Shown piece by piece: positions 1-50,045 of a DNA stretch of 50,045 bases (positions are counted from its first letter, which is position 1; each line of letters starts with the position of its first letter). The notes below the pieces were generated by a model. That model was not told the DNA's origin. It did not search any database and saw only the letters and a program-made list of their open reading frames with translations. The stretch is taken from contig JAUTXP010000042.1 of NCBI GenBank assembly GCA_030837965.1, positions 1 to 50,045 of the forward strand, in the 5' to 3' direction. This stretch comes from Acidimicrobiaceae bacterium (GTDB lineage: Bacteria > Actinomycetota > Acidimicrobiia > Acidimicrobiales > JAUTXP01). A program made the position numbers and the translations under genes.

Positions 1-38
1 GTCGCGGAAGCCGCGACGCTCGCACTCGAGTTCGGGGC

Positions 39-938
39 CTAGAACGTCGGCTCCTCCCACCAGGGGTAGGGCGCGGGGAGGTCGGCCGGGACCTTGCCGG
101 GGAAGGCCGGCTGCCGCTTCTCGAGGAAGCTGACCACGCCCTCACGGGCGTCGGGGCTGGCGCCGGTGGCGTCGATGAGGGCCGAGTCGATGCGGTGGGC
201 CGCCATCGGGTGGCTCTCGCCGAGCATGCGCCAGAACATCGCCGGGGTGAGGGCGCCCGACACCGCCGAGGTGTTCTCGGCGATCTCCCGGGCGAGCTCG
301 TAGGCCGCCGGCAGTAGCTCGTCGGGCGCGTGCAAGGACCGCACGAGCCCGCCCCGTAGCGCCTCCTCGGCGCCGAACACGCGGCCGGTGGCGCACCACT
401 CCATGGCCTGGCTGATGCCGACGAGGCGAGGGAGGAACCACGACGAGCACGCCTCGGGGACGATGCCGCGGCGGGCGAACACGAAGCCGATGCGGGCCGA
501 GTCCGACGCCAGCCGCACGTCCATGGGCAGGGTCATGGTGATGCCCACGCCGACGGCTGGCCCGTTGATGGCCGCGATCACCGGCTTGTTCATCTCGAAG
601 ATGCGAAGGGCGACCAGGCCGCCGCCGTCGCGCGGGACGTCCGAGCCCTCGACCTGCTCGACGCCGACGTCCACGCCGGCGCCCTTCGACGCGTCGAACG
701 TCGAGGCGCCGCCGGACAAGTCCGCCCCCGCGCAGAAGGCCCGGCCTCGGCCGGTGACGATCACCGCGCCCACGTCGTCGTCCGCGTCGGCCCGGTCGAA
801 GGCGTCGAGCAGCTCGTGCATCATGCGGCCGGTGAAGGCGTTGAGCTTGTCCGGCCGGTCGAGCGTGATGGTGAGCACGCGGCCGTCGAGTTCGTAGGCG
901 ATCTGCTGGTAGTCCATCGGCTGCGATTGCGTGGTCAT
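39..938 (-). CDS. Enoyl-CoA hydratase/isomerase (crotonase family)
   Basis: This 299-residue protein should hydrate trans-2-enoyl-CoA or isomerise a related thioester in fatty-acid or aromatic-acid beta-oxidation in the cytoplasm. The crotonase fold is seen in the first oxyanion-hole stretch GRGRAFCAGADLSG and the second, INGPAVGVGITMTLPMDVRL, followed by GIVPEACSSWFLPR, whose Glu sits where the catalytic glutamate of crotonases lies. An ATG at 938 is preferred because it overlaps the TGA of the upstream nitroreductase gene (ATGA); an in-frame ATG at 947 would add three residues. It is the last gene of a three-gene operon. An acyl-CoA dehydrogenase diverges from the same intergenic region, consistent with beta-oxidation. 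Exact substrate cannot be told. Confidence 0.95.
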   Translation of the reverse strand: MTTQSQPMDYQQIAYELDGRVLTITLDRPDKLNAFTGRMMHELLDAFDRADADDDVGAVIVTGRGRAFCAGADLSGGASTFDASKGAGVDVGVEQVEGSDVPRDGGGLVALRIFEMNKPVIAAINGPAVGVGITMTLPMDVRLASDSARIGFVFARRGIVPEACSSWFLPRLVGISQAMEWCATGRVFGAEEALRGGLVRSLHAPDELLPAAYELAREIAENTSAVSGALTPAMFWRMLGESHPMAAHRIDSALIDATGASPDAREGVVSFLEKRQPAFPGKVPADLPAPYPWWEEPTF

Positions 939-1510
939 GGCGTCCATTCGGTGACGAGGCCGGCCAGGTCGGGCACGCGCTGCGCCTGCGTGCGCGGCGC
1001 CGAGCCCAGGTACAAGAAGCCGACGATGGCGTCGTCGGCGGACAGGCCGAGGGCGGCCTTCACGCGGCGGTCGTAGGCCGGGTCGCCCGTTCGCCACATG
1101 GAGCCGTAGCCCAGCGCGGTGGCGGCCAGGAGCGCGTTCTCCGCCGCGGCCGCGGCCGCGTTCTCCTGCTCCTCCCACGGCACCTTGCGCGCCTCTTGGC
1201 GCACCGCGCCCACCACCACGACGAGGGGTGCCCGGCCCAGCTTGGTGCGCTCCTTGTCCAGCGCATCAGGGTCGACGGGCACGCCCCGCTCCGCGCACCG
1301 GGCCGTGTAGGCGTCGGCCAGCACGTGCCCGAACTCGTCCTTGGCCGACCCCGCCAGCACGACGAAGCGGAACGGCTTCATGCAGCCGTGGTCGGGCGCG
1401 GCCGCGGCCGCTTCCAGGATGCGGCGGACGTCGTCACCCGAAGGGGCGGGATCGAGCAGTCGGCCGCAGGAGCGTCGGGTGAAGATGGCCTCGAAGGTGT
1501 CCACGCTCAC
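935..1510 (-). CDS. Nitroreductase family protein (YdjA-like)
   Basis: A 191-residue FMN-dependent nitroreductase-fold oxidoreductase. The N-terminal TRRSCGRLLDPAP, the APDHGCMKPFRF segment and the C-terminal IVGFLYLGSAP match the compact YdjA-type branch, as does the acidic WEEQENAAAA helix. The length fits YdjA-like proteins (about 185-200). The GTG at 1510 is chosen because it overlaps the TGA of the upstream MBL gene (GTGA); the frame is open upstream but there it reads antisense to the hydrolase. Its substrate is unknown. The context, between an MBL hydrolase and an enoyl-CoA hydratase, does not fix a pathway. Confidence 0.93.
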   Translation of the reverse strand: MSVDTFEAIFTRRSCGRLLDPAPSGDDVRRILEAAAAAPDHGCMKPFRFVVLAGSAKDEFGHVLADAYTARCAERGVPVDPDALDKERTKLGRAPLVVVVGAVRQEARKVPWEEQENAAAAAAENALLAATALGYGSMWRTGDPAYDRRVKAALGLSADDAIVGFLYLGSAPRTQAQRVPDLAGLVTEWTP

Positions 1511-2109
1511 CAGCCCCGGTCGATCCACTCCTGGAGGTGTGGACGCTCGGTGCCGATGGTGGTGTCGTTCCCGTGGCCGGGCATGACGACGGTGCCGGGG
1601 TCGAGGCCGGCGAAGAGCCTGTCTTCGAGCGACGTGATGATGGTGGGGAAGTGGCCGCCCTCGAACTTGGTGGCGCCGGGGCCTCCGGGAAAGAGCGTGT
1701 CCCCGCTGAACAGCACAGGCGAACCCTCGACCAAAAAGCACATCGAGCCCGGCGTGTGCCCCGGCGTGTGGATCGTGTGCAGCCGCAGCCTGCCCACCTC
1801 CACCACGGACTCGTCCTCCAGCACGAAGTCGTAGGACGGGAGCATGGCCGCGTCCGCCGCCGTCACCCCCACCTCGTACCCCGCGTCGCGCACCGCGGGG
1901 ACGGCCTGGATGTGGTCCCAGTGGCCGTGGGTCTCGAGCACCTTGCGCACACCGAGGCGCTGACACAGGTCGAGCAGCTTGTCGTGCTCGTTGGCCGCGT
2001 CGATGAGCACCGCGTCGCCCGTCTGCTTGCAGCGGAGCACGAACACGTTGTTGTCGACCGGGCCGACGACGAGCCGATGGATCTCCGCTTGCGCGTCCTC
2101 GAAGTGCAT
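1507..2109 (-). CDS. MBL-fold metallo-hydrolase (glyoxalase II-like)
   Basis: A 200-residue metallo-beta-lactamase-fold hydrolase. It has the metal motif THGHWDH (HxHxDH), a second histidine in HTPGHTPGSMCF, the aspartate in LFSGDTLFPGGPG and a late VMPGHGNDT, the complete di-metal set of glyoxalase II-like hydrolases. The substrate is probably a thioester or lactone, but none can be assigned. The ATG at 2109 (MHFEDAQ) is preferred because strong family similarity begins there; ATGs at 2145 and 2148 would add 12-13 residues. It is the first gene of the operon with the nitroreductase and the enoyl-CoA hydratase, and is divergent from the acyl-CoA dehydrogenase. Confidence 0.92.
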   Translation of the reverse strand: MHFEDAQAEIHRLVVGPVDNNVFVLRCKQTGDAVLIDAANEHDKLLDLCQRLGVRKVLETHGHWDHIQAVPAVRDAGYEVGVTAADAAMLPSYDFVLEDESVVEVGRLRLHTIHTPGHTPGSMCFLVEGSPVLFSGDTLFPGGPGATKFEGGHFPTIITSLEDRLFAGLDPGTVVMPGHGNDTTIGTERPHLQEWIDRGW

Positions 2110-2176
2110 CTTGACCGTCCGGTCTAGTAGAACTGACGAAGCCATCATCAGCCGTCGTCCGAGGGGGATCAGGCTA

Positions 2177-3292
2177 GTGAACTTCGCCTTCAGCGAGGAA
2201 CAGGAAGAACTACGCAAGTCGGTCCGCCGCTTCCTCGAGGACAAGTCCTCCTCCGCCGAAGTCAGGCGCCTCATGGAGACCGCAGACGGGTTCGACCCGG
2301 CCGTCTGGAGCCAGATGGCGCAGCAGCTCGGCCTCCAGGGGCTGGCCATTCCCGAGGAGTACGGCGGGTCGGGCTACACCTACGTCGAGCTGGTCGTGGT
2401 GTTCGAGGAGATGGGCCGGGCCCTGTTGACGGCGCCCTACTTCTCGACCGTTGCCCTGGCCGCCAGCGTGCTGTTGGCATCGGGCGACGACGCGGCCAAG
2501 AAGGAGTACCTGCCCGGCATCGCGTCGGGCGAGACCATCGCCACCTTGGCCCTCACCGAGCCGAGCGGGCGCTGGGACGAGGGGGGCATCACGCTGGAGG
2601 CGGCCAAGGGGGGCGACGGCTACACCCTCACCGGCGAGAAGTCGTTCGTGATCGACGGGCACACTGCCAACCTCATCGTGGTTGCGGCGCGCACGGGTGC
2701 AGGCGTGTCCCTGTTCGCGGTGGACGGCGATGCATCGGGCCTGACCCGAGAGGCGCTTTCGACTATGGACCAGACGCGCAAGCAGGCCAAGCTGACGTTC
2801 GCCTCCACGCCCGCCAAGTTGATCGGCGGCGAGGGCGAGGGCTGGAACGTGCTGAACAAGACGCTCGACCTGGCCGCGGTGGCGTTGGCCGCCGAGCAGG
2901 TGGGCGGGGCCCAGAAGGTCTTGGAGATGGCCGTCCAGTACGCCAAGGACCGCGTGCAGTTCGGCCGGCCCATCGGCTCGTTCCAGGCCATCAAGCACAA
3001 GTGCGCGGACATGCTGCTCGAGGTCGAGTCGGCCAAGTCGGCCGCGTACTACGCGGGCTGGGCCGCATCCGAGGACAACGAGGAGCTGCCGGTGGTGGCG
3101 TCGTTGGCCAAGGCCTACTGCTCAGACGCCTACTTCCACGCCGCGGCCGAGAACATCCAGATCCACGGCGGCATCGGCTTCACGTGGGAGCACGACGCCC
3201 ACCTGTACTTCAAGCGGGCCAAGTCGTCCGAGTTGATGCTGGGCGACCCGACCTACCACCGCGAGCTGCTGGCCCAGCGCATCGGGATCTAG
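2177..3292 (+). CDS. Acyl-CoA dehydrogenase
   Basis: A 371-residue FAD-dependent acyl-CoA dehydrogenase that introduces the alpha,beta double bond of an acyl-CoA and passes electrons to ETF. Domains follow the family order. The helical N-domain contains IPEEYGGSGYTY. The middle beta domain has the flavin-binding TLALTEPSGRWD. The C-terminal helical domain has DRVQFGRPIGSFQAIKHK and IQIHGGIGFTWEHDAHLYFK. The GTG at 2177 gives the canonical start (NFAFSEEQEELRKSVRRF) and follows a GAGGGGG stretch at 2161-2167. It diverges from the MBL-nitroreductase-hydratase operon and is followed 13 bp later by a substrate-binding lipoprotein. Chain length or sterol preference cannot be told. Confidence 0.95.
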   Translation: MNFAFSEEQEELRKSVRRFLEDKSSSAEVRRLMETADGFDPAVWSQMAQQLGLQGLAIPEEYGGSGYTYVELVVVFEEMGRALLTAPYFSTVALAASVLLASGDDAAKKEYLPGIASGETIATLALTEPSGRWDEGGITLEAAKGGDGYTLTGEKSFVIDGHTANLIVVAARTGAGVSLFAVDGDASGLTREALSTMDQTRKQAKLTFASTPAKLIGGEGEGWNVLNKTLDLAAVALAAEQVGGAQKVLEMAVQYAKDRVQFGRPIGSFQAIKHKCADMLLEVESAKSAAYYAGWAASEDNEELPVVASLAKAYCSDAYFHAAAENIQIHGGIGFTWEHDAHLYFKRAKSSELMLGDPTYHRELLAQRIGI

Positions 3293-3305
3293 CGGCGCGA
3301 GGGCG

Positions 3306-5132
3306 ATGCCGCGGACGGCGGGCCCGAGCTTGGCCGCGTTGGCGGCCGCCCTCGTGCTGACCGCCTGCCCGAAGCCCAAGCCCGACAACCCCAGCCCGTC
3401 CCCGTCCCCGTCCGACTCGGCGTCGGGGTCGCTGCGGCTGATCGCCACCAGCGAGGCCGACCGCGACCCCATCGACCCCGCGGGCGCGTCCGACCCCGGC
3501 GGCTGGTCGGTGCTGCGAGCCTTGACCCGCCAGCTCATGACCTACCCGCCGGGCGGGCGCGAGCCCGTGCCCGACGTGGCCGCGCAGCCGCCCGAGGTCA
3601 GCGACGACGGGCTCACATACACGTTCACCCTTCGCGCCAACGTGCGGTATGCCCCGCCGCGCCAGGCCGCGGTGTCCGCGGGCGATTTCGTCATCGGCAT
3701 CAAGCGCCAGTGCGACCCCAACGTGCCCTCCTCGGGGGCCGGGTTGTTCATGGTCATCGACGGGATGAAGGCGTTCTGCGACGGGCTCGGCGCAGTGGCG
3801 AAGCACGACCCCGCCGCCGTGCGCAGCTACATCGGCTCGAATCAGATCACCGGACTCAGCGCGCCCTCGCCGACAACGCTCGAGTTCCGGCTGACCCGGC
3901 CAGTCGGCGACTTCGTCAACCTGTTGGCCACGCCGTATGCGTCGCCGATACCGGCCGACGCGCTGGCCGACGAGGCCGACAGCGAGCACTTCCGCAGCCG
4001 CTTCCCTGCGTCGGGGCCGTATGCGGTGGGGGAGTACAACCAGCACAAACGCCTCCGGCTGGTGCGCAACGCCAATCAGCCGAGGGGCGACGCCAACCGC
4101 CACGCCTACGCCGACGTGATCGACATCCAACTCGTCGCGTCGAGCCAGGCGGGCGCCGTTCAAGTCATCCACTCGGGCGCGGCCGAGCTTCCTTGGCGGA
4201 CTGCCGCGCCCCCGGAGGCCGTGAGTAAGGCGGAGGGCGAGCACGACCCGCTCCTGCACATCGACCCCAGCCCGTGCATGAACTATCTCGTGCTCAACCA
4301 GCGGCGGCCGGCCATGCACCCGCTGGCGGCGCGCCAGGCGCTGAACCTGGCGGTCGACAAGCCCGCGCTGCTCGACGGCATCGCCGGCTTTCCGAATGGA
4401 GGCACGCGGCGCGGCGGCTTCCTGCCGGACACGGTCGCGGGCTTCGAGGACACTGGCCCGTACGACACCGAGGGCGGCCATGGCGATCCGGGCAAGGCCC
4501 GTGACGTGCTGTTGACCCTTGCACCGGTGGACATCGACTTCCTCTATCCGCTCCCGCTGGTGGAGACGGCCGACGGGCTGAAGTACGTCGACCCGGCCAC
4601 GCTGCCGCCGGACGCGCCCGACCAGTCGATGTCAACGTCGGTCATCGACACCGGGCCGCCCGCCCGCTGGCCCGCGCTGGCCAAGCAGGTGGCTGCGGCC
4701 CTCGGGCCCGCGGGCTTCAACGTGCGACTGCACCCCGTGCCCAACGACGAGTTCTACTTGAAGCACGTCGAGCCGGGAGTTGCGAACGACTGGGACGTGG
4801 CCCCGGTGACGTGGTGTCCGGAATGGCCGGGCCTCGGCGCGCGCACGCTGTTCGCGGTGCTGTTCGACGCCCGGCCCGATGCCGGCGGCTACGACTTCGG
4901 CGGCTACCAGAGCGCGGAGGCAGACAGCCTGGCCGACGCCGCCGCGGCCGAGCGCAACCCGGGCAAGGCGGCTGACTTGTGGCGACCGGTCGACCAGCAG
5001 GTCATGGCCGACGCCGCCATCGTGCCGCTGGGCCAGGAGAACACGGCGACCTTCGTGGGCAAGGCGGTCAGGAACTGGGCGCCGTCGTCGTTCCTCCCCG
5101 CGGGCGACCTCCCCAACCTGCAAGTCGGCTGA
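3306..5132 (+). CDS. ABC transporter substrate-binding lipoprotein, peptide/nickel family 5
   Basis: A 608-residue extracytoplasmic solute-binding protein of the SBP_bac_5 (oligopeptide/dipeptide/nickel) type. The N-terminus is a short lipoprotein signal peptide with lipobox LTAC (Cys about residue 21), then a Pro/Ser-rich linker. The family layout follows: LTRQLMTYPPG, VPDVAAQPPEVSDDGLTYTF, FRLTRPVGDFVNLLATPYAS, ARQALNLAVDKPALL, and a C-terminal lobe ending VRNWAPSSFLPAGDLPNLQ. No permease or ATPase genes lie nearby, so it is an orphan receptor whose transporter must be encoded elsewhere. The ATG at 3306 is 13 bp after the dehydrogenase stop, so the two are probably co-transcribed. The ligand is unknown. 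Confidence 0.93.
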   Translation: MPRTAGPSLAALAAALVLTACPKPKPDNPSPSPSPSDSASGSLRLIATSEADRDPIDPAGASDPGGWSVLRALTRQLMTYPPGGREPVPDVAAQPPEVSDDGLTYTFTLRANVRYAPPRQAAVSAGDFVIGIKRQCDPNVPSSGAGLFMVIDGMKAFCDGLGAVAKHDPAAVRSYIGSNQITGLSAPSPTTLEFRLTRPVGDFVNLLATPYASPIPADALADEADSEHFRSRFPASGPYAVGEYNQHKRLRLVRNANQPRGDANRHAYADVIDIQLVASSQAGAVQVIHSGAAELPWRTAAPPEAVSKAEGEHDPLLHIDPSPCMNYLVLNQRRPAMHPLAARQALNLAVDKPALLDGIAGFPNGGTRRGGFLPDTVAGFEDTGPYDTEGGHGDPGKARDVLLTLAPVDIDFLYPLPLVETADGLKYVDPATLPPDAPDQSMSTSVIDTGPPARWPALAKQVAAALGPAGFNVRLHPVPNDEFYLKHVEPGVANDWDVAPVTWCPEWPGLGARTLFAVLFDARPDAGGYDFGGYQSAEADSLADAAAAERNPGKAADLWRPVDQQVMADAAIVPLGQENTATFVGKAVRNWAPSSFLPAGDLPNLQVG

Positions 5133-5147
5133 CGGTCAGCTCGCGGC

Positions 5148-5171
5148 GGGCGCGGGCGCGGGCGCGGGCGC
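5148..5171. repeat. Tandem GGGCGC hexamer repeat
   Basis: Four uninterrupted copies of GGGCGC lie in the 51-bp gap between the convergent lipoprotein and rpiB genes. No T-run follows on either strand, so a classical terminator is not obvious. It may be a simple-sequence tract or contribute to ending convergent transcripts. A similar G-rich tract occurs at about 7919-7940. Confidence 0.6.
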
Positions 5172-5183
5172 GAGGTTTGGGGG

Positions 5184-5636
5184 TTAGAAGCCGCACTCCT
5201 CGGTCTCGACGGCCGCGATCTGGTCGAGCCGGGGCTGGTGCCGGCCGCCCTCGAACGGCGTCGTCAGGAAGACGTCGACCACCGCGAGGGCCAGCGTCTC
5301 GCCCAGCAGCCGCCCGCCCAACGACAAGACGTTCGCGTCGTTGTGCTGTCGGGCCAGCCGCGCCGTCGTCTCGTCGTGGCACAGCGCGGCCCGCGCCCCG
5401 TGGACCTTGTTGGCCGCGATCTGCTCCCCCTGACCCGACCCGCCGAGCACGATTCCCACATCGGCCTGCCCGCCCACCACGGCCCGGGCCGCGGCCACGC
5501 AGAACGCCGGGTAGTCGACCGGCTCCTCGGAGTCGGTGCCGAAGTCGAGGACCGAGTGCCCGCGGTCGCGCAGCCACCCCGCTACCACCTGCTTGAGCCG
5601 GAAGCCGGCGTGGTCGGACGCGATGGCGACGGTCAT
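5184..5636 (-). CDS. rpiB: Ribose-5-phosphate isomerase B / LacAB family
   Basis: A 150-residue RpiB-type sugar-phosphate isomerase that interconverts ribose-5-phosphate and ribulose-5-phosphate in the pentose-phosphate pathway. Seen: the phosphate-binding VAIASDHAGFRLK at the N-terminus, VDYPAFCVAAARAV, the glycine-rich GIVLGGSGQGEQIAANK (RpiB enzymes often have a catalytic Cys in this loop; here it is Ser), RAALCHDETTARLARQHNDANVLSLGGR, and FEGGRHQPRLDQI. Length matches the family (about 145-160). The ATG at 5636 begins at the conserved strand; an in-frame ATG at 5645 is possible. It diverges from a small membrane protein 37 bp away. Confidence 0.92.
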   Translation of the reverse strand: MTVAIASDHAGFRLKQVVAGWLRDRGHSVLDFGTDSEEPVDYPAFCVAAARAVVGGQADVGIVLGGSGQGEQIAANKVHGARAALCHDETTARLARQHNDANVLSLGGRLLGETLALAVVDVFLTTPFEGGRHQPRLDQIAAVETEECGF

Positions 5637-5673
5637 GGGCGACATGGGGCGGCAAGGTAGCGTGGCCGACCGC

Positions 5674-6114
5674 ATGGTTGTCCTCTACGGGATCGTTGCG
5701 CTGGTGGTGGCCTTCGCCCTCGCTGCGGCCGTCATCGGTCGGGAGGCCCGCCGCCTCGACGCCTCGCCGCCCAACCCCACCTTCGACATCGACGAGGCGG
5801 TGGCCTGGATCGCCGAGCAACTCCCGTTCGAGGTCAGCGCCGTCCTCAGCCACGACGACGTGCGCCGCATCATCGACTGGAACCTCGAGTTCTTCCGCCT
5901 CAAGGGCGTGTCCGGCAACGGGCACGCGGCGGCAGCCGAGGGCCCTGTCGTCGTCGGCGGCGCGGAGACGGTCGACTACGTGCTGGCCCGGGCCGACGCG
6001 GTGGGCGTCGACTACACCGCGACCCAGGTCCACGCCGTGCTCGACGCGCAGATGAGCTACCTGGAGGCGATCGGCGCCATCGGCCCCGAGGTCGATCCAG
6101 GCGACGCGAGCTAG
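5674..6114 (+). CDS. Small single-pass membrane protein, unknown function
   Basis: A 146-residue protein I do not recognise. An N-terminal hydrophobic helix (about residues 4-25, LYGIVALVVAFALAAAVIG) would anchor it with the rest probably in the cytoplasm. The remainder is acidic and helical (DEAVAWIAEQLPFEVSAVLSHDDVRRIIDWNLEFFR) with a second block near the C-terminus (ATQVHAVLDAQMSYLEAIGAIGPE). A GTG at 5662, in frame, would add four residues. It is divergent from rpiB and convergent with the next gene. Clean coding frame and neighbour spacing support a real gene. Confidence 0.8.
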   Translation: MVVLYGIVALVVAFALAAAVIGREARRLDASPPNPTFDIDEAVAWIAEQLPFEVSAVLSHDDVRRIIDWNLEFFRLKGVSGNGHAAAAEGPVVVGGAETVDYVLARADAVGVDYTATQVHAVLDAQMSYLEAIGAIGPEVDPGDAS

Positions 6115-6136
6115 AGGCTGCGCCGATCGCGCAGCC

Positions 6137-6176
6137 GTGGCCCGAGCGGCCCCGGCGGCGGAGCCGCCAAGAGCGG
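6137..6176. repeat. Intergenic GC-rich hairpin repeat, copy 1
   Basis: A 40-bp element starting GTGGCCCGAGCGGCC and ending AGCCGCCAAGAGCGG contains the perfect hairpin GGCGGC-gga-GCCGCC. It lies between convergent stops at 6114 and 6182, where a bidirectional terminator would be expected. A near-identical sequence recurs, with an internal duplication, at 8045-8107. Confidence 0.7.
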
Positions 6177-6181
6177 AAGCC

Positions 6182-6490
6182 CTAGAACGCGCGCACCACC
6201 GCGCCCATGATGAGCGACAGCGCGTTGGCGGCCAGCACGATCGTCAGCACGTCCTCGAACCGCCGCTCACCGCACACGAACAGCGCGGCGATGACGACCT
6301 CGATCAGCCAGGCGATGGGCTCGCCGACGATCGCGGGAATGGGCAGCACGATGAAGATCAACGGGTGGGTCACGAGGTTGCCGACCACGCCCGCGGCCAG
6401 GCCCCGCAGCCCGAGCCCGCCCCAGTACACCGGCACCTCGACCGCCAGCGTCAGGGCCAGCGCGCCCGCGTAGCCGTCGGGGACCCGCAT
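6182..6490 (-). CDS. Small polytopic membrane protein, unknown
   Basis: A 102-residue hydrophobic protein with three or four predicted membrane helices (ALALTLAVEVPVYWGG; GVVGNLVTHPLIFIVLPIPAI; IAWLIEVVIAALFVCG; FEDVLTIVLAANALSLIMGAVV). No family recognised. The ATG at 6490 is preceded on the minus strand by CATACT about 8 nt upstream, which fits a leaderless promoter. It is divergent from another multi-pass membrane protein whose start lies only 31 bp away. Confidence 0.78.
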   Translation of the reverse strand: MRVPDGYAGALALTLAVEVPVYWGGLGLRGLAAGVVGNLVTHPLIFIVLPIPAIVGEPIAWLIEVVIAALFVCGERRFEDVLTIVLAANALSLIMGAVVRAF

Positions 6491-6508
6491 GGCGGGCCAG
6501 TATGCCGG

Positions 6509-6514
6509 TACCCT
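6509..6514 (+). promoter_or_regulatory. Probable -10 box of a leaderless transcript
   Basis: TACCCT fits the TAnnnT -10 consensus and lies exactly 7 nt before the GTG at 6522, the spacing expected when transcription begins at the start codon. No Shine-Dalgarno sequence is present. Confidence 0.5.
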
Positions 6515-6521
6515 CGCCGCC

Positions 6522-7472
6522 GTGACGGCCATCGACGCGGCGGCGATCCCCGCACCCCGCGCCCGCCTCGACACGCCGACCGCCGACCTGGCCCTCATCG
6601 CCGCCACCGCGCTGCCGCTCGCCGTCTCCTTCCCGATCGCCACGTCCATCGGCGCGCTGGTCGCCTTCGGCCTGGCCCACACGTTCCTCGAGCTGCGCTG
6701 GGTCCTCGCCCGCTTCCGCCCGCTGCTGAGCTCGCGCTTCATGGCCGCCGCCTGCGTGCCCGCCACCGCCATCGCCGCGGCGCGCCTGCTCGGCCTGGCC
6801 CGCCCAGTCGAGATCACCGCGGGCTTCGGCCTGGTGGTCATGGGTTTGGCCTACGGCCGAATGACGGGCCGGGTTCCGGCATCGTCAACCGTGGTCGCCG
6901 GAGCCGCGCTCGCCGCGGGCCTGGCCCTGTCGCTGCGGACGCCGGGCATGTACGGCATCGTCCTCGCCCACCTGCACAACGTCGTGACTGCTGTGCTGCT
7001 GTGGCACTGGCGCCCCGACCGCAGGCTGCGGACCGGGCTGTTGATCGCGTACGCGGCCGTGCCCGCGCTCGTGCTCATTGGGGCGGTCGACCCGCTGCTG
7101 CCCTCGCACCTCGCCCGCACCGGGCCGACCCACCTGTTCGCCGCGTCGGTCACCCCGCCCGCGTGGGCGGCCACGACCCTCGGCATCCGGGTGGCGGCCG
7201 TGTTCGCCTTCCTGCAACTCGTCCATTACGGCGTGTGGTGCTGGCTCTTGCCCCGCCGCGACCCGGCGCCGCGGCCAACCCGAGCGGCAGGCCAGGCCGG
7301 CCAGGTGCCCGTCCTCGCCGTCCTGGCCTTCGCAACGGCGCTGCTGGCCCTGGTCTTCCGGGCCGACTACGCCACCGGCCGCACCCTCTACGGGTCGCTG
7401 GCCACGTACCACGCCTACCTCGAACTGCCCGTCGTCCTCATGCTCCTCGGAGGTGCCCATGTTCCTCGCTGA
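6522..7472 (+). CDS. Polytopic integral membrane protein, unknown
   Basis: About 316 residues, almost entirely hydrophobic, with roughly eight membrane helices. Histidines cluster in or near helices (FGLAHTFLELRW, LAHLHNVVTAVLLWHW, LVHYGVWCWLLP, TYHAYLELPVVL). Such a His pattern can mean metal binding; a distant resemblance to Brp/Blh-like carotenoid oxygenases crossed my mind but is not strong enough to name it. The GTG at 6522 is preferred over the ATG at 6489 because a TAnnnT box sits 7 nt upstream. The end overlaps the next small gene, so the two are likely translated together. Confidence 0.8.
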   Translation: MTAIDAAAIPAPRARLDTPTADLALIAATALPLAVSFPIATSIGALVAFGLAHTFLELRWVLARFRPLLSSRFMAAACVPATAIAAARLLGLARPVEITAGFGLVVMGLAYGRMTGRVPASSTVVAGAALAAGLALSLRTPGMYGIVLAHLHNVVTAVLLWHWRPDRRLRTGLLIAYAAVPALVLIGAVDPLLPSHLARTGPTHLFAASVTPPAWAATTLGIRVAAVFAFLQLVHYGVWCWLLPRRDPAPRPTRAAGQAGQVPVLAVLAFATALLALVFRADYATGRTLYGSLATYHAYLELPVVLMLLGGAHVPR

Positions 7473-7650
7473 TGCCGCCCCATCCGGATCGGGCTTCGCC
7501 ATCATCGGCGTGATCTTCCTCGTCTTCATCCTCGTGTGCCTCGGCCTGGTCGCGCTGCTGGTCCGGTTCTTCCTGCGTCGCAGGCACCGCCACGACCCGC
7601 CGCCCGCGCCGCCCAAATCGCCCGAAGAGGAGGATCTGCGCACCGATTGA
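7459..7650 (+). CDS. Small single-pass membrane protein
   Basis: A 63-residue protein with one strong membrane helix (about residues 12-36, SGFAIIGVIFLVFILVCLGL onward) followed by a basic stretch RFFLRRRHRHD and a Pro/Glu-rich tail. By the positive-inside rule the tail is cytoplasmic. It starts 14 bp before the end of the preceding membrane protein, behind a perfect GGAGGTG Shine-Dalgarno at 7449-7455, so it is a translationally coupled partner. Function unknown. Confidence 0.82.
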   Translation: MFLADAAPSGSGFAIIGVIFLVFILVCLGLVALLVRFFLRRRHRHDPPPAPPKSPEEEDLRTD

Positions 7651-7656
7651 AAGTGC

Positions 7657-7685
7657 GCGACAAAGGCAGGGCCGTTGTGTATCTT
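7657..7685 (+). promoter_or_regulatory. Sigma-70-type promoter for the 7692-7905 transcript
   Basis: GCGACA (7657-7662) and TATCTT (7680-7685) are spaced by 17 bp, matching four of six and five of six bases of the major sigma consensus. The implied transcription start is about 7692. It lies just after the small membrane gene and before a stretch with no convincing ORF. Confidence 0.5.
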
Positions 7686-7691
7686 GGGCGG

Positions 7692-7905
7692 CACCAGAGA
7701 AAGGAGGTGGTCCACCTGCATAGTGAAAGTCGTGGGACCCTGGAGGTGGCTGGCCGCTAGTCGGCTCGCTGGACCTTCTGGCGACACCCAGCCAGTTACC
7801 GCTCGGAACACCAAGTCAGGAGTTGGTCCCGCCTGACGCAGCAAGGCGACCGAGACCTTTCCAACGAACATCTTGAGAGGGCGCCTTCGGGCGCCCTCTC
7901 GCTTT
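7692..7905 (+). ncRNA. Candidate structured small RNA or leader-peptide transcript
   Basis: A promoter, about 210 nt without a convincing ORF, and a strong intrinsic terminator define a small transcription unit. It begins with a perfect Shine-Dalgarno (AAAGGAGGTGGTCC, about 7699-7712) and a palindrome AGGTGG-T-CCACCT, but no ATG/GTG/TTG stands at normal distance. A CTG 7 nt downstream would give a roughly 15-residue peptide ending at TAG 7759. A GTG at 7721 opens about 37 codons with a poor SD distance. Long-range pairing TGGCTGG (7747 onward) with CCAGCCA, and GTCAGG with CCTGAC, suggest structure. I do not recognise an Rfam family. Confidence 0.45.
7875..7905 (+). terminator. Strong intrinsic terminator with UUCG loop
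   Basis: An 11-bp perfect stem (GAGAGGGCGCC / GGCGCCCTCTC) closed by a TTCG tetraloop and followed by GCTTTGTG. It is among the clearest terminators in the window and defines the 3' end of the small transcript. Confidence 0.85.
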
Positions 7906-7947
7906 GTGCGTCAGGGGCAGGCGGGGGCGGGGGCGGGGGCGAGGCGT

Positions 7948-7975
7948 GGGGCGGGGCCGCCCCCCCTTGGTTTTT
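7948..7975 (+). terminator. GC hairpin with T-run
   Basis: GGGGCG pairs with CGCCCC over a GGGC loop, followed by TTGGTTTTT. It stands 40 bp after the strong terminator and may be a backup. Upstream, 7919-7940 is a run of GGGGGC units resembling the tract at 5148. Confidence 0.5.
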
Positions 7976-8044
7976 CCGTTCTGGTGCCCAAAAGCGGACC
8001 GAGCACGGCGGGCCGGTTAAGAGGGCGAGCCGATAGGCGAGCCC

Positions 8045-8107
8045 GTGGCCCGAGCGGCCCGGCGGCGAAGCCGCCCGAGCGGCCCGGCGGCGAAGCCGCC
8101 AAGAGCG
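8045..8107. repeat. Intergenic GC-rich hairpin repeat, copy 2 with internal duplication
   Basis: This repeats the element at 6137-6176. Here the unit CGAGCGGCCCGGCGGCGAAGC is present twice in tandem, and the block again ends AGCCGCCAAGAGCGG. Each unit contains the hairpin GGCGGC-gaa-GCCGCC. It lies between the small RNA unit and the next plus-strand gene, in a 200-bp GC-rich spacer that also contains two copies of CGGCGG(G)CCGGTTAAG (about 8007-8024 and 8175-8189). Confidence 0.7.
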
Positions 8108-8185
8108 GGGAGTGCAGCGGCCGTCGCCCGGAGGCGGACGCCGGAGGGCGGGTACGGCGGGGCCAGGCCGAGTACGGCGGCCGGT

Positions 8186-8191
8186 TAAGTT
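8186..8191 (+). promoter_or_regulatory. Probable -10 box of a leaderless transcript
   Basis: TAAGTT lies 7 nt before the ATG at 8199 with no Shine-Dalgarno between, consistent with a leaderless start. Confidence 0.5.
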
Positions 8192-8198
8192 TGCGGCC

Positions 8199-8420
8199 AT
8201 GTCTCGACCCACTCGCTTCGAGCACTTCCGCTGGCTGGGGGACAAGCGCAGTCTGCGGGTTCACGACCTCGACGCCATCACCGAGGCCTGCGCGCTGGAC
8301 GACCTGCTGGCCGCCGAGACCTTCGCCACCTTCGGCCCGGACGAGCTGATCGAGGCCAAGAACCGGTGCTACAAGCCCTGCCGCCACTGCGTGCGTCCGG
8401 AGGGCGAAGCGGCCGCGTGA
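8199..8420 (+). CDS. Small Cys-motif protein coupled to amidohydrolase
   Basis: A 73-residue soluble protein of unknown function. It is mostly charged and helical (FEHFRWLGDKRSLRVHDLD, then FGPDELIEAKN) and ends in a compact Cys cluster, CYKPCRHC, that could bind zinc or a metal cluster. Its TGA overlaps the GTG of the amidohydrolase (GTGA), so the two are co-translated, and it may be a partner or metal-handling subunit of that enzyme (inference). The ATG at 8199 is supported by a leaderless-type -10 box. Confidence 0.8.
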   Translation: MSRPTRFEHFRWLGDKRSLRVHDLDAITEACALDDLLAAETFATFGPDELIEAKNRCYKPCRHCVRPEGEAAA

Positions 8421-9259
8421 GGGCCATCGACTTCCACGTCCACCTGTCCACCCACGAGTGGATGGACGCCAGCCTCGGCCCCATGCGCGAGGCCACCGAA
8501 CGGCACTTCCGCACGACCGTCCCCATCCGCACCGTCGACGAGATGGCCGACGAGTTCCGGGCCGACGACGTGCTGGCCGTGCTGCTGGCGTGGGACGCGG
8601 AGTCGGCCACCGGGCTGCCGCCCACCACCAACGAGTTCGTGGCCGAGTGCGTCGAGCGCCACCCCGACGCCTTCATCGGCTTCGCGTCCGTCGACCCATG
8701 GAAGGGCAAGGCCGCGGTGCAGGCCTTCCGCCACGCCATCACCGATCTGGGCCTGCGCGGCCTCAAGCTCCATCCGAGCTGTCAGCTCTTCGCCCCCAAC
8801 GACACCCGCGTCTACCCGCTGTACGAGGCGGCCCAGGAGTTGGGCGCGCCGATCATCTTCCACACGGGCACCACCGGCCTGGGCGCGGGCATGCCCGGCG
8901 GCGGCGGGATCAAGCTGGGCTACTCCCGGCCCATCTACCTCGACGACGTGGCCGCCGACTTCCCCGACCTCAAGATCGTGGGCGCCCATCCCTCGTGGCC
9001 GTGGCAGGACGAGATGCTCGCCGTGGTGCAGCACAAGACCAACGTCTGGATGGACCTGTCCGGCTGGTCGCCCCGCAAGTGGTCGCCCGAGCTGACCAAG
9101 GCCGTGCTCGGCCCCATGTCCGATCGCGCCATGTATGGGTCGGATTATCCCTTCTTGACGTTCACCAAATGGCTGGACGCCTTCCGGTCCTACGAGCCCA
9201 GCGCCGAGATCGAGGAGAAGATTCTTCTCGGTAATGCGAGGCGTTTGCTCGGACTCTGA
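8417..9259 (+). CDS. Amidohydrolase family 2 (metal-dependent TIM-barrel)
   Basis: A 280-residue TIM-barrel metal-dependent hydrolase or decarboxylase of the amidohydrolase-2 / ACMSD-like family. The N-terminal metal motif DFHVHL, the GLRGLKLHPSCQLF strand, IIFHTGTTGLGAG, LKIVGAHPSWPW and the late metal aspartate in MYGSDYPFLTF are all present, so it should be active. The GTG at 8417 places the HxH motif at residues 6-8, as is usual. It is translationally coupled to the preceding 73-residue Cys protein. Substrate unknown; related enzymes act on carboxylated aromatics or lactone-like compounds. Confidence 0.92.
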   Translation: MRAIDFHVHLSTHEWMDASLGPMREATERHFRTTVPIRTVDEMADEFRADDVLAVLLAWDAESATGLPPTTNEFVAECVERHPDAFIGFASVDPWKGKAAVQAFRHAITDLGLRGLKLHPSCQLFAPNDTRVYPLYEAAQELGAPIIFHTGTTGLGAGMPGGGGIKLGYSRPIYLDDVAADFPDLKIVGAHPSWPWQDEMLAVVQHKTNVWMDLSGWSPRKWSPELTKAVLGPMSDRAMYGSDYPFLTFTKWLDAFRSYEPSAEIEEKILLGNARRLLGL

Positions 9260-9261
9260 CG

Positions 9262-9267
9262 TACCGT
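9262..9267 (+). promoter_or_regulatory. Probable -10 box of a leaderless transcript
   Basis: TACCGT lies 7 nt before the GTG at 9275. The gap from the amidohydrolase stop is only 15 bp, so this may be an internal promoter. Confidence 0.45.
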
Positions 9268-9274
9268 CATACCC

Positions 9275-10027
9275 GTGCAGTTGGAGTTCACATCGGGGGG
9301 CGGCCTCGTCCGCGGCCATCTGGCCATGCCCGCGGCGTCCGCATCGTCGGGCCGCTTCGGCCTCGTCTTGTGCCACGGCTTTCCGGCCGAGCCGCCCGGG
9401 CAGCGCAACGCCCCGCAGAGCTATGCCGAACTGGCCGACCGGCTGGCCGCGGAGACGGGCTGGGTCGTCCTTTCCTTCGACTTCCGCGGCGCGGGCGCGT
9501 CCGAGGGCCAGTTCTCGCTGGCGGGCTGGCTGGAGGACATCGACGCGGCCGTGGCCGAGTTGCGCAGGCAGGCCGACGTGGAAGGCGTGTGGCTGGCCGG
9601 GTTCAGCACGGGCGGGGCCCTGGCCCTGTGCGCGGCGGGTGAGGACGAGAGCATCTGCGGCGTGGCCACCTTCGCGGCGCCGGCCGACTTCGAGGACTGG
9701 GCCGCCGACCCCAGGCGCTTCCTCGACCACGCCCGATCAGTCGGCGTCGTGCAGGACAAGGACTTCCCGGCCGACTTCGACTCGTGGGCCCGCGAGCTGC
9801 GCGAGATCAGGCCGCTGGCCCTGATCGGCAAGATCCCGCCTCGGCCCGTCCTCGTGGTGCACGGTGCCGAGGACGACACCGTCTCCCTCATGGACGCGAG
9901 GGCGTTGGTCGACGCAGCCGACAACCTGGTCGAGCTGCGCGTGCTGTCAGGCGCGGGCCACCGGCTCCGTCACGACCCCAGGGCCGTCGCCGTGCTCCTG
10001 GGCTGGCTCGACCGGCAACACATCTGA
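9275..10027 (+). CDS. Alpha/beta hydrolase
   Basis: A 250-residue serine hydrolase of the alpha/beta fold. Visible are the oxyanion loop LCHGFPAEPPG, the strand VVLSFDFRGAGASEG, the nucleophile elbow GFSTGG, the acid-bearing strand PVLVVHGAEDDTVSL and the C-terminal His in GAGHRLRHDP, so the Ser-Asp-His triad is complete. Length and layout fit cytoplasmic dienelactone-hydrolase or peptidase-like members. It starts 15 bp after the amidohydrolase and converges on a minus-strand membrane gene 8 bp beyond its stop. Confidence 0.92.
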   Translation: MQLEFTSGGGLVRGHLAMPAASASSGRFGLVLCHGFPAEPPGQRNAPQSYAELADRLAAETGWVVLSFDFRGAGASEGQFSLAGWLEDIDAAVAELRRQADVEGVWLAGFSTGGALALCAAGEDESICGVATFAAPADFEDWAADPRRFLDHARSVGVVQDKDFPADFDSWARELREIRPLALIGKIPPRPVLVVHGAEDDTVSLMDARALVDAADNLVELRVLSGAGHRLRHDPRAVAVLLGWLDRQHI

Positions 10028-10035
10028 GCCTGCGT

Positions 10036-10245
10036 CTAATCGCCCCGCCCGCCCCGCCCGTCGCGCCCGCGCCGCCCGCCCAGCGCGGCGTCGACCGCGA
10101 GCGTGACCGTGGCGGCCAGGACCACGGCCAACGGGACCCGCAGCACCAGCGTTCCGTGCGGGTCCACGTAGCCCAGCAGGGCGAGGAAGGCGACCAGGCC
10201 TGCGGCCAGCACGGCCAGGTTGCGCCATTGCCGCCGGTACGTCAT
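10036..10245 (-). CDS. Small two-helix membrane protein
   Basis: A 69-residue protein with two hydrophobic helices (about residues 9-25 and 32-53) and a C-terminal tail rich in Arg, Gly and Asp. Its ATG overlaps the TGA of thiE (ATGA), so it is the last gene of the thiS-thiE operon. No family recognised; there is no visible reason to link it to thiamine beyond position. Confidence 0.72.
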   Translation of the reverse strand: MTYRRQWRNLAVLAAGLVAFLALLGYVDPHGTLVLRVPLAVVLAATVTLAVDAALGGRRGRDGRGGRGD

Positions 10246-10862
10246 GCCCCGTCGATCGCATCCCGAAGCCGACGGGCCGCGGCCTCGGGGTCGGCCGCCT
10301 CGGTGAGGTAGCGCACCACCACGAAACGGCTCGCCCCCGCGGCGGCCATGGCCGGCACCGTCTCCGGCGTGACGCCGCCGGTCACGTAGAACGGATGGGC
10401 CGCGTGAGCCGCGGCGTAGCGCACGTAGTCGAGGCCGACCCCCGCCCGTCCTGGCTTGGTGGGCGTCTCGCTCACCGGCCCGGCCGACACGTAGTCGACG
10501 CCCTGCATGCCCGACGCCTCGTCCATCTCAGCGGGTGCGTGAGTCGACAGGCCCACGATGGCGTCGGGGCCGAGGATGCGTCGGGCCAATGCCGCCGGCG
10601 CGTCGGCCTGGCCCACGTGCACCCCGTCGGCCTCCACCTCCAAGGCCAGGTCGGGCCGGTCGTTGAGGATGAAGGGCACGCCGTGGTCTCGGCACACGTC
10701 CCTGGCCAGGCGGGCCCGTTCCAGCAACGGCTTGGCGTCGAGCGCCTTGTCCCGCAACTGCACCAGGTCGACGCCGCCGCGCAGGCAGGCGGCGAGGAAC
10801 CCGGCCAAGTCGGACCGGTCCGCGGTGCACAGGTAGAGGCGTCGGCCGTCCAGCTTCAACAC
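10242..10862 (-). CDS. thiE: Thiamine-phosphate synthase ThiE
   Basis: A 206-residue TIM-barrel enzyme that condenses the pyrimidine (HMP-PP) and thiazole phosphate moieties into thiamine monophosphate. Family signatures are GVDLVQLRDKALDAK, FILNDRPDLALEVEADGVHV, GLSTHAPAE, YVSAGPVSETPTKPGR and the C-terminal phosphate loop VTGGVTPETVPAMAAAGASR. The start is GTG at 10862, 6 bp after the thiS stop; a TTG at 10859 is also possible. It is encoded between thiS and a small membrane gene; no thiG, thiC or thiD is in the window. Confidence 0.94.
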   Translation of the reverse strand: MLKLDGRRLYLCTADRSDLAGFLAACLRGGVDLVQLRDKALDAKPLLERARLARDVCRDHGVPFILNDRPDLALEVEADGVHVGQADAPAALARRILGPDAIVGLSTHAPAEMDEASGMQGVDYVSAGPVSETPTKPGRAGVGLDYVRYAAAHAAHPFYVTGGVTPETVPAMAAAGASRFVVVRYLTEAADPEAAARRLRDAIDGA

Positions 10863-10868
10863 GCCCGC

Positions 10869-11069
10869 TCAGCCGCCCGCCACCGCTCGCACCAACTCGA
10901 GGCGGTCGCCCTCGGCCAGGACGGTGGTGGCTAGGTCACGGCGGGGGACAGGCTCGCCGTTGCGCTCGACCAGCACCCACTTGCCGCCCAGGTTGAGGAG
11001 GCCCAGCAGGTCGTCGACGGTGGCCCCGTCGGGGACGTCGGTGGGTCGCCCGTTGGCCAGTACCTGCAT
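10869..11069 (-). CDS. thiS: Sulfur carrier protein ThiS
   Basis: A 66-residue ubiquitin-like sulfur carrier for thiazole synthesis. It shows the family's short beta-grasp pattern (VLANGRPTDVPDGATVDDLL, then the internal VLVERNGEPVPR) and ends in Gly-Gly, the C-terminus that is adenylated and thiocarboxylated. It is followed after 6 bp by thiE. Its start is close to the stop of nothing upstream on this strand; the upstream propeller-like gene ends 10 bp before it. Confidence 0.93.
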   Translation of the reverse strand: MQVLANGRPTDVPDGATVDDLLGLLNLGGKWVLVERNGEPVPRRDLATTVLAEGDRLELVRAVAGG

Positions 11070-11079
11070 TCGGGCGATG

Positions 11080-12627
11080 CTAGAAGGCGCCGACGATCGA
11101 GCAGTTGCCCCGCAGCCGCAGCCACGTGATGTCGTGTCCGTCCCGCGGCACGAAGCCGCACCTGTTGTTGGCCCCGAGGAAGAGCAGGTCGGACCGGACC
11201 GTCCAGCGCAGGTCGTGCACCTGTGTGGGCGACACGGCCACGGTCGAGCGCACCGCGGGCGCCGAACCGAGCGCGATCAGGTCGATCCCGCCGCGGCCCA
11301 GGTCGTCCCACAGCACGGCCAAGGTGCGGCCGTCGGGCGAGAAGGCGGCGCGGACGGGGACCGACCGCGACCCCCGGTCGGGCACGCCGAGGTCGTGGCC
11401 GGCCACGTCGGTCACACGAAGGCGGCCGTTCCGGTCTCGCCAGGCCAGGCCTGCCTGGGACGCGGCCAGCAACTCCGACACGGTCAGGCGACGCACGATG
11501 CGACCGGTTGCCTTGTCGGACACGACGATGGTGGTGGGGATGGCGTCGGCCAGAAACCGGAAGTCGATGTCGGGCGGCACCGGGGCCCACACCAACGCCG
11601 TGCCCGCATCGGCCAGCAGCCTGCCGTGCTCCATCGAGGCGGGCCAGGCCGGACGCGGCTGCGTCCCGTCGGCGCCCACCTGGACGACCCGCCCGCCCCC
11701 AAAGGGCTGGACCAACACGGTCAGGCCGTCGGCGGACGGGACAAGCACGGCGTCGTCGTCGGACGCGTTCAGGGGCACGCTCCCCGCGGGCGGACTTGGG
11801 TGGTCGACGTCGATCACGGTCACGCGTCCGCCTTCGACCACTGCCGCGAAGCTGCGGCCGGCGACCGCTCGCCAAGACGTCTGGTACACCTCCGTCCGCT
11901 TGGACTGGTCGACGTCCAGCAGGGCCAGGCCGTTGTCCTCGGCCACCAACAGGCGCGCCCCGTTGGGCTTGTCGACCCACCGGCTCAGCTGCGCCCTGGC
12001 CGCATCGGCGCTGTGCAAGGTGGGGCGCGGCGGCGGGACCGACTCGGGGCGGAGATGCCAGCGGCGAAGCTGCTTGGCGAGGATGCCGTCGGCGTAGGGG
12101 AAGGCGTGACCGAGCACCGGCTGGGTGGGCGGGTCCTGCTCCTTGGCGTAATGGTCGAGGTCGTGGGCGTCGCGGACCAGGGCACCGACCACCGCCGACC
12201 GCAGCCCGCGCACGCCGTGGTCCACGACGCGGACCCGCTGGGCCCGATGAGCCAGGGCCAACGCCTTGGCCCGGTGCTCGACCAGCAGGGCGCGCACGGC
12301 CGACTGGGCCATTGGCAGGTCGTCGGCATTGACGACGATGGAGAGGAGCCGGTTGGCCTCGGCCTCGCGGGCCTCGGTGAGCCGCGTGGCCAGGGCCCGG
12401 TCCTGTTCGAGGGTGCGCACGGCCGACCGGGCCTGGCCCATATAGGCCTTGGCCGTGCCCACCACGACGAGGACGAGGACGGCGGCCACCACGGAGAGCA
12501 CGACCGACTGGCGGCTGGGCCTGGATAGTCGGCCGGGGCGGCGGGAGTCTCTTGCGCCAGCGGCCGCGGGGTCGGCGGCCCAGCCCTCGGGGGTCAGCGG
12601 TTCGAGTTCGCCCTCACCCGTGACCAC
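11080..12627 (-). CDS. Membrane-anchored beta-propeller-like protein, unknown
   Basis: A 515-residue protein. A short acidic cytoplasmic N-terminus is followed by one membrane helix (about residues 41-58) and then a helical, charged stretch (residues 60-130). The long C-terminal part reads like irregular propeller blades: repeated short strands such as RLLVAEDNGLALLDVD, DAVLVPSADGLTVLVQPFG, RAAFSPDGRTLAVLWDD and DLRWTVRSDLLFLGAN. The last two have the SPDG and W-pattern typical of WD40/TolB-like blades. The domain is probably extracytoplasmic. GTG start at 12627, 7 bp after the upstream stop. Function unknown. Confidence 0.8.
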   Translation of the reverse strand: MVTGEGELEPLTPEGWAADPAAAGARDSRRPGRLSRPSRQSVVLSVVAAVLVLVVVGTAKAYMGQARSAVRTLEQDRALATRLTEAREAEANRLLSIVVNADDLPMAQSAVRALLVEHRAKALALAHRAQRVRVVDHGVRGLRSAVVGALVRDAHDLDHYAKEQDPPTQPVLGHAFPYADGILAKQLRRWHLRPESVPPPRPTLHSADAARAQLSRWVDKPNGARLLVAEDNGLALLDVDQSKRTEVYQTSWRAVAGRSFAAVVEGGRVTVIDVDHPSPPAGSVPLNASDDDAVLVPSADGLTVLVQPFGGGRVVQVGADGTQPRPAWPASMEHGRLLADAGTALVWAPVPPDIDFRFLADAIPTTIVVSDKATGRIVRRLTVSELLAASQAGLAWRDRNGRLRVTDVAGHDLGVPDRGSRSVPVRAAFSPDGRTLAVLWDDLGRGGIDLIALGSAPAVRSTVAVSPTQVHDLRWTVRSDLLFLGANNRCGFVPRDGHDITWLRLRGNCSIVGAF

Positions 12628-12634
12628 CGCGGCA

Positions 12635-13228
12635 TCATCCCACTCCGCCGACGGCCTTGGCCGCCGCCTTCTTCTCCTGCTTGTAGCGGCGGACCCGCAA
12701 GAGCGTCTCTTGGTCGGTGATGTCGGCTACGGACATGTACGTCCCCGGCCTGCCGAAGTCGCCCGCCGCCTCCTGCCAGCCGGGCACGTCGACGCCGAGC
12801 TGCTTGCCCAGGAGGGCCACGAAGATGCGGGCCTTCTGCTCGCCGAAGCCGGGCAGGGACTTGACGTTGCGGAACAGCTCCTCGCCCGATGCCGCCGACT
12901 TCCACACCCGGCTGGCCTTGCCCGCGTAGTCGTCGACCACGATCCGGCACAGCTCCTGCACCCGCTTGGCGTTGGCCGCCGGGAACCGGTGGAGCGCAGG
13001 CGGTTTGGCGAACACGGCCACGAACGCGTCCGTGTCCATCGACGCGATGTCGGCCGCGTCCAATGGCCTGCCGAGGCGCTGCTGCAAGGTGTGCGGGCCC
13101 TTGAACGCCCATTCCAAGGGGATCTGCTGGTCGAGCACCATGCCGATCAACAGGGCCAAGGGGCTGCTCGACAACAGCTTGTCCGCCGCCGGGTCCTGGG
13201 CCAGGTGCAGGGCGGGCCGGGTGGCCAA
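12635..13228 (-). CDS. HhH-GPD-type DNA base-excision repair protein
   Basis: A 197-residue protein of the actinobacterial HhH-GPD family related to DNA glycosylases. It starts with PALHLAQDPAADKLL and contains LLIGMVLDQQIPLEWAFKGP, the region where glycosylases have their conserved Gln. The helix-hairpin-helix is LPGFGEQKARIFVALLGK. It ends in a Lys/Ala-rich tail (RRYKQEKKAAAKAVGG) that may contact DNA. The start appears to be TTG at 13228, one base past the aceE TGA; no better in-frame start precedes the conserved N-terminus. It lies in a run with aceE. Confidence 0.88.
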   Translation of the reverse strand: MATRPALHLAQDPAADKLLSSSPLALLIGMVLDQQIPLEWAFKGPHTLQQRLGRPLDAADIASMDTDAFVAVFAKPPALHRFPAANAKRVQELCRIVVDDYAGKASRVWKSAASGEELFRNVKSLPGFGEQKARIFVALLGKQLGVDVPGWQEAAGDFGRPGTYMSVADITDQETLLRVRRYKQEKKAAAKAVGGVG

Positions 13229-13229
13229 C

Positions 13230-15935
13230 TCAGGCCGTCCGGGGGTCGGGTGCGTCGGCGTTGATGCCGTAGCGGGCGATGGCGTCCTCCACCTCTTCGG
13301 CCTTGCCGTCGCCCGTCTCCGTCAGGCCCTGTAGGACGGCGACGACCACATGGGCCGCGTCGATCTCGAAGTGGCGGCGCAGCGCAGCACGCGTGTCCGA
13401 GCGGCCATAGCCGTCGGTGCCCAGCGCGGTGAAGTGGCCGGGCACCCAACGCGACACCTGGTCGGGGACGATCTTCATGAAGTCCGTGACCGCGACGAAC
13501 GGCCCTTCGTTGTTGCCGAGGGCCTCGGTCACGTAGGCCAACTGCGACGGCTGGGTTGGGTGCAAACGGTTCCACCGCTCAACCGACAAGGCCTCTTCCC
13601 GCAACGCCTTGTACGACGTGACCGACCACAGTTCGGCGGCCACGTCGTGGTCCTCGGCCAGCACTCGCTGGGCGTCGCGGGCCGCGCCTTGGGCCGACCC
13701 GCTGAACAGGATGGTGGCCCGCCTGCTCGGTCCTTGCGGCGCCTCGGCGAAGCGGTACATGCCGCGGATGATGCCGTCCTCCACGCCGGGCACCAGCGGG
13801 GGCATCTCGTAGTTCTCGTTGTAGAGGGTGAGGTAGTAGAAGCGGTCCTCGGGGTTCTCGCCGTACATGTGGTGCAGGCCGTGGCGGATGATGACGGCGA
13901 CCTCGTAGGCGAAGGCGGGGTCGTAGGCGGACAGGTTCGGGACGGTGGAGGCGAGCACGAGCGAGTGGCCGTCCTCGTGCTGGAGGCCTTCGCCGTTCAG
14001 CGTGGTGCGGCCGGCCGTGGCGCCCAGCAGGAAGCCACGACCGCGCATGTCGCCGAAGGCCCAAATGGAGTCGCCGACCCGTTGGAACCCGAACATCGAA
14101 TAGAAGATGAAGAACGGGATCATGGGCTGGCTCCACGTCGCGTACGCGGTGCCCGCGGCGGTGAAGCTGGCCATCGAGCCCGCCTCGGTGATGCCTTCCT
14201 CGAGGATCTGGCCCTTCTGGCTCTCGGTGTACGACAGCAGCAGCTTGGCGTCGACCGGGGTGTACTTCTGGCCGAAGGCGGCGTAGATGCCGACCTCCTT
14301 GAACAGCGCGTCCATGCCGAAGGTGCGGGCCTCATCCGGGATGATGGGCACGACCCGCTTGCCGATGTTCTCGTCCCGCAACAGGTTGCGCATCATGCGG
14401 GCGAAGCCCATGGTGGTCGACACGGCCTGGCCCTTGGAGCCGTTGAAGAACTCGTCGAAGGCCTTGTCGGCCACGGTGGGCAGCGGCTTGTGGCGGACGG
14501 TGCGCCGGGGCACGGACCCGTCCAGGGCCCGTCGCCGCTGGCGGAGGTACTCCATCTCCACCGAGTCCTCGGCGGGCTTGTAATACGGCGGCAGGTCGGC
14601 GCCGAGCGCCTCTTCGGGGATCTGCTCTTGGAGGTAGAGCGTGTCGCGCAACGTGAGGAGCTGCGCCTTGTTCATCTTCTTGATCTGGTGGGTGGCGTTG
14701 CGGGCCTCGATCTCAGGGCCGAGGGTCCAGCCCTTCACCGTCTTGGCCAGGATGACGGTCGGTGCGCCGGTGTGCTCCACCGCGGCCTTGTAGGCGGCGT
14801 AGAGCTTGCGGTAGTCGTGCCCGCCGCGCGGCAGCGTGCGCAGCTCCTCGTCGGTGAGGTGCTCCACCAAGGACCGCAGGCGCGGGTCCGGGCCGAAGAA
14901 GTTCTCGCGGATGTAGGCGCCGGACTCGGTGGTGAACCGTTGGAACTCGCCGTCGACCGTGGTGTTCATCTTGTTCAGCAGCGCGCCGTCCACGTCGCGG
15001 GCCAACAGGTCGTCCCACTTCGAGCCCCACACCACCTTGATGACGTTCCAGCCCGCGCCCCGGAACACGGCTTCGAGCTCCTGAATGATCTTGCCGTTGC
15101 CGCGCACCGGCCCATCGAGGCGCTGGAGGTTGCAGTTGACGACGAAGATCAGGTTGTCGAGCTGCTCACGCGAGGCCAGCGACAACGCGCCCAGGCTTTC
15201 GGGCTCGTCGCTCTCGCCGTCGCCCATGAACGCCCACACCTTGGCCCTGCTGGTGTCGGCGATCTCGCGGTTGTGGAGGTAGCGGTTGAACCGGGCTTGG
15301 TAGATGGCGGTGAGGGGGCCAAGGCCCATCGAGACCGTGGGGAACTCCCAGAACTCCGGCATGAGGCGCGGGTGCGGATACGACGACAGGCCCTTGCCGC
15401 CCAACTCCTGTCGGAAGTTGTCGAGGTGCTCCTCGGTGATGCGGCCTTCGAGGTAGGCGCGGGCGTAGATGCCGGGCGCGGCGTGGCCCTGGAAGAAGAC
15501 TTGGTCGCCTCCTGTCCCGTCGTCCTTGCCGTGGAAGAAGTGGTTGAAGCCGACCTCGATGAGCGACGCGGACGAGGCGAAGGTGGCCAGGTGGCCGCCG
15601 ATGCCCTCCGACAGCATGTTGGCCCTGGTGACCATGACCGCCGCGTTCCAGCGGATGAAGGCGCGGATGCGGCGCTCGATGAACTCGTCGCCCGGGAACC
15701 ACGGCTCGCGCTCGGGCGGGATGGTGTTGATGTAGGGCGTGGAGACGGTGGCCGGGAATCCGACCTGGGTCTCGCGGGCGCGCTCGAGCAGCTTGACGAG
15801 CAGATAGCGGCCTCGGCCGCGGCCTTGGCTCTCGACCACGGCGTCGAAGGAGTCGATCCACTCCTGGGTCTCCTCCGGGTCGATGTCGGGGAGCTGATGG
15901 GCGAAGCCGTCCAAGACCACTGGATCAATGGGCAT
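13230..15935 (-). CDS. aceE: Pyruvate dehydrogenase E1 component, homodimeric
   Basis: A 901-residue thiamine-diphosphate-dependent E1 that decarboxylates pyruvate and acetylates lipoyl-E2, as in E. coli (887 residues) and many Actinomycetota. The N-domain holds PYINTIPPEREPWFPGDE and GIGGHLATFASSASLIEVGF. The ThDP motif runs from GDG (residues 238-240) to NCN (267-269). Conserved stretches VPIIPDEARTFGMDALF, GQKYTPVDAKLLLSYTES and GHSLVLASTVPNLSAYDPAF follow. The ATG at 15935 gives a full-length protein. No lipoyl E2 or E3 genes lie next to it, so the complex is encoded at more than one locus. It is divergent from the RNase H-SLOG gene, 60 bp away. Confidence 0.97.
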   Translation of the reverse strand: MPIDPVVLDGFAHQLPDIDPEETQEWIDSFDAVVESQGRGRGRYLLVKLLERARETQVGFPATVSTPYINTIPPEREPWFPGDEFIERRIRAFIRWNAAVMVTRANMLSEGIGGHLATFASSASLIEVGFNHFFHGKDDGTGGDQVFFQGHAAPGIYARAYLEGRITEEHLDNFRQELGGKGLSSYPHPRLMPEFWEFPTVSMGLGPLTAIYQARFNRYLHNREIADTSRAKVWAFMGDGESDEPESLGALSLASREQLDNLIFVVNCNLQRLDGPVRGNGKIIQELEAVFRGAGWNVIKVVWGSKWDDLLARDVDGALLNKMNTTVDGEFQRFTTESGAYIRENFFGPDPRLRSLVEHLTDEELRTLPRGGHDYRKLYAAYKAAVEHTGAPTVILAKTVKGWTLGPEIEARNATHQIKKMNKAQLLTLRDTLYLQEQIPEEALGADLPPYYKPAEDSVEMEYLRQRRRALDGSVPRRTVRHKPLPTVADKAFDEFFNGSKGQAVSTTMGFARMMRNLLRDENIGKRVVPIIPDEARTFGMDALFKEVGIYAAFGQKYTPVDAKLLLSYTESQKGQILEEGITEAGSMASFTAAGTAYATWSQPMIPFFIFYSMFGFQRVGDSIWAFGDMRGRGFLLGATAGRTTLNGEGLQHEDGHSLVLASTVPNLSAYDPAFAYEVAVIIRHGLHHMYGENPEDRFYYLTLYNENYEMPPLVPGVEDGIIRGMYRFAEAPQGPSRRATILFSGSAQGAARDAQRVLAEDHDVAAELWSVTSYKALREEALSVERWNRLHPTQPSQLAYVTEALGNNEGPFVAVTDFMKIVPDQVSRWVPGHFTALGTDGYGRSDTRAALRRHFEIDAAHVVVAVLQGLTETGDGKAEEVEDAIARYGINADAPDPRTA

Positions 15936-15995
15936 ACGACCATGCTCGCGCTGTTCACGCCCGACCGCAGCCGCTTCGGGCAAGCTGGGCCGCAC

Positions 15996-17072
15996 ATGGC
16001 GACCGAGCGCACCACCGTGTTCACCGACGGGGCCTGTTTGGGCAACCCGGGCAAGGGTGGTTGGGCGTGGGCCGTCCCGGACGGGCCGTTCGCCAGCGGG
16101 CCGGAGGTCATGACCACCAATCAGCGTATGGAGATCAGGGCTGCGTTGGAGGCGGCCCGAACCTTGCCCGGCCCCCTCGATATCGTCAGCGACTCGACCT
16201 ACGTCGTGCACTGCTTCAGGGACCGGTGGTGGGAGGGGTGGCTGCGCAACGGGTGGAAGAACAAGGCCCGCAAGCCGGTGGCCAACCAGGACTTGTGGGA
16301 GCCGCTGGTCGATCTGTACCGGGCCGACCAAGGGCGGTTGTGCTTTCGCTGGGTGAAGGGCCATTCCAACGACCCCATGAACGACTTGGTGGACCGACTG
16401 GCCGTCGACGCGGCCCGGCGCCAGGAGGGGCGCAGCGGCGTGGGCGTGCCCGACGACCTGGGCCCGCCGGACGCGCCCGGGGGTCGGGCGGCGGGGGTTG
16501 GCGTTGGTGGTGGCGCCGGCGGGGCCGGCGCTCCTGGCGTTGGCGGCGCTCCGGTCGCTGACGAGCGAGTGCCGGCCGGGCATCTGGTGGTGGTGGCGGG
16601 CCATCGGCCGCCCGCCCTCGGCGGGTACGAGGAGAACCTGTTGGCGGGCGGGCTCCGGGCCAAGCTGGCCGAGGTGCTGTCGGCCAAGCGCGCCTTGCAC
16701 CCCGACCTGAAGGTGTTGACCGGGCTGGGGTTGGGCGCCGAGCAACTGGGGGCGGAGGCGGCCCGACAGGCGGGCGTGCCCTACGTGGTCATCCTGCCCT
16801 TTCCGGGCCAGGAGGCGGTGTGGCCCGCGGCCTCGAAGGCCCGGTACACCGAGCTGTTGCAGGCCGCAGACGACCATGTCCTGCTCCAGGCCAAGTCGCC
16901 CGAGAGCAAGCAGAAGGCGGGCGCCGCGCTCAGCCGCAGGGACGCGTGGCTGGCTCGCCACGCCAACGAGGCCGTGGTCGTGTGGGACGGCGACGACGAC
17001 CGCGTGGGCAGGCTGGTGCGCTCGCTGCAAGACCACCTCGGTGAGGAGGAGGTCTGGGTGCTGCATCCGTGA
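15996..17072 (+). CDS. RNase HI fused to SLOG (YpsA-like) domain
   Basis: A 358-residue two-domain protein. Residues 1-145 are a complete RNase HI domain with all four acidic catalytic residues: D11 (VFTDGACLGNPG), E46 (QRMEIRAA), D66 (IVSDSTYVV) and D133 (NDLVDRLA), plus the WVKGHSNDP motif. It should cut RNA in RNA-DNA hybrids. A 45-residue Gly/Ala/Pro-rich linker leads to residues 197-358, which resemble SLOG/YpsA nucleotide-binding domains (VVVAGHRPPALGGYEEN, TGLGLGAEQLGAEAARQAG, YVVILPFPGQE). SLOG domains bind nucleotide-derived ligands. The ATG at 15996 is closest to usual RNase HI N-termini; ATG 15942 would add 18 residues. It is coupled (GTGA) to hyuA. Confidence 0.88.
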   Translation: MATERTTVFTDGACLGNPGKGGWAWAVPDGPFASGPEVMTTNQRMEIRAALEAARTLPGPLDIVSDSTYVVHCFRDRWWEGWLRNGWKNKARKPVANQDLWEPLVDLYRADQGRLCFRWVKGHSNDPMNDLVDRLAVDAARRQEGRSGVGVPDDLGPPDAPGGRAAGVGVGGGAGGAGAPGVGGAPVADERVPAGHLVVVAGHRPPALGGYEENLLAGGLRAKLAEVLSAKRALHPDLKVLTGLGLGAEQLGAEAARQAGVPYVVILPFPGQEAVWPAASKARYTELLQAADDHVLLQAKSPESKQKAGAALSRRDAWLARHANEAVVVWDGDDDRVGRLVRSLQDHLGEEEVWVLHP

Positions 17073-18946
17073 AGGTCGGGGTGGACACGGGGGGCACCTT
17101 CACCGACGTGGTGGCCGACGACGGGCGGATCGTCAAGGTCCCGTCCACGCCCGCCGACCCGGGCGCGGCCGTGCGCGAAGGCGTGAGCACGGTGTGGGCG
17201 CGGGCCGGGCGTCCCGAGCTGATGGCCCACGGGACGACGGTGGCGACCAACGCGCTGTTGGAGCGGCGGGGCGCGGTCGTGGCCTTGGTGACGAACGAGG
17301 GCATGGCCGACGTCATCGAGATCGCCCGCCAAGACCGGCCTTCCCTTTACGACATCTGGGCCGACCGGCCCACCCCGCTGGTGCGGCGCGAACTCCGGTT
17401 CGAGGTGGGTGGGCGGCTGGCCGCGGACGGCTCCGAGGTGTCGCCCGTCGATCCTGGGGCCGTGCCCGCGCTGCCCGACGACGTGGAGTCAGTCTGCGTG
17501 TGCCTGTTGCACAGCGACTTGAACCCGGCCCATGAGCGTTTGGTGCGGGCGGTCTTGTCGAATCGCGGCTTCGACGTGACCTGTTCGCACGAGGTGTCGC
17601 CTGAGTTCCGCGAGTACGAGCGCACGGTGACGACAGTGGTGAACGCCTACGTGCGGCCCACGTGCCGGGCCTACTTGCGGACCCTGGCTGACGTTGCGGA
17701 CTCGGTGCTGGTACTCACCTCCGCGGGCGGGCTGATGCCGGTGGACGCCGCCGCGGAGCGGCCCGCGGCCCTGTTGTTGTCCGGGCCTGCCGGTGGCGTG
17801 CGGGCCGCGGCGGCGGCGGGTGTGGCCGCCGGGTTCGCCGACTGCGTGACCTTCGACATGGGCGGCACGTCGACCGACGTGTGCCTGGTGCGCGACGGCA
17901 AGCCCGAGTTCTGGGGTGGCGGACGCGACGTGGGCGGCTTCCCCGTGCGACTGCCATCGCTCGATATCCACACCATTGGCGCGGGCGGTGGGTCCATGGC
18001 GCGGGTCGACGCGGGTGGCGCGCTGGTTGTCGGTCCGGAGTCTGCCGGAGCGGAGCCCGGCCCCGCGTGTTACGGACGGGGCGGCACCGAGCCGACCGTG
18101 ACCGACGCCGACTTGGTTGCCGGGCGGATACCGGCCGATGCCGCCTTCGGTGGGTTGGGCCGGTTGTCGGTCGACGCGGCCCGGGCTGCGTTGGACGGCG
18201 CCGGGGTGTCGGCCGAGGGCGTGATCGACGTGGTCGACGCGGCCATGGTGGAGGCGGTGCGGGCCGTCACCGTGGCCCGGGGCGTGGACCCGCGGCAGTT
18301 GGCGTTGGTCGCCTTCGGCGGCGCGGGCCCGTTGCACGCGTGCGCCATCGCGGCCCAGTTGGACATGCAGGCCGTGGTCGTGCCCGCGCGGGCCGGCGTG
18401 CTGTCGGCTGTCGGCCTGTTGGGTTCGCCGCCGCAGGAGGACGTGGTGCTGTCGTGGCCCGACCCGCTCGACCACGCACCGGTGGCGTCGGCCCGCTTCG
18501 AGTTGGCGAGGGTGGCGGCCCGGCGGCTGCTGCGTGTCGACGACGACGTGTCCGTGCAGGTGACGCTGTCCGCGGTGACTGGCGGCGCGGTGGCCCGGGT
18601 GGGCGAGCGCTCGGTCGAGGTGAGCATGGCCGTCGACTGCCGATACGCCGGGCAGTCGCACGAGATCACCGTCCCCGCGGTGGCGCAGTTCGAGGAGGAG
18701 CATGAGCGGCGGAACGGTTTCCGTCGTCCCGGCGCACCGATCGAGGTCATCGCGTTGCGGGCCAGTGCCCGGCTACCCGCGCCGGTTGACATCTCGCGGC
18801 TGGGCCCGCCGTCTTCCGCGCGGGCCGGGTCGGTCGTCGGCCCCGCGGTAGTCGCTGAGCCGGACTGCACGGTGTGGGTGGCGCCCGGCTGGTCGGCCGA
18901 GGTGGGAGGAGGTGGCTCGTGGATCCTGCGTCCCTCCAGATCCTGA
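17069..18946 (+). CDS. hyuA: Hydantoinase/oxoprolinase subunit A
   Basis: A 625-residue HyuA-type subunit of an ATP-dependent hydantoinase, 5-oxoprolinase or acetone-carboxylase-like enzyme. The actin/ASKHA-type phosphate motifs are clear: [13 protein letters not shown] at the N-terminus and [15 protein letters not shown] around residue 262. The family stretch [18 protein letters not shown] and [20 protein letters not shown] are also intact. It is slightly shorter than many HyuA proteins (about 680-700), mostly at the C-terminal domain. The GTG at 17069 overlaps the upstream TGA, preceded by GAGGAGGAGG. It pairs with hyuB, which starts inside its last 28 bp. Substrate is not inferable. Confidence 0.93.
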
Positions 18947-20658
18947 TCTCGCGGCTCACGGGCGTGGCCGAGGAGATGGGCGCGGTGCTGCGGCGGGCTG
19001 CCTACAGCCCGAACATCAAGGAGCGGGCCGACTGCTCGGCCGCGCTGTTCACAGCAGCGGGTGAGTTGCTGGTGCAGGCCGAGCACATCCCCGTGCACTT
19101 GGGGTCCATGCCCGCGTCGGTGGCCGCGGCCATCGCCGCCTTCGCATCTGGGGCCGCGTCCGGCCCGTCGCTGCGGCCGGGGCAGCAGATCATCTTGAAC
19201 GACCCGTTCGCGGGCGGGACCCACCTCAACGACATCACGTTGGTGGCGCCGTGCTTCGTCGACGACGAGCTGGTCGGATGGGCGGCCAACCGAGCCCATC
19301 ACGCCGACGTGGGCGGCATGGCCCCCGGATCGATCCCGCCTGACGCGGTGGAGGTGTACCAAGAGGGGCTGCGCATCCCGCCCGTCTTGCTGAGCAAGGG
19401 GATGGTGGCCGTCCTGTGCGCCAACTCCCGCACGCCCGACGAGCGCCGGGGCGACTTGGACGCGCAGATCGGCGCCAACGTGGTCGGGGTGCGCAGGCTG
19501 GCCGCGTTGTTGGCCGCGTCGTCGGCTGCGTCGTCGGCCGAGGGCGGCGCGGTCGAGGGCGGCGCGGTCGATGGCGCGGCGGTCGAGGGCGCGGCGGTCG
19601 ACGCGCTCGATGAGGTGCTGGCCTACGGCGAGCGGCGCATGCGGGCCGCGTTGGCCGACGTGCCCGACGGCGAGTGGTCGTTCTGGGACGTGCTCGATTC
19701 GAGCGGGCCCCGGCCGTCGCAGCAGCATCCGGTGCGCGTGGCGGTCACGCTCCGGGTGTCGGGCGATCAGGTCGAGTTCGACTTCACCGGCTCCGATCCC
19801 CAGCAGCCCGGCAACGTCAACGCGGTCGAGGCCGTCACCGTGTCCGCCGTGGCCTTTGCCCTGCGCACCGTTGTCGACCCCACCATCCCGGCCAACGGCG
19901 GCGCCATGCGCCCGGTGTCGGTGATCGTGCCGCCCGGGTCCGTGGTCGGCGCCCTGCCGCCGTGTGCAGTGGGGGCGGGCAATGTCGAGGTGTCGCAACG
20001 GGTGGCCGACGTCTGCCTGGGCGCACTGGCCGAAGCCCTCCCCGGCCGCGTCGGCGCCGCGTCGCAGGGGACCATGAACAACGTGATGATCGGCGGGTCG
20101 GGCTGGGTGTACTACGAGACCGTCGCCGGTGGCCAAGGCGGCAGGCCCGGGGGCCTTCGTGGAGGTAGCGGAGCTGCCGCGGGCATGAGCGGCGTCCACA
20201 CGGGCATGACCAACACTGTCAAGGAAAGACACCGGTCTGACGGGCCGCGTCCTGGCCAATCTGGAATCCACACCAACATGACAAATACTTCCAACACCCC
20301 CATCGAGGCGTTGGAACGGGCCTTCCCACTGCGGGTCTTGCGGTACACGTTGCGGCGAGGAAGCGGTGGTGCTGGCTACTCGCCGGGTGGCGAGGGCATC
20401 GAGCGGGACCTCCAGGTGCTCGATGACTGCTCGGTGTCGTTGATCACCGAGCGGCGTGTCTCTCGGCCGTGGGGGCTTGAGGGCGGCGAGCCGGGCGCGG
20501 TAGGCGAGAACTGGCTGCTTCCGGCAGGCGATGAGGCACGGGCCGAGCCGCTGTCCGACAAGTGCACTGTTCAACTCAATGCCGGAGACGTTGTGCGGAT
20601 GCTGACGCCCGGCGGCGGCGGATGGGGGGCCTCGTCCCAGGTTAGGGAAGTCCGTTGA
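18919..20658 (+). CDS. hyuB: Hydantoinase/oxoprolinase subunit B
   Basis: A 579-residue HyuB subunit, partner of HyuA in ATP-dependent cleavage of a hydantoin or lactam ring. Family blocks in order: SRLTGVAEEMGAVLRRAAYS, NIKERADCSAALF, IILNDPFAGGTHLNDITLV, the GGSGWVYYETVAGGQGGRPG region, and the C-terminal GENWLLPAGDEARAEPL and VVRMLTPGGGGWG. Two oddities stand out. A low-complexity run of Glu/Asp-Gly-Ala-Val repeats lies at about residues 202-232 (19530-19607). The motif SG(V/I)HTxMTNT is present twice around an unrelated, lower-GC insert (20187-20300). GTG start at 18919, after GGAGGAGG, inside the hyuA end. A degenerate second copy of its 3' end lies at 24557-24700. Confidence 0.92.
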   Translation: MDPASLQILISRLTGVAEEMGAVLRRAAYSPNIKERADCSAALFTAAGELLVQAEHIPVHLGSMPASVAAAIAAFASGAASGPSLRPGQQIILNDPFAGGTHLNDITLVAPCFVDDELVGWAANRAHHADVGGMAPGSIPPDAVEVYQEGLRIPPVLLSKGMVAVLCANSRTPDERRGDLDAQIGANVVGVRRLAALLAASSAASSAEGGAVEGGAVDGAAVEGAAVDALDEVLAYGERRMRAALADVPDGEWSFWDVLDSSGPRPSQQHPVRVAVTLRVSGDQVEFDFTGSDPQQPGNVNAVEAVTVSAVAFALRTVVDPTIPANGGAMRPVSVIVPPGSVVGALPPCAVGAGNVEVSQRVADVCLGALAEALPGRVGAASQGTMNNVMIGGSGWVYYETVAGGQGGRPGGLRGGSGAAAGMSGVHTGMTNTVKERHRSDGPRPGQSGIHTNMTNTSNTPIEALERAFPLRVLRYTLRRGSGGAGYSPGGEGIERDLQVLDDCSVSLITERRVSRPWGLEGGEPGAVGENWLLPAGDEARAEPLSDKCTVQLNAGDVVRMLTPGGGGWGASSQVREVR

Positions 20659-20724
20659 TTGCCGACGACAACGCGAGACTCTGATGACTTGCGTACCGCT
20701 ACGGCATCGCATCGACTGTCTGCA

Positions 20725-23700
20725 ATGAGCGATTGGCGATCGATCAGCAGAGACGACCTCTTGGCATGGGCGGACACGGAGCTTGCCTCGCATCGGCTGC
20801 CGCAGCTTGTCCGCCGCCTCGTCCTGGAGACCGGACAAGGGGTTGAGGTCGTGGACGTGGCGGAGGGCCGCGGGGTGTTGAGCGGCGGGCTCGACGGCTT
20901 CGTCCGTGCCGCTCGCGCCAGTGCCCACGTCCCGCCAGGAGTCTCGGTGTGGGAGCTCTCTGTCGAGCAGGACTACAAGAAGGCCGATCGTGACTACGAC
21001 AAGCGCGTGGCATTGCCGGATGGGTCGCCTACCTCGGAGGCGACGTACACAGAAGTCATCGCTCGGCAGTGGCAGGGGCGCTCCGAGTGGGCCAGCGAGA
21101 AGACGGCGCAGGGGCGGTGGCGGGAGGTCCGCGGGTTTGGGGTCGACGCGCTCGCCACCTGGCTCGAGCAGGCTCCAGGCACTCGCGTCTGGTTCGCAGA
21201 GCAGTTGGGCCTGCCTGTAACAGGGCTCTGGAGCGCCACCGAATGGTGGACGCGCTGGTCGACGGCCACTGACCCGGAGCTCACGCCGGCATACGTCCTT
21301 GCCCGACCCGACGCGGCGGTGGAGGTGCTGCGGGCGGAACTGGCCCGGCCGGGAGTGACGACGGTGGGGGGCGCGCTCGGGAGCGACGAGATGCTGGCGG
21401 TCACCGTGGCCACGGCCTTGACCGCGGGCGAGCGACTTGTGGCGCCACTGCTGGTCGTCAAGAACCGTGACGCCTGGCAGCGGTTGCTCGAAGAACCCAA
21501 CGCGCTGGTGCTCGTGACCACCGATCCCGACTTCGCGCAAGACGTTGACCCTTCCACCCACCACTCCGTGGTGATCGCCGTCGACCACTCGCCTGCCGCG
21601 GACGTGATGATCGAGCCGATCGATGTGTCGAAGCTCGCCGATCTCCTCCGCGAGGCCGAGAGAACGCCGCATTTCGAACTCGCCGTGCTCGCTCGGCGGA
21701 GTCTGGTCGCGTTCCGACGGCGGTTGGCGAAGAAGCGTGAGCTGATGCGACCCGACTGGGCGGCGTCGAGGCCACCGCAGGCAGTACGCGGGGCCTTGTT
21801 GTTGACGAGCTGGCACGACCGGAACGCCCACGACCGTGCCGTGGTAGAGGCGCTGACTGGGATGCCCTACAGCTCCGCACGTGACACTCTTCTGCCGTAC
21901 GCGGAGGGCGACGATCCGTGTCTCGCCCTGGCGGGCGACCGCTGGCACATCGTCTCTCCCGTCGACTCGATGACCCAGCTCGCCCATTGGGTGATCCGGG
22001 ATGACCTTGATGTATTCGTCGACGTCGCAACTCGCGTGTTGAGCGAGGTCGACCCGCGCCTCGAACTGCCTGCAGCCGAGCGCTGGCGTGCTTCACTGGA
22101 CGACGGGGGCCTCGACTACTCGAATCAGGCCCGCCAAGGCGTCGCAACCGGGATGGCCGTGCTGGGCGCCTTCGGAGAGAGCCTCGTCGCGGGGACGGGC
22201 CGATCCGGCGAGGAGTGGGCGGGCGCCGTCGTTTTCCGCGTTCTGCGCGAGGCGAACAAGGACGGGACCGGCCGTCGCTGGGCGTCCGTGTCGGAGCTGC
22301 TCCCGCTGATGGCGGAGGCGGCGCCGCGGGTCTTCCTTGAGGCCGTCCGCGAGGGCCTGGCCGGCCCCCAGCCCGTCCTCGCGACCATGTTCCAGGACCG
22401 GGGTGAAGAGGGCGCGCTTCACTCGTCGTCGCCACACACCGGGCTGCTGTGGGCACTTGAGAACCTCGCCTGGCCGCCCCAGCATTTCGCCGAGTCGGTC
22501 CGCCTCCTTGCCATGCTCGCCGACATGGATCCTGGCGGTCGGCTCAGCAACCGGCCGCAAGCGAGCATCGAGCGCATCATGTGTTCGTGGCACCCCGATA
22601 CCGCGGTCGACGCCCAGGGCCGTCTCGACGCGATCGACCTGATCCTGTCGCGATCGCCAGACATCGGGTGGCGGCTCATGCTCTCGCTGCTTCCGGACCG
22701 CATTGGGTCCACGCACTTCCCGACCCATGAGCCGCAGTACCGGGACTGGAAGCCCGCCCGCCAGCCGGTGCTGGTTGCGGAGTTCTGGCAGTTCATCGCC
22801 GAGGTGGTTGACCGGATGCTCAACACCGTCGACATGCACGTGGGGCGGTGGCGCGAGCTGCTCGAGGCGCACAACGACCTGCCGCCGGAGATGCGAGCAC
22901 GGGTCCGCTCCCGTCTCGCCGACGTCGACTGGCAGGGCGTGTCGCTCCAAGGCCGTACGGCGTTGTGGGAGTCGGGCAGGGACCTCGTCGCCAAGCACCG
23001 TGAATATGCCGACGCGCAGTGGTCTCTTCCCGAGGCGGAGCTCGACGAGATTGAAGCAGCATTCAGCCGGCTCGCCCCGGCCGATCCCGCAGCTGCGCAT
23101 CGGTGGCTCTTCAGTAGCGGGTGGGTGACCCTCGGAGACTTCAAGCGGCGCGACGACCATCGCGCCTACGAGGAGGAGCTCGCACGAAGACGCGCCGACG
23201 CCGTCCGCGAGATCAGCGACAACGGGGGCCTGGCGGCTGTACTCGACTTCGCGGCTTCTCTTGAGCACCCGCAGTTCGTCGGCATCTCCCTCGCCGACGC
23301 CTCCGACAGTGACCTCATGGACGAGCTACTGCCCCGGATGGAGGACGCGGCGGACGCGATCCGCGAAACGGCAAATGCCTACGTCTGGCGGCTTTGCCGC
23401 ACGCGGGGCCTCGACTGGGTCTCCGCTCTCATCGACAAGCGAGGCGGACTCACCCCTCGTCAGACAGCACTGCTCATCAATTTCGCCGACGACTTCGAGC
23501 GGGGGACAGCGCTCGCACGCCAGCTCGGCACCGAGGTCGAGACCGAATACTGGCAGGCCTTCTCCTACATCGGGCTCGGCGACTTCCCGCACGTGGTTTC
23601 GGTCGCGCACAGCCTGATCGGCGTTGGAAGGCTGGCGTCGGCGCTCGACCTGCTGAGCCTCTACCTGAGAGACGACAACGTCGGGACCGACTACGCCGAG

Positions 23701-24513
23701 GCAGTAGCCACGGCCCTCGAAGCGGTCATGACTGCCGACGAACCCGTGTCGTTGGAAGGGCTGCGGCAATGGGGCTTCGAACGCCTCTTCGCATGCCTGG
23801 ATCTCCACGCCGAAACCCTCGGTACGGAGCGGGTCACAGCGATCGAGTGGTACTACTTCCCCGTCCTCGGCTACTTCCCGAAGACGACCCATCTCCACCG
23901 ACTACTCGCAAGCGACCCCGCGTTCTTCAACGAGCTCGTCTGCTTGGTGTACCGCGCACGGCACGAGGTCGAGGCATCCGATAAGCAGCCGTCTGAAACC
24001 GACACCGCCCGGCGAAAGGCGATGGCGGAAAACGCGTGGCGCCTGCTCCATAGTTGGCATGTTCCGCCGGGCACGCTCGCGAACGGCGACTTCGACGTCG
24101 AGCAATGCGCCGCCTGGATCCAAGAGGCGCAGGCCCTGCTCAAATCCTCGGACCGCCGAGAGATCGGCGAGCAGCACCTCGGGCACGTCCTGACCTACAC
24201 ACCCCAGGATGGCGACGGAGCGTGGCCAGCCAAAAGCGTTCGGGACCTCATCGAAGTCCTCGACTCGACGAACGTCGAGCAGGGTTTCGAGGTCGAGATG
24301 ATCAACCGCCGCGGCGTGTCCTCGCGCGACCCGCTCGAAGGAGGGGAGCAGGAGCGGGCAATCGCTGCTGAACATCGGGCCCGAGCTGAGCTGTTCGCCA
24401 GCCGATGGCCGCGCACGTCATCCATCTACGCCCGGTTGGCCGAAGACTTCGAGGCCCAGGCTCGTCGCTTTGACGCTGAGGCAGAGCAACTCCGACGCGG
24501 CTTCGACCGATAA
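20725..24513 (+). CDS. Large defence-island-type protein, 1262 aa, unknown
   Basis: I recognise this as a type seen in large, poorly characterised accessory-island proteins but cannot name a characterised family. The N-terminal about 170 residues (WRSISRDDLLAWADTELASH; GVLSGGLDGFVRAA; PPGVSVWELSVEQDYKKAD; WLEQAPGTRVWFAEQLG) have a spacing of Asp and Glu/Lys that could be a PD-(D/E)XK-like nuclease fold (inference). A middle region has no visible Walker A. The remaining about 800 residues are predominantly helical, like HEAT/TPR scaffolds. The C-terminus (RAELFASRWPRTSSIYARLA, DAEAEQLRRGF) is coiled-coil-like. The ATG at 20725 is preferred to TTG 20659. It is bracketed by hyuB and a hyuB 3' remnant, and its codon use is less biased than the hyu genes, both suggesting acquisition. 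Confidence 0.85.
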   Translation: MSDWRSISRDDLLAWADTELASHRLPQLVRRLVLETGQGVEVVDVAEGRGVLSGGLDGFVRAARASAHVPPGVSVWELSVEQDYKKADRDYDKRVALPDGSPTSEATYTEVIARQWQGRSEWASEKTAQGRWREVRGFGVDALATWLEQAPGTRVWFAEQLGLPVTGLWSATEWWTRWSTATDPELTPAYVLARPDAAVEVLRAELARPGVTTVGGALGSDEMLAVTVATALTAGERLVAPLLVVKNRDAWQRLLEEPNALVLVTTDPDFAQDVDPSTHHSVVIAVDHSPAADVMIEPIDVSKLADLLREAERTPHFELAVLARRSLVAFRRRLAKKRELMRPDWAASRPPQAVRGALLLTSWHDRNAHDRAVVEALTGMPYSSARDTLLPYAEGDDPCLALAGDRWHIVSPVDSMTQLAHWVIRDDLDVFVDVATRVLSEVDPRLELPAAERWRASLDDGGLDYSNQARQGVATGMAVLGAFGESLVAGTGRSGEEWAGAVVFRVLREANKDGTGRRWASVSELLPLMAEAAPRVFLEAVREGLAGPQPVLATMFQDRGEEGALHSSSPHTGLLWALENLAWPPQHFAESVRLLAMLADMDPGGRLSNRPQASIERIMCSWHPDTAVDAQGRLDAIDLILSRSPDIGWRLMLSLLPDRIGSTHFPTHEPQYRDWKPARQPVLVAEFWQFIAEVVDRMLNTVDMHVGRWRELLEAHNDLPPEMRARVRSRLADVDWQGVSLQGRTALWESGRDLVAKHREYADAQWSLPEAELDEIEAAFSRLAPADPAAAHRWLFSSGWVTLGDFKRRDDHRAYEEELARRRADAVREISDNGGLAAVLDFAASLEHPQFVGISLADASDSDLMDELLPRMEDAADAIRETANAYVWRLCRTRGLDWVSALIDKRGGLTPRQTALLINFADDFERGTALARQLGTEVETEYWQAFSYIGLGDFPHVVSVAHSLIGVGRLASALDLLSLYLRDDNVGTDYAEAVATALEAVMTADEPVSLEGLRQWGFERLFACLDLHAETLGTERVTAIEWYYFPVLGYFPKTTHLHRLLASDPAFFNELVCLVYRARHEVEASDKQPSETDTARRKAMAENAWRLLHSWHVPPGTLANGDFDVEQCAAWIQEAQALLKSSDRREIGEQHLGHVLTYTPQDGDGAWPAKSVRDLIEVLDSTNVEQGFEVEMINRRGVSSRDPLEGGEQERAIAAEHRARAELFASRWPRTSSIYARLAEDFEAQARRFDAEAEQLRRGFDR

Positions 24514-24556
24514 CGGGGAGTTGCCCGATGGCGAGCGGACATCAAGCGACGCCGTC

Positions 24557-24700
24557 GTGAGGTTGGGGGAGAACTGGCTTCTGCCCGGCGGCGACGAGAG
24601 TCGGGGCAGAGCGGCTGCTCGACAAGTGCACGGTCGAACTCAAGGCTGGTGACGTCATCAGGATTTTGACGCCTGGCGGGGGGCGGTTTCGGCGCCGCCA
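24557..24700 (+). pseudogene. Degenerate second copy of the hyuB 3' end
   Basis: Translation of 24566-24600 gives GENWLLPGGDES, matching GENWLLPAGDEA of hyuB. After a frameshift near 24605, LLDKCTVELKAGDVIRILTPGGG matches PLSDKCTVQLNAGDVVRMLTPGGG at the hyuB terminus. Nucleotide identity is roughly three quarters by eye over about 115 bp, so it is not a fresh target-site duplication. There is no start or full-length frame. It marks the far side of the segment carrying the 1262-residue gene. Confidence 0.85.
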
Positions 24701-24915
24701 CGCTCTGACTACGGATCAGAAGGTCGGGCTTGATCGCCCCTTGAGCTCTCCGACCGGCTGACCTGCGGTTTCCCTCGGAATCCCGCTGCGACCAGCACTT
24801 TCGTCGAGGAAGCTCCCTCCTCTCTTCGTCGTCAGTGGTTGTCAGGTGTTGTCACGAGTGTCGCGCGAAATGGGGGAAAACGGGGGAACCAAGCGCGATT
24901 CGCGGGGACGGGCGG
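24701..24915. other. Intergenic, no gene seen
   Basis: About 215 bp without a credible ORF. An inverted repeat GGTCGG...CCGACC spans about 24722-24760 with a long loop. The stretch around 24870-24930 is G-rich. I looked for a c-di-AMP or other known riboswitch and found no convincing match. Confidence 0.5.
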
Positions 24916-24945
24916 GGGACGGTGCGACGTCGCGGCGACTAAAAT
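24916..24945 (+). promoter_or_regulatory. Putative promoter of the small secreted protein
   Basis: TAAAAT at 24940-24945 is a good -10 box in otherwise GC-rich DNA, with a weak -35 (GGGACG, 24916-24921) 18 bp upstream. A start near 24952 would leave a leader of about 170 nt. Confidence 0.4.
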
Positions 24946-25070
24946 ACGTGGCTGATCCGCGCGGCATCGCCGCCGCATCGGCAGAGCTCCAGCCGGCTGG
25001 CGTGGAGAGCTCGAAAACTCAGAAATTCTCCGGCGCGACCCGACACACTCGCCACCGACGCGCGACGTAG

Positions 25071-25105
25071 GGAGTGGAGAGGCATCTCGCCCCTCCCTCG
25101 ACTCC
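25071..25105 (+). promoter_or_regulatory. Leader hairpin just upstream of the ribosome binding site
   Basis: GGAGTGGAGAGG (25071-25082) pairs imperfectly with the CCTCCCTCGACTCC that ends at 25105, immediately before the GGAGGAG Shine-Dalgarno at 25108-25114. The 5' arm itself contains GGAG and could compete with the true site. This could tune translation of the downstream peptide (inference). Confidence 0.4.
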
Positions 25106-25120
25106 ATGGAGGAGCATTCA

Positions 25121-25300
25121 ATGAAGGCAATTCGTCGTGTCCTTCTGCTCGTGGTCGCGGCCAGCGCTCTGCTCGGCTTCGTCGGTGCCCCCGCCGCGAA
25201 CGCCGACGTCGAGCAGCGCCCGTGCCCGGGCGGTCTGGGGTTCTACTTCTACGAGACCGAGACGGGCCAGTCCACTCAGGCGATCACCTGCGTGCCGTAG
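25121..25300 (+). CDS. Small secreted peptide precursor
   Basis: A 59-residue preprotein. Basic residues (MKAIRR), a hydrophobic core (VLLLVVAASALLGFVGA) and a signal peptidase I site after PAANA (about residue 28) give a mature peptide of roughly 31 residues, DVEQRPCPGG to ITCVP. It has two cysteines that could form one disulfide, and aromatic FYFYE in the middle. The ATG at 25121 follows a strong GGAGGAG. It stands alone between the hyuB remnant and a convergent ligand-binding gene, with its own promoter and leader. Function unknown. Confidence 0.8.
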   Translation: MKAIRRVLLLVVAASALLGFVGAPAANADVEQRPCPGGLGFYFYETETGQSTQAITCVP

Positions 25301-25324
25301 GCACCGAGCGCGCCACTCGCCGTT

Positions 25325-25340
25325 CGGCCGTGGTCGGCCG
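25325..25340. terminator. Bidirectional hairpin between convergent genes
   Basis: CGGCCG-tggt-CGGCCG forms a 6-bp perfect stem with a four-base loop, in the 134-bp gap between the secreted-peptide stop and the stop of the minus-strand ligand-binding gene. No T-run. Confidence 0.45.
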
Positions 25341-25434
25341 GACGGCGACGGCACGCCGCGGCCCGACTCCTGCCGGCATCCGGCCGCAGGCTGGCCATCC
25401 GAGGTCCACTCGTACCGGAGCCAATGGCGCTCCC

Positions 25435-27180
25435 TCACCGGCATGGCTGCAGACGGTCGAAGAACGGAAGCTCGTCATCGGGCCAGCCCCCCGCAGCCCA
25501 GCGCCGGCCTCCCCCGACGTAGCAATAGGCGCCGCGCTGGGCCGTGTCGTACGACTCCTCGCCCTCGCTGAACCAGATCGCGGCGACGTCCTGCTGCATC
25601 GCGTGCTCGCCGCCCGGGAATCCGACTGCCGCCTGGAAGTACGGCGGTGCTCCGGCGCCAGGGTTCGGAAACGTCGTCCGGGCCAGGCCTGCGGCGAACG
25701 TTTGCGGCGTCAGGTTGGGGCCCGCCCCCTGGATCCCGGAGGCGAGCAGGAGCATCTGCTGGTAGAGGCCGAACAGCGTGTCCCTCCCCGTGGTGGTGCC
25801 GCGGCTGAAGTCGTAGGACGGGTCCACCTCTCGGGCGGCCCAGAACCACGGTGTCGCCGAGTTCTCGTTCGGCCGGTTCCTCACGGTGAGCCCGAACGTG
25901 TGGCTCCGTTGCTCCGGCCATTGGCCCTGCACCACCTGGGCGGACAGGTCGGAGTCTTGCCCCCAGAACGGCACTAGCAGCCACTCCGGCTGGTACGCGC
26001 CCTTCGCGGCGGCTCCTTGGAGGCTTCCCAGCCGGTTGTTGTCGCAGTAGCACGTGATCGACGTGGCGCCCGCGGTCCGCAGGTCGGCCATGGCCGCTTC
26101 GTCGGCGCCTCGCCCCGCGGCCGAGGACGACGTCGCTACCTCGACGACGCGCACGGGCGCAGCGCCGCAGCGCCGGAGGCCTTCGGACAGGGTGTCGACG
26201 TTCGGCACTCCCGACGGGCCGTACGCGGGGTCGCGCTGGACGACGATCGCGAAGGCGCGTGTCGAAGAGGCGACGTCGGGGCCCCCGAATCGGGCTCGGC
26301 GCCGGGCGAGTCCACGGCAAATCCACTCGGCCTGGTTCGCCTCGAACGTATCGAGGGCCGGCGGGTACATCCACACGTAGGGGTGCCAGCGCCGGAGGTC
26401 GTCCTCGGTCAGCGACATCGGCCGGCTCTCGACCCCGATGATCCGGCGCGACGCCAGCTCGGAGTACAGGTCCTGCCCGTAGCCGGCATCTCGAGGGAAG
26501 ACGGACGCGAAGGCGTCTGCTTCGTCCGCCGCCTCCGCGATCGCCCGCTGGTCTTGGGCGGAGAACTGCGCGCTCACGGGCGTGCCGCCGGGGGGCGTGT
26601 AGCGCACGAGGCGGATCTTGCGGCCGTAGAACTCGAACCGGCGGTTGAAGAACTCCACCCACAGGTCGATGACCTCGCGGGCGTTTCCCGGGTAGCGCGG
26701 GTACGCGACCCGGATCTCGTCGCGCGTCACGCCCTGCCAGGTGGCCCCGCCGTTGTCGCCCTCCCAGTAGTTGACGCATGCGGGGGACTGCGGGTCCTCG
26801 ATCTGGCGCGGCGGGTCGCCGACGCATCGCCTCACGCGCGCTCGGACGACGGGCGGCGGCGCGCCTGCTGTCGAGCTCGGGCGAACCGTGGTCGTCGTCG
26901 CCGCCGCGGCTTCGACCACCTCGCACCCGGTCTGGCCGACCGCGCATGCGCCCTCTCCCGCGCCGAACCGCGACGACTGCGATGCCGGCGCGTCCTCGAT
27001 GTTCGTCGCAGGATTGGGCGCGAACTCCGCCACCGACGGCGGGGCGGGTGGCGCCAGGACGAGTGCGACCGTCGCCAGCGTCACGAGGATCGCGCCCGAC
27101 AGGGATCCGTAGATGAACGCCACGCTCCGGCGCTGACGCGTCCTCCGCCCGGACCGCGTCCTTGTCCTCCGGTCAGGCAC
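25435..27180 (-). CDS. Membrane-anchored periplasmic-binding-like protein (LivK/type 1)
   Basis: A 581-residue protein with a basic cytoplasmic N-terminus, one membrane helix (about residues 21-43) and a long extracytoplasmic part. After a Thr/Pro-rich linker with several Cys, residues from about 150 resemble type 1 (branched-chain amino acid/urea-like) periplasmic binding proteins: GVTRDEIRVAYPRYPGNAREV, FYGRKIRLVRYTPPGG, DEADAFASVF, GATSITCYCDNNRLG, and LYQQMLLLASGIQGAGPNLT. Uncleaved anchoring and lack of ABC permease genes suggest a receptor or orphan binding protein. The GTG at 27180 overlaps the end of the upstream GntR gene by 8 bp, so the two are coupled. Confidence 0.85.
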   Translation of the reverse strand: MPDRRTRTRSGRRTRQRRSVAFIYGSLSGAILVTLATVALVLAPPAPPSVAEFAPNPATNIEDAPASQSSRFGAGEGACAVGQTGCEVVEAAAATTTTVRPSSTAGAPPPVVRARVRRCVGDPPRQIEDPQSPACVNYWEGDNGGATWQGVTRDEIRVAYPRYPGNAREVIDLWVEFFNRRFEFYGRKIRLVRYTPPGGTPVSAQFSAQDQRAIAEAADEADAFASVFPRDAGYGQDLYSELASRRIIGVESRPMSLTEDDLRRWHPYVWMYPPALDTFEANQAEWICRGLARRRARFGGPDVASSTRAFAIVVQRDPAYGPSGVPNVDTLSEGLRRCGAAPVRVVEVATSSSAAGRGADEAAMADLRTAGATSITCYCDNNRLGSLQGAAAKGAYQPEWLLVPFWGQDSDLSAQVVQGQWPEQRSHTFGLTVRNRPNENSATPWFWAAREVDPSYDFSRGTTTGRDTLFGLYQQMLLLASGIQGAGPNLTPQTFAAGLARTTFPNPGAGAPPYFQAAVGFPGGEHAMQQDVAAIWFSEGEESYDTAQRGAYCYVGGGRRWAAGGWPDDELPFFDRLQPCR

Positions 27181-27901
27181 TCGGCGTGTCCCGAACCACG
27201 CTGATGTTGGCGTTGGCGAATTGGTCGCTGTCCTTCAGCGCCTGGATGATGCGGGCGAGCGCGTCCTTGGACTGCTCGACCGCGATTGCCGCAGCGTGGG
27301 CCTGGTTCCCGCCCATGACGGCGCGAAGAAGGTCGTGATGCTCTTTGACCCATTCCTCCGGCTCGACCTCGACGCCGCACACGAACGCGAGCTGGATGAT
27401 GCGCTCCTGCTGCTCCAACACGGAGCGGAGCGCGCTCGCGAGCCGCTGGTTCCCGCCGATCTCCGCCAGTCGCGAGTGGAAGGCCGTGTTGCCGCGGACG
27501 AACGCCGAGATCGACGCGTCGTCAGCCGGGTCATAGCTCGCTGTGCAGCCGAGCGCCTCCAGCTCGCGGAGCTGCTCGGCGGTGTCGATGCGGTGGACGG
27601 CGAGGCTCACGGCCCGGGCCTCCAGGAGCGTGCGCAGCTCCCACAGCTCGCGGACGTCGCCGATCGTGATCGGCGTCACCTGCCACCCCGAGGAGTCGAC
27701 CATGACCAAGCCCTCCATCCGTAGGCGCGCCAGCGCCTCGCGCAAGGGCGTTCGGCTCACGCCGGTCGAGGCGACCAACGCCGCCTCGGTGATCGGCGCG
27801 CCTGGCGCGAGGTACAGCTCGGTGATCCGTTGCTTGAGCTCGCGATAGGCGGTGTCGGCGAGGCTGGCCGCTTCGACGCGACCTCGTCGAGGACTCACCA
27901 C
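27173..27901 (-). CDS. GntR-family (FadR/FCD) transcriptional regulator
   Basis: A 242-residue regulator. The N-terminal winged helix-turn-helix includes LYLAPGAPITEAALVAS and TGVSRTPLREALARLRMEGL (about residues 30-65). The C-terminal helical FCD ligand domain follows: LWELRTLLEARAVSLAV, NTAFHSRLAEIGGNQRL, and EEWVKEHHDLLRAVMGGNQAHA, with Asp/His residues placed as in metal- or carboxylate-binding FCD domains. GTG start at 27901 (or 27898). It is co-transcribed with the ligand-binding protein downstream; a promoter and two GTATAC palindromes lie just upstream, so it probably represses its own operon. Confidence 0.93.
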   Translation of the reverse strand: MVSPRRGRVEAASLADTAYRELKQRITELYLAPGAPITEAALVASTGVSRTPLREALARLRMEGLVMVDSSGWQVTPITIGDVRELWELRTLLEARAVSLAVHRIDTAEQLRELEALGCTASYDPADDASISAFVRGNTAFHSRLAEIGGNQRLASALRSVLEQQERIIQLAFVCGVEVEPEEWVKEHHDLLRAVMGGNQAHAAAIAVEQSKDALARIIQALKDSDQFANANISVVRDTPSA

Positions 27902-27983
27902 TTCGCCCCAGCACGGCGCCCGGACAACAGCGCTCGCATTGCCCCAGCAACTCCCCCCACGAATTACCCCTGTGTGGTGGCGG

Positions 27984-28013
27984 ACTCTACGCAGACTATG
28001 CGTATACCGTCAA
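27984..28013 (-). promoter_or_regulatory. Promoter of the gntR-ligand-binding operon
   Basis: On the minus strand, TTGACG (28013-28008) and TAGAGT (27989-27984) are separated by 18 bp. They stand about 85 bp before the GTG of the GntR gene. Confidence 0.6.
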
Positions 28014-28041
28014 TGGCCCGACGTGTTCCCTGTTTGTATAC
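28002..28041. promoter_or_regulatory. Two GTATAC palindromes, candidate GntR operators
   Basis: GTATAC occurs at 28002-28007, inside the -35/-10 spacer, and at 28036-28041, upstream of the -35, with 34 bp between equivalent bases (about three helical turns). GTATAC-centred palindromes are known operators for several FCD-type GntR proteins such as VanR. A bound dimer at the first site would block RNA polymerase; the spacing would permit cooperative binding. Confidence 0.5.
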
Positions 28042-28064
28042 AGCCCACATCGGGGTTGTGCCCC

Positions 28065-31019
28065 TCAGTCGCTGTCAAGCGCGACGATCGCTGCCTTCTC
28101 CTCCTGCTTGTTTCGGGTCTTGAACTGCAGCGCGCGACCTATCCCGCCGACCACATGCGCAGGCGTGATCCACGCGACCCCGACGACGATCGCCCCGGTG
28201 TTGCCCGGTTCGGGCAGGAGCTCCTCGGGCTTCTCGCACATCGGGTAGAGCAAGGCGGCGCCGCGGCGGTCGCTTCGAAGCCCCTCGACCACCTGGTCGT
28301 CGTACGCAGGCCACGCGTCGACGACTCGCTGGGCCGCGGGCCGGTGCTTGCGGTCGGTCGGTTCACCCCAGAGCTTGTAGTGGGGAGGCTTTGGGCCGCG
28401 CCGCAGGATGCTGCGCGGCCCGACGCCTGGCAGTGTCCGAGAGCTCGCCGAGTCCTCGAGCTGCGGGACTATCACCGCCCAGTCGTCGACCTGGCCGCCG
28501 ATCTCCCGAACGAACGCGATGTCGGGGGCGTAGTAGTCGCCGGTGATCCAGACCAGGGACCTGAGTGCGTCGGCGAACGCGTCGTGCGGAACGACGCCGA
28601 TGAAGGCGTCGAAGCTTCCGCGGCCGACGTTTGCCATGGCGGGGACGACCAGCGTTCTCCGCTCCGCGGCCGCCGCAAGGAGCGGCAGCATGGCGTCGTA
28701 GTTCTTCGCCCGCGCCGCCGCCTCGGCGGGATAGCCGGTGGGGATGACCAACGAGCCGGCGGTACGCCGGACGACGAGCTGTGCGTTGAACATCTTGTTC
28801 GGTGCCGACGGGCGCAGCCACGGCAGGTGCTGGGACACGAGGGGCGGAATCTGCGCGGGCGTGATCTGGGGCTTGCCGTCGACCATCACCGCGTACTGCC
28901 GGAGCTGGTCGCGGAACGCCTCCTCGTCGCGCACGATCGCCTCGAACGCCTCGTAGAGGTCGATGGTGCCCGTTCCCTCGGGCTCTGCTCGCCCGATGTA
29001 AAGGCGGACCAGGTCCCGGTAGCCGCGCCGGAACCCGAACCAGCGCCCCATCTGCATGAGGGTGTCGGCCTGCTTGGTCCTTCGCCGGTAGTAGGAGACG
29101 GTGAGACCTTCGACCGTGTAGCCCCGGCTCAGCTTCGTCCCGCCGACGAGGATCCTCCAGACGCTGCGCTTGTCGAAGGCCACCTCCTCCTTGGCCATGT
29201 CGGTCTCCCCGTTGACCACGATCACCGGATCGCCCCCGTACTCGGTGATCCGTGCGACTGCCTTGGCGATGAAGGGCCGCAGCTCGTCGAAGTCGGTCGC
29301 GAACGGGCCGTCGGGGACGGCGTGGCACACCGGGAGGAAATCGGAGGCGAAGAGCGAGCGCATCCGGGCCAGGCCGGCCGGGCCGCTGTAGCCGCCGCTC
29401 GCCCACACGTCGCGTATCTCGGCTGCGAGCTGCGCGTGCTCGGCGACCTTGACCGACTCGTGCACGAGCATGGTGTGGTGCCGGAACGGCCCGACCCCGA
29501 GCCGTTCGCGGTAGAGCTTCACGGCACCGCTCAGCACGAACGCGTCGATCGCCTCCCGGATCTCGTCGACGCGGTCAGCGCCTTGGGCGTACAGGCCGCG
29601 GACGTGGGCCCTCTCCTTCGAGTTGGCGAGCGTCTTCTCGACGCCTTCGACGGCGGGGTCGAGGTCGTGGAAGTCGGACACCCCCATGTAGCCCGGCGGC
29701 CGCTCGAGGCTGACCAGGAAGTCCTTCGGGAAGATGTCCTCGGCGTCGCTGGGGTCGATGAAGACGTTCGCGAACGGCGTTGCCGTGTACCCGACGTACT
29801 GCGACCGCGGGAGCAGGCCAAGGAGCTCGGCGAGGAGGCGGTTGATAGCGGTGCGTTCCGCTCGCTCCGGCGTGTCCGACTGCCACCTCTGGGGATTGCT
29901 GGTGTTGATGGAGGCCTGGTCCGACTCGTCGTCGATGATGAGGGCGGGGATCTCGACCAAGCGGGCGCTGATGCTCTTCAGGTCCTTGACGACCTTCTGC
30001 AGCACGGACTTGTTCTTCTTCACGACGACGATGCGGGCGCTGCTGCTGGGGAGGTTCACTGGCGAGTACAGGGGCTTGGACTTGTCGGCGCGCTCGAACT
30101 CGAGGGCGACGATCCCCGCGCGCAGCGACCGGTAGTCGTAGCGGTGTCCGGTGAGCCGGATGATGTCGGCGTAGTTGTGCGACGAGGGCAGGATGCCGTG
30201 CTCGACGAAGTCGGCCTCCCACGACGGGTCGTCGCGGTAGTCGACCGACGCCATCAGCTCCTCGTCGGCCGGGTCGATCCCACGCAGGATGTTCTCCTTG
30301 CCGACGAGCTCCATGTCGATCCGACGCTGCGTCTGCTCGCGCAGCAGGTTGACCGTCCCCGTCAAGACGATGAGGAGGCGGTAGCCCGCGTCGATCGCCT
30401 TTGCGAGCACCCCCGTGAAGTTGGCGGTCTTCCCGCTCTGCACGTACCCCACCACGAGGCCCTTCGACTGGTAGGGCTCGACCCGCTCGGGGTCGGAAAG
30501 GCGCTCGACGACCTTGGTCGTGGCGTCGTCGAGTGAGGCAACGGCCTCGACCGGCCAGTCGTTCCTGTCCGTGAGGTACTTGGCGTAGGCGGGCCAGTAG
30601 AACTCGTGACGGGCTCGGCGCTCGGGCGTGTACCACGGCTCGAAGCTGTCACTGATGACGACGGCGGCGTCCGTCTTCACCGGGAAGACCTCGTCGAAGA
30701 CGCCAGCCGTCGTCTCGTCGAGGTCGAGCGCGGCGTAGATCGCGTCACGGCGCTCGGCAGTACGCGGGTCGGTCGTGCCGGTCCACTCTTCCGCCGCGTC
30801 GGCCGAGTCCCACATGGCCACCGCGAGATGGAGCTGCTTGCGCAGCGGATCGTTGACGGACGCGCCGATCAGGTGACCTGCGAGCGCCGCCAGGCTCACA
30901 TCCGCTGCGGCATCGCGGTCCTCCGCCTCCAACTCGGCGCGACCGGCGAGCTTGCGCGGCGCGCCGGTCCTGATGGCGGCCACCGCCGCCAGATAGCTGT
31001 CGACGAGGACGGAGTTCAT
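28065..31019 (-). CDS. Z1-domain ATPase of MutL/Z1-type restriction (MZA-like) system
   Basis: A 984-residue helicase-like ATPase with the Z1 domain. It has Walker A GYVQSGKT (residues 191-198), a DEAD-like IIDDESDQ (361-368) and a motif III-like YVGYTATPFANVF (408-420). The Z1 region follows, with VNGETDMAKEEVAFD, ILVGGTKLSRGYTVEGLTVS and RTKQADTLMQMGRWFGFRRG. Z1 proteins are established partners of GHKL ATPases, DUF4420 nucleases, C5 methylases and Vsr in restriction-like operons. It presumably translocates or remodels DNA once non-self is recognised (inference). The ATG at 31019 overlaps the TGA of the DUF4420 gene. It is the last gene of its operon. Confidence 0.93.
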   Translation of the reverse strand: MNSVLVDSYLAAVAAIRTGAPRKLAGRAELEAEDRDAAADVSLAALAGHLIGASVNDPLRKQLHLAVAMWDSADAAEEWTGTTDPRTAERRDAIYAALDLDETTAGVFDEVFPVKTDAAVVISDSFEPWYTPERRARHEFYWPAYAKYLTDRNDWPVEAVASLDDATTKVVERLSDPERVEPYQSKGLVVGYVQSGKTANFTGVLAKAIDAGYRLLIVLTGTVNLLREQTQRRIDMELVGKENILRGIDPADEELMASVDYRDDPSWEADFVEHGILPSSHNYADIIRLTGHRYDYRSLRAGIVALEFERADKSKPLYSPVNLPSSSARIVVVKKNKSVLQKVVKDLKSISARLVEIPALIIDDESDQASINTSNPQRWQSDTPERAERTAINRLLAELLGLLPRSQYVGYTATPFANVFIDPSDAEDIFPKDFLVSLERPPGYMGVSDFHDLDPAVEGVEKTLANSKERAHVRGLYAQGADRVDEIREAIDAFVLSGAVKLYRERLGVGPFRHHTMLVHESVKVAEHAQLAAEIRDVWASGGYSGPAGLARMRSLFASDFLPVCHAVPDGPFATDFDELRPFIAKAVARITEYGGDPVIVVNGETDMAKEEVAFDKRSVWRILVGGTKLSRGYTVEGLTVSYYRRRTKQADTLMQMGRWFGFRRGYRDLVRLYIGRAEPEGTGTIDLYEAFEAIVRDEEAFRDQLRQYAVMVDGKPQITPAQIPPLVSQHLPWLRPSAPNKMFNAQLVVRRTAGSLVIPTGYPAEAAARAKNYDAMLPLLAAAAERRTLVVPAMANVGRGSFDAFIGVVPHDAFADALRSLVWITGDYYAPDIAFVREIGGQVDDWAVIVPQLEDSASSRTLPGVGPRSILRRGPKPPHYKLWGEPTDRKHRPAAQRVVDAWPAYDDQVVEGLRSDRRGAALLYPMCEKPEELLPEPGNTGAIVVGVAWITPAHVVGGIGRALQFKTRNKQEEKAAIVALDSD

Positions 31020-32005
31020 GGGCCTGCCTCTGCGTTGGAGAGCCCGGCGATGACCGCCGGGGGTTCGACGTCGGAGTCGATCCCGGTCAGGTCGACGAGG
31101 TAGGTGACCTTCGGGAACCTGGCCACGGGGATGCCCGCCCGCACCAGGGCGGCGGGCGTGATGGCCGGGAACGAGGCGTCCACCCGGAACACCGCCGGCG
31201 CCGACCTCAGCTGAAGGGGGGACTGGTACATGGCGGCCTGGTCCTCCCGCCAGCGCGCCTCGCCCAGCCGTGCGTCGAAGGTCCGCACCGCGTTCTCGTC
31301 GGGGAGCGACGACCGGATCTCGTCGATGAGGCCGGCCAGCGTCAGCCCTCCCGGTCCCGCCGCGGTCAGCTGCAGCGATACCAGCCACAGCGGCCGGTTG
31401 GGCGTGGGGACGAGCTGCGCGAGATCCCCGATCCAGTGACGCCGCGTTTCGCTTCGGGTCGCCTTGACCTCTACCGCGGCGTCCGACAGCACGAAGTCGT
31501 GCTCCTCGCTGCGCGGCCCCTGCCACGCGGAGAGCGCGTCGGCGGGTCCCAGCGACAGCAGGAGGTGGGCCAGTACGAGGAGCTCGCCGTAGAGCCCCGT
31601 CTCCTCTTCCTCGCTCATTCGCCCGACGCCGGCGAGGAGCTCGCGGTAGGTGGCGAGGGCGTCGACGACGGCGCTCGTGAAGGTCGCGCCTTCGAGCTGC
31701 ACCCGGTCAGCCACGGCGCACAGCACCGGGTATGCGTCGATAAGGGCGTCGCGGTCGGCGAAGGAGAGCTCGAGCCAGCTCGCCCCCCTCCACGACACCG
31801 CCGCGGCGGCGAAGTGGCGGTAGGGGACGGCGTTGGGTGGGTCCTCGCCTCCCCTCGCCACGCGAAGCGCCAGCCGCCCGGCCGTCGGGTCCACCAGGAG
31901 GAAGGCCTCTCGTGCGCCGGTGATGGGGATCGCTGCCGGCGCGCCCGCGAGGTACTCCAGCAGGCTGTCGCGAGCGAGGTGCCGCTCCCCGGCCTGCGGG
32001 GTCAC
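31016..32005 (-). CDS. PD-(D/E)XK motif protein (DUF4420 family)
   Basis: A 329-residue predicted nuclease. The catalytic core is visible: an acidic helix ending GLYGELLVL (E141), then HDFVLSDAAVEVKATRSE with D170 and the ExK pair E179/K181. A later stretch (RPLWLVSLQLTAAGPGGLTL) is typical of the DUF4420 family found between Z1 and GHKL genes. It is the likely effector that cuts DNA in this module. GTG at 32005 overlaps the upstream TGA (GTGA), and its own end overlaps the Z1 start, so all three proteins are made from one message in similar amounts. Confidence 0.9.
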   Translation of the reverse strand: MTPQAGERHLARDSLLEYLAGAPAAIPITGAREAFLLVDPTAGRLALRVARGGEDPPNAVPYRHFAAAAVSWRGASWLELSFADRDALIDAYPVLCAVADRVQLEGATFTSAVVDALATYRELLAGVGRMSEEEETGLYGELLVLAHLLLSLGPADALSAWQGPRSEEHDFVLSDAAVEVKATRSETRRHWIGDLAQLVPTPNRPLWLVSLQLTAAGPGGLTLAGLIDEIRSSLPDENAVRTFDARLGEARWREDQAAMYQSPLQLRSAPAVFRVDASFPAITPAALVRAGIPVARFPKVTYLVDLTGIDSDVEPPAVIAGLSNAEAGP

Positions 32006-33495
32006 CCCGTCTCCTCCTTGGCGGCCGCCGTCAGCACCGACCGCCAGAGCTCGACGTTGTCGCGGTCCTTCGCACCGAGATATGCCCCCCGGAACAGGTC
32101 CTCCACCAGGAGGTAGAGGAGCGCCTTGACGACGGGCGCGTCGTTCAGAGACCCGCCTCGGCCGCCGAGCACCGCCGCGCGGTACCGCTTGTTGACCCAG
32201 ACCGTCCGAGCCTCCCGGTCGACGTCGAAGAACGAGTCGTCTTTGAAGTCGCCCCACAGGATCTCGATCGGCTCCTCGCCGGCCAGGTACTCCAGCTCCC
32301 GCCCGATGGCTCGTCGCAGCGCCGGTGCGAAACCGCGGCCGGGCGGGACCACCCGCGGCCGCGACCGGGACCTCTTGCGCGAGTCGCGGTACGCCCCCTC
32401 GGCGTCACGGAGGTAGTCGGCGAAGTTCTCGCCGCCCGGGCCTGACGCCTCGTCGACGGCCTGGGCGAACGCCGAAGCGGTCTCGACCCGCGTCTTCTCG
32501 GGGTTCATCGTGAACGCCGCAGGATGGTCGTCGATGTCCACGGCCACCCGCGCGAGCTGCAAGTGCTTCTCGGGGTGGGTGACCGCGTTCCACCCGCCGT
32601 CCTGAAGCAGCCTCCCGCGCCGGTAGAAGAAGAAGCCCTGGTGGCGCTCCGGCGTCCCCGACAGGTGGAACCCAGGGAGTTGTGAACGGCCCGGCCAGAT
32701 GTGGCACCGCAGCTCGACGCCCGCGCCGTCCAGCTCGGCCGTGAGCGTGCACGGATAGGCGGGATGGCCGCTTCGGACGTAGGCGAACGGGTCGATGGGA
32801 TCGACGAGGAACGGCGGCCCGGATTCGGACACGGCGACGTCGTGGATGTCCACCAGCAATGAGAACCGCCGTTCCTCGAGAAGTCGGTGGAACACCAGAC
32901 CGAGATGCTGCCGGAGGCCGGTCAGCGTCGTCTCGAGGTAGCGCTCGACCACCTTCGCGTTCCTCGCCCCGGGGAACTCCTTCACCCCGTCCCACCGCAC
33001 CACGGTTCCGCGCTGGGTTGTCAGCGGTCCCCAGGCGGTGTCCATTGTCGCCGTCGCGAACTCCGCGCTGACGATTTCGCACTCGAACGAGTCCGCAGCC
33101 TTCTGCATCGTCCAACGGCGCCCGACTGCTGGGCCGTCGGCACGCGAGATCACTGTGACGCCGGCGGCCTGCCCGAGCGACGCCGCCTTGAGCCCGATGC
33201 CGAAGTGGCCGAGCGCCGTGGAGTCGTAGTCCCGGCGACTGCCCACCGTCATGGCGCGGTCGAGCGTCGACTCGTCCATGCCGCGCCCGTCGTCGACCAC
33301 GTAGACGCCCAGCAGGCGGGCGTCGTCGCGGACGAAGCGCACCAGGACCGTCGTCGCGCCCGCGTCCACCGAGTTGTCCACTAGGTCGGCGATCGCGGTG
33401 GGCAGCGCGTGGTTGAGGCCGATCGCCTTCATGACTCCCGGATCGGGGGGCAACGTCGTCGAGCCGGTCACCGGGACCGACCCCCAGTCGCTCAC
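32002..33495 (-). CDS. GHKL (MutL/Hsp90/MORC-like) ATPase
   Basis: A 497-residue ATPase with the three GHKL motifs close to the N-terminus: N-box AIADLVDNSVDAGA (residues 34-47), G1 VVDDGRGMD (66-74) and G2 GHFGIGLKAAS (96-106). The transducer-like region contains GFFFYRRGRLLQDGGW, and the late NPEKTRVE resembles the distal Lys loop. These proteins close like clamps on ATP binding and in this setting probably act as a DNA-loading or sensing switch (family knowledge plus inference). GTG start at 33495; it is the first gene of the operon and diverges from the methyltransferase across 225 bp. Confidence 0.93.
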   Translation of the reverse strand: MSDWGSVPVTGSTTLPPDPGVMKAIGLNHALPTAIADLVDNSVDAGATTVLVRFVRDDARLLGVYVVDDGRGMDESTLDRAMTVGSRRDYDSTALGHFGIGLKAASLGQAAGVTVISRADGPAVGRRWTMQKAADSFECEIVSAEFATATMDTAWGPLTTQRGTVVRWDGVKEFPGARNAKVVERYLETTLTGLRQHLGLVFHRLLEERRFSLLVDIHDVAVSESGPPFLVDPIDPFAYVRSGHPAYPCTLTAELDGAGVELRCHIWPGRSQLPGFHLSGTPERHQGFFFYRRGRLLQDGGWNAVTHPEKHLQLARVAVDIDDHPAAFTMNPEKTRVETASAFAQAVDEASGPGGENFADYLRDAEGAYRDSRKRSRSRPRVVPPGRGFAPALRRAIGRELEYLAGEEPIEILWGDFKDDSFFDVDREARTVWVNKRYRAAVLGGRGGSLNDAPVVKALLYLLVEDLFRGAYLGAKDRDNVELWRSVLTAAAKEETG

Positions 33496-33720
33496 CTGCC
33501 CACACTCCCGAACCCTCGTATCGGCAGGCGCCGGAATCGGTTTGCCGGCACGATGGCTTCCGATTCCCTTTGCCTATCGCCGCGATCGCCCATCAACCCC
33601 TCACACTTCCGAATCCCGCCGCCGTAGCGTTCGCCGCTCAGGGTAGATCCGGGCTGTGACACCTGGCCCCGGCTACGCGGCTCCGGGCCGTCGTACTGGC
33701 CGGCTACCGTTCGCACCGAG
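33496..33720. promoter_or_regulatory. Divergent control region of the restriction module
   Basis: This 225-bp spacer must hold promoters for both arms. On the plus strand TACCGT (33705-33710) lies 10 nt before the methyltransferase ATG and could be its -10. GGAATC/GATTCC-type repeats (CCGGAATCGG, CTTCCGATTCC and CTTCCGAATCC at about 33528-33612) occur three times and may be regulator or methylation sites. No -35 for the GHKL side is obvious. Confidence 0.35.
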
Positions 33721-34815
33721 ATGACGACCAGGCGCGCCCCGAGGTTCATCGACCTCTTCGCCGGGTGCGGGGGGATCACGCGCGGTCTTCTCGACGCCGG
33801 GTTCCGGCTCGTCGGCGCGGTGGAGAACGACCGGGCGGCTGCGGCCACCTTCGCGGCCAACTTCGGCGAGCGTCATGTGACGTTCGGCCCCGTCGAGCGC
33901 TACGTGGAGGTGCCCGAGGCCGACGTCGTCGTCGGGGGACCGCCCTGCCAGGGGTTCTCCGGTCTCGGCAAGCGCGACTCCGGCGATCCCCGGAACCGCC
34001 TGTGGAGGGACTACGCCCGCGTCGTACGCGCCACCGGGTGCATGGTCTTCGTCCTGGAGAACGTCGACCGGTTCCTGAAGTCCGAGCAGATGAGCGCCCT
34101 GGTGCGCGCCACGCGACGGGGCGGCATTCTCGAGGGCTACGAGATAGAGGGGCACCTGTTGAACGCGGCGGACTACGGGACAGCCCAGCGCCGCGTCCGG
34201 GCCGTCGTCATCGGATCGCGCGTCGGCCCCATCGGCGCGCCCCGGCCGACACGCGGCCGTGAGGGAGCGCCTGGCTCCCCGACGTGGCTCACGCTTGCCG
34301 ACGTGATCCAGGGACTCGACCCCGAACCGCACCTGCTTCTGCCCGAGATCTCGTCGCCCGCCTGGGGAGCGTCGGTGGACGGCCCGTTCAAGCTCGGGCA
34401 GATCCACGTCGCCCGCACCTACAGCGACACCTCGCTCGCGCGGTTCAAGGCGATTCCCCCCGGAGGCAACCGGTTCGACCTCCCCGACGAGCTGAAGGCG
34501 GAGTGCTGGCGGCGTCACACGAGCGGGGCTTGCGACGTCATGGGCCGGTTGCGATGGGACCGGCCGTCGGTGACCATACGAACGGAGTTCTTCAAACCCG
34601 AGAAGGGCCGGTACCTTCACCCTGACGCCCACCGCGCTATCACCCACGCGGAGGCGGCACTCGTCCAGGGGTTCGACGACCGTCACCAATGGTGCGGCTC
34701 GAAGACACAGATCGCCCGCCAGATCGGCAACGCCGTCCCGCCGCCGCTGGCCACCGCGATTGGGCGCCAGATCAGACGCGTCCTCGCAAGAGGAAGGTCT
34801 TTTGGCGGGCGCTGA
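33721..34815 (+). CDS. DNA cytosine-5 methyltransferase
   Basis: A 364-residue C5 cytosine methylase. All main motifs are present: I FIDLFAGCGGI (residues 9-19), IV VVVGGPPCQGFS with catalytic Cys76, VI VFVLENVDRF, VIII AQRRVRAVV, and X QIARQIGNAVPPPLA near the C-terminus. The region between VIII and X, which sets target specificity, is short to medium. It probably protects host DNA by marking the site that the GHKL-DUF4420-Z1 machinery would attack. It overlaps vsr by 14 bp. The recognition sequence cannot be read from the protein. Confidence 0.96.
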   Translation: MTTRRAPRFIDLFAGCGGITRGLLDAGFRLVGAVENDRAAAATFAANFGERHVTFGPVERYVEVPEADVVVGGPPCQGFSGLGKRDSGDPRNRLWRDYARVVRATGCMVFVLENVDRFLKSEQMSALVRATRRGGILEGYEIEGHLLNAADYGTAQRRVRAVVIGSRVGPIGAPRPTRGREGAPGSPTWLTLADVIQGLDPEPHLLLPEISSPAWGASVDGPFKLGQIHVARTYSDTSLARFKAIPPGGNRFDLPDELKAECWRRHTSGACDVMGRLRWDRPSVTIRTEFFKPEKGRYLHPDAHRAITHAEAALVQGFDDRHQWCGSKTQIARQIGNAVPPPLATAIGRQIRRVLARGRSFGGR

Positions 34816-35227
34816 CGCGTCGTGGGCGTCGACGCCCGCAGTCCGCCGCTCGATGCGTTCCAACCGCGGCCGCGACACCGGTCCGGAGTTGGCGCTGCGC
34901 TCCGCGCTCCATCGCCGTGGCTATCGGTTCCGAGTGAACCACAGGCCGCTTCGCGGCGTGCGTCGGACGGTCGACGTCGCCTTCACCCGATGGAAGGTCG
35001 CGGTGTTCGTCGACGGATGTTTCTGGCATGGCTGCCCCGAGCATCGAACGGTCCCCGCGACGAACCGCGCCTACTGGGAACCGAAACTGGCGCGCAACGT
35101 CGAGCGCGACCGCGAGACAGAGGGGCTTTTCGGCGCGTCCGGGTGGCGAGTCGTCCGCGTCTGGGAGCACGAGACCGTCGACGACGCCGTCAGGAAAGTG
35201 GCCGCTGCCGTCGACGGACTCCGTTGA
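34802..35227 (+). CDS. vsr: Very short patch repair (Vsr) endonuclease
   Basis: A 141-residue Vsr endonuclease, which nicks next to T:G mismatches caused by deamination of 5-methylcytosine. Seen: VRRSMRSNRGRDTGPE, RTVDVAF (catalytic Asp position), VAVFVDGCFWHGCPEH with the zinc-binding Cys/His residues, and YWEPKLARNVERDRE then GWRVVRVWEHE. The start is taken as TTG at 34802, inside the methylase end and behind AGGAAGG; an ATG at 34853 would lose the conserved N-terminal arm. Pairing with a C5 methylase is the usual arrangement and implies the methylase is active. Confidence 0.94.
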   Translation: MAGADASWASTPAVRRSMRSNRGRDTGPELALRSALHRRGYRFRVNHRPLRGVRRTVDVAFTRWKVAVFVDGCFWHGCPEHRTVPATNRAYWEPKLARNVERDRETEGLFGASGWRVVRVWEHETVDDAVRKVAAAVDGLR

Positions 35228-35584
35228 CGGTTGCCGGCGCGGCGCCTCGGCCTCGAAGTCGAGCGCGTCGGACACGCCTCCTTGACGAGTGCTGGTGCCG
35301 ACGACGGCACGAGCCGCCCGAGGAGTCAGCCGGCTGGGAGCCGCCGTGTCCGCAGTCCGCCCCGTGCGGCAATCCCGTCGCCGACGGCCGACGTTTTCAA
35401 CTGCTGGTCGATTTCTTTTGAAGACAGCATCCAGATGGCTGCGCACCAATGCGAGTGCCTCCGTGAGCCCGATGTCCGATGAGAACTTCGACGTGGCACA
35501 AAGTGGGTCGCCTCGCTCACCGCAGAACACTTGCCGCTCGGGTCTGCGTAGATGCCGCCGCGCGCTGTGCTGTGAGCCGCCCCA
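35228..35584. other. Intergenic, no confident gene
   Basis: About 357 bp between convergent vsr and a minus-strand gene. Base composition is mixed, with AT-richer patches near 35390-35430. A minus-strand frame from 35530 begins with plausible protein-like sequence (SDIGLTEALALVRSHLDAVF) but becomes Arg-rich and runs antisense into vsr, so I do not call it. It may be a decayed gene. Confidence 0.4.
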
Positions 35585-36511
35585 TTACGGCTGCATCGCG
35601 GCGACGGCGCCCGCAGCCGCGGCGTCGATCGCCAAGACCTCCTGCCAGCCGAGGTAGCTCCAGTAGAGGCGCTCGGCGTACACGAGGGCGTCTACGGCGC
35701 GCCGGGTCACGTTCAGGACCTCGCCGAGCTCCATCGTCGGCTGCGCCCATGACGACGACGACGTTCCTGAGGGAGCGCCGCTGTCGGCTGGGTCCGCGGG
35801 ACGGAGGTACATGACCAGGCGTCGGACGTCGCCGTGGGCCACACCCGACAGGTAGTTGTAGAACGCATCGCCGTAGGGCTGGCCAGCCGCCGTCAGGACG
35901 TCGACGACGAGCCGGCGCCGACCGGGCGGTCGGGTCCCGGCCCATTCCGAACCCTTCCTACTCTGCGTCCTGACGCCGAGGTCGTCCGCCGCCGTGAGGA
36001 GGTCGTCCCGCTCATGAGCCAGCCGGAGTCGAATGGCCAGCGCCCTCGGATCGTTCGGGGCGGCCCCGAGTAGGGGGGTGACAAGCGCCTCAAGGTGCTC
36101 GAGGCCCTCCCACATGTAGCCGAGGCTGCGCGAGACCCTGTCCGGGACGCTGATGCCAGGGTCGAGGAGCCAGAACACCCGGCCTGCGGCCTCGATGACG
36201 CTGCGGGCAGCGACGGCGTGTCCGAGGATCGACTGCTCGGACTGAAGCAGGTCGGCCAGCGCGAGGACGTGGTCCTCGGCAGCGAACAGCGCCGTCGCCG
36301 CGAGCTGCCACATCTCACGGATGGGGTCGTCGGGAAGCCCGGCCACCCCAGGCAGCCCACGGGCCTCCAAGGAGTGTCGAGCCGCGACCGAGCCCTCCGC
36401 AGGCGCGTAGGCGTGTTCGGCCTGGCGCCCTCGGAAGAAGTCGATCACGAGGGTACGGATCGCGTCAGCGGCGCGGTTGGTGCCCTCGTCGTATGCGCTC
36501 TGTCGCGGCAC
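35585..36511 (-). CDS. Helical protein of unknown function, HEPN/DUF5677-like
   Basis: A 308-residue, mainly helical soluble protein. A central block (LGHAVAARSVIEAAGRVFWL, then YMWEGLEHLEALV) and a late FYNYLSGVAHGDVRRLVMYL resemble helical proteins of the DUF5677/HEPN-like kind found in accessory regions, but no catalytic RxxxxH is evident and I would not assign RNase activity. GTG start at 36511. It sits between the restriction module and the broken kinase gene; the strand and spacing suggest its own transcription unit. It could be part of the island's defence content or an unrelated passenger. Confidence 0.8.
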   Translation of the reverse strand: MPRQSAYDEGTNRAADAIRTLVIDFFRGRQAEHAYAPAEGSVAARHSLEARGLPGVAGLPDDPIREMWQLAATALFAAEDHVLALADLLQSEQSILGHAVAARSVIEAAGRVFWLLDPGISVPDRVSRSLGYMWEGLEHLEALVTPLLGAAPNDPRALAIRLRLAHERDDLLTAADDLGVRTQSRKGSEWAGTRPPGRRRLVVDVLTAAGQPYGDAFYNYLSGVAHGDVRRLVMYLRPADPADSGAPSGTSSSSWAQPTMELGEVLNVTRRAVDALVYAERLYWSYLGWQEVLAIDAAAAGAVAAMQP

Positions 36512-36535
36512 GGGGTCGACGGTAGGCGCGCTGGC

Positions 36536-37070
36536 TCAGCCCGCGAGCTGGGTGCTGCGACCGGGCGTGCAGTGGTGCAGGACGACCTCGGCGCCCTCAG
36601 CGGCGGTGGGCGCCTCGAGGATGGCGGCCAGGTGCCGCACCCCCGCCTCGTCGAGCGGCTCGTCGAGCTCGTGGCTGAACGGGTCCGAGCCGCGGCGACC
36701 GAGGGCGCGGCTCACGGCGACGTCGACTGGCACGTCGAGGTAATGGACTACCGGCGTCGCCCCCACGCCCCGCGCCGCCGCGATCCACGTGCCCGCCGCG
36801 CGCGGCTCCACTGGTTCCAGTCGAGCACGACGTCACGGCCGACCGACTGGACCTGCTGTGCCACGTCGCAGATGAGCCGCCTGCACCCGTCGATGCGCTC
36901 GGGGTAGGCGGGGTCGTCGTACGGCAGGCCGTACAGCCGCAGCATCCACTCGTCGAGGGCTGAACCTCACGGCGCATGCGCCCTCGGCGATGCTCCGCGC
37001 CAGGGTGGTCTTGCTGGCGGGCCTCCGTGCCGACGAATGTCGGACGTCGAAGCCCTGCTGGGTCGACACC
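36536..37070 (-). pseudogene. AAA/zeta-like P-loop kinase, three frameshifts
   Basis: Pieces of one protein lie in three frames reading down the minus strand: RRPTFVGTEA, then ASKTTLARSIAEGACAVRFS (frameshift near 37020), then DEWMLRLYGLPYDDPAYPER to VVLDWNQWSR (shift near 36955), then GTWIAAARGVGATPVVHYLD through to the stop at 36536 (shift near 36810). Joined, they make a predicted ATP-dependent small-molecule or protein kinase of about 175 residues with P-loop GTxA-SKTT. Three breaks in 500 bp with intact neighbours mean decay, or indel errors local to this assembly region. Confidence 0.85.
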
Positions 37071-37122
37071 GGACAGCGACCCCGGAACAGGGTAAGGAGC
37101 AGCCTGCGTCGTAAACCTCGTC

Positions 37123-40100
37123 TCAGGTTTGTGGCACGTCGTTAGGGCCGACGCCGACCTCGGACGCGGCCAGGTCCCGCCGCCGCTCGGCGATGTTGAT
37201 GGCACGCGCGATGGAGCCGATCGTTTCCGTCATCGGCTTTTGCCCGAACTCCGCGAGAGCGCCCTCGAGCCGGGCCAACAGTCGGCGCGCGGACTCGGTC
37301 CGGCCGAGCGCGCAGTACACGCGGGAGCCCCTCACATAGAGGTCCTCGGCGTAAGCGTCCAGGTCGATCGCCCGCTCGACGGTCGCGGCGGCGGCTTCGA
37401 GGTTCCCGGCCTCCTCCTCCAGCGCCGCGACGGCAACGGCGGCGTCGAGGGCCCGGCGCCGCAGGTCCTCGCGCGGTGCGATCACCCACAGCGCGCCCGA
37501 CGCTTCGACGAACTCGCCCCCATACAAGTTGACGGCGCGGCGCAGCAGCGACGCGCGCTCGCTGTCTGTCTCGGCCTGCTGAGCGTCGCGAAGCGCCTGC
37601 TGGAACTGCCAGAGGTCCGCGTCGAACAGACCGGGCTCCAGTTGGTAGGCCGAACCGCCGACCTTCTTCGACTCCACCGTCGTCGACTCGACGACCGCGA
37701 TGTCGTCGCGTCCCAACGCCGTCCAGAGATCCTCGCGCACGCTTCGCAACGCGTTCTTGAACGTGTACTTACCCTTGTCAAAGTCCGCGTCCGGCCACAG
37801 TTCGTCGATGATCACGTCGCGGCGCTGCGGGCCCGGGTGCAACACGAGGTAGGCGATCAGCTCGCGCCCCGCTTCTCGGATGGTGGCAGCGCGGTCACGA
37901 CCAAGAACCGCGACGGCTACAGGACCGAAGACGGTGATCGTGGCCACACAGGCTGCATCGACCGCCGTCGAGTCGCTGACGTCCTCGAAGGGGAACGCCA
38001 AGTCGGCCGGCCGCTCTACCGGTGCCGGGGCATCGGCAAGCGCGAACGACAGCTCGGCGAGCAGCACAGCCGCGTCGTCGCGGCTGAGCCGATCCACGCC
38101 GCCAGGCAGCATCTTGTCCCGGTCGAGGCACGCTCCGTCGAGATCCAGCGTGATGCCTCCCGCGTTGAGCCCTCCGACCAGCACCGGGCGGATGCCGAGC
38201 TGTGGGCCGCCCGACGCGAGCGCCGCCCAGCGGCCGACGTCCGAAGAGGTCGCGGTGCCGACGACGAGCACATCGGCAAGAGGTTCGTCACGGTCGGACG
38301 AGCCGCGCTCCGCGGGGTCGGCGTCTGCCCCGGAGACGCGCTGGCGGCGGGCGCGCTCGATCTCTGCCTCGTCGAGTACCTCCGCTGCTGTCGGAAGGAC
38401 GCACAGGCCGGGAATCTCGCCCGGTGCGCCGAGCACAGCGTCGGCGGTCGACCGGTCGATGATCACGCGGACGCCCGGCAGCGCCGGAACGTCGCGCAGC
38501 ATCTGCTCTACGACGATGGCGGCGGCTGCCTCGGCAGCAGTGTCGCCCACCAGGCGGACGGCGTCGTGCTCGAACGGGTCGATCGGGAAGCCAGGCGCGT
38601 CGTCGCTGGGTGCACTGCGCAGCGTCGGCGCGCCTTCGTCGTTGGCGGCGATAGACGCGGCCGCGGCGAGCAGGGTGCGCAACGGCTCGGGCCCTCGGCG
38701 ATCCCCGACGGCGGTACCCGGGCGAGGCGACTCCGCCCGGTACGCCCTTCGATGACTGACCCGCGCCATCGCCGCGGCACTCATCGCTCCAAGCGCGAAG
38801 CCAATGCCCACATCCCGGCCGGACGGGAGCGTGACGCGGCGATGATGGGGCTGTCCCTGGGGGCGGCCCCCTTCTTCCCCCGCGGGTGGTGTCGTGGTTT
38901 GTTTGCGCTGGCTACCCGGTGCCGGCGCGTCCGCGCCAAGCGAGCTTGACCCGTGAGGAGGAGCCGCGGGCGGCGACGCGGGTGCCGTGGTGGTTTCTGC
39001 TTCGGCGTGCTGTCCAGTAGGGATTGCCCGCGCGACCGCTGACGGGATTGGGTCGCCCACGACGGGGGTGACATAGCGGGGGAAGAGGAGGGACCAACCG
39101 GGGTGTGTCTCGTCGACGTCCTCGAACGCGCCGTACGACGGTTGCGGGCTGCCCATGTTCTCCGCTTCGATCGCAACCACGACTTCGGCGACCCTGGCGT
39201 TCGTTAGTTCTGGCCATCGCTCGGCCACCAAGCGCCACACGCGGTCGTTGGGCTTGATCGTCACTGCTTCCCATCCGCCAACAGCACTTGGCTCGATCGC
39301 CGGTGCGGACGACGAATGCTCCACCACGGGACGCTCGGCAGGCTGCGTGGGACCAAAGGCTGCCGCCAGGCGCGCCGCCGTTGCACCGGCGAGTTCCTGG
39401 CGCAGGTCCTCCCGCCCCGTCGCCGGGAGCGCTTGCGAGTTCACGGCCCCGCTCGATTGTCGCCCATCGGGCGCAGGTGGGGGGCCGACGTGGGCGCCGG
39501 TCGCGTCCGCCGCCAGCCGGACGACCTCACCCGCCATTGGCCCGCGAGTATGCGCGGTGGGTGCAAGGGCGGCGCCCTCGCGTGCCGCGACGGTGAGGTC
39601 CCGAACCTCCTCCCATCGACGCCAAGTGCCGAGGTGGCGCTCAGCGAGGTCGGCCCAGCTGTCGCGGGCCCCGGCCAGCACCCACCTGGCGGCGTCCTGA
39701 TTCGTCAATAGACCGTGGCGAGCGCCTGTAGAGGGAAGTTTGGCGATGGCCGGGTCACCGACCGGGTTGGCCACGGTCACTGCGGCATTGGCCATCGGCA
39801 ACGGGACCCGAGCCTGCTGGATGAGCAGGAGGCTGAACGAGCCGGCGAGCTTGAGCAGGAAGGGCCGAAAGGGGCCCGCAAGCAGGAGCACTGGATGGCT
39901 GCCGCGCAGTTCAGCCACGGCGAGGCTTGCGAACCAGTAGGCGCAGAGCAGCCACACGATGCCGCACAGGCACACGACGCTGGCCAGCGCCACGTCGATG
40001 ACCGCTCCGACGGGGTCCGCTCGCCTGAGTGGCTCGGCGTTGACGCCGGCCTCGACGACCGGGAGGCCGAAGCGGACCAGTGCGACTGGAACCCCGACGA

Positions 40101-40158
40101 CCAAGCCCACGATCAGCAGCCCCGCCAGGAGCGTGCCGATCAGCCGCACGCGCCTCAC
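37123..40158 (-). CDS. Membrane LysM-like/BTAD-domain regulator at end of Tad operon
   Basis: A 1011-residue protein. Two membrane helices lie near the N-terminus (about residues 6-30 and 51-78), with a possible third at about 455-475. A LysM-like stretch (WEAVTIKPNDRVWRLVAERW, then ARVAEVVVAIEAENMG) lies around residues 300-350, between Pro/Ala-rich linkers. The C-terminal part has an OmpR-like winged helix (ITVFGPVAVAV, then GPQRRDVIIDELWPDADFDK) and a bacterial transcriptional activation (BTAD/TPR) domain (LLRRAVNLYGGEFVEA onward). The topology suggests it links envelope state to gene control. GTG at 40158 overlaps the preceding TGA. Similar proteins accompany actinobacterial Tad loci. Confidence 0.85.
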   Translation of the reverse strand: MRRVRLIGTLLAGLLIVGLVVGVPVALVRFGLPVVEAGVNAEPLRRADPVGAVIDVALASVVCLCGIVWLLCAYWFASLAVAELRGSHPVLLLAGPFRPFLLKLAGSFSLLLIQQARVPLPMANAAVTVANPVGDPAIAKLPSTGARHGLLTNQDAARWVLAGARDSWADLAERHLGTWRRWEEVRDLTVAAREGAALAPTAHTRGPMAGEVVRLAADATGAHVGPPPAPDGRQSSGAVNSQALPATGREDLRQELAGATAARLAAAFGPTQPAERPVVEHSSSAPAIEPSAVGGWEAVTIKPNDRVWRLVAERWPELTNARVAEVVVAIEAENMGSPQPSYGAFEDVDETHPGWSLLFPRYVTPVVGDPIPSAVARAIPTGQHAEAETTTAPASPPAAPPHGSSSLGADAPAPGSQRKQTTTPPAGEEGGRPQGQPHHRRVTLPSGRDVGIGFALGAMSAAAMARVSHRRAYRAESPRPGTAVGDRRGPEPLRTLLAAAASIAANDEGAPTLRSAPSDDAPGFPIDPFEHDAVRLVGDTAAEAAAAIVVEQMLRDVPALPGVRVIIDRSTADAVLGAPGEIPGLCVLPTAAEVLDEAEIERARRQRVSGADADPAERGSSDRDEPLADVLVVGTATSSDVGRWAALASGGPQLGIRPVLVGGLNAGGITLDLDGACLDRDKMLPGGVDRLSRDDAAVLLAELSFALADAPAPVERPADLAFPFEDVSDSTAVDAACVATITVFGPVAVAVLGRDRAATIREAGRELIAYLVLHPGPQRRDVIIDELWPDADFDKGKYTFKNALRSVREDLWTALGRDDIAVVESTTVESKKVGGSAYQLEPGLFDADLWQFQQALRDAQQAETDSERASLLRRAVNLYGGEFVEASGALWVIAPREDLRRRALDAAVAVAALEEEAGNLEAAAATVERAIDLDAYAEDLYVRGSRVYCALGRTESARRLLARLEGALAEFGQKPMTETIGSIARAINIAERRRDLAASEVGVGPNDVPQT

Positions 40159-40568
40159 CGCTCCGCCTCGGTGACGCCCCGCTCCAGCGTTGACGCCTCG
40201 GACGCCTCGACGGTCTCGACCGGGATCAGGATGGTCCGTGGTCGCCGGGCGACGGTGACCCTCGCTCGAGCACCGTCCACTCCGATCGCTCTCAAGGACT
40301 CGTCGGACTGCAGGCTCGCCACGGCGAGGGCGCGGGCGCGCTCCGGGTCAAGCCGAAGGTCGCCGGTGGCGGTGTAGTGCCGCTCGTCCACCGCCTGCAC
40401 CGCCGCGTCGGCCGCGCCTTCTGCCGACTGCATCGCCTGCCACGTTGCGATGGCGACCGCGCCCACGTCGCGCACCAGCACGGCGCAGACCGCGAGCACG
40501 CAAACGACGGCCAGCATGACAGGGTGGACGCTTCCTGCCTCGTTGCGCGTTCGCGTCCCTGCCGTCAC
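40155..40568 (-). CDS. TadE/TadG-like pseudopilin
   Basis: A 137-residue protein with a short N-terminal region, one membrane helix (about residues 14-36, PVMLAVVCVLAVCAVLVRDV) and an extracytoplasmic domain containing an Ala-rich helix then DERHYTATGDLRLDPERARAL and VTVARRPRTILIPVE. The layout is that of actinobacterial Tad-locus TadE/G or Rv3657c-like secretion proteins. GTG at 40568 overlaps the upstream stop (GTGA); its TGA overlaps the next start. It is third of three consecutive pseudopilin-type genes. Confidence 0.78.
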   Translation of the reverse strand: MTAGTRTRNEAGSVHPVMLAVVCVLAVCAVLVRDVGAVAIATWQAMQSAEGAADAAVQAVDERHYTATGDLRLDPERARALAVASLQSDESLRAIGVDGARARVTVARRPRTILIPVETVEASEASTLERGVTEAER

Positions 40569-41011
40569 TCGGCCCTCCGGTAGACGTCGGCGACGTGGCG
40601 CCCGCTCACCACCACCACGGCCTGCACCTCGAACGGCAAGCCCGTCAGCAGACGGCCGTCGACGACGCAGCGCAGGGTCACCTCGACGTGACCGGGCGTC
40701 GGCGGGCCGTCTTCCCCGACGCGCGGCCGCAACGCGTCCGCCTCCACGACGGCGGAGTGCTGCGCGCACACCCGCGGGTTTCCGGCCGACAGAAGGTTCT
40801 GGTCGAGCGCGACTGCCGCTGCCGACCGCGCCGCGTCCGGGTCCCGCTCCTTGGCCGCGCCCTCTGCCGCCGCACGCACCGCATAGACCACGCGGGCGGC
40901 GTTGCCCGGGCTTCGCGCCACCGCCACCAGGACCGGCAGCATCATCGCGACCAGAACGAGCCAGACGAGGAGGTCGACGAGGGCGCTCCCCTCGTCGTCG
41001 CGCGGCGTCAA
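40565..41011 (-). CDS. TadE-like pseudopilin
   Basis: A 148-residue protein. The N-terminal DDEGSALVDLLVWLVLVAMM followed by PVLVAVARSPG is typical of TadE-type pilin-like proteins: a charged leader ending in Gly, then a membrane helix. The extracytoplasmic portion has an Ala/Glu helix and a beta-rich region (VEVTLRCVVDGRLLTGLPFE). The start is TTG at 41011, overlapping the upstream TGA (TTGA). Probably a minor structural component of the pilus or pseudopilus. Confidence 0.82.
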   Translation of the reverse strand: MTPRDDEGSALVDLLVWLVLVAMMLPVLVAVARSPGNAARVVYAVRAAAEGAAKERDPDAARSAAAVALDQNLLSAGNPRVCAQHSAVVEADALRPRVGEDGPPTPGHVEVTLRCVVDGRLLTGLPFEVQAVVVVSGRHVADVYRRAE

Positions 41012-41415
41012 GGCGTGGGCCTGTCGTCATCGGGGCGGAAGACCTCTAGCGGACCAGCCGATGCGCTCCTCATCGGCACCGTGAAGCCGGACACGACTGG
41101 TCGAGCGTGGCCGGTGACCACTACGACGGAGCGGCCGTCAACCACCGAGACCTCCACCTGAACGCCGCGGACGACATCCTCTCCTCCGAACGCCTCCACG
41201 ACCCGGACCGCGCGTGCTTTAGCGGCCTCGGGGTCGCCGGGGTGCTTCCGCAAGTGATCGGCGGCCGCCTGCGACGCGAACAGCGTCACGAGCTCAGCCC
41301 GCGGGAGGACGATGAGTTGAAAGGCGAACGGGATGAGCACGCCGAAGGCGAGCGCCGCCGCGATGGTCGTCTGGACGAGCGAGGATCCCTCGTCGGCGGG
41401 TGTCCCGCGCCTCAG
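41008..41415 (-). CDS. TadE-like pseudopilin with probable CTG start
   Basis: About 135 residues. The DEGSSLVQTTIAAALAFGVL segment and following hydrophobic helix match TadE-type N-termini, and a periplasmic Ala-rich helix (FASQAAADHLRKHPGDPEAA) and VVVVTGHARPVVSGFTV follow. No ATG, GTG or TTG exists at the expected place. A CTG at 41415 overlaps the pilin TGA as CTGA, matching the ATGA/GTGA/TTGA junctions elsewhere in this operon. The next in-frame GTG lies well inside the pilin gene. The start is therefore inferred. Confidence 0.72.
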   Translation of the reverse strand: MRRGTPADEGSSLVQTTIAAALAFGVLIPFAFQLIVLPRAELVTLFASQAAADHLRKHPGDPEAAKARAVRVVEAFGGEDVVRGVQVEVSVVDGRSVVVVTGHARPVVSGFTVPMRSASAGPLEVFRPDDDRPTP

Positions 41416-41624
41416 CCGCCGAACAGCTCCGCGAACCCGCGCATCGCCGACTCCACGATGCCCGGCCACACCTGCCGCACCGCCGCGAACAACACGCCGC
41501 CCATGAAGGCGGTGACGGCCAGTCCGATCGCGATCTGCACCATCTCCGATCCCGAGTCGTCCCGCCTTGCTCTCGCGAGTAGGCCGCGCACCATTCGACC
41601 GACGGCCCTTCTGATGACCAGCAC
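41412..41624 (-). CDS. Flp-type pilin-like small membrane protein
   Basis: A 70-residue protein with a basic N-terminus (RRAVGRMVRGLLARARRDD), then SGSEMVQIAIGLAVTAFMGG and a membrane helix, and a short tail ending AELFGG. The size, a single helix and position right after TadC and before TadE-type genes suit the Flp pilin subunit, although the prepilin processing motif is not canonical. GTG start at 41624 is preceded by the strongest ribosome binding site of the operon (AAGGAGGAAG), as expected for an abundant structural subunit. Confidence 0.78.
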   Translation of the reverse strand: MLVIRRAVGRMVRGLLARARRDDSGSEMVQIAIGLAVTAFMGGVLFAAVRQVWPGIVESAMRGFAELFGG

Positions 41625-41645
41625 TGTTCTTCCTCCTTAGCGTTG

Positions 41646-42539
41646 TCACGTGACAAACAGTTGAAGCGTCTGGGCGACGAAGCCGCCGACGAGGACGACC
41701 ATGACGCCGAGCAACATGAGGCCGACCGGGAGCGAGAGCAGCACGCCCTTCCGCGCCTGAGCGGTCTCCGCTGCATGCAGCCGGTCGTCCTGGATGCCGC
41801 GGGCGCTGGCGGCCAGGACGCCGAGAATCGGTGCGCCCTGCTCCTTGGCCACCGCGAGCGCGTCGGCGAGCTGTTCCGCCTGCGGGACCCCGTACCTCAC
41901 GCCTACGGCGAGGAGCGCGTGCAGGGCCGAGCGGCCGTGCTGCTCTGCGAGCGCGCTGCGGAGGGTGTCGTGGCCCCAGCCGTCGCCGAACATGCTGGCC
42001 CGGGGGATCGCCGTGTCGATGCCGGCGCCCCCCGCGACCGCGATGCGCCCCAGGCGCGCAACGAAGCCGATCGCCGCGGTCAGGTCGTCGCGCCGGCGGC
42101 GCGCCAGTCGGCGGAGCCGAAGGTCCGGCAACATGTGCCCCGCGGTCGCGGCTGCGGCGCAGGAAGCGAAAAGGCCGCGCGCCGAAAACCCGCCCGCGCC
42201 TGCGGCGAGGAGCCCCAGACGCGGGGCGACGACGATTGCGGGCCCGAGCACCGCGAGCGCCAGCTGTGCCCCGAAGTGCTCGTTCGGGCTCATCTCCGCG
42301 AGGGCCAGGTCGCCGAGGCGTTTGGCCGAGGGCTTGCCGACCCCGAACTGCGAAAGCGCCGTGGCGGCCCGGGTGCCCAGCTCGAGCTCGACCCGACGCA
42401 GTCGGTCTCTAGGGACGACGTCGTCGGCGGCCCAGTCGCCACCGTCTCCACTCCGTAGCGGCGGCATGGCCGGGCGCCACCACCGCCAGCCGCAGATGAC
42501 CGCCGCGGTCAGCTCGGCGGCGAGCAGGGCGAGCGTCAC
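41646..42539 (-). CDS. tadC: TadC-like type II/IV secretion membrane platform protein
   Basis: A 297-residue T2SSF-domain protein. It has N-terminal helices, a cytoplasmic region (RRDDLTAAIGFVARLGRIAV, GVRYGVPQAEQLADALAVAK) and two C-terminal membrane helices (LLSLPVGLMLLGVMVVLVGG). In Tad systems TadB and TadC form the inner-membrane platform driven by TadA. GTG at 42539 overlaps the tadB stop (GTGA). The pilin gene follows after 21 bp. Confidence 0.87.
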   Translation of the reverse strand: MTLALLAAELTAAVICGWRWWRPAMPPLRSGDGGDWAADDVVPRDRLRRVELELGTRAATALSQFGVGKPSAKRLGDLALAEMSPNEHFGAQLALAVLGPAIVVAPRLGLLAAGAGGFSARGLFASCAAAATAGHMLPDLRLRRLARRRRDDLTAAIGFVARLGRIAVAGGAGIDTAIPRASMFGDGWGHDTLRSALAEQHGRSALHALLAVGVRYGVPQAEQLADALAVAKEQGAPILGVLAASARGIQDDRLHAAETAQARKGVLLSLPVGLMLLGVMVVLVGGFVAQTLQLFVT

Positions 42540-43384
42540 GGCACAAGCTCCGGCGCGATGTGACGGTGGGGCCGCGGCGGCTTGTCCATCCTGGCCATGC
42601 CGCGTTGGCCTGCGACGAAGAGCCCGCCGCCCACCGCTAGAACGACCTGGCCAAGCGGCCCGCTCAGCGCCAGGATCATGTCCCGGTTCCACCAGGCCAG
42701 GACGCCGAACGACATCGCCGAGATCAGCGCGACAAGGCGCGCGCTCCAGCGGTCCTCGGTCCGATTCGTATCGCTCCGCTGACGGGACTCGGCGGCCTGC
42801 TGGCAGTCGCTGGCGAGCTCGGCCAGCGCGCCGGCGACGTCGCCGGCATGCCCGGAAGACACGAGGCACATGGCGCCGACGAGGACGTCGACCTCCTCGT
42901 CGCACAGCAGGTCCGCGAACTCCCGAGCGGCCGCGGCAAAGCTGCGCCCGCCTTCGAGAGACGACGCGAAGTGCACGGCGTCGCGCTGGATGGAGGCAGG
43001 GGCCCGGCGCGCGGTGCTCATCACCGCGTTCCTGAGGCCCTGGCCGGCGACCGTCTGCTCCGAGAGCATGCGGGCCCACGCCGCTACCGCCTTGGTCTTG
43101 TCCACTGACCGGCTCCACAGCCTCGCGCCCTTGAAGTAGTCGGGCACGCCGCCGAGCAGGACGGTGGTGAGCACGCCCAGAACGATCACCCCGCTCGCGA
43201 CGGCGAGCGCGGCGCCAATCGCCGACGCGGCGGCCCACACGGCCAGGGATGTGCCGGAAGGCGCGCGTGCCCGCCACGCGAGAAGCCGACTCGAGTCCGG
43301 CTGCGACCCGGAGAGCCACGCCGCCCCGGCGAGGAATGCAGCGGCAAGGAGCAGCGCCGCGGCGGGGACCAGGAGCGTGCTCAT
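42536..43384 (-). CDS. tadB: TadB-like type II/IV secretion membrane platform protein
   Basis: A 282-residue T2SSF-domain protein. Two or three N-terminal membrane helices are followed by the cytoplasmic four-helix domain (WARMLSEQTVAGQGLRNAVM, FADLLCDEEVDVLVGAM, SGHAGDVAGALAELASDCQQ) and paired C-terminal helices (FGVLAWWNRDMILALSG, GQVVLAVGGGLFVAGQRGM). ATG at 43384 overlaps the tadA stop (ATGA). It forms the platform with TadC. Confidence 0.88.
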   Translation of the reverse strand: MSTLLVPAAALLLAAAFLAGAAWLSGSQPDSSRLLAWRARAPSGTSLAVWAAASAIGAALAVASGVIVLGVLTTVLLGGVPDYFKGARLWSRSVDKTKAVAAWARMLSEQTVAGQGLRNAVMSTARRAPASIQRDAVHFASSLEGGRSFAAAAREFADLLCDEEVDVLVGAMCLVSSGHAGDVAGALAELASDCQQAAESRQRSDTNRTEDRWSARLVALISAMSFGVLAWWNRDMILALSGPLGQVVLAVGGGLFVAGQRGMARMDKPPRPHRHIAPELVP

Positions 43385-44706
43385 GCGGCCTCGTCCGCCG
43401 CGGCGTAGCCCGCCCGGCGAAGGTCCGCGAGCAGGGCGTCGTCGAGCCCCCCCGTCGGTCCGAGCGCCCCGTCTGGTCGTCTGCCGTAGATCTCGCTGGT
43501 CAGGACGAGGTTGCCTTGGACCCCGTCCACCACCCGGATGGAGGACACGTACCGACGGTTGGCCACGCGGTCGAACTCCACATGGACCACCAGGTGGACG
43601 GCGTCGCGGATGACCCAAGCGGACTCCTCGTGGGGCCACCTCTCGGGCGCGATCGACGCGTAGCTCTGGCATTTCCTGAGGGCTGCGTCCGAGGACGTCG
43701 CGTGGATCGTGAACATCGAGCCGTCGTTGCCGAGCAGCATCGTCATCAGCGCCGGGATTATCTGAACGCCGCCACGCACCTCGCCCGTGATGACGCGGTC
43801 GGCGTTCTGGCGCTGTGCCGCCCACGCCAGCGTCGACTCGGGGATCTCGCCGCGGTCATCGCTGTTCGGCGGGCGCCGGCGGAGGGGCACCACCTGATCG
43901 TGGAGGTCGGGGAAGAACTCCAGCCGCAACTCTGCGACGTCCTCGACGGTGACGACGCGCTCGCCCCGCGGGATGGCGTTGCCGAGCGCGCGGGCGACGG
44001 TCGTCTTGCCTGCCGACGTGCCGCCCGAGACGACGATGTTCCTCTTGGCGCGGACGGCCGCAGCCAGGAAGTCCCTGGCCCACGCGTCGACCATCCCGAC
44101 CGAGAAGAGGTCGTCGAGCGTGGCCAGCGTGACGAGGTCGTGGCGGCGGATCGCGACGACGGGCCGCGGGGCCACCTCGCGAATGGCCGAGAGGCGGTCG
44201 CCGTTCGGCAGGTCCATCTCGAGGATCGGGTGGGCGAAGTCCCACAGGTACTCGTGCGTGCCCGACTCGCGCGCCCGGCGCTCGACCCATGCGACGAGGT
44301 CTCGGTCCGCCTCGAACAAGGCGGGAACCCGCTCTCGCGCGCCGTCGACATAGGTCACCCACACGGCGTCGCAGCCGATGAGGTTGATCTCCGACACTCC
44401 GGAGCCGGGGTCGAGGAACGGCTGCAGCGGCCCGTATGAGAAGAGGCGGTCCGTCACGGCGAGGGCGATGTGCAGCTCCGCCTCGTTGCCGAGCGGGGGG
44501 GCGCCCCTGTCGATGCGTCGGCGCTCCTCGATGTCGAACTGCCGCTGCAGCTCGCTGTCGGCCAGCGCCCTGAGGTCCTCCGGCCGAATGCCCCTCTCGT
44601 GGCGGAGACGCGCCCCGATCCGCGCCTGCAGGTCCTGGGCGAACCGGTCTACGTCGGCTGGCGCTGCGCCGAACCCGGCGGACGGAGTCTCCAACGGAGC
44701 GGTCAT
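43381..44706 (-). CDS. tadA: TadA/CpaF-type secretion ATPase
   Basis: A 441-residue type II/IV secretion ATPase that powers pilus assembly. Seen: the N-terminal domain (FSYGPLQPFLDPGSGVSEIN), Walker A VVSGGTSAGKTTVARAL around residues 225-240, an Asp box (VTVEDVAELRL), the Walker B/His region NADRVITGEVRGG and MFTIHATSSDAALRK. All are intact, so it should be active. Its ATG at 44706 shares one base with the TGA of the TadZ-like gene (TGATG). Confidence 0.95.
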   Translation of the reverse strand: MTAPLETPSAGFGAAPADVDRFAQDLQARIGARLRHERGIRPEDLRALADSELQRQFDIEERRRIDRGAPPLGNEAELHIALAVTDRLFSYGPLQPFLDPGSGVSEINLIGCDAVWVTYVDGARERVPALFEADRDLVAWVERRARESGTHEYLWDFAHPILEMDLPNGDRLSAIREVAPRPVVAIRRHDLVTLATLDDLFSVGMVDAWARDFLAAAVRAKRNIVVSGGTSAGKTTVARALGNAIPRGERVVTVEDVAELRLEFFPDLHDQVVPLRRRPPNSDDRGEIPESTLAWAAQRQNADRVITGEVRGGVQIIPALMTMLLGNDGSMFTIHATSSDAALRKCQSYASIAPERWPHEESAWVIRDAVHLVVHVEFDRVANRRYVSSIRVVDGVQGNLVLTSEIYGRRPDGALGPTGGLDDALLADLRRAGYAAADEAA

Positions 44707-45485
44707 CAGGCCGTCACCCCGTCCAGCCGTTCGTCTCGGGGTGACGCCGCCGTATGGCGGTCGCACAAATGCTGCGCCGCCGCCCGCGCCGACCGGACGA
44801 GATAGGAGCGGTCGAGCCACCACGCCTCGAAGCCCACGCGAGCGGCCCCCCTCCGGTCGTCGCCGAGGACGGCCGCGACCGGCAGCCGCAGCGTTTGCGC
44901 CGCGTGGCTCGCGTCGTAGTAGCGGTCGTTCGCAGTGTGGGCGCGTGGAGACCGGACTCCTGGCTCGCCTACGAGAAGCAACTCGACGGCCGCCGCCCCG
45001 ACAACCGCCGCGGCTGCATCGGACTGCACCCGGGAGAGCTCCAGGTGCGTCGACCTCGTGACGAGTTGGGCGCTGTCAGCGCCCTGGACGATCGGCAGCG
45101 CTGGTGAGCCCGGCCACAGCCGGCCACAGTCGATGAGTACGTCTCCGGGCAGCTCCCCGAGCGCGCCGACCAGCTCGAGGCCGAGACGGGTCAGCGCGGC
45201 GACGACCGACCGTCCCGAGGTCGGCGCGGCGAGTACCAGCACGTCTCCCGCACGCTGGAGCTGCTGCTCGACGAGGGCGGAGGACAACGGCTGCGCGCGC
45301 ACTTGCGCCGCCAGCTGGGCGAGCCCCGGCTTCGGCTCGAGGCCGAGGCGCTGCCCGAGCATGCCGCCTGACGGGGCGCAGTCGACCACCGTGACCCTCC
45401 GGCCTGCCGGCCACACATGGGCGAGCGCGAGGACCGACGTCGTCACTCCCGGTGAGACGAGCGAGCAGAAGGCGAACGTCGTCAC
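44706..45485 (-). CDS. TadZ/CpaE-like MinD-family protein with degenerate P-loop
   Basis: A 259-residue ParA/MinD-fold protein that in Tad systems positions the machine at the membrane. The fold is seen in FAFCSLVSPGVTTSVLALAH, VTVVDCAPSGGMLGQRLGLE, DVLIDCGRLWPG and SAQLVTRSTHLELSRVQ. The Walker A position reads SPGVTTS and lacks the signature and catalytic lysines, so ATP binding may be lost or altered, a recurrent feature in this subfamily. GTG at 45485 overlaps the SAF gene stop. It is immediately upstream of tadA. Confidence 0.83.
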   Translation of the reverse strand: MTTFAFCSLVSPGVTTSVLALAHVWPAGRRVTVVDCAPSGGMLGQRLGLEPKPGLAQLAAQVRAQPLSSALVEQQLQRAGDVLVLAAPTSGRSVVAALTRLGLELVGALGELPGDVLIDCGRLWPGSPALPIVQGADSAQLVTRSTHLELSRVQSDAAAAVVGAAAVELLLVGEPGVRSPRAHTANDRYYDASHAAQTLRLPVAAVLGDDRRGAARVGFEAWWLDRSYLVRSARAAAQHLCDRHTAASPRDERLDGVTA

Positions 45486-46219
45486 TCGCCCCGCCCTAAC
45501 AGCACCACCGCTACCCGGCCCTCCGCGCTCGCCGCCGCGACCGCGGTGCCCGCCGCGACGGACCTGTCCGGGGCTTCCGCCGTTGCTGCGGTGACAACCT
45601 GCGCTTCGGCCTCGGGGACGCTCACCGACAGCACGGTCCGCTCCGACAACGTCGAGACCTTGGTGAGGTCTACAACGATGCCGTCGTTGGTGAGGACGAC
45701 CGGCTCGCCGTCCTGGCGGCCGATGCCGCCCGCCGTCTTGACCAGCCGGACTCGGTCGCCCACCTGCACTCGGCCCGGCAGCCGGTCGCCCGAGAGGGTG
45801 ACGGGGACGACCACCCGACCCGCCCCGGCCGCGGCCCCTTCGATCCAGTCCGACCGCATGAGAAGGTCCCCGGCTCGGAGGGACCGCGCCGCCCGCTTGC
45901 CAAGCACCCTGCCCCGGTCGGCCGCGTCCACGATGTTGACCGTGCCGTCGACAGCGGCGTCGACGCGAAGGAGGTCTTCGTCCCGGATGATCGCCCCCGC
46001 CGGCACCGGGCGAGCGAGGGACAGGTATGGCGCCCGAGCGCGAGCGTCCTGCCACGCGGCGTGCAGGGTTACGAAGAAGAGCACCAGCAGCAGCAGAGCG
46101 ATCATGCCCAGGAGCGCGGACCGCTGCGGCCTCGCCCTCAGCCTGCCCCTGCGTCGCGGAAGGGCCGCACCCGAACCGAAAGCCGACCCGTTAGGCCGTG
46201 CGTGGACCTTCGCCTCCAT
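45482..46219 (-). CDS. SAF-domain protein, CpaB/RcpC-like
   Basis: A 245-residue bitopic protein: basic N-terminus, one membrane helix (about residues 35-55), and an extracytoplasmic SAF domain (RPVPAGAIIRDEDLLRVDAA; GKRAARSLRAGDLLMRSD). A beta-rich region follows (PVTLSGDRLPGRVQVGDRVR and VLSVSVPEAEAQVVTAATAE). CpaB/RcpC proteins contribute to the outer part of Tad pili. The ATG at 46219 follows AGGGGG at good spacing; a TTG at 46237 overlapping the previous stop is the alternative. Confidence 0.88.
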   Translation of the reverse strand: MEAKVHARPNGSAFGSGAALPRRRGRLRARPQRSALLGMIALLLLVLFFVTLHAAWQDARARAPYLSLARPVPAGAIIRDEDLLRVDAAVDGTVNIVDAADRGRVLGKRAARSLRAGDLLMRSDWIEGAAAGAGRVVVPVTLSGDRLPGRVQVGDRVRLVKTAGGIGRQDGEPVVLTNDGIVVDLTKVSTLSERTVLSVSVPEAEAQVVTAATAEAPDRSVAAGTAVAAASAEGRVAVVLLGRGE

Positions 46220-46233
46220 CAGAAGCTTCCCCC

Positions 46234-47067
46234 TCAAGAATCGGAGCCGCTTCGGGCCTGGGCCTCACCGACGCGCATCGCTCTCGTCGTCGACTGCTGC
46301 ATGCCGGGGAGCGACCCGCCGCCGGGCGCGCCGGTGATCGTCCACGAGACGGCCCACTGCAGGGTGGCTGTGACGTGGAACGCGCCGTCGGCCTCTCGGG
46401 CCGACGACCGCGGCCAGCCGTAGGCGCACGGCGGCTGCTCGTCTCCGGGCCGGGCGCCGTCGTAGGTCGAACCGGGCCCGTCGCACACGACGGTGTCGCC
46501 GGTCCCCATTTCCCACACCACGCGCCGGGGCTCCGCCCTCACTGTGACCGACACGCCAGGGACCGCCGCGGTCGACGTCAACGTCTCCCAGCCACCGGCG
46601 ACCGACAGCCACGACTCGAGGTTGACCAGCTGGAGTTTGTCCGCGGGCGGGCTCGTCTCGATTGTGGGCTTCGGCAGGCCCAGGTGCGCGAGCGCTTGCT
46701 GTCGGAGTGCCTCGGGGCTCGGGTCGGGCACGAACACGAGCGGGTTGGAGCTCAAAAGGGCGCCTTCCCCGCTCCCGTTGCAGACCTTGTAGAACCATGC
46801 GCCGGTCCCGTCTGCGACCCCCAACAGTTGCCCGCCGATGTCGTAGACCTCGCTCCCGACCGGAATGTCGACGCGCAAGAGCCAGCAGTCGGTCTCCGAC
46901 GACTCGCGGCGGGAGCGCTCGCCGCCGCCTCGGCCGTCGTCGCGGTGCGCCCCGGAGTCGCAGTCGGACTCTCCGCAATGCGCGAATCCGCCGCGGTTGG
47001 CTGCCGCCGGCGGGCAGATGACGGCGCTGGCGCCGGTCGCCAGGCAGAGCGCTGAGAGGCACGCCAT
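46234..47067 (-). CDS. Secreted protein of the Tad operon, unknown
   Basis: A 277-residue protein with a short signal-like N-terminus (LSALCLATGASAVICPPAAA) and a long polar region with many Cys, Asp and Ser. It shows a beta-rich middle (LLRVDIPVGSEVYDIGGQLL, GAWFYKVCNGSGEGALL) and a Pro-rich region PDPSPEALRQQALAHLGLPK. It ends in FHVTATLQWAVSWTITGAPG. No domain recognised; its extracytoplasmic location and position between a lipoprotein and the SAF protein suggest a surface or secretion accessory. ATG at 47067 shares one base with the upstream TGA. Confidence 0.8.
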   Translation of the reverse strand: MACLSALCLATGASAVICPPAAANRGGFAHCGESDCDSGAHRDDGRGGGERSRRESSETDCWLLRVDIPVGSEVYDIGGQLLGVADGTGAWFYKVCNGSGEGALLSSNPLVFVPDPSPEALRQQALAHLGLPKPTIETSPPADKLQLVNLESWLSVAGGWETLTSTAAVPGVSVTVRAEPRRVVWEMGTGDTVVCDGPGSTYDGARPGDEQPPCAYGWPRSSAREADGAFHVTATLQWAVSWTITGAPGGGSLPGMQQSTTRAMRVGEAQARSGSDS

Positions 47068-47741
47068 CAGACGGTGCACGGCCCGCCGTCCTTCGCGTCC
47101 TCGATCTTCCAGGCGCCGTCGACCAGGACGAGCGACACGATGTTGAGGCTCCGCGACCCGCTCGCGTCGTCCAGCACGCGGCCGTCGTCGTCGTCGTACA
47201 CCACGCCCTGGTCGTTCATGCAGTCGCGCACGACCGCCTTGGTCCCCGTGACCACGACGTCGGGCTCCGGGTCGTGCTGGACGGGCGGCCCCCGGAAGAA
47301 CACCCCGAGCGGCCGGTACTTGCTGAAGGCGCTGAGCTGCGTGTTGTACTGCGCGCCCGTGAGGCACCCCCCGAGGCGTGCGTCGAAGTCGGCGCGCGTG
47401 AAGGACCGAGTCTTCTCGGTGCCGAAGTCGATGTAGGCCTGCCAGCACCGCACGTACGCGTCCAGGACAGCGGTCTGATCCGATGTCAGGACGCTGGTCG
47501 AGATGGTCGTCGAGCTCGTCGCCACGGTCGTCGTCGGCTTCGACTCTGACCGGGACTCCGGGCCGCCGCGGCAGCTCCCCGCAACGAAGGCCATGGCCAC
47601 GACCGCCGCCGCCGTCGCTGTGCGCCAGCGGCGTCGACCCCGGCGCGGGGCGCAAGGGTCGACCCGGCGGACCAACCTGCCGGGCCTCGGCCTGAGGGCG
47701 GAGGCACCCGCCAAAGCCTCGAACGCTGAGCATGTCGACAT
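47067..47741 (-). CDS. Putative lipoprotein, first gene of Tad operon
   Basis: A 224-residue protein. A basic, unusually long N-terminal region precedes a hydrophobic stretch AAAVVAMAFVAGSC that ends in a lipobox-like VAGSC, then a Thr/Ser-rich linker. The mature domain (DAYVRCWQAYIDFGTEKTRS, CLTGAQYNTQLSAFSKYRPL, and a final SLVLVDGAWKIEDAKDG) looks like a small alpha+beta NTF2/Mce-lipoprotein-type fold common in actinobacterial exported proteins. ATG at 47741 follows AGGAGA. If a later start is used the signal would be of normal length. Confidence 0.78.
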   Translation of the reverse strand: MSTCSAFEALAGASALRPRPGRLVRRVDPCAPRRGRRRWRTATAAAVVAMAFVAGSCRGGPESRSESKPTTTVATSSTTISTSVLTSDQTAVLDAYVRCWQAYIDFGTEKTRSFTRADFDARLGGCLTGAQYNTQLSAFSKYRPLGVFFRGPPVQHDPEPDVVVTGTKAVVRDCMNDQGVVYDDDDGRVLDDASGSRSLNIVSLVLVDGAWKIEDAKDGGPCTV

Positions 47742-48135
47742 TGGGTCTCCTGGGACGAGTGATTGCGGGCTCAGGAGACCAGAGGCGCCGTCACAGAAGT
47801 CTGACAAAAGAGCAACAGACGGGGCCCAATGCGCCCGGCCCGAGGGTGAGGGGCTCGGCGGGACCCCCGGTGACCAGCGCAAACACCGCCTACCGCCGCC
47901 GCGGCGCCCGCAGAAAAAAATCTTGCAGGGACGGCCACGGCCGGCCCGTCACCAGCCTCGCGGGCGTCGACGCGACGGCCGGTGTCGCGCTTCTGTCGCG
48001 CTTTGGTGCGTCTTATAGGGGCGAGTCACCGAGTGCGGTGGCATCAAGCGGCCGATGCAACACGGTCGATGGCGGGGCCAGCTGGGCCGCACGCACCGCT
48101 CAGTCGCGTGCGCGAATGCGCGCCGCGGACGCGCG
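47742..48135. other. Intergenic region upstream of the Tad operon
   Basis: About 390 bp without a credible gene. It should hold the Tad operon promoter. On the minus strand, a TATAAG box lies at about 48013-48018. A run of seven T (minus strand, about 47917-47923) follows the GC-rich inverted sequence GACGG...CCGTC at 47930-47950 and may terminate the upstream BTAD gene. No clear -35/-10 pair was found immediately before 47741. Confidence 0.4.
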
Positions 48136-50045
48136 CTATTGCTCCGCTACGAAGGATCTGGCGGCTTCGCTCGGCTCGACGCCGAGGTCGGCCATGCGTC
48201 GCTCGAGCATCCGGTACGTCGTCCGTACGCCATTCGCGCGGCCAAGGCCAGCCTGGAGCTCCATCAGGCGGAGGTAGCCATCCTCATCATCCGGGTCGGC
48301 TTCGATGACGCGCTGGGCGGCGCGTATCGCGCCGTCGGCGTCTCCCTCTGCTAGCCGCCGCGTCGCCAGCGCGCCGAAGCGCTCAACGAGCTGGCGCTGC
48401 ACCCGCAGCCGGATGGGCTCGGCCCAGGAGAAGTCCTCGCCGGCCGCAATGGGAGCAGTGAGCGCGCCTACGTCGCTGTCGTCGGGGCCAGCCGCATTGA
48501 AGCGCCACAGGTCCACACCGACGAGCTCCTCGTCCAGCCGGTAACGGCCGTTGACGCGGGAGACGATCTCAGCGCTTTCAGGCAGCCCCGCGGCGTTCCG
48601 AAGGGTGGTGCGCAGGTTGCTGGTCACGGTGCGGAAATTCGCCCTCGCCCGCTCGGCGTCCGACCCGGGGAACAGCGCCTCGGTTGCCTGATCGAGCGTG
48701 AGGCCCTCCGGGTGCGCGGCCAGCAGTGCCAGCAGCTCGCGCGCCCTCGCCCGCCACCCCGCCACCTCTCGCCCGCGCGCGGTCACCTGCAGCGGCCCTA
48801 GCAGGCGGACCTCGATGAGCCGGTCGTCGCCCCGGGGCTGCGCACCCGACGTGCTGCTGGCCGAGTCCGGTGGCGGCGGCGCGGTGGAACGGGCGGGAGG
48901 GTCGAGGCGCACGGTCTGGCCGTCGATCTCGGGGTACCAATCGCAGGCGACGGTGCCGTCAGCCGCTATGCGTGCCGTCCACCCCAGATCCGACTCGTCT
49001 CCCACGACCACGACTTGAACGAGTTGGAACAGGTAGTTCCCCGGCCCGTCGGCGCCGACCCCGGTTAGCTCGCGCCGCAGAGCAGGGGCCAGCGGCGGTG
49101 AGAAAACGAGGACCAGGTGGAGCCGCGCTCGCTCCCCGCCCGACGCATGGTGGTCTTGAACGGCCCTGGAGTGCCGCGCCTGCACCTCGGCGACGAGGGC
49201 GCGCTCATCGTGCACGACCACCAGCCCTGGGTCGTCCGCGGCCTCGGGCGCGACTATGCCCTCGACTCCGTCGCTCGCCAGCACCACAACGGTGTGCTCC
49301 GTCGGGGGCGCCGGGTGGACCTGCGGCGTTGGCCCGCCCTCCGCCAGGACATCCGACAGGCACGACCGAGCCGCAGCAACCGCGCCGGGGCCACCCCAAG
49401 CAATCTCGGGGTGCCGGGCGAACATCCACGCGAGGTGGGGCGTGCCGACGCCGCGCTGCGGTGCGGTTGCGGCCGCCTCCTGGCATTGCAGCGCGGCGAG
49501 AGCGAGTTGCGTCGCCGCCTCCTCCGCACTGGCGAGTCGGATCTGGCCGGCGGTCGAGGGGTCGGCGCCCGCGACGGGGACCGCCCACCCCTCCTCGTCG
49601 ACCTCGACGGAGACGCCCGGGCCGGTGCCGCCGAGGAACAGCGCCTCCACCGAGTGGTACGGCGATCGCGAGCGCAGCACCTCGGCGAGCTCGTCCGCGC
49701 CGATCCGCGGCTCCGGAACCGGCGCGAACACGGTGACCGCGTGGACGCGGCGGGGTTGCTCCCCCTCGATGAGGGCCTGCAGCAGCGGCGCCTGCACGGC
49801 CCGGACCTCGGCGGCGGCGGCCTCCGAGGTCGCCACCACCCGCAACCAGGGCAGCGGCTGCGGGAGGCTGACCGGCAGCAAGCCCTCCAGGGCAAGGGTT
49901 GCGACGACGACGATCGTCATGTCCGTCTCGGGGTGGGCCAGCGCGGTGACCAGCCGGTCGACGAGGACGGCCCGAGCGGCGGCGACCGCTCCCGCGCCGT
50001 TCAGGCTCACCGCCCGGCCCCAACGGAGCGCGTACGCCGCGTGCC
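48136..50045 (-). CDS. BTAD-domain transcriptional regulator, 5' end beyond window
   Basis: At least 624 residues, and the frame stays open to the window edge (upstream residues read AAYALRWGRAVSLNGAGAVA), so the true start is probably outside. The N-terminal two thirds contain tandem alpha/beta repeats (DMTIVVVATLALEGLLPVSL; HTVVVLASDGVEGIV) of unknown role. From about residue 400 an OmpR-like winged helix (IEVRLLGPLQVTARGREVAG, LTLDQATEALFPGSDAERAR) is followed by a BTAD/TPR domain (EPIRLRVQRQLVERFG, AQRVIEADPDDEDGYLRLME). SARP-like regulators of this type lie upstream of actinobacterial Tad operons; it probably controls the genes below it. A GTG at 50010 is the first start inside the window. 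Confidence 0.87.
   Translation of the reverse strand, partial: HAAYALRWGRAVSLNGAGAVAAARAVLVDRLVTALAHPETDMTIVVVATLALEGLLPVSLPQPLPWLRVVATSEAAAAEVRAVQAPLLQALIEGEQPRRVHAVTVFAPVPEPRIGADELAEVLRSRSPYHSVEALFLGGTGPGVSVEVDEEGWAVPVAGADPSTAGQIRLASAEEAATQLALAALQCQEAAATAPQRGVGTPHLAWMFARHPEIAWGGPGAVAAARSCLSDVLAEGGPTPQVHPAPPTEHTVVVLASDGVEGIVAPEAADDPGLVVVHDERALVAEVQARHSRAVQDHHASGGERARLHLVLVFSPPLAPALRRELTGVGADGPGNYLFQLVQVVVVGDESDLGWTARIAADGTVACDWYPEIDGQTVRLDPPARSTAPPPPDSASSTSGAQPRGDDRLIEVRLLGPLQVTARGREVAGWRARARELLALLAAHPEGLTLDQATEALFPGSDAERARANFRTVTSNLRTTLRNAAGLPESAEIVSRVNGRYRLDEELVGVDLWRFNAAGPDDSDVGALTAPIAAGEDFSWAEPIRLRVQRQLVERFGALATRRLAEGDADGAIRAAQRVIEADPDDEDGYLRLMELQAGLGRANGVRTTYRMLERRMADLGVEPSEAARSFVAEQ

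Follow-up and report, generated by a model that had tools for sequence, protein, structure and literature searches.

A conserved mini-ORF beneath a covarying pseudoknot in a divergent Ms_IGR-5 RNA: a candidate translation-gauging micro-mRNA of Actinomycetota

Introduction

Ms_IGR-5 (Rfam RF02471) is catalogued among the small non-coding RNAs from Actinobacteria, with no function assigned there. It corresponds to SLIV_16488 in S. lividans and to ncMSMEG15794c in M. smegmatis (PMC10454040), and has been reported as expressed in S. lividans, S. avermitilis and M. smegmatis. The evidence for its expression in Streptomyces (PMC8079986, PMC8780764) includes an sRNA transcription unit in Streptomyces avermitilis (PMC8780764). 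As far as the title of Li et al. 2013, cited in PMC10454040, indicates, IGR-5 originated from a heterologous-Hfq screen. For M. abscessus and M. smegmatis alike, a Ribo-seq study reports reads from ribosomes on MS_IGR-5, together with footprints on the 6C and F6 RNAs (PMC4974804); such footprints can stem from structured RNA.

Another stand-alone structured actinobacterial RNA of 200–300 nt is Ms1/MTS2823/scr3559, which lies beside HAD-hydrolase genes and binds the RNA polymerase core (PMC4191392, PMC9130861). PMC10454040 lists IGR-5 and Ms1 as two different RNAs, and none of the RNAP-bound RNAs named in the consulted passages of PMC11077062 is IGR-5.

Two kinds of cis-acting systems resemble the locus described here. 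Leader-peptide attenuators and uORFs combine a short ORF and a strong Shine-Dalgarno (SD) sequence overlapping RNA structure with a terminator that follows. The infC mRNA, with its AUU start, and the rpsO mRNA, whose pseudoknot holds a trapped 30S subunit, offer parallels in their poor start codon and in ribosome capture on a pseudoknotted initiation region. We compared with these systems a short unit in the window, that is, the whole 50,045-nucleotide stretch of Acidimicrobiaceae bacterium DNA analysed.

Results

Architecture of the unit

The sequence at 7657–7905 reads as a discrete unit comprising a promoter −10 element, AAAGGAGGTGGTCC, a folded body and a terminator hairpin. All elements that an earlier note had described as forming a promoter-to-terminator unit are present:

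7657–7662, + strand: −35 candidate GCGACA, weak in the window copy
7680–7685, + strand: −10-like element TATCTT, its position conserved upstream of helix P1 in 30 same-order loci and in Actinomycetes
7692–7900, + strand: RNA unit, a predicted transcript with its 5′ end near 7692, based on conservation and an RF02471 match at 7693–7814
7875–7900, + strand: terminator hairpin GAGAGGGCGCC-TTCG-GGCGCCCTCTC of 11 bp with a UUCG loop, read from sequence; a G+C-rich hairpin occupies the same place in most relatives

In Actinomycetes the promoter upstream of P1 takes the form TTGCCG-18-TAgcGT, of which the same-order group shares the −10. A scan of the unit with an E. coli-type promoter consensus returned zero scoring sites, as expected for a promoter of non-E. 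coli type. The conserved promoter position places the RNA 5′ end at P1, which would therefore stand at the very start of the transcript. The T run after the terminator hairpin is short. When the unit was folded against shuffled sequences, its z-score was −2.9, and 3 of 200 shuffles folded as well.

Identity with Ms_IGR-5

At curated cut-offs, a search of the whole window against Rfam gave zero matches, and no tRNA or tmRNA was found. With the cut-off lifted, RF02471 aligned to 7693–7814, the only good place for it in this genome, with 31.8 bits (E 1e-5), which lies below the gathering cut-off of 45 bits. That cut-off is passed by a same-order relative (L006, 56.9 bits), itself a blastn homologue of the window unit (E 1e-33), and by an Acidimicrobiaceae locus (L089, 47.0 bits); matches above it also occur in Mycolicibacterium, Micromonospora, Nocardioides and others. 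The window copy has the RF02471 features in their order, namely P1, the extended SD, a GAGGTGGCTG-CCGCTAG core and helix P3. Because L006 and L089 pass the cut-off, the window unit is identified by sequence as a divergent Ms_IGR-5 homologue below the formal threshold. The homology of the unit is well supported, as is the mini-ORF described below. The present reading differs from that of Rfam, where Ms_IGR-5 is treated as a plain sRNA.

The genes surrounding the RNA differ between lineages. In Mycolicibacterium it has an Aminotran_4 gene on one side and a THAP4-type heme-binding gene on the other, a location that agrees with the naming of IGR-5 as ncMSMEG15794c (PMC10454040). It is also compatible with the surroundings of Rv0812, an aminodeoxychorismate lyase; the paper on this enzyme also names MSMEG_5795 (PMC8105722). 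The window RNA lies outside this context, which is no formal requirement for the family, its neighbours being small ORFs with no assignment, an Amidohydro_2 gene and an alpha/beta hydrolase gene. Such variation among the groups compared favours a trans-acting or a housekeeping RNA.

A match to an actinobacterial sRNA had raised the suspicion of an Ms1/6S identity, which we rejected on locus and synteny. Ms1 adjoins a HAD hydrolase (PMC9130861), and the HAD-hydrolase/oxidoreductase synteny of Ms1 is absent from both the window and the Mycolicibacterium loci, the latter having Aminotran_4 and THAP4-type genes instead.

Distribution across Actinomycetota

With the 249-bp unit as query, blastn was run on 59 genomes, each representing its own family within the same order, and 41 of them gave a match. 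Thirty of the matched sequences were aligned (alignment A1) and used to build a covariance model, R1, which matched 118 of 198 genomes of the order and, at the level of the phylum, 128 of 396, with matches both in further families of the same class and in additional classes. The conservation across Actinomycetota that the earlier note had proposed to look for by covariance search is thus present in both the blastn and the covariance-model results, but its suggestion of an undescribed RNA family fails, the family being homologous to RF02471. An exact pattern scan of named genomes matched at least 119 contigs; the 80 matches listed include Mycobacterium, Nocardioides, Micromonospora, Amycolatopsis, Blastococcus, Cellulomonas, Actinomadura and Streptosporangium, other Actinomycetota, some of them uncultured, and one Acidimicrobiaceae MAG (L089) closely matching the window copy, a resemblance that suggests placement of the window in Acidimicrobiia.

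Four same-order genomes with no blastn match (G002, G014, G018 and G029) each have one AAGGAGGTGGTCC site, so the RNA is probably more frequent in the order than these matches show. Many same-order genomes that gave no match in the phylum and order searches are small (1.5–2.5 Mb), which suggests loss in reduced genomes. Carriage by phages or plasmids was considered and rejected: phage matches were nil, and one Nocardia replicon is listed as a plasmid.

An extended Shine-Dalgarno sequence

The ribosome-binding element is nearly invariant among homologues, in keeping with the weight that the earlier note had placed on it:

7700–7713, + strand: extended Shine-Dalgarno sequence AAAGGAGGTGGTCC, complementary along 14 nt to the 16S 3′ tail, one of the pairs being G-U

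The pairing partner is the tail sequence GGATCACCTCCTTT, taken from relatives because the 16S 3′ end was not found in the assembly of the window genome, so the 14-position complementarity rests on those relatives. In some homologues an A replaces the G of the G-U pair, making the match to the 16S tail perfect. This genome contains a single copy of AAGGAGGTGRTCC, and about one copy per genome was found both for AAGGAGGTGGTCC, in 40 relatives, and for the GGTGGTCC form of the SD, in relatives. Where checked, copies of AAGGAGGTGATCC coincide with the 16S-tail sequence on the other strand.

A few relatives have a second AAGGAGGTGGTCC site (G005:C41, G008:C107, G028:C79 and G037:C177), which may represent paralogous RNAs or chance. 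Separately, same-order homologues (L002–L014) contain a segment, GCTGGACCACCTGG, that is similar to the 16S 3′ tail and complementary to the SD of the same RNA; the window counterpart, at 7766–7780, is degraded to GGACCTTCTGG.

A conserved mini-ORF

Side-by-side reading of the homologues revealed that a conserved CCGCTAG ends an open frame starting right after the SD. In the window this frame corresponds to the short CTG-started peptide at proper distance from the SD that the earlier note had pointed out:

7716–7760, + strand: mini-ORF with CTG start, 14 codons plus TAG, encoding MHSESRGTLEVAGR; kept in 195 of 195 distinct homologues, and recovered in the frame control and the divergent set

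Its codons are CTG CAT AGT GAA AGT CGT GGG ACC CTG GAG GTG GCT GGC CGC TAG. Among 97 distinct sequences, 92 have an in-frame ATG, GTG, TTG or CTG 7–13 nt after GGAGG, and in-frame stops occur in none. In the frame control, the other two frames had starts in 0–3 and stops in 20–65 sequences per group and frame. The spacing from SD to start varies by single bases and the length from start to stop by whole codons. All 195 distinct homologues have an ORF of 10–17 codons with its stop at a fixed place, whether TAG (171), TGA (18) or TAA (6). Start codons are mostly non-AUG: TTG in 90, ATG in 41 (21%), CTG in 31, GTG in 16, and ATC, ATT, ATA or ACG in 17. The last residue is Arg in 168 of the 195.

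Sixteen weaker model matches had at first been set aside. One is a false match, and the other 15 have the SD and a mini-ORF of 10–18 codons, many of them in a frame shifted against the GGAGGTG motif (LGDHCGGGSS and VISDSTGSGGTSG, each followed by a stop, are examples). Altogether more than 200 relatives thus have the ORF, which is kept even where the peptide is not. With its frame maintained against indels, its stop codons switching and the other frames closed, the mini-ORF behaves as protein-coding sequence does. That the Ms_IGR-5 lineage carries a conserved mini-ORF is well supported, and its translation is predicted, the ribosome footprints on MS_IGR-5 (PMC4974804) being indirect evidence. 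The open-access literature searched on Ms_IGR-5 mentions neither the mini-ORF nor the kissing pseudoknot, and the mini-ORF appears to be new relative to what is known of this RNA.

Longer frames were considered and rejected. A 37-aa GTG ORF at 7723–7836 is unconserved, with indels and stops in many relatives, which agrees with the earlier statement that the unit contains no normal ORF. Beyond the mini-ORF stop, the frame has no clear preference over the others, so that the longer read-through ORF named in the earlier note as contrary evidence is not seen.

The codons between the start and the paired region, which we refer to as free codons, have an unusual composition. Serine accounts for 32% of them (AGY 176, TCN 88), compared with 3–12% in the other frames. 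Asp, His, Asn or Tyr make up 29%, Trp is missing, and Ala, Val and Gly are few. Their G+C content is low at codon positions 1 and 3 (0.35 and 0.34), with nothing similar in other frames. Across all homologues they are mostly AGT, CAT, GAT, TCT, TGT, TAT and AAT, codons expected to be rare in such G+C-rich genomes. This bias may mean that slow or unstructured codons are needed here, or that the peptide has to be polar.

Fold and kissing pseudoknot

The RNA is predicted to form the following helices, several of which use bases of the mini-ORF:

7694–7697, + strand: helix P1, 5′ strand CCAG, pairing with 7740–7743; compensatory changes over 193 homologues
7740–7743, + strand: helix P1, 3′ strand CTGG, inside the mini-ORF
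7734–7739, + strand: kissing strand GGGACC, inside the mini-ORF, pairing with 7825–7830; covariation
7745–7754, + strand: helix P3, 5′ strand GGTGGCTGGC, inside the mini-ORF, pairing with 7791–7800; 96% of cells paired and two-sided changes on A1
7791–7800, + strand: helix P3, 3′ strand GCCAGTTACC; A1 pairing counts
7755–7760, + strand: helix P4, 5′ strand CGCTAG, containing the stop codon, pairing with 7778–7783; 88% of cells paired, within the order only
7778–7783, + strand: helix P4, 3′ strand CTGGCG; A1 pairing counts
7802–7806, + strand: possible helix P5, 5′ strand CTCGG, pairing with 7850–7854; in the sequence and by eye in relatives
7850–7854, + strand: possible helix P5, 3′ strand CCGAG; sequence inspection
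7815–7837, + strand: hairpin P6, GTCAGG (7815–7820) with CCTGAC (7832–7837); two-sided changes at all six pairs on A1
7825–7830, + strand: kissing loop GGTCCC in P6, pairing with 7734–7739; covariation

P1 is paired in 93–95% of 193 homologues, and A-T, C-G and G-C pairs replace one another at the same positions; when the strands were slid, pairing fell mostly to about half or less, near-invariant positions excepted. Just 5′ of the P1 3′ strand, a four-base core of the ORF covaries with the loop of a hairpin in the 3′ domain, the core:loop pairs including GGAC:GTCC, TGAC:GTCA, CGAC:GTCG, AGAC:GTCT and GAAC:GTTC. Among sequences with a non-GGAC core, 36 of 50 have the complement in a loop, compared with 17.6 (maximum 26) in 1000 shuffles. 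On A1, the structure including the pseudoknot has 92.3% of cells paired, against at most 47.6% when slid, and its 13 pairs with two-sided change were reached by 0 of 500 shuffles. Covariation was counted by simple shuffles, and kinship inflates these counts, though many pair types are seen. P1 and the kissing pseudoknot covary strongly, and the long-range pairing suspected from the single sequence is thereby confirmed. Since P1, the kissing contact and P3 use ORF bases, translation and folding exclude each other.

Two further pairings were tried. A start-codon hairpin, P2, formed by the SD tail with GGAC plus inner pairs, was rejected: its inner part (mean z −0.3) was hardly above shuffles, leaving the GTCC:GGAC possibility, which competes with the kissing contact. 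In a best-fit search for P3 over all homologues, the control fitted nearly as well; only the alignment-based P3 counts are therefore used here.

Proposed function and alternative explanations

We propose that the unit is a stand-alone micro-mRNA of the Ms_IGR-5 lineage whose folding reports translation initiation, a proposal whose chances we judge evenly balanced. One promoter would drive an extended SD and a weakly started ORF of 10–18 codons, followed by a structured 3′ domain and the terminator. In the free RNA, P1, P3 and the kissing contact between the ORF and the P6 loop would lock the ORF, with the SD displayed in the P1 loop. A 30S subunit would grip the SD through about 14 base pairs and would then have to start on a poor codon, CTG in this copy. 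Upon initiation, the ribosome would open the kissing contact, P1 and P3 and finish at the stop, at the P3/P4 junction; if initiation failed, the fold would stay closed, possibly with the 30S trapped. The RNA would thus be folded or translated according to the initiation state, which could in turn set its stability or partner binding. We infer a switch, an output of that switch and a regulatory role for it.

This proposal builds on the P1 3′ strand, the kissing strand and the P3 5′ strand all lying inside the ORF, because of which a ribosome has to undo the fold in order to translate and the fold in turn has to hinder translation. The published ribosome footprints on MS_IGR-5 in mycobacteria (PMC4974804) and its reported expression also speak for the proposal. 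By analogy, a strong SD combined with a poor start and a pseudoknot spanning the ORF is the layout of a 30S trap or an initiation gauge. In infC and rpsO a full gene is controlled in cis, whereas here the sole ORF has 10–18 codons and no gene follows in the transcript. The serine content of 32% points the other way, indicating a compositionally selected peptide, which a pure switch does not need.

The same composition would be explained if the micropeptide itself were the product, a serine-rich peptide with a conserved end (..T-x-E-V-x-x-R) that acts on a target while the RNA structure only tunes its synthesis. The serine bias over other frames and the terminal Arg in 168 of 195 homologues agree with such a role; however, the conserved C-terminal residues come from codons whose bases P1, the kissing contact and P3 also require, and in divergent homologues a shifted frame yields ..GGGSS or ..GGTSG while the RNA features stay. 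We consider this explanation unlikely, if worth keeping in view. The opposite emphasis, on the SD rather than the peptide, leads to a decoy, a hibernation or titration RNA whose SD sequesters 30S subunits and whose mini-ORF merely lets ribosomes leave. A near-invariant 14-nt complementarity to the 16S tail at about one copy per genome, poor start codons in most homologues and the ribosome reads on MS_IGR-5 (PMC4974804) are in line with it, and through these published footprints the earlier idea of an RNA titrating ribosomes or anti-SD gains support. Yet a decoy would require no kept-frame ORF ending at a fixed stop and no covarying pseudoknot spanning that ORF, and titration requires RNA copy numbers near those of ribosomes; we regard it as distinctly improbable.

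The remaining explanations look beyond the transcript for a target. A trans-acting base-pairing sRNA that also carries an ORF would account for the stand-alone transcript with variable neighbours, and it accords with the heterologous-Hfq screen named in the title of Li et al. 2013. We think such a dual-function RNA very improbable, as the most conserved bases are explained by the SD, the ORF and internal helices, and no conserved free seed region was identified in the unit. To a terminated leader-peptide attenuator of the downstream gene we give hardly any credence. Downstream genes are co-directional in most same-order loci, but the downstream gene is convergent in Mycolicibacterium, neighbours differ between groups, and in Streptomyces avermitilis the RNA is an sRNA transcription unit (PMC8780764). 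Here, unlike in attenuators and uORFs, the transcript ends at its terminator with the next gene distant, and no downstream gene is common to the groups compared. A classical leader-peptide gene acting in cis, as the earlier note had envisaged, is thus not borne out, given the strong terminator behind the ORF and the convergent gene in Mycolicibacterium.

Returning to the initiation-gauge proposal, a broader version would make these RNAs a phylum-wide class of micro-mRNAs in which translation of the mini-ORF opens the fold and the gauge has its output in trans. We offer this tentatively, as falling a little short of an even balance; within it, the gauge could sense free 30S subunits, initiation factors or the integrity of the 16S 3′ tail. 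Its distribution hints at a part in general translation physiology, and the phylum concerned counts antibiotic producers and major pathogens among its members. If correct, a gauge micro-mRNA would represent a hitherto undescribed kind of regulatory RNA, and a clear case of selection keeping the translation of a tiny ORF, as opposed to a sizeable protein, with an exceptionally extended SD serving a 14-residue peptide. Point changes in the SD, start codon or stop would then allow a direct test of its function in Streptomyces or M. smegmatis.

Genomic surroundings

Compared with relatives, the window has at 6489–7650 a membrane-protein ORF and a small TM ORF 5′ of the RNA, for which a Pfam search of the ORFs in that interval gave zero matches. 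These ORFs separate the RNA from a syntenic upstream hypothetical gene, whose homologue lies at about 5678–6114. A dispersed G+C-rich repeat resembling GTGGCCCGAGCGGCCCGGCGGCGAAGCCGCC-AAGAGCGG occurs upstream at 6135–6180 and, doubled, downstream at 8040–8106.
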